DNA from: a bacterium
Lineage (GTDB): Bacteria > SZUA-182 > DTGQ01
Assembly (NCBI GenBank): GCA_040755755.1
Contig: JBFLZW010000041.1
Coordinates: 66,102-105,110, forward strand
DNA: 39,009 bases
Reading direction: 5' to 3'
The stretch's first letter is position 1. The number at the start of each line of letters is the position of its first letter. This document shows, piece by piece, positions 1 through 39,009 of this stretch. Made by a program: the position numbers and the translations under genes. The notes beneath the pieces are model-generated. The model was not told where the DNA came from, did no database searches, and was given only the letters and a program-made list of their open reading frames with translations.

Positions 1-2
1 TG

Positions 3-365
3 GTCTGGGTGGTGCGGGGCACGATCTTTGACGTGGCGATCGATATCCGCCGGGGCTCTCCGACCTTCGGCCAATGGCTCGGCGTCCACCTGAGCGCCGA
101 GAACCACCGCCAGATATTCATCCCGGAAGGATTTGCCCACGGCTTTTGCGTCCTCAGCGACCAGGCTGACGTTATCTATAAGTGCACGGACCTCTATACC
201 CCCGGAGACGAGTACGGCATCCGATGGAACGACCCTGCCCTGGCCATCAACTGGCCGGTGCAGGAACCTGTCCTGTCGGAAAAGGATGCCCGCTACCCCG
301 CCCTCGTCCAGGTGGAGGAAGATATGCTGCCCCGGTGGAAGGGGCGCACAGGGGCAGGGTTTTAG
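3..365 (+). CDS. rfbC: dTDP-4-dehydrorhamnose 3,5-epimerase, 5'-truncated by window edge
   Basis: RmlC/RfbC converts dTDP-4-keto-6-deoxy-glucose to the L-lyxo isomer, the third step of dTDP-L-rhamnose synthesis in the cytoplasm. About 120 C-terminal residues are visible. The reading frame is already open at base 3 (V-W-V-V-R-G), so the GTG codons near base 9 are internal and the true start is outside. Family signatures are the cupin strand [10 protein letters not shown], the IPEGFAHGF loop with its conserved His, the YKCTDLY Tyr region and the [13 protein letters not shown] Asp region. The catalytic His of the RGLHYQ motif would lie upstream and cannot be checked. The tail ending [12 protein letters not shown] is unremarkable. 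Its presence implies that rfbA/B/D-type genes may lie to the left and that rhamnose or a relative is in the polymer. The family assignment is very secure. Confidence 0.93.
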
Positions 366-396
366 GCAATGTATTGAATTTGCTGGCATTAAAGTT

Positions 397-455
397 CCTC
401 CCCCTTGAGGGGGGAGGTCAGGTGGGGGTGAATGATAGAATCCACCTTGGATAGA
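397..455 (-). repeat. Palindromic interspersed repeat, copy 1 (intergenic)
   Basis: A perfect-looking hairpin (CCTCCCCC at 397-404, TTGA loop, GGGGGGAGG to 417) is followed by a GGTGGGGGTGAATGATAGAA-type tail ending CCACCTTGG near 450. The reverse complement of the 421-450 part matches 17280-17310 at nearly every base, and the hairpin core recurs at 22590-22612 inside the GH2 gene. It has no T-tract, so it is not a classical terminator, although the fold could protect the rfbC mRNA end. It is a short REP/MITE-like element family of this genome. Confidence 0.75.
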
Positions 456-503
456 GGAATAATTGGGAGTTCCCTTAAGTGCCTGGACCTGGAGAGTCCC
501 TGA

Positions 504-1811
504 TTGCTGAGCAAGGCTCCCAACGGTATTTCCTTCGAGCCGAACCGCTGTTGTCAATGCGGTGTCTGCCTTTCCGTATGCCCGCACGGTGCCCTTACCG
601 CCTGCATCGACGATAAGCTGCTCATCTACCGGATTGACTGGCAGCGCGAAAAGTGCAGCCTGTGTGGAAGGTGTGTTAAAACCTGTCCGGCTTCTGTCAC
701 CAGCACCTGGTCGGTGCAGCAAAACCCGCCTGAAATACCGGCGACATATCTGGCCTGGATAACCGATGAACGGTTGAGATATTGTTCCTCGTCAGGGGGT
801 GCATGCCGGGGATTGATTCAGGCGGCGCTCGATTGCGGGCTGGCCGATTACGCTTACACCCTGCTCAAGACCGACGCCTTCCCCTGGGCACAAGGCCGCT
901 GGATGCGGAGCATCGAGGACCTGTCGGCAATAGCCAACTCCCTGTATCTTCCGCTGATGTTCGGGAAGAACCTCTATCCTCTCCCTGCAGGAAACCGCCT
1001 CCTGGTGGCAGGGCTCCCCTGCCAATTGGCAGCTTTCACCAGGTCCCTGGGCGGCAGCAGGAGCCTGAGCAGCAACAGGAGCCTGAGCAGCAGCAAAGTA
1101 AAGGGTGATCTTTTCACTATAGCTATCTTCTGCAAGCAGCAAAAGACCTTCGGCTTTGCCAGATTTTTCGCCTCGCTGGCCGGGTATGAATTCCCCTCCT
1201 GCCCCCCGATAACTTTTCGGGGAAACGGCTGGCCGGGCCAGGTTTCCATTGGCTCTTCCCCTGGCTCTTACTCTGAGCCCTGGGAGCAAATAGCAGGCCT
1301 GATCTTCGGCAAGAAACTGTGGCGGCTGCCTGCCTGCGCCCTGTGCGCCGACCCCTTTGCCAGTGGCGCAGACCTTGTTCTCGCTGACCCCTGGGGTATT
1401 TCCGGGCAATCCATCGATGCCGGTAAAACCCTGGTCTTTGCCATGTCGATGAGGGGCCGGTCTTTCCTTGAGTCTCAAAAAGGGCAAGAGGCTGGGAAAA
1501 GGCAGGAGGGTGGAAAAAAACAAATGGCCTGGAATGAAATTCCCGGCAAGGTTGCCTTTGATTCAATAGACTGGCCAGGCATGGTGAGGAAAGCCCGGTT
1601 GAAGAAACTGTATGCCGGGCAAGCCACCGGCGCTGGCACTGGAACTGGCGATGATGCTGGCACTGGTACTTCCGGCATGGAAAGGTTGTTCTTTTTCCTG
1701 GCAGAAAAGCAAAAACGAGTCTACGAAAGCCTCCTGGACTGTTTCAAACCACCAGTATGGTTACAGAAAGTTATTGGCAAATTACCCGATCTGGAGCGAT
1801 TGGTAAGGTAA
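504..1811 (+). CDS. Ferredoxin-fused coenzyme F420 hydrogenase/dehydrogenase beta-subunit (FrhB-like) family protein
   Basis: 435 residues from a TTG start with GGAGAG eight bases upstream. The N-terminus carries two 4Fe-4S motifs (Cys16/19/22/26-Pro and Cys51/54/57/61-Pro). The rest resembles the FrhB N- and C-terminal domains: SSSGGACRGLIQ near residue 97, a LLVAGLPCQLAAFTRS motif near 168, and CALCADPF...ADPWG from Cys278. Family members use flavin and Fe-S centres to pass electrons. In polysaccharide loci such proteins are common, often beside pyruvyltransferases, but their substrate is unknown. Here it sits between rfbC and an aminotransferase with no pyruvyltransferase visible, so a redox step on a sugar nucleotide is only an inference. 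Oddities are an 18-bp tandem duplication at 1059-1094 giving a Ser/Leu/Asn stretch (about residues 186-197), plus Lys/Gln- and Gly/Thr-rich linkers near residues 330-345 and 372-392. Confidence 0.82.
   Translation: MLSKAPNGISFEPNRCCQCGVCLSVCPHGALTACIDDKLLIYRIDWQREKCSLCGRCVKTCPASVTSTWSVQQNPPEIPATYLAWITDERLRYCSSSGGACRGLIQAALDCGLADYAYTLLKTDAFPWAQGRWMRSIEDLSAIANSLYLPLMFGKNLYPLPAGNRLLVAGLPCQLAAFTRSLGGSRSLSSNRSLSSSKVKGDLFTIAIFCKQQKTFGFARFFASLAGYEFPSCPPITFRGNGWPGQVSIGSSPGSYSEPWEQIAGLIFGKKLWRLPACALCADPFASGADLVLADPWGISGQSIDAGKTLVFAMSMRGRSFLESQKGQEAGKRQEGGKKQMAWNEIPGKVAFDSIDWPGMVRKARLKKLYAGQATGAGTGTGDDAGTGTSGMERLFFFLAEKQKRVYESLLDCFKPPVWLQKVIGKLPDLERLVR
1059..1094 (+). repeat. 18-bp tandem duplication inside the FrhB-like gene
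   Basis: Two adjacent 18-base units (1059-1076 and 1077-1094) differ at one base (…AGCAAC versus …AGCAGC). Being a multiple of three they stay in frame and encode a repeated RSLSSN/S stretch between two conserved blocks of the enzyme, so this is a tolerated loop expansion. Confidence 0.85.
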
Positions 1812-1825
1812 GGGGGCGGTGCGGC

Positions 1826-1854
1826 TTGTGCGTTCTCAGCGCCCTCTCGCACAA
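1826..1854 (+). other. Intergenic hairpin after the FrhB-like gene
   Basis: TTGTGCG (1826-1832) and CGCACAA (1848-1854) form a perfect 7-bp inverted repeat with a 15-base loop, 15 bases after the stop of the FrhB-like gene. No T-run follows, so a Rho-independent terminator is unlikely. It could be an mRNA processing or attenuation structure ahead of the DegT gene. Confidence 0.35.
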
Positions 1855-1914
1855 TCCATGTCATGAAGCTTGTGTTTTGAGTAATCAAGAAAGAAGAAGA
1901 GGAGGTACTTATTC

Positions 1915-3087
1915 ATGGTCGTAGCATCACCCATCCGTTCCAAAGAGCGTTTCCTCGTGTTTGGTTCTCCTGCTATAGAAGATGCCGAGATTCAGGAAGT
2001 TGTTGCCAGTATGCAGAGCGGCTGGCTGGGTACCGGCCCAAAAGTGGCCCGGTTTGAAAATGATTTCAGGATTTATAAAGGTATAAAACATGCGGTAGCT
2101 GTCAACTCCTGCACCGCAGCCCTGCATTTGAGCATTCTGGCTGCCGGACTCAAGCCGGGTGATGAAGTCATTACCACGGCCATGACGTTCTGCGCTACGG
2201 TCAATGCCATCGTTCACGCCGGTGCTACCCCGGTACTGGTAGATATCGATCCCGTAACCATGAACATGGACCCGGAGCAGGTCGAGGCCAGAATCACTCC
2301 CAGAACCCGGGCCATTCTCCCGGTGCATTTCGCCGGTTGGCCATGTGATATGGATGCCCTCTGCGCCATTGCGAAGCGGCACGGTCTGAAGCTGATCGAA
2401 GATTGTGCTCACGCCATCGAGGCAGAGTACAAGGGCCGCAAGAGCGGCTCATTCGGAGACTTTGGCTGTTTCAGCTTTTATGTCACCAAAAATATCGTGA
2501 CCGGTGAAGGCGGCATGGTCCTGACAAACCGTGAAGAGGACGCTGCCCGGATTAAGGTTTTGGCCCTGCACGGCATGACCAAAGATGCCTGGAAGCGGTT
2601 CAGTGACGAAGGATATAAACATTACCAGGTCGTAGAGCTTGGATTCAAATACAATATGATGGATATCCAGGCTGCAATCGGGATTCATCAACTGCAGCGC
2701 ATTGAGCAGTACTGGCAGAAACGAAGAAAAATCTGGCAGCGGTATAACACGGCATTTCGCGGCTTGCCGATCGGTTTGCCGGGAAACCACGGACCGGAAA
2801 TCCGGCATGCCTATCACCTCTATACGATCATGGTCGATAAAGCCCGCGCCGGTATCAGCCGCGATAGTTTTCTGAACGCCATGACCGCCCATAATATCGG
2901 TGTCGGCGTGCACTACCTGAGCATTCCCGAACATCCCTACTATCGAGAGACCTTTGGCTGGAAACCGGAAGATTACCCGAATGCCCTGCGCATTGGCCGC
3001 CAGACAGTCAGCCTGCCGCTCTCAGCCAAGCTGACGGATGAGGATGTCGAGGATGTGATCGAGGCGGTCAGGAGCTCTTTGAGTTGA
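1915..3087 (+). CDS. DegT/DnrJ/EryC1/StrS-family PLP-dependent sugar aminotransferase (first copy)
   Basis: 390 residues with a strong AGGAGG ribosome site about nine bases before the ATG. This family moves an amino group from glutamate to a keto-sugar nucleotide in the cytoplasm, giving amino-deoxy sugars for surface glycans. Visible signatures are NSCTAALHLSILAAGLKPGDEVI (cofactor phosphate region), IEDCAHAIEAEYKGRKSG (the Asp stacks with PLP) and the SFYVTKNIVTGEGG block, where Lys192 should form the Schiff base. Length is normal for the family. The stop codon overlaps the TTG start of a second DegT gene, so the two are translationally coupled. No 4,6-dehydratase or C3/C5 isomerase is in the window, so the sugar substrate cannot be named. 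Base composition is more G+C-rich than the genes that follow. Confidence 0.92.
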   Translation: MVVASPIRSKERFLVFGSPAIEDAEIQEVVASMQSGWLGTGPKVARFENDFRIYKGIKHAVAVNSCTAALHLSILAAGLKPGDEVITTAMTFCATVNAIVHAGATPVLVDIDPVTMNMDPEQVEARITPRTRAILPVHFAGWPCDMDALCAIAKRHGLKLIEDCAHAIEAEYKGRKSGSFGDFGCFSFYVTKNIVTGEGGMVLTNREEDAARIKVLALHGMTKDAWKRFSDEGYKHYQVVELGFKYNMMDIQAAIGIHQLQRIEQYWQKRRKIWQRYNTAFRGLPIGLPGNHGPEIRHAYHLYTIMVDKARAGISRDSFLNAMTAHNIGVGVHYLSIPEHPYYRETFGWKPEDYPNALRIGRQTVSLPLSAKLTDEDVEDVIEAVRSSLS

Positions 3088-4331
3088 GTCATTGGACTAA
3101 CAGTATTGCTTTTGCTGGCCGGAACCAGATGAGAAACCTTAAGAATCTGGTGTTAGGCAGGCCGGTGATACTGCCTTCGCTCGGTTCAATGACCCTGGAC
3201 CAGGATGATGTTGATCTTGCGCGGAATTGGTTGCAGAACCGTTCACAGTGGATGGACCCAGGACTTGTTACTCAATACGAGACTCGGTTTGCTCATTGGA
3301 ACGGTTCAAAGCATGCTTTTGCCTTTATGGGTGGGCGAGTGGCTCTCAGCGCATGTATCCATGCGCTTGGGCTGCAACCCGGAGATGAGGTAATTCTGCC
3401 TGGCTATACCTGTGTTGTTGTTCCCAATGCATTTCATTATGCTGGAATCAAGGTAGTTTATTGCGACATTGAGCTCGATACCTATGGATTGGATGTTGCC
3501 CAAATTAAAAGCAAAATTACTGCCAAAACCCGTGCTATCTTACTGCATCACCTGTATGGCCTGGTTTGCCGAGACTATGAAGCTATTATCGAGTTGGCGA
3601 AACACCATGGGTTAAGAGTAATTGAAGATTGTGCACATTCAACAGGAGCAGAATATCGAGGGCGGAAAGTTGGTAATTGGGGCGATGCAGCCTTTTACAG
3701 TAGTGAACAATCAAAGGTTTTTACTACTATTCAAGGGGGAATAGCCGTTACTAATGATGAGAAAATTGCAGAAGGACTCAGGGAATATTATGATCAGGCC
3801 CCCTTGCCGGATGAGGATTGGCTAGACAAGCAACTGCATAATGTAATCTTGAACTATTATCGATTCAAGCATCCTCATCGCTGGTGGCGTGGAGATCTGA
3901 TCAACATAAGATATGGTGACAAATCCCTTGTCTCTACCACCTGTGAGGAAGAGCAAGGGATTTGTCCCGGTCACTACGGACGGAAAATGATAGCGCCTAT
4001 CGCTGCCATTGGGATTAACCAACTTAAAAAAATTGACCACTATAACGAGCGGAGACGACAGACCGCAAAGAGGTGGGATCAATGGTGTATGGCGAGAGGA
4101 TACAAGCAGCCAGTGGTAATCGATGGTTCGGTTCCGGTTTATCTGCGCTACCCGGTATTAGTTGAACCAGAAAAGAAGCAAGATCCATTATGGGCTGTTA
4201 AGGAACTCGGTGTTAACATTGGGGTCTGGTTTGTTACCAATATCCATCCTGCACAGCGGGTGGTAGAAGGGTGTCCGAATGCGAATTTGGCTGTGAAGCA
4301 GTGTATAAATTTTCCGTGCCTGATCGAATAA
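3084..4331 (+). CDS. DegT/DnrJ/EryC1/StrS-family PLP-dependent aminotransferase (second copy)
   Basis: 415 residues from TTG at 3084, which overlaps the preceding TGA and has GGAG about nine bases upstream. ATG at 3129 (residue 16) is an alternative start. Conserved blocks are GGRVALSACIHALGLQPGDEVI, the IEDCAHSTGAEYRGRKVGNWG segment, and the FYSSEQSKVFTTIQGG block with Lys211 as the predicted Schiff-base lysine. It is clearly diverged from the gene just upstream, so it is a paralogue acting on another sugar and not a recent duplicate. From this gene on the DNA is visibly richer in A+T, which marks the likely left edge of an acquired cassette. With two aminotransferases in series, the repeat unit probably contains two amino sugars, or one diamino sugar (inference). 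Confidence 0.9.
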   Translation: MSHWTNSIAFAGRNQMRNLKNLVLGRPVILPSLGSMTLDQDDVDLARNWLQNRSQWMDPGLVTQYETRFAHWNGSKHAFAFMGGRVALSACIHALGLQPGDEVILPGYTCVVVPNAFHYAGIKVVYCDIELDTYGLDVAQIKSKITAKTRAILLHHLYGLVCRDYEAIIELAKHHGLRVIEDCAHSTGAEYRGRKVGNWGDAAFYSSEQSKVFTTIQGGIAVTNDEKIAEGLREYYDQAPLPDEDWLDKQLHNVILNYYRFKHPHRWWRGDLINIRYGDKSLVSTTCEEEQGICPGHYGRKMIAPIAAIGINQLKKIDHYNERRRQTAKRWDQWCMARGYKQPVVIDGSVPVYLRYPVLVEPEKKQDPLWAVKELGVNIGVWFVTNIHPAQRVVEGCPNANLAVKQCINFPCLIE

Positions 4332-4909
4332 TGTTAAAACGGATTGTGCGCTTTTTGTTTAAATGCCTTGAATTTGCTTACCAGCTTTTTGGGGGAGCAA
4401 TAAGAGGTAATGATTCCGCGGCCGCGTCATTTGTTAGGAAGAAGGTGTACGGTAGTACATGTGAGATTGATACTAACGTTTTTATAAAGAATAAACGCAA
4501 TTTTATAACTGGCTCTGGCTGCTGTCTCTATCATTCGTGCTATATTTTAAATAACAATGGTAAGTTTACCATGGGCAATAATTCGCACCTAGGTGCTTTT
4601 TGCTATGTAAATGTGTGCTTTGGAACGGTAACTATAGGTGATGATGTCGCTATTGGTCCGGGGACAAAAATAATTGCTTACTCTAATCATTATCAGTATG
4701 GAAAGAAAATCACGGAGGTAAGAATCACCGAGGATGTTACCATTGGAAACAATGTCTTTATTGGAGCAAATTGTATTATTCTCCCGGGAACGATTATTCC
4801 TGATAATACCATTGTTGGTGCTGGCTCTGTAGTGAAAGGTAAACTGGAGTCAAACTCCATATATGGCGGTGTTCCCTGTAAAAGGATAAAAACTGGCTGG
4901 TATGAATAA
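4331..4909 (+). CDS. Hexapeptide-repeat (left-handed beta-helix) O-/N-acyltransferase
   Basis: 192 residues from the ATG at 4331, which overlaps the upstream TAA (TAATG). A longer frame opens at 4271, but it would overlap the aminotransferase by 61 bases, so I reject that start. Tandem imperfect hexapeptides run from about residue 75 to 180 (for example VTIGDDVAIGPGT, VTIGNNVFIGANCIILPG, NTIVGAGSVV). A SNHYQYG segment holds His120, the likely catalytic base. The pattern matches maltose/galactoside O-acetyltransferase-like enzymes of O-antigen loci, which use acetyl-CoA as donor and act as trimers. It may acetylate the amino sugar made by the neighbouring aminotransferases or O-acetylate the repeat unit. 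The N-terminal 30 residues are hydrophobic/basic and could lie on the membrane. The exact acceptor is unknown. Confidence 0.88.
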   Translation: MLKRIVRFLFKCLEFAYQLFGGAIRGNDSAAASFVRKKVYGSTCEIDTNVFIKNKRNFITGSGCCLYHSCYILNNNGKFTMGNNSHLGAFCYVNVCFGTVTIGDDVAIGPGTKIIAYSNHYQYGKKITEVRITEDVTIGNNVFIGANCIILPGTIIPDNTIVGAGSVVKGKLESNSIYGGVPCKRIKTGWYE

Positions 4910-5543
4910 TTTTAACTTTCTCATAAATGATATTAACCACAGGATTGCGCAGTCCCTTCCTTATAAAGGTCGTGTGATTGACCTTGGATGCGGTACAGCA
5001 CCTTATAAGAAATACATATTAAAAGTAGCCGATAAGTATATTGGTGTAGATTGGAAAAGTAGCTTTCATGACCAAAGTAATGTCGATGTATTCTGTGATC
5101 TTTCCAAGCAATTCCCTTTCGAAGACAATTGTGCCGACACGATTGTATCCTTTCAGGTTATAGAGCATTTGCCGGAACCAGGCTCTTTTCTAGCCGAATG
5201 CTACCGAATCCTACGGCCGGGGGGCAGGTTATTTTTTACCGCGCCATTTATGTGGCATATTCATGAAGCGCCTTATGACTACTATCGGTATACCAGGTAT
5301 GGATTTATTCATTTACTTGAAAAGAGTGGATTCGTTAACATTAAGGTGCATGAAAATACGGGATTTTGGCAGATGTGGGTACTTAAATTCAACTATCATA
5401 CAAGTCACTTTACCCACGGACTGCTTAAGTACTTATTAATTCCAATCTGGTATATAGGGCAGATCATATCTCCAATCCTAGACAAATATGATAGCCATCC
5501 GCAGGAAACTGCCAGCTATACTGCTTTTGCGAGTAAGCCTTAA
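4902..5543 (+). CDS. Class I SAM-dependent methyltransferase (type 11)
   Basis: 213 residues, starting inside the end of the acyltransferase gene (8-base overlap) and ending at the ATG of the flippase. The SAM-binding loop VIDLGCGTAPY (Asp27-Gly31) is followed by the acidic IGVDWKS strand and the SFQVIEHLPEPGSFLAECYRILRPGG motif typical of Methyltransf_11. In a polysaccharide locus such proteins usually O-methylate a sugar, or cap the non-reducing end of the chain as a stop signal. The sequence does not tell which. The C-terminal 50 residues are hydrophobic and aromatic (HTSHFTHGLLKYLLIPIWYIGQII), suggesting membrane or lipid-linked-substrate association. Confidence 0.88.
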   Translation: MNNFNFLINDINHRIAQSLPYKGRVIDLGCGTAPYKKYILKVADKYIGVDWKSSFHDQSNVDVFCDLSKQFPFEDNCADTIVSFQVIEHLPEPGSFLAECYRILRPGGRLFFTAPFMWHIHEAPYDYYRYTRYGFIHLLEKSGFVNIKVHENTGFWQMWVLKFNYHTSHFTHGLLKYLLIPIWYIGQIISPILDKYDSHPQETASYTAFASKP

Positions 5544-7003
5544 TGTCTCTTAAACGGTCCGCTGTTTCTGGAGTCAAATGGATGGGCATGTCCAAGGCTC
5601 TGGCTACTGGTGCTGATTTCCTCAAGCTGGCTATTTTGGCTCGTTTATTGACCCCATCGGATTTTGGTCTGATGGGTATGATAAGGGTAATCATTGGCTT
5701 CGCGCAGGCCTTCAGTGATATGGGTTTTAGTAATGCTATTATCTACAGGCAAGATGCTAATCAGGATCAGCTTTCCACAATCTACTGGCTCAGTATATTG
5801 ACCGGCGTGTTAGTGTTTGCTCTGGTGTGGGTGGCAACACCGCTCTTGGTTTATTTTTATCATGAGCCCAGACTGAGGGATTTACTCTTTTGGGCAGCGT
5901 TAAGTTTTATCATTACTTCCATTGGTAATCAATTCCAGGTTTTGCTACAGAAGGAATTGCACTTTAATTGCTTGGCTGGGATAGAGGTAACAGCAGTCAT
6001 CATTGGGGCTACTATTGCGGTCGTATCGGCTGTAGCTGGTCAGGGTGTCTTTTCGCTTATTTGGGGTCAATTAGCCTCGGCTGGTTCAATGGCTCTCTTG
6101 CTGACAGTGTTTGGAAGTAAGACGTGGCGCCCTCATCTACATTTTAAACGAGATGATTTAAAAGGCTATATGAGCTTTGGCCTTTATCAAATGGGTGAAC
6201 GGGCAGTAAATTACTACACCGCCAATGTAGACTATTTGATAATTGGCCGGTTTTTAGGAGCTGATATCCTCGGAATTTATACTATAGCCTATGAGCTGGT
6301 GGTTAGACCTATTTCAACCATAAATCCAGTTGTGACTCGTGTCGCCTTTCCTCTCTTTGCCAAGAAGCAGGCAGACAATGCAGCCTTACGTCGGGGCTAC
6401 CTTGAAGTAATCAGGCTGCTCGCTTTTATTATCTTTCCTCTCTTGATAGGACTAGGAGTGACTGCTCCCTTGGCCATACCCGTATTTTTCGGGAAACGCT
6501 GGGTGTCAGCTATTCACCTCGTTCAAATTTTAGTAATACTCGGGATGCTAAAGTCCATAGAGAATCCAATAGGTTCTATTCTATTGGCCAAAGGACGGGC
6601 AGATATAGGATTTGGTATGAATGCCTTTTGTGCCGCAGTGAATACTTGCGTATTTTGGTTTGTAGTGCGGTATGGCGTATATGCTATGGCTTGGGCAGAA
6701 GTTGCTTTATGCTTGGTTTACTTTATAGTTGGCTTAACGATTTTGTATTTTATCATCGGACTTGGCCAGTCTGAATATTTTGCTGCTTTAATCAAACCAA
6801 CAGTGGCAAGTTCAGCTATGGGTGCAATTGTGTTTAATGCTTATTTTTTACTTTCTAGGTTGGCTTTGAGCAGATCCATCCTGCTGCTTGGGTTGGTTAT
6901 GCTCGGCATGACGGTGTTCGGATTATTGATGTCAGTTTTTGAGCGCAATTACTTAGTAGGGGTATGGAATTTAGTGACTAACAGGAAACAGGAGATACAC
7001 TGA
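5543..7003 (+). CDS. Wzx-like polysaccharide flippase (MOP/MATE superfamily, COG2244)
   Basis: 486 residues that are hydrophobic throughout, with roughly 12-14 membrane segments. The start MSLKRSAVSGVKWMGMSKA... followed by LAILARLLTPSDFGLMGM, AQAFSDMGFSNAIIYRQD and the YMSFGLYQMGERAVNYYTANVDYLIIGRFLG segment is characteristic of the WzxC/TuaB/colanic-acid-exporter branch. Proteins of this family flip undecaprenyl-diphosphate-linked oligosaccharide repeat units across the inner membrane. The ATG overlaps the preceding TAA (TAATG), and its own TGA overlaps the next ATG, so it is coupled on both sides. Together with the polymerase-like proteins at 12.7 and 26.6 kb it marks a Wzx/Wzy-dependent pathway. 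No ABC exporter is seen. Confidence 0.93.
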   Translation: MSLKRSAVSGVKWMGMSKALATGADFLKLAILARLLTPSDFGLMGMIRVIIGFAQAFSDMGFSNAIIYRQDANQDQLSTIYWLSILTGVLVFALVWVATPLLVYFYHEPRLRDLLFWAALSFIITSIGNQFQVLLQKELHFNCLAGIEVTAVIIGATIAVVSAVAGQGVFSLIWGQLASAGSMALLLTVFGSKTWRPHLHFKRDDLKGYMSFGLYQMGERAVNYYTANVDYLIIGRFLGADILGIYTIAYELVVRPISTINPVVTRVAFPLFAKKQADNAALRRGYLEVIRLLAFIIFPLLIGLGVTAPLAIPVFFGKRWVSAIHLVQILVILGMLKSIENPIGSILLAKGRADIGFGMNAFCAAVNTCVFWFVVRYGVYAMAWAEVALCLVYFIVGLTILYFIIGLGQSEYFAALIKPTVASSAMGAIVFNAYFLLSRLALSRSILLLGLVMLGMTVFGLLMSVFERNYLVGVWNLVTNRKQEIH

Positions 7004-8838
7004 TGCCAGGGCTGGTAGGATTTGCGATTCTCCATAGTAAACGGATGATGAATCCGATTGGCCAGGTCGATCCCAAGAAGGTGCTTTACAAGATGCAGGA
7101 TTTAATCACTCATGAGGATTTCTATAAAAGAGATGAACTCTTTTATGACGGTTATCTCGGTGCAACGCGGTCTCATATCAATATTATTCAAAAAGAATCT
7201 CAGCCTTATTGCCGTGATGGTATCTACATATGGCTGGATGGAGAGTTTTATAATCGAGAAGAAATATCCAGGCGGCACCGGATCACCGCAAAGACTGACC
7301 TTGAGTTACTTCATGTACTTTTTAGGCAAGAAAGCACTTTCTCTTTCCTTAAAGGAATAGATGGTATTTTTTCAGCTATTGTTTATGACTCACTTCAGCA
7401 GAAGGTATATTTGATAGCTGATCGCTATGGATTGCGGCATTTATATTGGACTGTATATCGGGGGTGCCTTGCTTGGAGTACAGAAATAAAAGCCATAACA
7501 GCAATACCTGGCTTTGAACCAAAAGTTGATCATCGGGCTATGAAAGAATTTTTAGGCATCGGCTATATGCTGGAGAACCGTACTTGGTTTGAGCAAATTG
7601 AATTGCTGCCATCAGGGACTGTCCTGGCTTGGGATATTAAGAATGGAGATATCTGTAGCAAACATCGCTACTGGTGGTGGGATGAAATTAAACCTATGAC
7701 CGGAAAGATTAATGAAGATGATGTCGCGAGGGAATTAGGGCGACTTCTGGTCGATGCGGTTGAGAGGCGATGCTATAGAGGGGATCGCGTTGGATTAACG
7801 TTGAGTGGTGGGTTAGACTCGAGGGCATTGTTGGCTGCTATGCCAGATCAGGGGAATCAAATCCATGCAGTTACCTTTGGCAGAGCAGGCTGTGATGATG
7901 TGCGGATTGCAGCCTTGGCCGCCAAGGTCAAGGGTGCTGTACACCATAATATTGAATTAAATAGTACCAATTGGCTAATGCCACGCCTTGCTGGAATATG
8001 GTGGACTGATGGGCAGTTGAGCCTTATGCATATGCACGGTATAGAAGCAAGAAGTATGATTAGAAATATATTCCAGGTAAATCTTAATGGGTTTGCTGGT
8101 GACCTTATCTTGGGTGGAAGTTATCTCAAAGATAGAAGGTTCTTATCTGTCAATAATGATAGAAATCTGATCGCCAGTATTATGGATTGTGATCCTTCTC
8201 TTATTGAGAATTTTCCTCAATATTCACCATTAGGTAAATTTGATTTTTATTTCCTTCAAAATAGGGTTAGAAGGTTCACTTTCTGTGGAACGAAACATTG
8301 GCTGACCTCCGTGGAGCAAAGAAAACCATTTTATGATAATAAACTTATCGAGTTGGTCTATTCTTTGCCAGATGCAATGAGGTTTAACAGTCACATCTAC
8401 AGGCTTATGCTCCTTAAAACATTTCCTGACTTTTATCAAAGGATTCCGTGGCAAAGAACGGGTGTTCCTATCAGTAGGTCCGCCTCAATGGTGGAAGCGG
8501 TCACACTCCTTCGTAAAACCAGGAATAAGGTTCAGCGGAAATTGAGTTCGCTTGGTATTCAATGTAATAACCTTATTAATTATACAGACTATCCAAATTG
8601 GTTACGGCAAGAGCCAGCCCGCTCTTTTTTTGATAAGGTTCTAAATAGCCCATCAGCGATATATCCTGCCTACATTTCAAAGGAACAAGTATATGATAAG
8701 TTGGCAAGACATCAGCATGGCGAAGATCATGCTGAGATGTTGTGTCGATATGCAACCTTTGAAATTTGGCTGCAACAGATATATGAAAATCACCATAGAC
8801 CGGGTAATGAGGCGATTTGTGAATTAACTGCTTGTTAA
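7003..8838 (+). CDS. Asparagine-synthetase-like amide ligase lacking the glutaminase cysteine
   Basis: 611 residues, starting at ATG in a TGATG overlap. The layout is that of AsnB: an N-terminal class II glutamine-amidotransferase fold (about 1-200) and a C-terminal ATP-pyrophosphatase domain with the PP-loop SGGLDS at 268-273, a VTFGRAGCDDV strand and FAGDLILGG near 365. In active glutaminases Met1 is removed to expose Cys2 (MCGI...). Here the protein begins M-P-G-L, so the nucleophile is absent although the fold is otherwise recognisable. By analogy with beta-lactam synthetase, which also lost Cys2, it may use another nucleophile or free ammonia. In O-antigen loci, AsnB-like proteins such as WbpS amidate uronic acids. 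A cytoplasmic role in amide formation on a sugar acid is therefore plausible but unproven. Confidence 0.87.
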   Translation: MPGLVGFAILHSKRMMNPIGQVDPKKVLYKMQDLITHEDFYKRDELFYDGYLGATRSHINIIQKESQPYCRDGIYIWLDGEFYNREEISRRHRITAKTDLELLHVLFRQESTFSFLKGIDGIFSAIVYDSLQQKVYLIADRYGLRHLYWTVYRGCLAWSTEIKAITAIPGFEPKVDHRAMKEFLGIGYMLENRTWFEQIELLPSGTVLAWDIKNGDICSKHRYWWWDEIKPMTGKINEDDVARELGRLLVDAVERRCYRGDRVGLTLSGGLDSRALLAAMPDQGNQIHAVTFGRAGCDDVRIAALAAKVKGAVHHNIELNSTNWLMPRLAGIWWTDGQLSLMHMHGIEARSMIRNIFQVNLNGFAGDLILGGSYLKDRRFLSVNNDRNLIASIMDCDPSLIENFPQYSPLGKFDFYFLQNRVRRFTFCGTKHWLTSVEQRKPFYDNKLIELVYSLPDAMRFNSHIYRLMLLKTFPDFYQRIPWQRTGVPISRSASMVEAVTLLRKTRNKVQRKLSSLGIQCNNLINYTDYPNWLRQEPARSFFDKVLNSPSAIYPAYISKEQVYDKLARHQHGEDHAEMLCRYATFEIWLQQIYENHHRPGNEAICELTAC

Positions 8839-8850
8839 TGCATTTGGAAG

Positions 8851-8879
8851 TTGAGTCACTTGAAAAGGCTGTGACTCAA
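8851..8879 (+). other. Intergenic hairpin after the AsnB-like gene
   Basis: TTGAGTCAC (8851-8859) and GTGACTCAA (8871-8879) form a perfect 9-bp inverted repeat around an 11-base loop, 12 bases after the stop codon. No T-tract follows, so it is a weak terminator at best. It lies in the first sizeable gap (113 bases) of the operon and may be an mRNA-stability or attenuation structure, or the operator of a dimeric regulator. Confidence 0.45.
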
Positions 8880-8951
8880 TCCTCAATTCAACCAGAGAGA
8901 CTTCCCAAGGCCACAATAAATAAAGCACAACAACTAAAAAGGTAATAGTTT

Positions 8952-10124
8952 ATGAAAGCATTACATTTGGTAACCATGTATTTACCCCTTACTGAGGGGT
9001 GGATATATTCTCAGATAGCAGACCAAAATTCATTGACCAGCACCGTAGGAGCCATCCATCGGTCTGATATTGATTACTATCCATTTCCCGACACCCATGT
9101 ATTTACTGATCAGTGGCCGATTTTTAAAAGAGGAAAAATGAGGAAGCTATTGTACAAGTTTCCCCAAATTGCTATTTATTGGCTTAAGCATAAGTTAAAA
9201 CAAGGTTCTTTTGACCTTTTGCACTGCCATTTCGGCGACTTAGGATTTTATGCCCTCCCTTTGAAAAAATATTTACAGATTCCCATGGTCACCATGTTTT
9301 ATGGATATGATGCAACGCAACTCCCTGCTCAAAAACCGATCTGGCGTAAACGGTATTTAGAATTGTTCCAGCATGGGGAAATATTTTTGGTCGAAGGAAA
9401 CCATATGAAAAAAACCTTGATGAAACTGGGATGCCCCGAAGAGAAGATCAAAATTTTTCATCTTGGGGTTGACCTCCAAGGTATTCCTTCACAAGCAAAG
9501 TATGTTCAGAAAGGGGAAACACTGAAGCTGCTGGCAGCGGGCGCCTTTCGTGAGAAAAAGGGGCTGCCTTATGCAATTGAAGCATTTGCCCAAGCTAAGC
9601 AAGAATGCGAAGACATGACGCTTACCGTAATAGGCGACTCTCCTGGAGGCGATCGGGAAGAAAGGGAAAAGGAAAGAATTTTACAGGTTGTAAGTCACTA
9701 TAATATATCAGATTCTGTAACTTTCCTTGGGTTCCAGCCACATCAAAGGTTCATTGAAGAGTTACAAAAGCATCATCTATTCATCTCTCCGAGCGTTGTA
9801 GCCGAAGATGGAGACACAGAGGGTGGATCACCCGTATCCATCACTGAGGCATCCGCTGCTAGTCTCCCGATAATCAGTACTTATCACTGCGATATCCCTG
9901 AAGTAGTACTCCATGAGAGTACAGGACTTTTAGTAAAGGAGAAAGATATTAACGGACTTAAAGAAAGCATATTATACTTTGCAAGTCACAGAGACAAGGT
10001 TAATACTTTCGGTTTGAACGGCCGCCAGCATATAGCTGACGAGTATAACCTCAGTAAACAACTCATCAAATTACAGAGTATTTACAAGGATCTTCTGAGA
10101 AAAGAAAGTATGACATACAACTGA
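8952..10124 (+). CDS. GT4-family glycosyltransferase (WcaL-like)
   Basis: 390 residues, GT-B fold. The N-terminal half contains LLHCHFGDLGFYALPLKK and MVTMFYGYDATQLP (acceptor domain). The C-terminal Rossmann domain starts at about residue 190 (LKLLAAGAFREKKGLPYAIEAFAQA) and contains the donor-binding stretch EDGDTEGGSPVSITEA (285-300) and IISTYHCDIPEVVLHESTGLLV. The EGGSPVSITEA form and the HFG motif are typical of the colanic-acid WcaL group of GT4 enzymes, which retain anomeric configuration and transfer from nucleotide sugars to lipid-linked acceptors at the inner face of the membrane. It is preceded by a 113-base gap and only a weak ribosome site (AAAAGGTAA), so it may be the first gene of a sub-operon. 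Donor and linkage cannot be read from sequence. Confidence 0.9.
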   Translation: MKALHLVTMYLPLTEGWIYSQIADQNSLTSTVGAIHRSDIDYYPFPDTHVFTDQWPIFKRGKMRKLLYKFPQIAIYWLKHKLKQGSFDLLHCHFGDLGFYALPLKKYLQIPMVTMFYGYDATQLPAQKPIWRKRYLELFQHGEIFLVEGNHMKKTLMKLGCPEEKIKIFHLGVDLQGIPSQAKYVQKGETLKLLAAGAFREKKGLPYAIEAFAQAKQECEDMTLTVIGDSPGGDREEREKERILQVVSHYNISDSVTFLGFQPHQRFIEELQKHHLFISPSVVAEDGDTEGGSPVSITEASAASLPIISTYHCDIPEVVLHESTGLLVKEKDINGLKESILYFASHRDKVNTFGLNGRQHIADEYNLSKQLIKLQSIYKDLLRKESMTYN

Positions 10125-10231
10125 TCCTGATGAATATAGATGAGAAATTATCTACCATGCCCTATTGGCAACATTTCCGAACAGGAATCTAACTTTAGAG
10201 AAGATGTTATAAGAGAGGAATGAATGCTGGA

Positions 10232-11446
10232 ATGAAAATACTTTTTCTCTATGAAACTATCACTGACCCGCTTTATGAGCTTGGCTCCCAAAACCACAAT
10301 GCTCGTGTGCAGGAGTCTTTTCGAAAGATAGGACACGATGTTGTTCTTCTCGACGACTCTCACGACAATAGTAACGGAAAGGTTGCCTCGTATAGAAATT
10401 TATATCAGAGAATCATAAAAAGGTATCTACCGGAACAATTAGCTGTTATCCCCCGCGACATTTATGATATTTATAGAGACAAGGTAATATATAGAAAAAA
10501 AGTCGAGAGTTTTGTGGAAAAAAACCAACCTGAGATGATATTCGAACGATTTACTCCTATGCATACGGCTGGCTTGGAAGTAGCTAAGAGAAAAAAAATC
10601 CCTATAATAATGGAAGTCCACTCCCCCTGGGAAGAGGTAGGAGAGTATTTTTCTACTGAAAGTCTTCCGTGGTACTCAAAGAATGTGTATAAAAACGCTT
10701 TACTTGGGGCAGACGCTATTATCGTAGTGTCGAGTTCGATGAAAAAATATCTCTGTGACAGGTGGGGAGCTTGTGAAGACAAGATTCATGTGATACCCAA
10801 TGCTGTGGATCAGGAATTTTTTCACCCGGTAATACCCGGTAAGATTGAAAAGATAAAAGATAAATATCATTTGCATGGGAAAAAAATAATTGGTTTCATT
10901 GGTAGCATGGCGCCATATCATGGTCTTAATTATCTTATTGAGGCTTCCAAAGAGGTAGTTCAGCAAGAAAAAAATGTTATTTTCTTGCTGATTGGGTCTT
11001 TCAGAAAGGAGGAGGCTAAAAAAGCGGTCCTGGATGAAATTGATAATTACGGATTGCAGGATTATTTTCTCTTTACGGGAAAAGTAAATTACCTTGATAT
11101 CCCCTCTTATATTGATTGTATGGACATTTGTGTTCTGCCATCAGGCAATAATTGGTATGGCTCCCCTATCAAACTATTTGAGTATGGGGCACGAGGCAAA
11201 CTGGTAATTGCAGGGCGACTATCGCCTATCGAAGATGTCATTGAGGATAGCCGGGAGGGTATTCTTTTTGATCCAAAGAGTCCGAAAGATTTGGCCAGGA
11301 AAATACTGTATGCACTGAGGGAACACGACAACATCAAAGATATGGGCTTACAGCTTCAGAGGAAAATATCAGCTAACCATACATGGGCGCATAATGCGAG
11401 CCGGATCCAATCTATTGCTAACGGGTTGATGAGACGAGATCATTGA
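10232..11446 (+). CDS. GT4-family glycosyltransferase
   Basis: 404 residues. I take ATG at 10232 as the start because AGAGAGGA (10212-10219) sits 12 bases before it, whereas the in-frame ATG at 10220 would directly abut that site. The N-terminus MKILFLYETITDP and the segment ERFTPMHTAGLEVAKRKKIPIIMEVHSPW give the acceptor domain. VIPNAVDQEFFHP, KKIIGFIGSMAPYHGLNYLIEA and the donor-site stretch DICVLPSGNNWYGSPIKLFEYGARGK are classic GT4 C-terminal features. It lies between another GT4 and wecB and probably adds one sugar of the repeat unit. The 107-base upstream gap shows no other gene. Composition is A+T-rich like its neighbours. Confidence 0.88.
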   Translation: MKILFLYETITDPLYELGSQNHNARVQESFRKIGHDVVLLDDSHDNSNGKVASYRNLYQRIIKRYLPEQLAVIPRDIYDIYRDKVIYRKKVESFVEKNQPEMIFERFTPMHTAGLEVAKRKKIPIIMEVHSPWEEVGEYFSTESLPWYSKNVYKNALLGADAIIVVSSSMKKYLCDRWGACEDKIHVIPNAVDQEFFHPVIPGKIEKIKDKYHLHGKKIIGFIGSMAPYHGLNYLIEASKEVVQQEKNVIFLLIGSFRKEEAKKAVLDEIDNYGLQDYFLFTGKVNYLDIPSYIDCMDICVLPSGNNWYGSPIKLFEYGARGKLVIAGRLSPIEDVIEDSREGILFDPKSPKDLARKILYALREHDNIKDMGLQLQRKISANHTWAHNASRIQSIANGLMRRDH

Positions 11447-11529
11447 CCGTTACCGTAAAGGGTCCTTTCGTTCGTATGCGGAAAATTAAACAGGATCATC
11501 AAATAAATTAAATTAGTGAGAGTATACTA

Positions 11530-12672
11530 ATGATACATATTCTTCATGTCGTAGGTGCCCGTCCTAATTTTATGAAAGCGGCTCCGGTCATAGCCGCTTT
11601 GGATCAATATAACGGTTTTCGGCAGACATTGGTTCATACCGGTCAGCATTATGATACCAACATGTCAGACATTTTCTTTCATCAATTAGGGATTCCGAAG
11701 GCCGACTTTAATCTGGAGGTTGGTTCAGGGTCTCATGCCCAGCAGACATCCCAGATTATCTGCCGCTTTGAGCCGGTAGTGCTTGAGCAAAAGCCCGATC
11801 TCGTTCTGGTCTATGGTGACGTTAATTCTACTGTGTCTGCGGCCATAGTCTGCACAAAGATCGGCATTCCCGTAGGGCATGTGGAGGCAGGCCTGCGTTC
11901 ATTCGACCGCACGATGCCGGAGGAAATCAACCGCTTGCTCACGGATCAAATGGCTGATCTGCTTTTTACCTCGTCGATAGATGGTAACGAAAACCTGAGA
12001 CGGGAAGGCATTGATGATAAAAAAGTCCATCTGGTGGGTAATGTCATGATTGATACATTGATTCGCTTGCTGCCGAAAGCAGATGATGAGATATTCAAGT
12101 GGCTGACAGGAAATGGACAAAGCCCAACGGCAGCCAGCGAAAAGAGTTGGCTACATGAACTTATCAATGGCCCCTATGCTCTGGTCACTCTGCATCGTCC
12201 CTCGAATGTTGATGATCCTGTCATGCTGCGGAAAATTATCCTGACCCTTAGTGAGATCAGTCACTCCGTGCCGGTTATTTTCCCTATCCATCCCCGCACC
12301 CGGCAAAGACTTCAGGGCTTACAACTCGATCTCGACTATGAACAGTTTAAGCTGATCGAGCCGATCGGCTATCTTGAGTTTCTTGCCTTGCAGCGCCGGG
12401 CAAAGGTAATCATTACCGACTCAGGGGGCATCCAGGAAGAGACAACTTTTCTGGGCATCCCCTGCCTGACTGTGCGGGAGAATACCGAGCGTCCGGTTAC
12501 TATCACAACAGGCACCAATATCCTGGTAGGGCAGGATATGAAGCGGCTTAAGGAAGAGGTGGAAAGATTGCTGGCCGGAGCAGGGGGAAAAGGTACAATA
12601 CCTCCCTTATGGGATGGTAAAGCAAGTGAGCGCATTGCGATGGTTTTAAAAGAATGGCTGTGCTCCGCTTAA
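11530..12672 (+). CDS. wecB: UDP-N-acetylglucosamine 2-epimerase (non-hydrolysing)
   Basis: 380 residues, matching WecB/MnaA in length and motifs: GARPNFMKAAPVIAAL, HTGQHYD, VYGDVNST (Asp97), GHVEAGLRS (Glu119), PEEINR (Glu131), TLHRPSNVDD (His222) and TDSGGIQEE near residue 300. The acidic residues and His222 align with the catalytic Asp95/Glu117/Glu131/His213 of the E. coli enzyme. It interconverts UDP-GlcNAc and UDP-ManNAc in the cytoplasm, so ManNAc or a derivative (ManNAcA, or its amide) is likely in the polymer. If a ManNAcA dehydrogenase exists it is outside this window. That would supply a uronic-acid target for the AsnB-like protein (inference). The start follows an 83-base gap with a weak GAGAG ribosome site. 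Confidence 0.95.
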   Translation: MIHILHVVGARPNFMKAAPVIAALDQYNGFRQTLVHTGQHYDTNMSDIFFHQLGIPKADFNLEVGSGSHAQQTSQIICRFEPVVLEQKPDLVLVYGDVNSTVSAAIVCTKIGIPVGHVEAGLRSFDRTMPEEINRLLTDQMADLLFTSSIDGNENLRREGIDDKKVHLVGNVMIDTLIRLLPKADDEIFKWLTGNGQSPTAASEKSWLHELINGPYALVTLHRPSNVDDPVMLRKIILTLSEISHSVPVIFPIHPRTRQRLQGLQLDLDYEQFKLIEPIGYLEFLALQRRAKVIITDSGGIQEETTFLGIPCLTVRENTERPVTITTGTNILVGQDMKRLKEEVERLLAGAGGKGTIPPLWDGKASERIAMVLKEWLCSA

Positions 12673-12675
12673 CCA

Positions 12676-14298
12676 ATGGAGATTAGAGGGGTCGGAGGGC
12701 GTTTTTTCATAGTTGTTGCCCGAAAATTAATAAAGTACACTCTTATTTGGCTAACTTCACAAACTATCACGAAAACTATGATCCAAATACAAGACTTAGT
12801 TTATAAAAAAAATTATAGCTCTCTTGTTTTTATTTTGATGGCTATAGGAGGAATATTAGTTGGTAATTTCCTTGCAAAATATCCATTAACCACAGTAGTC
12901 TTTTTAGGAATATTGATTGTGATGGTGTATTTTATTTTACACCCCAGGAGGATATCAGTTTATTACTTATCCTTTTTTATTGTGTACTGTATTGTTTCCG
13001 GGAATTTGACTTTTCCCACCCTTTTTTTTATAGGCTCCATTGGAATTTATCCTCATGATTTCTTCATTGCAGGAATACTAAGCCTTAATTTATTTTATTT
13101 TATAAGAGTAATTTTTTTTAATGTAAAATACAAACTTAATATTGAATCATTTTTTATTATTGCCTTTTTAGGTTATTTAATATTTCTATTTTTAATGCCT
13201 TTACTCCAAAAAAGCGGGCTTCACGAAGGTGCTGGTAATGAAACTCGTTTTATTATCCTCTATTCGACCTTCTTTACAGCAAGTTTTTTTCTCAGGGACC
13301 AGAAAGATTGCCTCTCTTTACTTTGGGTATGTTTCTTAGGGGTTATGCTTTATTGCATTATTTACCTTAGTATGTATTTCTGGCCTGGTAATCCTTTGAG
13401 AGCTTTTCTTCCTGATTATGGCTATGCCGACTATAGACTATCTTATGCTTCCAAGAGTATACCTACTTTGTTCCCGTTCTTTCTTTCGGCAATTTTCCTC
13501 CAGTCAAAGATAATTAATAAGAAAATAGTATATCTAGGTTTTCTTTTATCACTATCCTATATATTCTTATCCCTATCCAGAGCGACATGGTTAGTTTTAA
13601 TGTTTTTAGTTCCTCTGCAAATTATGTTTATAAAAAGAAAATCAATTAGGTTTTCATTTTTAAAAAGCCTTAAAAAGTTATTCATTATAGGATTCATCAT
13701 ATCTTTTTTGGTACATATCCCTTTTCTCATAAATAATAGCTATTCTGTCGTTCTCAAGGACAGGTTTTTTTCTGCAATCAGGGTTCTAAACATGAACTTA
13801 GATGATATATTAACAAGCAACGATAGTACTTATTCCAGATGGATCTCATACCAATTAATTTGGGAAAATATTAAAGAGTCGCCGATATTCGGCAAAGGGT
13901 TGGGAGCATTCATTTCTCGAGGTCAAAGTTTTAAATTTCAGCATGCTTTTTTAAATAAAGTTGATTCAACATATCTTGTTTACTGGTTTAAGGGAGGAGT
14001 CATCTGGTTAGCAATTTTTATTGCTATGATTCTATCCATTATGAAAAAATCCTATAGTAATATGAAAAATGCAAATAACGAGGTAGAATTACTCCTTGCA
14101 GTATCTATATTTTTCGGTCTGTTGAATACTGTGATCATAGCAGGTCAAGATTTGATTTTATTTTATGGTTTGCAGATTAATTCTATAGCGGTCCTTTTCG
14201 CTATTGTGGTTCAATGGGACGAAATATTTAAAGAGAATCGTAAGGTAACATTTGTAAATACCTATTTAGATGGACAATCCTGCCAACGATACTCATAA
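12676..14298 (+). CDS. O-antigen polymerase/ligase-like multi-spanning membrane protein (Wzy_C type)
   Basis: 540 residues with about 10-12 membrane helices and a large extracytoplasmic loop. A LSLSRATWLVLMF segment (Ser301-Arg302) precedes the loop, and the ESPIFGKGLGAFISRGQSFKFQHAFLNKVDSTYLVYWFKGG region (His423) matches the Wzy_C/O-antigen-ligase signature, where the conserved SR and H residues are needed for activity. It would join repeat units, or the finished chain, on the periplasmic side. It starts only four bases after wecB. ATG at 12778 (residue 35), nearer the first strong membrane segment, is an alternative start, and neither has a clear ribosome site. It is the most A+T-rich gene in the window, with many AAT/TTT/ATA codons, the usual signature of a horizontally exchanged wzy. 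Confidence 0.82.
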   Translation: MEIRGVGGRFFIVVARKLIKYTLIWLTSQTITKTMIQIQDLVYKKNYSSLVFILMAIGGILVGNFLAKYPLTTVVFLGILIVMVYFILHPRRISVYYLSFFIVYCIVSGNLTFPTLFFIGSIGIYPHDFFIAGILSLNLFYFIRVIFFNVKYKLNIESFFIIAFLGYLIFLFLMPLLQKSGLHEGAGNETRFIILYSTFFTASFFLRDQKDCLSLLWVCFLGVMLYCIIYLSMYFWPGNPLRAFLPDYGYADYRLSYASKSIPTLFPFFLSAIFLQSKIINKKIVYLGFLLSLSYIFLSLSRATWLVLMFLVPLQIMFIKRKSIRFSFLKSLKKLFIIGFIISFLVHIPFLINNSYSVVLKDRFFSAIRVLNMNLDDILTSNDSTYSRWISYQLIWENIKESPIFGKGLGAFISRGQSFKFQHAFLNKVDSTYLVYWFKGGVIWLAIFIAMILSIMKKSYSNMKNANNEVELLLAVSIFFGLLNTVIIAGQDLILFYGLQINSIAVLFAIVVQWDEIFKENRKVTFVNTYLDGQSCQRYS

Positions 14299-14310
14299 AT
14301 AGTAATATTC

Positions 14311-15588
14311 ATGCCTCCCATACTCCTCGCCAATAAATTCTTTTACCTCAATGGTGGCTCGGAAACCGTTTTCTTCCAGGAGCGTGACTTCCTCAAGCAA
14401 AAAGGGTTCAAAGTCATCGATTTTTCAATGCAGCACCCCAAAAACCTTGAGTCGGAATACGCTGATTTTTTCGTCTCCAATGTAGATTACAATACAGCCG
14501 CTCGTGGCTTCCGCCACCGGGCAAAGATTGCCAGGGATTTCATCTCAAATCCTGAAGCGATACGGAAAATACAAACCCTTGCCGCACAAGAGCGCCCGGC
14601 GCTGGCTCACCTGCACAACATTTACCACCAGCTCACTCCCTCGATTATCCCTGCCCTCCGCGAAAGCGGGGTAAAGGTAATTCTGACCCTGCATGATTAT
14701 AAGCTGGTGTGTCCCTCCTATCTCATGATAAGTAACGAAGCCATTTGTGACCACTGTCAGGGGCAGTACTTTTGGAAGGCTGTGAAAAACAGGTGCCTGG
14801 ATGGCTCCCTTTTTAAGAGTTTGATATTGAGTTGTGAGGCTTACTGGCACGCATGGGCAAAGAGCTATGAGGCAGTAGACCTTTTCCTTTCTCCCAGCCG
14901 GTTTTTAGCTGATCTGGTCAGTCAGAACCGGCTCAAGGGGCAAAAGGTTTTCGTACTTCATAATGGGATCGATCTTCAACGGTATTCACCGAGCGGGAAA
15001 GATGAAGGATATATTCTCTACTTCGGGCGGTTGTCGAGAGAGAAGGGAATTGAAACTTTACTCAAGGCATACACCCAATTTCTCTCATCCTCCTTCCCCA
15101 TCAGGATTATCGGAACCGGCCCTCTGGAAAGTGCGCTGAGATCAGAATACCGGAACGTTGAATTCTGCGGGTACAAGGCTGGTGAAGAGTTGAGAAGGTA
15201 TATTGATGAGTCTTCCTTTGTAGTTGTGCCTTCTGAATGGAATGAAAACTGCTCTATGGTGGTTCTGGAATCTATGGCTATGGGAAAGCCTGTTATTGGT
15301 TCGCGGATAGGAGGGATTCCCGAACAGATCGAGGATGGAGAGACGGGATACCTGTTTAGCATGGGGAACATTGAGGAACTGGCGGCCAAAATGGAGGATT
15401 TGATTACTCACCCGCAGTTGCGGCGGGAAATGGGGTATAAGGCCAGAAAGAAGGTTGAGCGGGAATACTCCCTCACCCGGCATTGCTCGGAACTATTGAA
15501 GATCTATGATCAGGTTCTTGGAGGGAATTTATCCGACAAGAGGCAGGATGAGGAAAGTTCAGTAAGAAATCAAGGCGTTCAGATATGA
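14311..15588 (+). CDS. GT4-family glycosyltransferase
   Basis: 425 residues. The N-terminal glycine loop LANKFFYLNGGSETVFFQERDFL, the HLHNIYHQLTPSIIPAL segment, VILTLHDYKLVCPSYLM and CDHCQGQYFW (cysteines seen in a GT4 subgroup) form the acceptor half. The donor half holds VLHNGIDLQRYSPS, GYILYFGRLSREKGIETLLKAY, the E-x7-E motif in NENCSMVVLESMAMGKPVIGS and GGIPEQIEDGETGYLF. The family transfers sugars from UDP/GDP donors with retention at the inner membrane face. Its stop overlaps the start of the DUF4258-like gene in an ATGA junction, so the small accessory pair that follows is read from the same transcript. Base composition returns toward the window average here. Confidence 0.9.
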   Translation: MPPILLANKFFYLNGGSETVFFQERDFLKQKGFKVIDFSMQHPKNLESEYADFFVSNVDYNTAARGFRHRAKIARDFISNPEAIRKIQTLAAQERPALAHLHNIYHQLTPSIIPALRESGVKVILTLHDYKLVCPSYLMISNEAICDHCQGQYFWKAVKNRCLDGSLFKSLILSCEAYWHAWAKSYEAVDLFLSPSRFLADLVSQNRLKGQKVFVLHNGIDLQRYSPSGKDEGYILYFGRLSREKGIETLLKAYTQFLSSSFPIRIIGTGPLESALRSEYRNVEFCGYKAGEELRRYIDESSFVVVPSEWNENCSMVVLESMAMGKPVIGSRIGGIPEQIEDGETGYLFSMGNIEELAAKMEDLITHPQLRREMGYKARKKVEREYSLTRHCSELLKIYDQVLGGNLSDKRQDEESSVRNQGVQI

Positions 15589-15845
15589 AAAAAATAGAGC
15601 TTAGCAGTCATGCCGTATTAAAAGTAGAAATATTAAAAAAACATGGTATTATAATTGATGAGGATTTTGTGAATGAGGTGATAATTTCGCCGGATAAAAT
15701 CGATAGGGGATATAAAGGGAGATTAATTGCTCAGAAGGAATTAGATAAAGAGCATGTTTTGAGAGTTGTTTATGAGAATAAGCCGGAGCATATTTTAGTA
15801 ATAACTCTGTACCCCGGCAAAAAGGAACGATATGAGAAAGATTAG
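15585..15845 (+). CDS. DUF4258-like small protein, putative toxin of a toxin-antitoxin-like pair
   Basis: 86 residues. The segments SSHAVLKVEILKKHG, RGYKGRLIAQKELD, EHVLRVVYENKPEHILVITLYPGKKERYE follow the DUF4258 pattern (SxHA...K...GR...A.K..D..HxLRVVYE...I.VVTxYP..R.RY). Such proteins are small, basic and predicted to be RNase-like relatives of RelE/MqsR-type folds. They are often encoded just before a DUF2283 protein, as here. The start overlaps the GT4 stop (ATGA) and its 3' end overlaps the DUF2283-like gene by 14 bases. The usual partner order and the coupling make a two-gene toxin-antitoxin-like module likely, but activity is not demonstrated by sequence alone. Confidence 0.75.
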   Translation: MKKIELSSHAVLKVEILKKHGIIIDEDFVNEVIISPDKIDRGYKGRLIAQKELDKEHVLRVVYENKPEHILVITLYPGKKERYEKD

Positions 15846-16041
15846 ATATAGCAAGGACGTAGATGCCCTCCTGATAGAATTATCCGATAAACCCATTGAT
15901 CATGCCGAGGAATCGGGACGGTTTATTCTTCACCTCACTAAGGATGGAGAGCCAGTGCTTTTAGAAATTTTAGATGCAAAAGAGTTTGTGATCAATTCTT
16001 TTACGAGCGTGGTAGAAGAGAGAGAAGTAGCTATTTCCTGA
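15832..16041 (+). CDS. DUF2283-like small protein, putative antitoxin partner
   Basis: 69 residues, MRKIRYSKDVDALLIELSD..., followed by the family-typical sequence of a short acidic beta-rich protein (SGRFILHLTKDGEPVLLEILDAKEF). DUF2283 proteins are characterised by the opening Y-x3-D-x-LxI-x-L-S and the D-x-x-G-x-P/VxIEILDAS-like strand, both recognisable. It begins within the 3' end of the DUF4258-like gene (14-base overlap), which would keep the two products in fixed ratio. By gene order it would be the antitoxin. Nothing else in the locus depends on it, so it is probably a passenger or stabilising module of the polysaccharide cassette (inference). Confidence 0.75.
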   Translation: MRKIRYSKDVDALLIELSDKPIDHAEESGRFILHLTKDGEPVLLEILDAKEFVINSFTSVVEEREVAIS

Positions 16042-16254
16042 CTCTGTGCTGGCTGGTCGAGCATGCTTACAAGAAAAGTGCACAATCAGGGATCGCCCTT
16101 CGGGTAGCCTTTGGAATGCGGGCAGCAGCCGTAGTTATCGTGGAAGCGGCTTCCATCCGCTTGAATAAGGCCAGGGGGATGGGCTTGAGTTTTAATCCCG
16201 AACAGTGAATTTCTCTCTTGATATAGAGGTAAAAATAGATTAAAGTGATGAAAG

Positions 16255-16485
16255 ATGATAAAAAATAATCGTTTTAAAAAGCAAAATTCAATGAATAAAC
16301 AAAGAACTATGACCACATCAGAAACTATGGAGTGCTTGCAAACTTCTAAGCCTGCTCTTTTGAAAATGGTTCATCAGGGTAAGATAAGAGCAAATAAGGC
16401 AGGACGTGAATACCGTTTTTTAAAATCTGAGTTAGACCGATTTCTTTTAGGCGAAATCGAACCATTAAATGCTGCATCGAAATGA
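16255..16485 (+). CDS. Small helix-turn-helix (excisionase/MerR-like HTH_17) DNA-binding protein
   Basis: 76 residues. The core TTSETMECLQTSKPALLKMVHQGKIRANKAGREYRFLKSELDRFL is the winged HTH_17/excisionase pattern: helix, turn, recognition helix (SKPALLKMVHQG), then the 'I.A.K.GREYRF..SELDRFL' wing and closing helix. It would bind DNA as a small regulator or recombination directionality factor. The first ATG (16255) lacks a good ribosome site, and the ATG at 16291 (residue 13) is an equally possible start. Its TGA overlaps the ATG of the coiled-coil gene, so the two form a unit. No integrase is nearby, which argues for a regulator more than an active excisionase. Confidence 0.72.
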   Translation: MIKNNRFKKQNSMNKQRTMTTSETMECLQTSKPALLKMVHQGKIRANKAGREYRFLKSELDRFLLGEIEPLNAASK

Positions 16486-16991
16486 TACCTAAGATCACAT
16501 TCCCAAAAGAAATGGCTAAAAAGGTAGTCAAGAAAGTATCGCTGGAAGTAATCTATGAGGTACTTGAAGAGCGAAGCGCGGAAATCAAGGCGGATGTAGC
16601 TGAATTAAAAACAGATGTAAGGGAGCTTAAGCAAAAGCGGGAAGAGGATTTCCGGTGCCTGAACCAAAAGATTGATACTGAAATCGGACAGGTAAGGCAG
16701 GAAATCGGACAACTGAACCAAAAGATTGATACTCAGATCGGGGGAGTAAGACAAGAGATAGGCCAGTTGAACCAAAAGATTGACACTGGAATCGGACAGG
16801 TAAGGCAGGAAATCGGCCAGTTGAACCAAAAGATTGATACTGAAATCGGACAGGTAAACCAGCGAATTGATACCCTTGGACAAAGAGTTGACAACTCAGG
16901 TACTCAATTAAATCAAAGAATGGATACCATCATACAGATGCTCATAGATATGAACCGGCAGTTAGTTGAAATAGCCAAACAGAAAAGCTAG
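16482..16991 (+). CDS. Coiled-coil protein with four 18-residue tandem repeats
   Basis: 169 residues, translationally coupled (ATGA) to the HTH gene. An N-terminal helix (FPKEMAKKVVKKVSLEVIYEVLEERSAEI) leads into a continuous predicted coiled coil. From Leu60 four units begin with L-N-Q-K-I-D-T (60-77, 78-95, 96-113, 114-131; last half diverged) and the pattern fades into QRVDNSGTQLNQRMDTIIQML. There are hydrophobic residues at 3-4 spacing, no cysteines, no membrane segment and no signal peptide. I do not recognise a named family. Coiled coils of this form appear in DUF1640-like and phage/tail-fibre-like proteins. The link to an HTH protein suggests an oligomerising partner or a small two-part system. 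Function is unknown. Confidence 0.7.
   Translation: MIPKITFPKEMAKKVVKKVSLEVIYEVLEERSAEIKADVAELKTDVRELKQKREEDFRCLNQKIDTEIGQVRQEIGQLNQKIDTQIGGVRQEIGQLNQKIDTGIGQVRQEIGQLNQKIDTEIGQVNQRIDTLGQRVDNSGTQLNQRMDTIIQMLIDMNRQLVEIAKQKS
16659..16874 (+). repeat. Four 54-bp tandem repeats encoding the coiled coil
   Basis: Units at 16659-16712, 16713-16766, 16767-16820 and 16821-16874 (the last diverged in its second half) are near-identical at the DNA level, differing mainly at a few third positions and at the codon between 'GATAC/ACT' and 'ATCGG'. The high DNA identity indicates recent expansion, so copy number is likely to vary between strains. Confidence 0.88.
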
Positions 16992-17552
16992 TCGGTCCCG
17001 GAAGGTGTCGTTACCACCATTCCGAGACCTGGCCTGCTCGACATGAGACTGTCGATACGGCGTATACACATCATTGCCCAAGAGCAAGAGAAGGGCAAAG
17101 GAAAATCCTTTCCCATCAAAACACACCAAAACGCACTATTTTCTCTGGGCGGATATTCCCTGAGGCCCTGGTTGGCAATACCAGCAGTGACACACACAGG
17201 GTGAGAGGTGTCGGGCCTATCCCATAAGCCAGGGCTGAAACCTGGATAAGTTATTGAGGGATATCCCAATTATTACACTACCCAAGGTGGATTCTCTCAT
17301 TCACCCTTACCCAGCATCCCCTGCCACAGAGGCTCCCTGCCTCAAGAGCATTTTCATTTGCATGAGGCTACTTACCAAAAAGCCCCCTCACCCCAGCCCT
17401 CTCCCCAAAGGGGCGAGGGAGAATTGTAGCCCTCTGAGCGGAGCGAGGGAGAAAAACATCTTCCTGAGCTCAATATCTCCTGGGCGAGAATTCCATCATA
17501 AAGCGAAAGCCCCCCATAATCCACAGAGAGACACAAGGAGCAGAGTACATAC
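16992..17552. other. 561-bp intergenic region with hairpin and repeat copies
   Basis: No convincing gene. The frames open here are short and mostly read the repeats. The first 290 bases are unique sequence of average composition, including a hairpin at 17093-17114 (GGGC-AAAGGA-AAA-TCCTTT-CCC) without a T-tract. Bases 17279-17480 hold the interspersed repeats described separately. The last 35 bases (CACAGAGAGACACAAGGAG...) supply the ribosome site of the radical SAM gene. The region separates the HTH/coiled-coil block from the second half of the polysaccharide locus, and a promoter for the latter may lie here, but I see no clear -35/-10 pair. Confidence 0.5.
17279..17480 (+). repeat. Palindromic interspersed repeats, intergenic copies 2 and 3
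   Basis: Two pieces lie side by side. Bases 17280-17310 (CCAAGGTGGATTCT-TCATTCACCC...) are the inverted counterpart of 421-450. Bases 17365-17478 (AGGCTACTTACCAA...AGCCCTCTCCCC-AAGGGGCGAGGGAG...CTCAATATC) align almost base for base with 21639-21738 inside the GH2 gene. The core CCCTCTCCCCAAAGGGGCGAGGG can fold, and a second partial palindrome (CCCTCTGAGCGGAGCGAGGGAG) follows. This is the type of REP-like element that reads as '(H)PSPLPKGARE' when it falls in a gene. Confidence 0.82.
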
Positions 17553-18542
17553 ATGGAAGCCTGTATTATTGTGACCTATCGATGTAACGCAAAGTGCTAT
17601 ATGTGCAATACCTGGCAGTACCCGACCAGGCAGGAAGCCGAGATTACGCCGGACATCATGGCCAGGATCCCTTCCGGCTTGAAATTTCTCAACATCACCG
17701 GCGGCGAGCCGTTTCTGCGAAAAGATCTGGAGGAAATTATCAAGACTGTTCTTCCCAAAACCGCCCGTCTGGTAATCAGCACCAACGGGTATTTCACTGA
17801 CAGGATACTGTCCCTGGCTGAAAAATACGGCAACCGTATTGGCATCCGTATCTCTATAGAAGGGCTGCCTGCGGCCAATGACGAGCTTCGCGGGATCAGG
17901 GATGGCTTCGATCATGGGCTGCGAACGCTCCTGTGCCTGCATGATATGGGAATGAAAGATATTGGATTTGGCATTACGGTCTCGGACAGGAATGCCAGGG
18001 ACATGAAGGAGCTTTACCGGCTGGCCAAGGCCATGAGAATAGAGTTTGCTACTGCGGCGACCCATAATTCCTACTACTTCCACAAGAAAGACAACGGATT
18101 CCAGGATCCGGAAATGGTTGCCGGTGAATTTGAATGGCTGGCTGAGCAGATGCTGAAATCACGGAGAGTCAAGGAATGGTTCCGGGCATATTTTAACACC
18201 GGCCTGGCCAATTATGTCAGGGGCGGAAAACGCTTTCTTCCCTGTGAAGTGGGCACCGATGTATTTTTCCTGGACCCTTGCGGGGATATCCTGCCGTGTA
18301 ATGGTCTCGATGAGCCTTTGTCGATGGGCAATCTGAAAGAGCAGTCTTTCGAGGAGATATGGCATGGCAGGAGAGCGGAGGAAGTCAGGGCCAGTATCAG
18401 GAACTGCCAGAAGAACTGCTGGATGATCGGAAGTGCAGCCCCGGCCATGAAGAAGCGGATCGGGATTCCCCTCCAGTGGATTATCAGAAAAAAACTCCAT
18501 CTGTCCACAAGTCACGCCCCCCAGAAGGCGCATGAATGTTGA
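17553..18542 (+). CDS. Radical SAM protein with SPASM-like C-terminal cysteines
   Basis: 329 residues. The radical SAM cluster motif is Cys11-x3-Cys15-x2-Cys18 (YRCNAKCYMCNTW), followed by the GGEP SAM-binding motif (ITGGEPFLRKDL), a VISTNGYFTD strand and IRISIEGLPAAND. C-terminal cysteines at 231, 243, 249, 285 and 289 (CEVG...DPCGDILPC...NCQKNC) look like a SPASM/twitch auxiliary cluster. This places it in the MoaA/PqqE/AlbA-like group rather than among simple activases. SPASM enzymes modify peptides or small substrates oxidatively. In polysaccharide loci related proteins are frequent but mostly uncharacterised. The ribosome site AAGGAG is 12 bases before the ATG. Its 3' end overlaps the next GT4 by 7 bases, tying it to glycan assembly. 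Confidence 0.87.
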   Translation: MEACIIVTYRCNAKCYMCNTWQYPTRQEAEITPDIMARIPSGLKFLNITGGEPFLRKDLEEIIKTVLPKTARLVISTNGYFTDRILSLAEKYGNRIGIRISIEGLPAANDELRGIRDGFDHGLRTLLCLHDMGMKDIGFGITVSDRNARDMKELYRLAKAMRIEFATAATHNSYYFHKKDNGFQDPEMVAGEFEWLAEQMLKSRRVKEWFRAYFNTGLANYVRGGKRFLPCEVGTDVFFLDPCGDILPCNGLDEPLSMGNLKEQSFEEIWHGRRAEEVRASIRNCQKNCWMIGSAAPAMKKRIGIPLQWIIRKKLHLSTSHAPQKAHEC

Positions 18543-19738
18543 GTGGTAACGATAAATTGAAAATCCTGGTGTTGGGCACCCGCGGGATACCGGGCATCCA
18601 GGGAGGGGTTGAGCGCCACTGCGAGCAGCTTTACCCCAGAATCGCTGCCAGAGGCCACTCGGTTTTTCTCTGTACGAGAACGCCCTATGTGAAAGACAAG
18701 ACACCTTTCTATAAGGGTATCAACTTAATCCATTGCTATGCTCCCAGAAATAAAAGCCTGGAAGCGATCACTCACACCTTCATCGGGTTGATGAGGGCGC
18801 GGCTGATTTCGCCTGACGTCGTCCATATTCATGCTATCGGGCCATCGCTTCTGACTCCGGTGGCCAGGCTGCTCGGCCTGCGGGTGGTTGTGACCAATCA
18901 TGGCCCGGATTATGACCGGCAAAAATGGGGGAAGGGAGCAAAGTTTATTTTGAAGCTCGGAGAGAAATTGGGAGGGCTGTATGCTGATGAAGTGATTGTC
19001 ATCTCCCGGGTGATTCAAAATATCATCCGCACCCGGTGCCATCGGGAGGCGGTTATCATTCCGAATGGGGTAGAGTTTCCTTCTCAGAGCAGCCGGACAG
19101 ATTTTCTTGCCAAATGTGGCCTTTTTCCCGGTAACTATATTTTAACCGTGGGCAGGTTTGTCCCTGAAAAAGGCTTTCATGATCTTATCGACGCTTTCAC
19201 GGGAAATTTCACCGATAACTTCGGCAACTTCGGGAGCGATTTCAAGCTGGTAATCGCAGGTGATGCCGATCATGAAACTCCCTATAGTGCATCCTTACGG
19301 GAGAAAGCCAGGCAGGATAAGCGGATCGTTCTTACCGGCTTTATAACCGGCGAGGAGCTCAACCAGATTTATCATCACGCCCGCTTGTTTGTACTGCCTT
19401 CCTATCATGAAGGGCTGCCCCTGGCCCTGCTCGAAGCGTTGAGCTACGGCCTGTCAGTGCTGGTGTCGGACATTCCGGCCCATAGGGAAATCGGGCTCAG
19501 CAGCCGCAGATACTTCCATCACGGGAATATTTCTGATTTGCGGGCAAAGATAAAGCTTCTCCTCAAAGAGCCCCTGCCGGAGGATGAGAAGCAGGCAATG
19601 ATGCGGCAGATAGAAAAACGATACAATTGGGACCGAATAGCCGATCAAACGCTCGATGTCTACCGAAGAGCAATTAATGGAGGCCTTGTTTCGAAGGAAA
19701 TACATCCCTGTTCCGACAAGAATACTATACGGATCTGA
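18536..19738 (+). CDS. GT4-family glycosyltransferase (DUF1972/rhamnosyltransferase-like N-terminus)
   Basis: 400 residues. The N-terminus LKILVLGTRGIPGIQGGVERHCEQLYPRIAARGHSV is the acceptor-side GG loop seen in DUF1972-type rhamnosyl- and related GT4 transferases. VVHIHAIGPSLLTPVARLLG, VVVTNHGPDYDRQKW and VIIPNGVE follow. The donor domain has ILTVGRFVPEKGFHDLIDAF, the E-x7-E motif PSYHEGLPLALLEALSYGLSVLVSDIPAHREIG and a normal C-terminus. A small Phe/Asn/Gly-rich duplication (about residues 220-235) sits in a loop of the Rossmann domain. It starts inside the radical SAM gene (7-base overlap). It is one of four GT4 enzymes, so together with the initiating transferase a repeat unit of roughly five sugars is possible, if each acts once. 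Confidence 0.9.
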   Translation: MLSGNDKLKILVLGTRGIPGIQGGVERHCEQLYPRIAARGHSVFLCTRTPYVKDKTPFYKGINLIHCYAPRNKSLEAITHTFIGLMRARLISPDVVHIHAIGPSLLTPVARLLGLRVVVTNHGPDYDRQKWGKGAKFILKLGEKLGGLYADEVIVISRVIQNIIRTRCHREAVIIPNGVEFPSQSSRTDFLAKCGLFPGNYILTVGRFVPEKGFHDLIDAFTGNFTDNFGNFGSDFKLVIAGDADHETPYSASLREKARQDKRIVLTGFITGEELNQIYHHARLFVLPSYHEGLPLALLEALSYGLSVLVSDIPAHREIGLSSRRYFHHGNISDLRAKIKLLLKEPLPEDEKQAMMRQIEKRYNWDRIADQTLDVYRRAINGGLVSKEIHPCSDKNTIRI

Positions 19739-19918
19739 GTTTCCTTCCGGGATTATGGCCTGATGTGATTGGATTGTCTTTGAATTTTCTCATGAACAGA
19801 CCCTGCTGAACATTTCCAGATAAATTATCCATTATCGAGCACGGTATACAAGAACAGTTACACCAGCCCATTACTAACTTATAGCGGTCACAGGGGCAGG
19901 TAAGGGGGGACACCGATA

Positions 19919-21343
19919 ATGCTCAAGCACTACTCATACGGGATCAAGCGGGCGATCATGCTGGTCGATGTGATGATACTCCTGTTTGCCTATTACGTCT
20001 CGATCATGTTACGCTCTACCCTCCTGGGGGGTGTGGGCAACAGTCCGGGGTTTGAGAACCTGGTCTGGGTGCTGCTCGTTTCAGCTTTCATTGTCCCGTA
20101 CAGCTTTTCGATGAACGGGGTATACGATTTTCACTACAAGACATTCTGGCAGTGCGCGAACAAGATATTGTTTTCACACCTCATTAATCTTATGGTTATC
20201 ACTCTGATAGTCTACCTGCTGCGGGTTCAGCATTTCAGCCGCTTTTTCATGCTGGACTTTGTCCTGATCTCGGTGAGCCTGCAGTCGCTCTTTCGTATCT
20301 GCATCAAACGAAGGCTGACTGATCTTCGGCTTCGGGGGTACAATTACCGCCGGACATTGATTGTCGGCATGACCGAGGCGGCCCGCAGGATCACTTCGAG
20401 TATCGAACAGAATATTCACTGGGGTCTTCGGGTCGACGGCCTGATTAAAGAGGATGACAATGACGATGAAGGCAACTTCCCTCCAGCCCAAAAATATCCC
20501 ATATTGGGCACGCTTGCGAATCTGAAGGAAATCCTGTTGCGGGAGGTGGTGGACAATGTCATTTTCTGCACCAGCCGGAAAGAGATTGCCGACCTGAAAG
20601 GCATTATCCTCGACATCGAGGCCATGGGCATATCTTCGCATGTGGCCATTGCCAATCCTGCGGTCAGGATTTCCAGCACGTTTTTAGGCAATATCGACGG
20701 GATACCCCTCATTACCTATTCTCCGGTCAAGCTCAGCCCCTTTGATCATATGGTGAAAAACATTGTTGACCTTGTGGGCGGGATTATGGGTTTTACGATT
20801 TTCCTCATCCTGTATCCGGTAATCGGGGCAGCCATCAAGCTTGAGTCCCGGGGGCCGGTGCTGTTCAAACAGAAGCGGATGGGAGAGAATGGCCGGATAT
20901 TCACCCTGTATAAATTCCGGTCGATGTACCAGGATGCCGAGCGGCGCAAAGCGGAACTGATGGCCAAAAATCAGCTCCAGGGAGCGGTGTTCAAGATGGT
21001 GGATGACCCCCGGATCACCAGGGTCGGCAAGTTTTTGAGAAAATTCAGCCTGGATGAGTGGCCCCAGTTCATCAATGTCCTGAAACGGGAAATGTCGCTG
21101 ATCGGCACCCGCCCTCCGACGCTGGATGAGGTGGAAAAGTATGACCTGTGGCATAAACGGCGGCTGTCCATGAAGCCCGGATTGACCGGACTGTGGCAGA
21201 TCAGTGGGCGAAACACGATCACCAATTTTGACGAAATCGTCAAGCTGGACCTGAAATATATCGATAACTGGTCTTTGTGGTATGATTTCTACATTATGCT
21301 TAAAACCGTACTTGTCACCTTGAAGCGGGAAGGAGCATATTAA
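19919..21343 (+). CDS. Polyprenyl-phosphate sugar-1-phosphate transferase (PHPT), probable initiating enzyme
   Basis: 474 residues with GGGGGG-rich ribosome site before ATG. The N-terminal half carries four to five membrane helices (AIMLVDVMILLFAYYVSIML onward) and a Rossmann-like CoA-binding-type domain (RRTLIVGMTEAARRI ... AIANPAVRI). A further helix (IVDLVGGIMGFTIFLILYPVIGAAIKL) leads to the catalytic sugar-transferase domain: SRGPVLFKQKRMGENGR (310-326), YKFRSM (331-336), a DDPRITRVGKFLRKFSLDEWPQF segment, SLIGTRPP, and KPGLTGLWQISGR with a C-terminal EIVKLDLKYIDNWSLWYDFYIMLKT. This is the WbaP/WcaJ/EpsL layout: transfer of a sugar-1-phosphate onto undecaprenyl phosphate, starting each repeat unit at the inner membrane. 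The 180 bases upstream contain no gene. The next gene starts four bases downstream. Confidence 0.93.
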   Translation: MLKHYSYGIKRAIMLVDVMILLFAYYVSIMLRSTLLGGVGNSPGFENLVWVLLVSAFIVPYSFSMNGVYDFHYKTFWQCANKILFSHLINLMVITLIVYLLRVQHFSRFFMLDFVLISVSLQSLFRICIKRRLTDLRLRGYNYRRTLIVGMTEAARRITSSIEQNIHWGLRVDGLIKEDDNDDEGNFPPAQKYPILGTLANLKEILLREVVDNVIFCTSRKEIADLKGIILDIEAMGISSHVAIANPAVRISSTFLGNIDGIPLITYSPVKLSPFDHMVKNIVDLVGGIMGFTIFLILYPVIGAAIKLESRGPVLFKQKRMGENGRIFTLYKFRSMYQDAERRKAELMAKNQLQGAVFKMVDDPRITRVGKFLRKFSLDEWPQFINVLKREMSLIGTRPPTLDEVEKYDLWHKRRLSMKPGLTGLWQISGRNTITNFDEIVKLDLKYIDNWSLWYDFYIMLKTVLVTLKREGAY

Positions 21344-21347
21344 CTGC

Positions 21348-24300
21348 TTGAGCTGGTTGAAGCAGAGTATTTGCCTGATGCTTGATTTCCGGAGGAGCCA
21401 AAGCCAGAGGGTTTTGGCTTTTTTCTTGCCGGTTCTGCTCTGGGTGGTACCGATTCTGCTCACCGTGGTGTTAGTTCTCTTCTCCGTGCTGCCACTTTTT
21501 CTCTTCATGCCTCCTGATAGTGTGGCCAAGACGGCTCAGTCGGCGATCCAGGCAGGAACGTCCCCGGCCCGGCAGTCAGAAATGTCTCTGGCACAGACAG
21601 GAACGTCCTTGGCACAGGAGGGCAATGTAAGTCACTTTAGGCTACTTACCAAGAAAGCCGCCCCTCACCTGCCACAGGGTCTCCCTGCCAGCCCTCTCCC
21701 CAGAGGGGCGAGGGAGAAAAACGCTGCCCCGGACTCAATATCCACCTTTAAGTTAATAACAGTGGCACAGGCAGGAGGAACGTCCCCGGCCCAGGCAGAG
21801 AGGGGACCCCTGACCCGGCCGGGAATGGTCCTGAACCAGGATTGGGAAGTCGCCGAAGCACCTGATCTTGACTATGCTGCCTATTGCTCGCAATGGCAAA
21901 CGCTTGCCTGGAAAAGGATCGGCCGCCTGCCGCTTATTCAGCATTACCGGGAACCAAACCACTGCGCCTGGTACCGAAAAAAATTCTCCCTGGATAACCG
22001 CCTCCTGTCAGCGGAAGGAAAGGGAAAGTCCCTCCGGCTGACCTTTACCGATGTTCGCCACCTGGCCAGGATTTACCTGAACGGCAGGCTGGCAGGTGAG
22101 CATTTTGGCGGATACCTCCCCTTTTCCCTGGAGTGCGGCCACCTGCTGCAGACAGGGGAAAACGAGCTGGTAGTCGGTGTGCAGGACTGGACATCGGCCA
22201 TCAGCGCAGAGGCCATCGGGGCAGGGAAATACCAGGGGCAGGGGCAAGGCTATGGGTCTTCCTCCGGGAACATCAATCCCCTGCGGGAAGCCCAGGGCAT
22301 CCCGGCGGGTGATTATGCGGTGCCAAGCTATCCGGGATTTCCCGAACCGGGAACGATCATTGCCCCGATCGGCAGCAGTCACCGCAGGGCTGGAATCTGC
22401 GGCCAGGTGTATCTGGAAGCCATCCCCGATATTCGTATCGGGGAAGTGATCATCGAGCCGAAGCTTGACCAGCACAAGATCAGGGTGAAGGTCGGGATCG
22501 AGGCCAACCTCACAGGCGGCGGGCAGAGGGCAGCAAAGCCTGACGGGAAGGCGGACGAGAAGGGTGAAAATAACCATCACCCCCACCCAGCCTCCCTCCT
22601 CAAGGGGGAGGAGAGTAATGGAGGCTCACTCCTCAAGGGCAATGTCATTAACTTAGAGCAGCGATTTTCCTCCTCGCCCCGGCCCTCTCCCCTCAAGAGG
22701 GATAGTGAATGCTCCCATACAAGATGGGGAATATCCGAAAGGAAGCCATTGACTGTGACCTTTTGGTTGCGGGAGGTGGGGCTGTTGAATGAAGCCGGGG
22801 CAGGAAAACACCGGACCCCACAATACCGGAAAATCGGCCAGGCCACCGTCGAGCAGTTTGAGCAGAATCTGCAGGGTGAGCAGTATGTACAGGCTGCCGA
22901 AGGACAGACCTGGCTCATCTTCGAGGCAGAGCTTGAAAATGCGCAGCTCTGGGACCTCGATCACCCATTCCTGTACCAGATGAAAGTTACTCTTCAGGAA
23001 GGCACCGGCCAGGGGAAGTCTCTGGATGAGGGGAAATCGCCGAATCAGGGGAAAGGCGTTGCTGAGAACGTCATTGATGAGATGGAGGTCCGGTACGGAT
23101 TGCGGGACTGGCGAACCGAAGGGCCGTATTTTATTCTGAATGGAGACAGGATCAATCTTAAGGCGGCATCCATCATTTACGACAACAGCCTGACGGAAGA
23201 TGAGCTGAGGCGAAGGATTCATCATCTGAAGGAGGCTCATATCAATCACCTTCGTTTCCATAGTGAACCGCCGCCACCCTTCATACTGGATGTGTGCGAT
23301 GAAGAAGGAATGCTGGTAACTGTGGAGTCGGCCATCTATGGATCATACGTGGGCAGATACGATACCTCATTTACCAGCGAATTCTGGCAGCATGCCAGAG
23401 AGCATTGGCAGGGGCTGGTCAGAAGAGACAGAAATCACCCCTGTGTCATCATCTGGTGCATCGAGAACGAAAGCGTGGAATACGATGCAGGCCGCGGCGG
23501 AGAGGTCCGGTTCATGGAGCTTGGCATGGAGGTCAGGCGGCTTGATCCCCAGCGGCCAATCATGTATGAAGGGGGTATGGATTGCTTTGGCCTGGGTGAT
23601 ATCATTAACCTGCATTACCCCCACGAATTTCCCTTCTGGAACTGCCTGCCGAATGACGCATGGTGGCTGGAGCAGGCAAAGGGAGGGGGAAGCCGGAAAG
23701 GAAAGAAAAAGGCTGCCCCGGCTGCAGGTGGTGAGGCGGTGGACCGGAGCGCCGTGGCCGGTGATGAGCCAATGGACCGGAGCTCCGTTATTGGGGAAGA
23801 TACAGTGGGCGGCAATGCCATTGCAGGCGACGGGTCAGCGGTCTGGAATGCCAGAGCATATGACGTCTGCCTGCAGGAAGAGTGGCCAAAGCGGGATTGG
23901 GAGGGTAAAGGGATATACCTTGACTCCCTGTGGCGATGGCAGCCGGAGTACAGGTTCTGCTGGAAAAAAGATAAGCCGCTCTATCTGGGAGAAGAGCTTT
24001 ACCTGCCAACCACCACACCTGACCCGTATACCATTTTAATCGGTGATGATGCATATACGAGTAAGGACTGGAGAGCGGATAAAGATCAGGGGCAAGGACA
24101 GATGGAGTCGCAGCAACGACACCAAGAGCAGCAGCAATGGCAACGGCAGGAGGAGCGGAAAGGAGCTGTCTGGCGGTATTACCTCGAGGCCTACCGGCAG
24201 GCAGGTGTCTCAGGGGTCTGTCCCTGGGTGATAACCGGCGAAGAGAGAAAGGATAACCCCTTGTATCGTGCCTGTCAGGAGAGTTTTCAGCCGGTTGCGG

Positions 24301-26531
24301 TTTTTATCAAAGAGCATAATAACCGATTCTGGGAGGATGAGGAAGTCACCAGGACTGTTACTGTCTGCAATGATGAACGAAGAGACAGAAGCAAAGGTTT
24401 TCCTCTGGAGTCCCTGCCTCTGAAGTATCTTTCCCCAGTTGGGGATAACCGGCAGGCTGGAGATGCCTTCATCCTGGAGTGGCAGGTAGTATCATCATCG
24501 CCAGCTTCGGATAGCGGGACAGATAAGAGCGGTATAGCCTGCATAGCCCAGGGCAGGCAAACCTTTCTTCTTCCTCCCGGGCACAGGAAGGCAACAGCCA
24601 TGAGGTTCAAAATCCCCAAAGTCACCCAGCCAGGGCTTCAGCGGGAAAGATGGCAATTGCAGGTCAAGGTGAGCAAGAATGGACGGATACGGGATGAAAA
24701 GTCATGGGACATATGGGGATACCGGAAAGATGTGGGAAAAATTGCCAATACCCTTTGTGGGACGCCCATTTTCCTGTACGATCCGGATGGCACGACAGCC
24801 GAAGTTTTGACCAGGGCCGGAGTCAAGTATCAAAGGATAGAACCCGATGGTTCCCATTTCCCCCTTATCGAGAGGAAAGTTGATAATAACCATCCCCCCC
24901 ACCCAACATCCCCCGCCACATCTGAAGCTGGCCTGTTGATTCTGGGCAGAAATGCCTTCTCCTGTCTGGAAGGGAAAAAGACATCGATCGGCGTCAAGCC
25001 CCCCTGGCAGGAGCAGATTGACCGCTTCGTAAGCCGGGGAGGGGTACTGATCGCCTTTGAGCAGGAATTTCTCCCTGCCTGGCTGCCTGGCGGGATTACG
25101 GCAAACGCTCTGCACCATTCAACTATGGCTTTCCCCGGACGATGCGGCCATCCCCTTCTCAATGAAGAAATGACGGCTGAAAACCTGCGGTTTTGGGGCA
25201 GCGATAATTTTATCTCGCGCTATGATCTTAACCTGCCGGAGTCCGGGAATTATCGGAGCATTGTGGATAGCGGCGGCATGGGAGGACTGATTTATTCCCC
25301 CCTTCTGGAAATCACCCGGCAGGAAGGGGCCATGATTTTTTGCCAGATGCTGGCCATAAAGAAATGGGAGCCCGAACCGATGGCCAGGGTGCTGTTAAAA
25401 AACATCCTGTCGTATGCGGCGGAAAAAGCACGCGCAAAAAGTAGCCCGTACCAGGTTGCCGCTCAGGAGCAGGAGAGGATAGAGACTCGATCCTCCAGGA
25501 GCGGGACGTCCTCCTCGATCAGGGTGGGCGGGATATTCGGCAGGGGCGAAAATATCATGGTGTTTGACGGCCAGGGCGCAAACTGGGAGCACTTTGGCCA
25601 GGACCGGGATGAAATCCTGGCCTTTGTCAAAGCAGGAGGAAAGGTTCTCCTGCGCGAAATCGATGAAGAGAGTATCCGGTGGGTGCAGAAGGTTCTGCCG
25701 GTCGATTTGAAAAAGATACAGCCGGAGGAGATGCCGGTAGGGGTAAGAGAAAGGGATGTGGCCGCCCCTGCAAACTGGCCGGGCAATTTCCGCGCCGTGT
25801 ACTTGGCCCTTTACAACAGGGACGTATACTGGGTCGAGCCGCACTCGGAATTCCGGTACGATCGGGCTGACTTTGACCGGGGAATTGCAGATTATGCACT
25901 TGAGGTTCAGGATGCAACTAACGATGGGGATGGGGATATCGGAAACAGGGATTTTCGGGTGATCTCCTGGACCAGACCAAACGTCCTGATCGAGCTGGAC
26001 TATGGCCAGGGATTTTTTCTGATCGATCAGGTAAAATGGCCCGCAGAATGGGCGCGGGGAGGATTTAACGAAGCAAGGGCAAAAAGATACGCATCCTCGG
26101 TCCTGCACTATCTTGGCGTGACAATGCAGGAGAAAAAAGCCCCGGCAGAGGAAATCCTCATTCAGGCGGAGAACATGAGCTGCCGCACACCCGGCCAACC
26201 CCTCATCAGATGCCGCAGCCATGACTACTGGACCCTGTGCAGCAATAATTATATCAGCGATACCGTATATTTTGGGGCTCCCGGCGAGTATGCCTTTACC
26301 GTCAGAGCCAAATGCCGACGGCCCGATTCACCGCCTGTCATGGTTTTGACGATAGACGGTTTAACTGCCGGCATGCAGGTTGTTCCCTCGCTCTCCTGGG
26401 ACAGTTTCCGGTTTGCTGCCTGGGTGGAAGAGGGGGAACACGAGGTTTCTTTGAGCCTGGTGAATGCAGAGAATCCATATGGGGAAAAATATCTGTATGT
26501 GGACTGGCTCAGGATCGGAAATACACCTTAA
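21348..26531 (+). CDS. Membrane-anchored GH2-type glycoside hydrolase with in-frame repeat insertions
   Basis: 1727 residues from TTG with GGGAAGGAG about 11 bases upstream (ATG at 21378, residue 11, is an alternative). A hydrophobic anchor (22-53) would place the rest outside the cytoplasm. GH2 modules follow: sugar-binding jelly roll from Trp208 (WYRKKFSL...LTFTDVRHLARIYLNG) to about 290; immunoglobulin-like region to about 580; TIM barrel about 583-930 with RRDRNHPCVIIWCIENES (acid/base Glu708) and KPLYLGEELYLP (likely nucleophile Glu882); two flavodoxin/GATase-like domains (about 1140-1365 and 1395-1560); and a CBM-like beta-sandwich (1604-1727, opening ILIQAENM). Repeat-derived insertions occupy about 93-135, 408-465 and 1178-1191, plus Gln-rich linkers near 905-940. 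GH2 covers beta-galactosidase, mannosidase and glucuronidase, and the specificity is unknown. Sandwiched between the PHPT and the ligase, it probably trims or releases the nascent polysaccharide, as PslG does (inference). Confidence 0.85.
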   Translation: MSWLKQSICLMLDFRRSQSQRVLAFFLPVLLWVVPILLTVVLVLFSVLPLFLFMPPDSVAKTAQSAIQAGTSPARQSEMSLAQTGTSLAQEGNVSHFRLLTKKAAPHLPQGLPASPLPRGAREKNAAPDSISTFKLITVAQAGGTSPAQAERGPLTRPGMVLNQDWEVAEAPDLDYAAYCSQWQTLAWKRIGRLPLIQHYREPNHCAWYRKKFSLDNRLLSAEGKGKSLRLTFTDVRHLARIYLNGRLAGEHFGGYLPFSLECGHLLQTGENELVVGVQDWTSAISAEAIGAGKYQGQGQGYGSSSGNINPLREAQGIPAGDYAVPSYPGFPEPGTIIAPIGSSHRRAGICGQVYLEAIPDIRIGEVIIEPKLDQHKIRVKVGIEANLTGGGQRAAKPDGKADEKGENNHHPHPASLLKGEESNGGSLLKGNVINLEQRFSSSPRPSPLKRDSECSHTRWGISERKPLTVTFWLREVGLLNEAGAGKHRTPQYRKIGQATVEQFEQNLQGEQYVQAAEGQTWLIFEAELENAQLWDLDHPFLYQMKVTLQEGTGQGKSLDEGKSPNQGKGVAENVIDEMEVRYGLRDWRTEGPYFILNGDRINLKAASIIYDNSLTEDELRRRIHHLKEAHINHLRFHSEPPPPFILDVCDEEGMLVTVESAIYGSYVGRYDTSFTSEFWQHAREHWQGLVRRDRNHPCVIIWCIENESVEYDAGRGGEVRFMELGMEVRRLDPQRPIMYEGGMDCFGLGDIINLHYPHEFPFWNCLPNDAWWLEQAKGGGSRKGKKKAAPAAGGEAVDRSAVAGDEPMDRSSVIGEDTVGGNAIAGDGSAVWNARAYDVCLQEEWPKRDWEGKGIYLDSLWRWQPEYRFCWKKDKPLYLGEELYLPTTTPDPYTILIGDDAYTSKDWRADKDQGQGQMESQQRHQEQQQWQRQEERKGAVWRYYLEAYRQAGVSGVCPWVITGEERKDNPLYRACQESFQPVAVFIKEHNNRFWEDEEVTRTVTVCNDERRDRSKGFPLESLPLKYLSPVGDNRQAGDAFILEWQVVSSSPASDSGTDKSGIACIAQGRQTFLLPPGHRKATAMRFKIPKVTQPGLQRERWQLQVKVSKNGRIRDEKSWDIWGYRKDVGKIANTLCGTPIFLYDPDGTTAEVLTRAGVKYQRIEPDGSHFPLIERKVDNNHPPHPTSPATSEAGLLILGRNAFSCLEGKKTSIGVKPPWQEQIDRFVSRGGVLIAFEQEFLPAWLPGGITANALHHSTMAFPGRCGHPLLNEEMTAENLRFWGSDNFISRYDLNLPESGNYRSIVDSGGMGGLIYSPLLEITRQEGAMIFCQMLAIKKWEPEPMARVLLKNILSYAAEKARAKSSPYQVAAQEQERIETRSSRSGTSSSIRVGGIFGRGENIMVFDGQGANWEHFGQDRDEILAFVKAGGKVLLREIDEESIRWVQKVLPVDLKKIQPEEMPVGVRERDVAAPANWPGNFRAVYLALYNRDVYWVEPHSEFRYDRADFDRGIADYALEVQDATNDGDGDIGNRDFRVISWTRPNVLIELDYGQGFFLIDQVKWPAEWARGGFNEARAKRYASSVLHYLGVTMQEKKAPAEEILIQAENMSCRTPGQPLIRCRSHDYWTLCSNNYISDTVYFGAPGEYAFTVRAKCRRPDSPPVMVLTIDGLTAGMQVVPSLSWDSFRFAAWVEEGEHEVSLSLVNAENPYGEKYLYVDWLRIGNTP
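21627..21742 (+). repeat. Interspersed repeat inside GH2 gene, copy 1
   Basis: Aligns with the intergenic repeat at 17365-17478 (shared AGGCTACTTACCAA, CCCCTCAC, AGCCCTCTCCCC-A-GGGGCGAGGGAGA, CTCAATATC). Read in the GH2 frame it encodes residues about 93-132 (…LLTKKAAPHLPQGLPASP…), between the membrane anchor and the sugar-binding domain. Flanking it are degenerate copies of a CAGGAACGTCC-CGGC motif (about 21550, 21595, 21775). Confidence 0.85.
22570..22740 (+). repeat. Interspersed repeats inside GH2 gene, copies 2-4
   Basis: Contains TAACCATCACCCCCACCCAGCC plus the hairpin CTCCCTCCT-CAA-GGGGGAGGAG (compare the inverted copy at 397-430), a partial copy at 22620-22645 and CCCTCTCCCCTCAAGAGGG at 22683-22701. 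All are in frame (about residues 408-465; HHPHPASLLKGE, SLLKG, RPSPLKR). The insertion splits the immunoglobulin-like region of the enzyme between an IKVGIEANL-type strand and the strand opening KPLTVTFWLREVG. Confidence 0.82.
24884..24912 (+). repeat. Interspersed repeat fragment inside GH2 gene, copy 5
   Basis: AATAACCATCCCCCCCACCCAACATCCCC matches 22570-22592 (ATAACCATCACCCCCACCCAGC) and 17300-17325 (TTCACCCTTACCCAGCATCCCC). It encodes NNHPPHPTSP (about residues 1179-1188) in a loop of the first GATase-like domain. Confidence 0.72.
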
Positions 26532-26571
26532 AGGAAGGAAGTTTGCGTGAATTGCTGAAGAGGTAAGCTGC

Positions 26572-28845
26572 TTGTCGGATAGAATAATAAAATACGGCTT
26601 GATATTCCTGATTATTTACTGCCCGCTGGCCTTTGGGTCGGTGCACATTTTTTCTTTTACCCTGATGGAGATCGTGGTCCTTGGGCTCTGTCTGTGCTGG
26701 CTGATGCAGCAGCTCTTTCAGCGCAGGGTGATGAGGTCTGAATCCAGGGGAGGGGTGGTGTGCGGGGGCGGGAGAGAGCTTGCGGTACGCAAAAGTCCAT
26801 TGAATTATTTTATTCTGTCATTCATCGGCCTGATCGTTATTCAATGCCTGCCCTGGCCTGCCTCGTGGGTGAAGATGGTTTCTCCGGGAACATACGGGCT
26901 TTACCGCCAGGCATGGGGGAAAGTGCCTGCTTTCATAACCCTGTCTATCTATCCTTACGGCTCGAAGATCGGTCTTTTTCAGGTCCTGGCCTATGCGGGA
27001 GCTTTTTTCCTGATCATCAACTGGGCGGACACAAAGGAGCGGATCAAGGCCCTGGCAGGCTCTTTTGTGCTGATCGGCTCCATCGAGGCAATCTATGGGC
27101 TCTTGATGTACCTGGGAAAGTATCATCGGATTTTCTGGTATGAAAAGATCTGGTACCGCGACAGTGTCACCGGCACCTATATTAACCGCAATCACCTGGC
27201 AGGGTTACTGGAAATGGCCATACCGATTGCCTTTGGGCTTCTTGTGGCCATCTCCGGCGGCGGGGGAGAGCGGGAGAATCAAAGAAGGGGAAAAGGCGGC
27301 GGGCCGGGCGGGATCAGGGGCTTTCTGCTGTCTTTGAATATCGACGATCATGAGCAGGCCAGAAAAGTGCTGCTGATCTTTCTCATGTCCATCATGACCC
27401 TGGCCCTTATGCTTTCCGGGTCCCGTGGCGGCATCCTTTCACTGGCAGCGGCCTTTATCGTTATGAGCACCCTCCTGTTTTTCCGGCGCAGGGGAAGGAA
27501 ATATGCGCTGGCAGGACTGGCCATCGTGCTCATCGCTCTGGGATACGGGCTGATAACCGGCCTGAATACGACCATCAAACGGTTCGGGCAGATAAACGAC
27601 GATGCTCAAACGAGGCTCCGCTATGCCAGTACATCTCTGGATATTGTGAGGGATTTTCCTCTGCTTGGTACCGGCTGGGGGACCTTTGGAGAAGCCTACC
27701 GGAGATATCAGGGGCCAAAGGACAGTTATCTGGTGATCGACCACGCACACCATGACTGGGTGGAATTGGGTGCCGAGATGGGCTGTATAGGACTTGGGAT
27801 GGTGATTCTTTCCCTCCTGTTCTGCCTGGGACATTTTCTCTCTCTCTGGAAAAACAGGAAAAACAGTGTCAGCCTCGGAATCGGCCTTGGCGGTATCGGG
27901 GCCATCCTTTCCCTGGCCCTCCACAGTTTTACCGATTTTAACCTGCACATCCCGGCCAATGCCCTGCTCTTTGGCATGGCAGCGGGAATCACGCTGAGTG
28001 CGCTCACCTGCAACCGCCACTCCAGGAGAGAGGAAAGCACGGCCCCGCAAGATCAGCAGCGGATACAGAGGAAATCGGATAAGATGAGCCTGCATCTTCC
28101 CGGCTGGCTTCGCTGGCCGCTTGCCGTGCTCGGCACAGCGGGTTTTAGTCTGGCGGCAGTACTGGTGTGGAAGCCCTATCAGGCTGAAAAGGTTTTGCCT
28201 ACTCTGCCCGACAGTACCCTGGGAAAAAGCAAAGAACCTGCTCTGGAGGAAGTTTGTACAGCGATTTCCCGGGAACCCGGCAATGCAGAGTACTTCTACC
28301 GGCTGGCTTTACTTTTGGAACAGAGCGAGCAACAGGGGGGCCAGCAGCAGCATGAGCGGCAGCAGGATGAATATGATCGGGCACTGGTTGACAGGGTGTT
28401 TGCTCAGTTGAAGGATGATGCGGCAAAACGCGGGGAAACAGGGGATGACCCCATATTTCTGGCCTTACGGAAAGCCATCTTGTTGAATCCGGCAAACCCT
28501 CACTACCATTTAAATATGGCCTGGCAGAAAGTCAGGCCCGAAAAGCTGATCGATGCGGACCAGCGTACCTTATCGTCCTTACTCGCTGAGGCCGAAGAGG
28601 GGTTTGGCCGGGCGGTGTATTTTATGCCGCAGTCGGCACAAATCAATCTTTCCGTAGGAAGCTACTGGCTCTGGAAGTCAAAAGTGGTGGAGGAGGAGAC
28701 AGCCTATCTCCATGCTTTTGACCAGTTTGTCCGCTGCTTCCGGACAGCCTACAGGATCAACCCCGATTACAGGACGCAGATTCAGCAGATGGTCCGGCAA
28801 TACTATCCGGTCGATGATATTCTGGCCAGAATTTTTTCGACGTGA
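26572..28845 (+). CDS. O-antigen ligase/polymerase-like membrane protein with TPR-like C-terminal domain
   Basis: 757 residues from TTG with GAAGAGG nine bases upstream, 40 bases after the GH2 gene. About 11 membrane helices fill residues 5-520. MLSGSRGGILSLAAAFIVMS (Ser284-Arg285-Gly-Gly) and the large periplasmic loop ending DHAHHDWVELGAEMG (His391-Glu398) are the O-antigen-ligase/Wzy_C signature. After the last helix a soluble region (about 560-757) has TPR-like helix pairs (EPGNAEYFYRLALLLEQ, NPANPHYHLNMAWQKV, RAVYFMPQSAQINLSVG, CFRTAYRINPDY), as in ligase-TPR fusions of several phyla. It would polymerise repeat units or transfer chains outside the membrane. With the protein at 12.7 kb it gives the locus two such enzymes, one probably polymerase and one ligase. 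A Gly/Arg-rich loop near 225-245 and a Gln-rich linker near 590 are expansions. Confidence 0.86.
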   Translation: MSDRIIKYGLIFLIIYCPLAFGSVHIFSFTLMEIVVLGLCLCWLMQQLFQRRVMRSESRGGVVCGGGRELAVRKSPLNYFILSFIGLIVIQCLPWPASWVKMVSPGTYGLYRQAWGKVPAFITLSIYPYGSKIGLFQVLAYAGAFFLIINWADTKERIKALAGSFVLIGSIEAIYGLLMYLGKYHRIFWYEKIWYRDSVTGTYINRNHLAGLLEMAIPIAFGLLVAISGGGGERENQRRGKGGGPGGIRGFLLSLNIDDHEQARKVLLIFLMSIMTLALMLSGSRGGILSLAAAFIVMSTLLFFRRRGRKYALAGLAIVLIALGYGLITGLNTTIKRFGQINDDAQTRLRYASTSLDIVRDFPLLGTGWGTFGEAYRRYQGPKDSYLVIDHAHHDWVELGAEMGCIGLGMVILSLLFCLGHFLSLWKNRKNSVSLGIGLGGIGAILSLALHSFTDFNLHIPANALLFGMAAGITLSALTCNRHSRREESTAPQDQQRIQRKSDKMSLHLPGWLRWPLAVLGTAGFSLAAVLVWKPYQAEKVLPTLPDSTLGKSKEPALEEVCTAISREPGNAEYFYRLALLLEQSEQQGGQQQHERQQDEYDRALVDRVFAQLKDDAAKRGETGDDPIFLALRKAILLNPANPHYHLNMAWQKVRPEKLIDADQRTLSSLLAEAEEGFGRAVYFMPQSAQINLSVGSYWLWKSKVVEEETAYLHAFDQFVRCFRTAYRINPDYRTQIQQMVRQYYPVDDILARIFST

Positions 28846-29125
28846 CAGGACAGGAATCGGTGTCTTCCGCCTGCTGGACATGGACACTCAGACCCGCGAT
28901 TTCTTCCTCGCTGTGTCCCTCACAAGGCTCTTCCCTGCCGGAGGAAAGCAGGCTTATCGAAAGACCGCGCCGGTCCAGGATTAACAGCAGCGGCCAGAGG
29001 GCCATAGAGATAAGCATACCGGGCACATCCAGTGAGTGATTCCGATAGAATTGACCGGGCTCCATGATGATGCAATTGATTCCGATTATCACGTACAGGA
29101 TGGCAAGAGCAGCTATAATGTTCAT
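28757..29125 (-). CDS. Small membrane protein of unknown function
   Basis: 122 residues on the minus strand, with GAGAGG six bases before its ATG at 29125. Two hydrophobic segments (AALAILYVIIGINCIIM and VPGMLISMALWPLLLIL) are followed by a polar tail with acidic and Ser-rich residues. I recognise no family. The good ribosome site and the membrane pattern support a real gene. Its last 89 bases overlap, tail to tail, the end of the ligase gene, so the true C-terminus might be a byproduct of that overlap. It lies downstream of, and in the same direction as, ftsH (gap 311 bases), and may be an accessory gene read through from ftsH. Confidence 0.5.
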   Translation of the reverse strand: MNIIAALAILYVIIGINCIIMEPGQFYRNHSLDVPGMLISMALWPLLLILDRRGLSISLLSSGREEPCEGHSEEEIAGLSVHVQQAEDTDSCPVTSKKFWPEYHRPDSIAGPSAESASCNRG

Positions 29126-29436
29126 GGTATGCCTCTCAGATGGTGTTTTTATTATGATTGAGTTTACTTTTTATTATACAGCTTTTTGGGAATCCGGCCA
29201 AATAAATTTTTCACTCTTTTATGAAAAACCGCCTTCTCTTGTTGATCGTTCAATCGGGTAAAATGCAAAATCAGTACCAGCCAGGCTATTGAACAGAGTG
29301 AATATGTTCAGAGCCTGGGAGGTGGCAGAATACAGGGCTTCCCCCGGCAATCCCCCGATTCCCTCAACCTTCGCCCGGAAGCAGGGCATGACTCTTCCGG
29401 GGTCAGAAATTGAGCACGCTGATGCCCAGGACGTGC
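29126..29436. other. 311-bp region between small membrane gene and ftsH
   Basis: Contains no convincing gene. A 73-codon minus-strand frame reading through it has no ribosome site or family pattern. The end next to ftsH holds two inverted repeats (listed separately). The AT-rich part (29150-29225) is a plausible promoter zone for the small membrane gene on the minus strand, but no clear -35/-10 pair stands out. Confidence 0.45.
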
Positions 29437-29439
29437 TCA
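29374..29439 (-). terminator. Twin hairpins at the 3' end of ftsH
   Basis: TGAGCACG (29411-29418) pairs perfectly with CGTGCTCA (29432-29439), overlapping the ftsH stop codon. CCCGGAAG (29374-29381) pairs perfectly with CTTCCGGG (29394-29401). Reading on the ftsH strand, two stable stems follow each other directly after translation ends. Neither has a T-run, so this may be a Rho-type or processing structure and not a canonical intrinsic terminator. Confidence 0.45.
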
Positions 29440-31407
29440 AACGCTGCCGGAAGCCAAACCGGGCACTGCCGTGGTGCTCCGCTTCCCGTCGTCTGTTTCC
29501 TGCGGCTCTCTTTCAGCTTCAGCTATCAACGCTTGTATTTCCGCCTCACTGAGGACTTCCCGCTCGATCAGTAATCCGGCCAGTCTATCGAGTGTCCGGC
29601 GGTTTTCCCTGAGAATGCTCTCTGCCTGCCGCAAGGCGGCTTGCAGCAGGGCCTGTACTTCCTGATCGATAATTACCGCTGTGCGCTCACTGTAGTCCTT
29701 TTCCTGAGCAATCTCCTTGCCGAGAAACACATGCCCTTCCCCGTGCCGGAACGCTACCGGCCCCAGCCGCTCACTCATTCCCCAATGGCAGATCATGCGC
29801 CGGGCAAGCTGTGTGGCCTGCTTGAGGTCATTTTCTGCACCGGAGGTAACATCATTGAACACCAGCTTTTCAGCAGCCCTGCCCCCCAGGTTGATCACCA
29901 GCCGGTGCAGTAAATAGGATTGAAAATAGTTGTGCTGGTCCTCCTTGGGAAGCTGTTCGGTAACACCCAGCGAACGTCCCCGGGGAATGATGGTAACTTT
30001 ATGGATGGGGTCCGAATCAGGGAAGGACTTGGCCACCAGGGTGTGCCCGGCCTCGTGGTAGGCGACAATCCTTTTTTCCTCTTCGTTGAGCAGATCCTCC
30101 CGCAAGCCCCCCAGAATAACCTTATCCTTGGCCTTTTCCAGATCTTCCATATATACCTGGTCCTTGTTCTGCCGGGCGGCATCTATGGCTGCCTCATTGA
30201 CCATGTTCTCCAGATCCGCTCCCGAAAATCCGGGTGTCCCCTGGGCCAGAAGCTCCAGATTGACATCGGGAGCAAGCCGCACCTTTCGCGTGTGGACCTT
30301 TAGAATCTGCAATCTGCCTTCCCGGTGGGGCCGTTCGATAACCACCTGGCGATCGAACCTTCCCGGCCTGATCAGAGCAGGATCAAGAACATCCGGACGA
30401 TTGGTGGCTGCAATAACCACCACCGAGTGATGCTCACCAAATCCATCCATCTCGGCCAGAATTTGATTCAGGGTCTGTTCCCGCTCATCCTGGCCGCCTC
30501 CCAGCCCCGCCCCCCGATATCGTCCTACCGAATCGATTTCATCAATGAACACAATGCTCGGAGCATTTTTCTTGGCCTTTCCGAATAAGTCCCTCACCCG
30601 CGATGCCCCGACTCCCACAAACATTTCAATGAACTGCGAGCCGGAAATGGAGTAAAAAGGAACATCGGCCTCTCCGGCCACAGCGCGGGCCATCAGGGTT
30701 TTCCCTGTCCCCGGCGGCCCCATCAAAAGCACCCCGCGCGGGATTTTCCCCCCTAACCGCTCATACCTTTTCGGCTCTTTCAAATAGGATACAATATCCA
30801 TCAGCTCCTGCTTGGCATGGGTCAGGCCCGCCACATCGTTGAAGGTAATATTGCTCTTGGTCTTCTTATACAGACTGGCACCCGATTTGTTGAATCTGTT
30901 GAACAGGGCAGTCTGGCTGCTGTTCAGTTTCTTGCTGGTGTACCAGAAGAATCCGAGGATCAGAAACCAGGGCACGACAAAAATCATCAGGCTTAAAATC
31001 CATTCATTTCCCTTGTCTGTCCGGACCGTTGCTCCAGCCTTGATCAGCTCCCGCATCAGGTCCTGATCACCGAATTTTGGAATCCGGGTCGAAAAATACC
31101 GGAATCCCTTCTCATCGTCCACAGGCGGAGCTTTGGACAGGAAGATCGCCTGAAAAAACTCCCCGGTGATTATTTCATTCCGGGTTATAACCTCCTTAAC
31201 GTTTCTTCTCGCCAGTTCCTCCTTGAATTCGCTGTAGGGGATTTCAAGATATTCCTTTTTCTGGCTTCCAAAGAGAAAAAGCTCATAGAAGATTATGGTT
31301 AATATGAAAATTACCAGAAGATGCTTCCAGATTCCTCCCCCTGGAGAGGATTTTCCTTTCTCGGGATCTTCCGGCTCATCGTTCCATCGGTCGTTTTCTG
31401 CTCTCAT
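29437..31407 (-). CDS. ftsH: ATP-dependent zinc metalloprotease FtsH
   Basis: 656 residues from ATG at 31407, chosen because AGGAGAG lies five bases upstream. An open frame continues 81 codons further but is Lys/Arg/His-rich, repeat-encoded and unlike any FtsH N-terminus. Two membrane helices ([21 protein letters not shown] and [22 protein letters not shown]) flank a periplasmic domain. The AAA module has Walker A GPPGTGKT (230-237), Walker B IVFIDEID, pore motif [13 protein letters not shown] and the second region of homology [22 protein letters not shown]. Zinc ligands are HEAGH (451-455) and the Asp in [12 protein letters not shown]. FtsH forms hexamers in the inner membrane and degrades misfolded membrane proteins and regulators such as LpxC. 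It stands alone here between a glycan locus and a cas operon, so this is probably one of several ftsH copies in the genome (inference). Confidence 0.96.
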
Positions 31408-31855
31408 GGACTCTCTCCTGTGTACCTTGTGTCTGCTGTGTCTCTTGTGTTTCTTGTGTTTCTTGCGTCTCCTGCTCCCTTTTGATTGTGCATAGCTTAA
31501 ACTCGGTTGATTTGGATTCCTGCTTGCATTCCTCCCTGTATTCCTGCTTTCACTTTTCGTCCCTATCTGGATATTTCGAGTATATTTCAAAAAATGATGT
31601 GAAAGATTCTCTTGTCTGGAAAAGGGCTCAGAATATCTGGCTAAAGTCACACTATCGGCCCTCTTATCAGTTCAACTATACTAAAATATACTAGAGGGAA
31701 TTAACTTGCTATCATACCTTGCAAAGAGTTATTCTATAATTATAATTGATAATCTGCTTTTGTGCCTTGCCACATGATAATATACAAAAGAGTATATACT
31801 TCCTTGAAGGTATCAAATAAATCAGTCATGAGTTTGACAGAAAACGGAGAACATA
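31408..31855. other. 448-bp divergent intergenic region (ftsH / cas3)
   Basis: Carries the control regions of both ftsH (minus) and the cas operon (plus). Next to ftsH (31417-31475) is a degenerate tandem repeat that on the minus strand reads as CACAAGA/ACACAGC-type units of 9-10 bases and ends in the AGGAG ribosome site. At 31514-31551 there are three imperfect copies of an ATTCCTGCTT-like unit. From 31670 on the DNA is A+T-rich with a perfect palindrome AGTATATACT (31791-31800), a CCTTGAAGG near-palindrome just after it, and a candidate promoter listed separately. No gene is supported. Confidence 0.6.
31719..31746 (+). promoter_or_regulatory. Candidate sigma70-type promoter of the cas operon
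   Basis: TTGCAA (31719-31724) and TATAAT (31741-31746) are separated by 16 bases, in the A+T-rich stretch about 110 bases before cas3. Another TATAAT immediately precedes the -10 (31735-31740). The palindrome AGTATATACT at 31791-31800 lies downstream and could be an operator. Assigned by pattern only. Confidence 0.4.
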
Positions 31856-34456
31856 ATGAGTACTTCATCGAATATTATGAGTTACTGGGATTACTGGGGT
31901 AAGGCCCGACCTTCAGAGGGGAGTGGCCCGACCTTTCACTTATTGCCATATCATTCTTTGGACGTAGCTGCGGTAGCTGCCCACTGGCTGAAAGCGGATG
32001 AAGCCCTGATGCGCTCTTTTCTTCGCAGTGGCGATGGTATTGAAGAGCATATACTCAAGGCATGGGTATTGTTTTTTGTTGCGCTCCATGACTTGGGTAA
32101 GTTTGACATACGGTTTCAGCTTAAGGCACGAGATGTTGCACTTAACCTCAATCCGCTATTTTCTGAAGCCGACGCTTCTGAGGCGAAAGATTTTGACCAT
32201 GGATCAGCAGGATTGAATTGGTTTATCAGAGAATTGCCTGACCTTGGATTCGATGGCGAGGTTATTGAAGCCCTGCAGTATTGGATGATAGCCGTTTTCG
32301 GGCATCACGGAAGAGGTTTGTATACAGGAAAAATTTCTCGACCAGGAGCCGATGATGCGGTAATTGAACATAATCGGCAAGCCCGGCGTGAGTGGAGTGA
32401 GATGCTTCGCAAGCTCTTCCTTACACCTGGAGGCATCCAGCGAGGGGATGTTCCGCCTGTTATTCCTCTTGTTCCTGAGCGCTTGGCTGGGTTCTGCTCT
32501 GTTTGTGATTGGCTGGGGTCGAATACTGATTTTTTCCCTTATGAAGATAAGCCGGACCAGGACTTAAATGAGTATTTCCTGAACCGTCAAACGCTGGCTG
32601 AAAAGGCGCTGTATGCCAGTGGTATGTTAAGAAGCCCCTGCCGGACAGGCGGCATGAATAGGCTATTCCCTGAACTTACAGCGAGAGGTATCCAGTCCCT
32701 TGCGGATGAATGGCCCAAAGAGCCTGGACTGACCCTCATTGAAGCCCCTACCGGATCGGGAAAAACCGAAGCTGCACTTGCCTATGCTTCAAGGCTCTTA
32801 GCCGCAGGATTGGCTGACAGTATCATATTTGCCCTGCCTACCCAGGCCACCGCCAATGCCATGTTGTCAAGGCTTGAAAAAGTCGCTGGGAAGCTTTTCC
32901 CTGGAGGTGGGAATGTAGTTCTGGCACACGGGCAAGCCAGATTCAACCGCGACTTTATTCAGTTGAAAGATAGAGCCTATGGAACATCTGTCCAAGGTGG
33001 GGAAGAAGCTTTCGCCCAATGTGCCAAGTGGTTAGCCGCCAGCCGCAAAAGAGTATTTTTAGGACAGGTTGGAGTTTGTACGATCGATCAGGTGCTTTTG
33101 TCTGTTTTACCCATTCGCCATCACTTTATCAGAGCATTCGGGGTCCGCAAGAGTGTCCTGATCATTGATGAAATTCATGCCTATGACAGCTATATGAATG
33201 GCCTTTTGGACATTGTTTTAAAAGCACAGCGTATGGCGGGTGGTTCTGCCATTTTACTATCCGCCACTTTGCCGTCCAGACGCAGGGAACAACTCTTTGC
33301 AGTCTGGGGTGTGCAGAGCAATGAATCAGAAAAGGGAAATGCCTATCCATTAGTCAGTCATGCTGGAAATAGCGGGCAAAGCGGACAGAGTGGGCAAAGT
33401 ATATGGGAGTCTCCTGAGCTTCTGGAAGAGTACAAGGTGGAAGTCTTGTGCGAGAAATCTGAGGAAATGCTGCCACAGCAGTCTTTGCTTGATGAAATTG
33501 TCCATGCAGCCAGATCAGGGGCGAGAGTAGTCGTTATCTGCAATCTGGTGGCCGAGGCGCAAAAGCTGGCTCGAAGGCTCAGGGAAATTTCTGGTATCGG
33601 AGTAGACTTGTTTCACTCCCGCTTTCGTTTTTGTGATCGGCAGAGAATCGAAGCACAGGTTTTATCAGGCTATGGGAAAGAGCGAAAAAATAACGAGGGG
33701 CGCATTCTGATAGCGACGCAGGTAGTGGAGCAAAGTCTGGATCTTGATTTTGATTGGATGATCACTCAACTTTGTCCTGTGGATTTGCTCTTTCAGCGTC
33801 TTGGCAGGTTACACCGCCATTCCCGGCAGCGCCCTGCCGGTTTTGAACCGGCCCGCTGCATTGTCCTGGTTCCAATCGGAGAGGATTACGGCAGACATAC
33901 GGCAATCTATGGAGACATCCAGGTCCTTTGGCGTACTCAGAAACTCCTGGAGCGCTCCCCAATAATATCTTTCCCTGGCGCTTATCGCGAATGGATTGAG
34001 GCAGTTTATGGTGATGAGAGCTGGCCACAGGAGCCTGAATATATTACTATGGCGCATCAAACCTTTATGGATAGCGAAGACGCAAAAAGGTTTTGCGCTC
34101 TGAACCTGGGCAGAGCGGATGCCAATCTGCTTGCTGATACTGACGGCAATGTGGCTGCTCTTACCCGCGATGGGGAAATGAGTCTGAGTGTCATACCGGT
34201 GGTGATGAAGAAAGGAAGACACTGCTTCCTTGACGGTACTGCGCTGGACAGCATTGATGAGCGGGAAGTCGACGAGGCTCTGAATCTGCAAGCCATTCCT
34301 GCCCCTCACTCATGGCGGTATTCCCTGCCAGAGAGTGAGGATGGGTTGTATTATTTGCCTATGGAATCAGACTCACATGGCGGATGGATATCCAGAATAA
34401 AAAAATCCACGTTTACTTATCATCCGGATTTCGGATTAGAAAGAGGTGAACTATGA
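31856..34456 (+). CDS. cas3: CRISPR-associated nuclease-helicase Cas3, type I-E
   Basis: 866 residues, GGAG six bases before ATG. The N-terminal HD nuclease has His33 (PYHSLDVA), His78-Asp79 (ALHDLGKFD) and the GHHGRGL segment. The SF2 helicase has EAPTGSGKTEAAL (Walker A 300-304), LPTQATANAMLSRL, DEIH (438-441), SATLPSRRR, and motif VI-like ATQVVEQSLDLDFD...PVDLLFQRLGRLHRH. After Cascade opens an R-loop on target DNA, Cas3 is recruited through Cas8e, nicks the displaced strand and degrades it processively. Length fits type I-E. A Ser-Gly-Gln triplet repeat (residues 506-514) sits in the linker after the first RecA domain. The stop overlaps the cas8e start (ATGA). Confidence 0.97.
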   Translation: MSTSSNIMSYWDYWGKARPSEGSGPTFHLLPYHSLDVAAVAAHWLKADEALMRSFLRSGDGIEEHILKAWVLFFVALHDLGKFDIRFQLKARDVALNLNPLFSEADASEAKDFDHGSAGLNWFIRELPDLGFDGEVIEALQYWMIAVFGHHGRGLYTGKISRPGADDAVIEHNRQARREWSEMLRKLFLTPGGIQRGDVPPVIPLVPERLAGFCSVCDWLGSNTDFFPYEDKPDQDLNEYFLNRQTLAEKALYASGMLRSPCRTGGMNRLFPELTARGIQSLADEWPKEPGLTLIEAPTGSGKTEAALAYASRLLAAGLADSIIFALPTQATANAMLSRLEKVAGKLFPGGGNVVLAHGQARFNRDFIQLKDRAYGTSVQGGEEAFAQCAKWLAASRKRVFLGQVGVCTIDQVLLSVLPIRHHFIRAFGVRKSVLIIDEIHAYDSYMNGLLDIVLKAQRMAGGSAILLSATLPSRRREQLFAVWGVQSNESEKGNAYPLVSHAGNSGQSGQSGQSIWESPELLEEYKVEVLCEKSEEMLPQQSLLDEIVHAARSGARVVVICNLVAEAQKLARRLREISGIGVDLFHSRFRFCDRQRIEAQVLSGYGKERKNNEGRILIATQVVEQSLDLDFDWMITQLCPVDLLFQRLGRLHRHSRQRPAGFEPARCIVLVPIGEDYGRHTAIYGDIQVLWRTQKLLERSPIISFPGAYREWIEAVYGDESWPQEPEYITMAHQTFMDSEDAKRFCALNLGRADANLLADTDGNVAALTRDGEMSLSVIPVVMKKGRHCFLDGTALDSIDEREVDEALNLQAIPAPHSWRYSLPESEDGLYYLPMESDSHGGWISRIKKSTFTYHPDFGLERGEL
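33371..33397 (+). repeat. 9-bp triple repeat inside cas3
   Basis: Three in-frame 9-base units (33371-33379, 33380-33388, 33389-33397) encode Ser-Gly-Gln three times in an inter-domain linker. The variation between units is two bases or fewer. Confidence 0.8.
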
Positions 34457-35925
34457 ATCTACTCATTGACCCATGGATACCGGTACTTCATCAAGGCCGG
34501 TTTCAGCACGTCACCCTGAAAGATGTGCTGTGCCAGGATGCTGATTGGCAACTGTGCTCTTTCAGGGATGATATGGAATTGGCTGCGCTGCAGCTTGTAA
34601 TTTGCCTTGTTCAGGTGATTTTCCCGCCGGATAGCCATAAGGAAGTTCGCCAGCGGCTGGCAACCCCAATGGATGAGGAGGAGTTTTCCTTAAGGGTATC
34701 CAAATACCTCGACATGTTTGTTTTGGATCACCCAAAACATCCTTTTATGCAAACACGCGGAGTCAAAGCCAAGGAATCTACACCCATGCAAAAGCTTTTT
34801 ATCGGTTACGATCGCTCATTTTTTAATGATCCCGATGAGATTTCCCGTGCCTGCCCTGCCTGTGTGGCTGTTGCACTCTTCAATCAGGCCAGTAACTGCC
34901 CAAGTTTTGGAGGTGGATTCAAAGGGAGTCTGCGCGGAAGCGCTCCGCTAACCACCCTGGTGTATGGTGAAAGCCTGCGTTCAACTATATGGCGAAACAT
35001 CCTGAGTCGAAATACCGGGGATCAGCAGTCGATGTCCTCTCTTGATGGCAATAACCAGCCAGGGTGGGTGGATCAGATAAAGAGTCAGGAAGTCATTTAT
35101 CCCCATAAAATAGGGTTGTTGAGAGGACTTTTCTGGCAGCCTGCACATGTAGAGGTGGAATGGCAAAATAGCAAGAGCCAGTGCCAAGCCTGCAACCAGG
35201 TCACGCATAAGCTGGCCATAGGGTTTAAAAAGGAAAAATTTAAATATGAAATTCAAGGCATATGGCTTCACCCCCACAGCCCCAGAGAGTGGAAGCTGGC
35301 CAAAGGCACACGAGAGGAAAAATATGCATCCTTTACCACTACAGCCCCGGCATGGACCCAGCTTAACACTTTCTTAACAGAGAGAGAAATTGGATCTGCA
35401 AAGGCAGGCCAACCTGCAAAGGCAGGTTATGTTCCATCGGCAGTGGTCAGTCAATTTCGGAAGGTATTTTTTGGTGAAGAGATCAATCTCATTGTTGGCG
35501 GCTACCGGGTAAATCAGGCATCTGTTCTGCAGCGGCGGCATGAGATGTTCAACTTGCCTGCAGGCTGGACTGAAAACATGGACAAGGTGGAGGAGTTGAT
35601 TGCTTTGGGCCTTAAGGTTAAGGATGAACTGAGAAAAAAACTCTTCGGCTTTGCCAAAAAGGTCCATGTACCTGGTCTTCCATCCCAGGCTGAAGAGCGT
35701 TTTTATCAAAGTTCTGAACCCCTCATTCACAAGACCCTGCGCACCATGAAGTGGCAGGAAGGGGAAAGGATCAAAGCAGATTTACTGGAACAGTTGAGCT
35801 CTCTGGCCAGGCAGATTTTCGAAGAGGTAACTCAATCCTACCGCCACGATCCGAAAATGATCAGAGCATTTGCCCTGAGCCGCCGAAGCCTTAACAGCGC
35901 TTTGAACAAATTATCCATCAGCTAA
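34453..35925 (+). CDS. cas8e: Cascade large subunit Cas8e (CasA/Cse1)
   Basis: 490 residues, close to the usual 500. The opening NLLIDPWIPVLHQGRFQHVTLKDVL is the Cse1 signature, followed by LQLVICLVQVIF, the HPFMQTRG segment, and cysteine pairs CPACVAVALFNQASNCPSFGGGF and CQAC that suggest a zinc site. Cas8e recognises the PAM, helps to place the target duplex and recruits Cas3. It is translationally coupled to cas3 (ATGA) and 14 bases ahead of cas11. An 18-base tandem duplication (from 35398) gives A-K-A-G-Q-P-A-K-A-G at about residues 316-325. Confidence 0.95.
   Translation: MNLLIDPWIPVLHQGRFQHVTLKDVLCQDADWQLCSFRDDMELAALQLVICLVQVIFPPDSHKEVRQRLATPMDEEEFSLRVSKYLDMFVLDHPKHPFMQTRGVKAKESTPMQKLFIGYDRSFFNDPDEISRACPACVAVALFNQASNCPSFGGGFKGSLRGSAPLTTLVYGESLRSTIWRNILSRNTGDQQSMSSLDGNNQPGWVDQIKSQEVIYPHKIGLLRGLFWQPAHVEVEWQNSKSQCQACNQVTHKLAIGFKKEKFKYEIQGIWLHPHSPREWKLAKGTREEKYASFTTTAPAWTQLNTFLTEREIGSAKAGQPAKAGYVPSAVVSQFRKVFFGEEINLIVGGYRVNQASVLQRRHEMFNLPAGWTENMDKVEELIALGLKVKDELRKKLFGFAKKVHVPGLPSQAEERFYQSSEPLIHKTLRTMKWQEGERIKADLLEQLSSLARQIFEEVTQSYRHDPKMIRAFALSRRSLNSALNKLSIS
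35398..35427 (+). repeat. 18-bp tandem repeat inside cas8e
   Basis: GCAAAGGCAGGCCAACCT (35398-35415) is followed by GCAAAGGCAGG again (35416-35426). The unit contains the small palindrome CCTGC-AAAG-GCAGG. It is in frame and sits in a variable loop. Confidence 0.75.
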
Positions 35926-35939
35926 AGAAAGGGTTGCCT

Positions 35940-36416
35940 ATGAGTGAACAGGCTTTAACAACCAAGGATCAAACTAATTTTGTTGAGTTTAACTTTGCTG
36001 AGCTGAAAACCCGCTTCGACAGTGCCTTGAGCAATGGTCAGCGTGCCGAAATTCGCAGAGTGCGTGATCCTGATGAACTGGATTGGCTGCCTTCCTTCTA
36101 TCGCCTGCTGCCGACAGGAGCACATGCGGACAGGCAGTGGCGACGCATCATCTTTCTGCTGCCATTTGCCAGGCAGACCGACGGTGCCGCCAGTCTGGGC
36201 GCACAACTGGCTAAGGCCAAGGTAAGTGAGGCGCGTCTATTTCAAATTATCAGGTCCAATTATCCCAATGATTTTCTTTACCTGCGGCGAATCCTGCAAC
36301 AGGTCCAGCCCTCTCTCGATTGGCAGCAGTTTGGGAAGATGCTTTATTATTGGGGGGACAACACCAAGCGGCATATTCTTGAGGATTATTTTCTAGCAGC
36401 CAAACCTGAAAAATAA
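35940..36416 (+). CDS. cas11: Cascade small subunit Cas11 (CasB/Cse2)
   Basis: 158 residues from ATG at 35940. The in-frame TTG at 35934 lies too close to the AAGAAAGGG ribosome site to be the start. The helical protein has the family pattern LPSFYRLLPTG, WRRIIFLLPFARQTDGAASLGAQLA, SEARLFQIIRSNYPNDFLYLRRILQQVQPSLDWQQFGKMLYYW...KRHILEDYF. Two copies form the belly of Cascade and stabilise the displaced strand. Length matches E. coli Cse2 (160). It is preceded by a 14-base gap and followed by a 31-base gap before cas7e. Confidence 0.94.
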   Translation: MSEQALTTKDQTNFVEFNFAELKTRFDSALSNGQRAEIRRVRDPDELDWLPSFYRLLPTGAHADRQWRRIIFLLPFARQTDGAASLGAQLAKAKVSEARLFQIIRSNYPNDFLYLRRILQQVQPSLDWQQFGKMLYYWGDNTKRHILEDYFLAAKPEK

Positions 36417-36447
36417 TGAGAAAAACAATTGACTTGAGGAGAGAAAG

Positions 36448-37593
36448 ATGAGCGAAAAAAACTTCCTTAATATTCACGTAATTATATCCCATAACCCCTC
36501 CTGTTTGAACCGCGATGACATGAATATGCAAAAATCCGCCATATTCGGAGGTGTCAGGCGGGTACGGGTCTCAAGCCAGTGCCTGAAGAGAGCCATACGC
36601 AAGAGTGAGTATTACCTGAATAATCTGGGCGAGCCCTCTGTTCGGACGCGGGATTTGAACAGATTGAAAGAGATTTATGCAAGACAGCTTAAAGATAGCT
36701 TTTCTCCCGACTTCGTGTCCGAAGTGATAGACAGGATTGCTGGTGCAGGAAAGTTTAACAAAAAAGATAAAGATAATGATAAAGGTGAAGAAGACTCCGA
36801 TGATAAAGATACCAAGGGAAAACAGGCAGTTGCCCCCTGGAGTATAATGGAGGTGGAGAGGATTTGCAAAGTCATACAGCAAGCCCAAGCTCAAGGTGAA
36901 GATTTAGATGAAAAAAGCCTGAAAAAACTGCTTGAGAAAGAGTCTGGACCCTTACTCAAGGCCATGTCAAACTCTATTGATATCGCTCTGTCAGGGCGGA
37001 TGGCTACTTCCGGCCTCATGAGTTCCATCGACGGTGCGCTGGCACTCAGTCATGCCATAACCACACATGCCGTTGATGCGGACATTGACTGGTTTACTGC
37101 AATTGATGATCTGGTGGTAGACGAAGGTGAAGTTGGTGCCGGACATCTGAATACCCAGGAATTCAGTGCCGGAGTCTTCTACCGATATGCCAGTTTGAAT
37201 ATCCGGCAACTGGCTGCTAATATGGGAGGAGCCACAAGACCGGAGGCACTTGTCGTGGCAGCTCACCTGGTGCATCTTTTATCTACAGTTGTACCGACTG
37301 CCAAACAAAATTCTTTTGCGGCTTTCAACCCAGCGGATATGGTCATGACCTCATTCAGCGACATGCCGCTTTCCGCAGCCAATGCTTTTGAGCAGCCAGT
37401 TGAAAGAGACCGGAAAAAGGGAGGATATCTGATACCCTCTATCAAGGCTTTCGAAGATTACATGGATCGGGTTTATACTGGCTTTGGCCTTGATGATCGA
37501 AAGGCGGCCTTTTCCCTATGGAATACTGCTCTTGAGCCTAAAAAAGCCACTTTGGAAGAACTGAAAAAATGGGTTATGAATGACGGAGTATGA
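36448..37593 (+). CDS. cas7e: Cascade backbone subunit Cas7e (CasC/Cse4)
   Basis: 381 residues, GAGGAG about seven bases before ATG. Opening NFLNIHVIISHNPSCLNRDDMNMQKSAIFGGVRRVRVSSQCLKRAIR is the Cas7e hallmark. DIALSGRMATSG, VDADIDWFTAIDDL, GAGHLNTQEFSAGVFYRYASLNI and SAANAFEQPV also match. Six copies bind the crRNA spacer and divide the guide into segments. A highly charged Lys/Asp/Glu stretch at about residues 110-130 is longer than in standard members and likely sits in the thumb or web region. This could alter target binding or simply be a tolerated linker (inference). Confidence 0.96.
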   Translation: MSEKNFLNIHVIISHNPSCLNRDDMNMQKSAIFGGVRRVRVSSQCLKRAIRKSEYYLNNLGEPSVRTRDLNRLKEIYARQLKDSFSPDFVSEVIDRIAGAGKFNKKDKDNDKGEEDSDDKDTKGKQAVAPWSIMEVERICKVIQQAQAQGEDLDEKSLKKLLEKESGPLLKAMSNSIDIALSGRMATSGLMSSIDGALALSHAITTHAVDADIDWFTAIDDLVVDEGEVGAGHLNTQEFSAGVFYRYASLNIRQLAANMGGATRPEALVVAAHLVHLLSTVVPTAKQNSFAAFNPADMVMTSFSDMPLSAANAFEQPVERDRKKGGYLIPSIKAFEDYMDRVYTGFGLDDRKAAFSLWNTALEPKKATLEELKKWVMNDGV

Positions 37594-37605
37594 GGTGTAT
37601 GAGAT

Positions 37606-38262
37606 ATGAGAGAGTATTTAATTTTGCGATTACAAGGGGTAATGCAAAGCTGGGGGGGACATACTTATGAGGACTATCGGCCAAGCAGCCTTTTCCCATC
37701 CCGCAGCGGCCTGATTGGTTTATTAGCTGCCTGCCTGGGAATAGACCGGCAGGATAATGCAAGGCAGCAAGCCTTATCAGACAGCTTCATCTTTGCCGTT
37801 CGTTCTGATGAGAGCAAACACCCGGTCCGAAAGGTTATTGATTTTCATACGGTTATGGATGCCCGCAAGGTGGATGGAACGGTTAACAAGAATCCGGTAG
37901 TTTCAAGGCGTGAATATCTCTATGATATTTGCTTTACAGTGGCCATGCAATTCAGGGAAGGAGCTTGTTTTAGCCTGGAAGCTGTTAAAAAGGATATCCA
38001 ATGTCCTGTCTACACACCCTTTTTAGGGCGGCGGTCCTGTCCTTTGGGACAGCCGTTATTCCATTCCGTTGTTTCGGCCAATAGCCTTTTAGCTGCTTTA
38101 TCCATGATTGAGCCCAAACGCGGCACTGTTTACAGCGAAGAAGCAGAAGGGAGCTCAAATCGTCTGGTTATGCGGGACATGCCTCTGTTCACCGGAAAGC
38201 GGCAATTTTCCACACGCTCCGTTTTTATTCATGCACAAGGAGGCCAAGATGCACTTAAGTGA
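37606..38262 (+). CDS. cas5e: Cascade subunit Cas5e (CasD)
   Basis: 218 residues, close to the family's 224. The N-terminus YLILRLQGVMQSWGGHTYEDYRPSSLFPSRSGLIGLLAACLGI is the canonical Cas5e RAMP start, followed by VSRREYLYDICFTVAM (crRNA 5'-handle binding region) and YTPFLGRRSCPLGQPLF. It caps the Cas7 backbone and holds the 5' handle of the crRNA. The gap after cas7e is 12 bases, and its end overlaps the cas6e start by 14 bases. Confidence 0.95.
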   Translation: MREYLILRLQGVMQSWGGHTYEDYRPSSLFPSRSGLIGLLAACLGIDRQDNARQQALSDSFIFAVRSDESKHPVRKVIDFHTVMDARKVDGTVNKNPVVSRREYLYDICFTVAMQFREGACFSLEAVKKDIQCPVYTPFLGRRSCPLGQPLFHSVVSANSLLAALSMIEPKRGTVYSEEAEGSSNRLVMRDMPLFTGKRQFSTRSVFIHAQGGQDALK

Positions 38263-38824
38263 ACTTTCCATGGATTGGTCATTGACTCAAAATCCCTATA
38301 AAATTCATCGGCATCTCTGGCAGGCTTTTCCTGGGATGCCCGATAGCAATCGCCCGTTTTTATTCCGCGTAAATCCAGGGAAAAAGGGAGAACCCTCACA
38401 GGTTATAATGCAATCGGATGTTACTCCTAATCGAGCGTCATTGCCTCACGGGTGTTCACTGCTGCGAACCAAGGGAGTAAGTCCTTCTTTCAGAGAGGGC
38501 CAATTCCTGCGCTTTCTCGTATGCGCCAACCCGACGAAACGGCTGAATCAAGCCCGCTGTCGAGTACCCCTCATTGATGAAACGGCATTAATCGATTGGC
38601 TGGCAGGTAAACTAAATGAGGCGGCGGAACTTGAAGAAGCCCAGGTTTTCAGCAAGAGAATCCTTTACTTTCGCAAGGATAACCAGCCGGGTAAGATAGT
38701 AACCGTAACCTTTTCCGGCATCCTTCTCGTCAGGTCTCCTGAAAAACTGCTTAACCTCGTGCAGAGGGGAATAGGTCCTGCCAAGAGTTTTGGCTGCGGG
38801 CTTCTTTCCCTGGCGAGGGCGTGA
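38249..38824 (+). CDS. cas6e: CRISPR RNA endonuclease Cas6e (CasE)
   Basis: 191 residues from ATG at 38249, fixed by a perfect AGGAGG five bases upstream. The frame stays open further left inside cas5e, but those residues lack Cas6e patterns. YKIHRHLWQAFP gives the predicted catalytic His20 (Cas6e uses a His near this position to cut the repeat RNA). The C-terminal glycine-rich loop is GIGPAKSFGCGLLSLARA. The processed hairpin product stays bound at the Cascade head. The stop TGA is two bases before the cas1 ATG, confirming one operon. Confidence 0.95.
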   Translation: MHLSELSMDWSLTQNPYKIHRHLWQAFPGMPDSNRPFLFRVNPGKKGEPSQVIMQSDVTPNRASLPHGCSLLRTKGVSPSFREGQFLRFLVCANPTKRLNQARCRVPLIDETALIDWLAGKLNEAAELEEAQVFSKRILYFRKDNQPGKIVTVTFSGILLVRSPEKLLNLVQRGIGPAKSFGCGLLSLARA

Positions 38825-38826
38825 CC

Positions 38827-39009
38827 ATGCTGCCGCCGGTTAAGCCTATTCCGACGAAGGATCGTATCTCTATCCTATTTGTCGAAAAAGGGAACCTCGA
38901 TGTTTTGGATGGCGCTTTTGTCCTGGTAGATAAGACTGGTGTCCGCACCCATATCCCGGTAGGAGAGGTGGCTTGCCTTATGCTTGAGCCGGGGAGCAGG
39001 GTTTCTCAT
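38827..39009 (+). CDS. cas1: CRISPR integrase Cas1 (type I-E), cut by right window edge
   Basis: First 61 residues only: MLPPVKPIPTKDRISILF, then VEKGNLDVLDGAFVLVDKTG, VRTHIPVGEVACLMLEPGSR, ending VSH at the edge. E. coli Cas1 has the near-identical IMLEPGTRVSHAAV context. Cas1 integrates new spacers together with Cas2, and both the active-site residues and cas2 lie outside the window. The start is two bases after the cas6e stop. Confidence 0.95.
   Translation, partial: MLPPVKPIPTKDRISILFVEKGNLDVLDGAFVLVDKTGVRTHIPVGEVACLMLEPGSRVSH

Follow-up and report, generated by a model that had tools for sequence, protein, structure and literature searches.

How can a protein-coding gene stay open through DNA that is repeated elsewhere in the genome? 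The question arises from a gene for a GH2 protein in the window, the 39,009-nucleotide stretch of bacterial DNA analyzed here, in which a preliminary description had reported REP-like palindromic repeats lying in frame. The inserts very probably belong to two short non-autonomous DNA transposon (MITE) families, here called A and B, whose in-frame copies were kept after selection.

The GH2 gene and its three inserts

The gene, its inserts, and the related intergenic copies lie in the window as follows.

21348-26531, + strand: GH2 host gene, 1727 codons, no stop across all three inserts
21620-21766, + strand: insert 1, 147 bp, an element B read in frame +3 as EGNVSHFRLLTKKAAPHLPQGLPASPLPRGAREKNAAPDSISTFKLITVA, aa 91-140
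22555-22737, + strand: insert 2, 183 bp, an element A that contains a B-like piece and is read in frame +3 as DEKGENNHHPHPASLLKGEESNGGSLLKGNVINLEQRFSSSPRPSPLKRDSECSHTRWGISE, aa 403-464
22637-22654, + strand: B-type element end nested in insert 2, GGGCAATGTCATTAACTT
22724-22737, - strand: right terminal inverted repeat of insert 2, CGGATATTCCCCAT, with 2 mismatches to CAGATGTTCCCCAT
24844-24924, + strand: insert 3, 81 bp, an internally deleted element A read in frame +3 as PDGSHFPLIERKVDNNHPPHPTSPATSE, aa 1166-1193
380-470, - strand: intergenic copy in which other flanks border the A core; the open frame around it has a negative coding score
17264-17480, + strand: intergenic composite from repeat matches, an A-core-related piece and then a B element

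The GH2 start codon is TTG at 21348, and an ATG follows shortly downstream. A domain search shows an N-terminal signal or transmembrane stretch, followed by PF02837, PF00703, and PF02836. The N-terminal, middle, and TIM-barrel domains of GH2 are present, and the same parts match solved GH2 enzymes. In a coding-potential profile (model trained on 325 long ORFs), the GH2 frame scores best through nearly the whole gene, with a dip at the inserts. The insert lengths of 147, 183, and 81 bp are each divisible by 3 and hence frame-neutral. The earlier observation that three GH2 stretches match repeat copies elsewhere in the window holds, extends to the genome, and includes a frame open through all of them. 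The three stretches are real, and insert 3 is larger than the 24884-24912 first given for it. A single repeat type for all three does not hold, as insert 1 is of family B, and inserts 2 and 3 are of family A.

Insert 1 has the signal stretch on one side and the mature domain on the other. It is assigned by its B inverted ends, GGGCAATG..., through comparison with the complete B copy in C67:60758-61049 of the same genome, and its exact ends are blurred by AQAGTSPA-type repeats on its flanks. Insert 2 sits within the second GH2 (beta-sandwich) domain, and its left end is missing. Clean target duplications belonging to inserts 1-3 were looked for and not found. A structure model (AlphaFold with a two-sequence alignment) has a pLDDT of 33, which is too poor for placing the inserts in the fold. 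Candidate GH2 tryptic peptides that span insert sequence are GENNHHPHPASLLK and GEESNGGSLLK.

GH2 orthologues in relatives have 1557 and 1513 aa. The one from the same genus (isolate HOT.CON.50, 66% identity) and one from the same order lack the ~60 residues of insert 2, with both sides aligning. This is the empty site that the preliminary description proposed to look for in related homologues, and it answers the ancestral peptide that the same description named as its counter-case. The linker that holds insert 1 is absent from both orthologues, and the insert-3 loop has an unrelated sequence in the congener. The congeneric N6 DNA methylase (66% identity) lacks ~80 inserted residues, and its catalytic domain runs straight into the C-terminal domain. 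The alignments demonstrate empty sites for GH2 insert 2 and for the methylase. A clean empty site was not obtained for the phage head protease, whose relatives align well only as far as the insert, nor for the HEAT lipoprotein, where the congener has a long unrelated linker.

These empty sites refute the reading that the inserts are ancestral protein sequence and the intergenic copies decayed gene fragments. The open frame fits that reading and nothing further does, while at least 10 unrelated genes share the peptide and the element carries inverted ends and target duplications. It has practically no probability left.

In the same-order GH2, the insert-3 loop holds a different palindrome, TGTCATTCCGGCGAAGGCCGGAATCC, which has 65 copies in that genome versus 0 for the control. 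One GH2 loop has therefore received two unrelated repeats in two lineages. At C98:22349-22374 of that relative, the loop palindrome is in frame and gives the peptide CHSGEGRNPG.

Ends, duplications, and a probable source of mobility

Element A is a unit of ~123 bp. Its basic form measures 122-125 bp in an alignment of complete copies, it reaches 292 bp with nested elements, and it has no transposase gene of its own. Its ends are 14-bp terminal inverted repeats, CAGATGTTCCCCAT...ATGGGGAACATCTG. The 14-mer CAGATGTTCCCCAT has 77 genome matches at no more than 1 mismatch, versus 1 for the reversed control. In the 19 two-ended copies, the left and right 9-bp flanks have an identity of 0.561, versus 0.255 for a null of mismatched left/right pairings, and flank identity at other lengths is 0.20-0.30. 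The 9-bp duplication matches at 8/9 or better in 5 of the 19 (three of them perfect) and at 4/9 or less in 9 of the 19, which are read as old copies. The A consensus folds into a long stem (z = -5.3). Element A is a MITE: short, with inverted ends and a fixed 9-bp duplication. The 14-bp ends and the 9-bp duplications indicate that it was spread by a target-duplicating transposase and not as a REP. The earlier suggestion that the repeats may be spreading is borne out as past transposition, recorded in 9-bp target duplications, some of them perfect. TGTCAA is weakly enriched ~18-25 bp outside the A ends on both sides, perhaps as a target preference.

Family B has the ends GGCAATGTCATTAACTT. A complete 169-bp B is nested inside the A copy at C67:60758-61049, and insert 2 contains a B-type end; A and B elements therefore form mosaics. 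At C22:1591-1622 of the same genome, GGGCAATGTCATTAACGTTAATGACATTGCCC consists of two B ends head to head with zero spacing, perhaps a minimal B element.

The 5.26-Mb genome contains at least 48 matches to an insert-2 query (best other copy E 7e-22) and at least 43 to a 17279-17480 query. With the 77 end matches, these are the further genomic copies anticipated in the preliminary description, and such matching far exceeds chance. An 800-kb sample, contiguous from three contigs and picked regardless of repeats, contains 16 A and 8 B elements. Extrapolation from this sample gives an estimated ~105 A and ~53 B elements, about 150 copies in the whole genome.

The center of A is a C-rich palindrome, TCACCCCCACCCAGCCTCCCCC.TCAAGGGGGAGGAG. 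Lacking the A ends, and often as inverted doublets, the A core recurs in other genera and beyond the class, with 85-97% identity. The label "REP-like" is thus apt for the C-rich core but not for the mobile unit, a MITE of transposon type bounded by inverted ends. If the repeats were REPs moved by a Y1 transposase (RAYT), the apparent ends would be incidental. Such REP-like inverted doublets in relatives and other phyla favor this explanation, as do six Y1_Tnp matches in the genome, the nearest to a repeat being ~1.2 kb from an A copy (C1:256264 versus C1:257590). No other A or B copy is close to a Y1_Tnp gene, and the ~123-bp unit differs from the 20-40-bp palindrome linked to a RAYT gene that characterizes REP/RAYT systems. 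Y1 transposition is not known to duplicate 9 bp of target or to depend on 14-bp inverted ends. Both are present in A, and the A ends also occur on a different, longer element in the congener. A RAYT origin is thereby largely refuted and very improbable.

The congener has 218 matches to the 14-bp A end, versus 1 for the control, and nearly all lie 60-77 bp from contig ends, as expected because an assembly breaks at many near-identical copies. This suggests about 100 near-identical insertion sequence copies and a recent burst in that genome. The A-type ends there border a different, longer interior. The reverse strand of the longest visible piece (490 bp) encodes 102 residues resembling the C-terminus of a DDE transposase; their only library match, to IS1634, falls below the threshold (E 0.12). 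Searching Pfam and plasmids with this fragment gave no match. A complete congener element with A ends was not found assembled, and its transposase side is seen as the 102 C-terminal residues. It is plausible that this element encodes a DDE-type transposase, the mobilizer of A. In the window's own genome, neither a transposase with A ends nor a homologue of the fragment was found. By analogy with MITEAba12 and ISAba12 (PMC6382973), the natural reading is that the transposase acts in trans or has been lost there. Two inverted ends on C36, separated by 2442 bp, do not mark an autonomous copy, since the right one belongs to an ordinary A with its own perfect duplication.

In-frame copies in unrelated genes

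Peptide search and DNA scans found 13 in-frame insertions of element A in 11 genes, and the frame-3 peptide of A has 80 matches genome-wide. The genic A copies are as follows.

GH2: two
N6 DNA methylase: one
Phage head maturation protease: one
NB-ARC protein: one
KR-ACP-reductase protein: one
HEAT lipoprotein: one
PKS on C15: two
PKS on C74: one; a paralogue is on C56
FliK: one, at C18:153113-153286
FHA protein: one
LVIVD protein: one

Genic B copies are firmly placed in two genes, GH2 and that of a RecQ/UvrD-type helicase protein; two more are possible. The genic insertions lie mostly between annotated domains. The tolerance of repeats inside proteins that was first proposed from GH2 is supported by open frames in 11 genes, with the inserts mostly in apparent linkers.

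Misjoining of repeat sequence into genes during assembly is exceedingly unlikely. The assembly is a draft of 88 contigs, which leaves room for such errors, but the insertions affect many independent genes on different contigs, with frames intact on both sides and domain content preserved, and sequence differences among the copies show that they do not stem from a single misplaced contig. Single-base errors are possible in a metagenome assembly but would more often close frames than open them.

A six-frame scan shows all genic A copies in sense orientation and in frame +3, adding ...DEEGENNHHPHPASPLKGEE... to the protein. The C30 copy, labelled with another frame, still contains the frame-3 peptide, following an indel. 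At C1:112322, C18, and C49, long antisense frames were taken to be non-genes or to shadow sense genes. The A consensus is open from end to end in three of six frames, and frame +3 is the hydrophilic one, with a GRAVY of -1.21 versus -0.26 and +0.54 in the other two. Nine of the 13 genic A copies were retrieved through DNA similarity or ends and not through the peptide. The chance that these nine have one common frame is ~1.5e-4, assuming independence and equal use of the three open frames.

In the 800-kb sample, the fraction in genes, a quantity singled out by the preliminary description, is 4 of 24 elements, whereas 68% of the DNA lies in ORFs of at least 300 codons. Insertions into genes therefore appear to be mostly purged.

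The uniform frame and orientation could also mean that positive selection keeps the genic copies as a useful flexible linker or an mRNA regulatory stem. In line with this are the recurrent copies in modular-protein linkers (PKS, FliK, FHA), a different long linker at the HEAT site of the congener, the different repeat in the same-order GH2 loop, and the strong stem in A. In contrast, the strong depletion of genic copies is expected if insertions are mostly harmful, the inserts are highly heterogeneous in both length and sequence, and the coding score dips inside them. Adaptive retention is accordingly judged unlikely, and the inserted peptides are most likely selectively neutral or close to it.

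In the preferred reading of non-autonomous transposons filtered by selection, element A would be moved in trans by a DDE-type transposase like that of the congener, which has the same ends. The 123-bp unit and the 9-bp duplication make 132 bp or 44 codons, and a canonical insertion would keep the frame. The frame of insertion would be random, and purifying selection would remove disruptive or hydrophobic insertions. Survivors would encode a flexible linker rich in Gly, Pro, His, and Glu in loops and interdomain regions. In GH2, three events, later altered by deletion and nesting, would have added ~137 residues. We infer from sequence that the inserts are translated and that the proteins are active, and the elements may still be mobile.

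A further step, that a transposon lineage became adapted to coding space and that passage through genes shaped element A, is doubtful. The length and duplication of A together are divisible by three, one open frame is hydrophilic, and expansions tend to come in multiples of three. If adapted in this way, A would spread by itself and supply modular proteins with linkers.

The FliK copy is 174 bp long and has a perfect 9-bp duplication, AACACACCC. It lies in frame in the repetitive part of the gene for a 2259-aa FliK (hook-length ruler) and looks recent. The insertion might alter hook length.

Relation to known palindromic repeats and MITEs

RPE: The RPEs of Rickettsia and related Wolbachia elements are palindromic repeats of 100-150 bp, both intergenic and genic, and RPEs lie in frame in functionally unrelated genes, where they occupy solvent-exposed or unstructured sites (PMC10969869, PMC2229807, PMC3767692, PMC2996958). 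Element A resembles them as a short palindromic repeat that occurs in frame in several unrelated genes with orthologues lacking the insert. The likeness first drawn to RPEs is upheld by in-frame palindromic inserts in 11 genes and relatives with empty sites. It is one of behavior, and membership in the RPE families is not claimed; A is GC-rich at its core and not known to be related. A review lists the RPE target duplication as unknown (PMC2229807, Table 1), whereas A has demonstrable 9-bp duplications and ends common to a longer congener element with a transposase-like C-terminus. Judged by these features, A appears to work like a new family of the RPE kind, with hallmarks of mobility that RPEs lack.

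ERIC and Correia: Besides RPEs, ERIC and the 107-bp Correia element also form in-frame MITE fusions (PMC10969869, PMC2229807, PMC2759123). The ERIC/RU-1 of enterobacteria and the Correia element of Neisseria have 5'-TA-3' termini (PMC2229807). In contrast, A has variable 9-bp duplications, and every genic copy found has one frame and one orientation. Compared with the known in-frame MITEs, the new points are the hallmarks of transposition, an element with these ends in a congener, and the recent-looking FliK copy.

MITEAba12: This 113-bp MITE of Acinetobacter has 16-bp inverted ends common to a DDE insertion sequence (ISAba12), 9-bp target duplications, and an interior unrelated to its parent (PMC6382973). 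Element A is similar in size, inverted ends, and 9-bp duplications. MITEAba12 differs in being AT-rich, and the description has it disrupting hns or forming short fusions at its ends; in-frame passage through the interior of many genes is not described for it.

QMITE2: QMITE2 of Coxiella, a MITE of 150-190 bp, has direct repeats of 7-11 bp and contains a REP, comparable to the REP-like core of A; according to its abstract, it is mainly intergenic or in 3' UTRs, and the abstract does not report systematic in-frame genic insertions (PMC5896051).

REP/RAYT: Element A has a C-rich palindromic core, found as inverted doublets in other genomes, in common with REPs. However, it is longer than REPs, which are 20-40 bp (PMC3733652), and has inverted ends and target duplications.

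The best-studied case of spreading protein-coding palindromes, the RPEs, is without an established target duplication (PMC2229807). Here the inverted ends with their 9-bp duplication, a likely source of transposase, the empty sites, and the recent-looking FliK insertion can all be traced within a single genus. The passage from selfish DNA to protein sequence becomes testable because a defined transposon can be read in one genus. For annotation, peptides like HPHPASPLKGEE in unrelated proteins of this genome should be taken as transposon-derived and not as homologous domains.

Other features of the window: Type I-E-like CRISPR-Cas genes occupy 31856-38824 and encode Cas3, Cse1, Cse2, Cas7 (CT1975), Cas5, and a Cas6-type protein; no CRISPR repeat array was found in the last 185 bases of the window. 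A small coiled-coil-like ORF at 16482-16991 has a 54-bp tandem repeat in its coding sequence.
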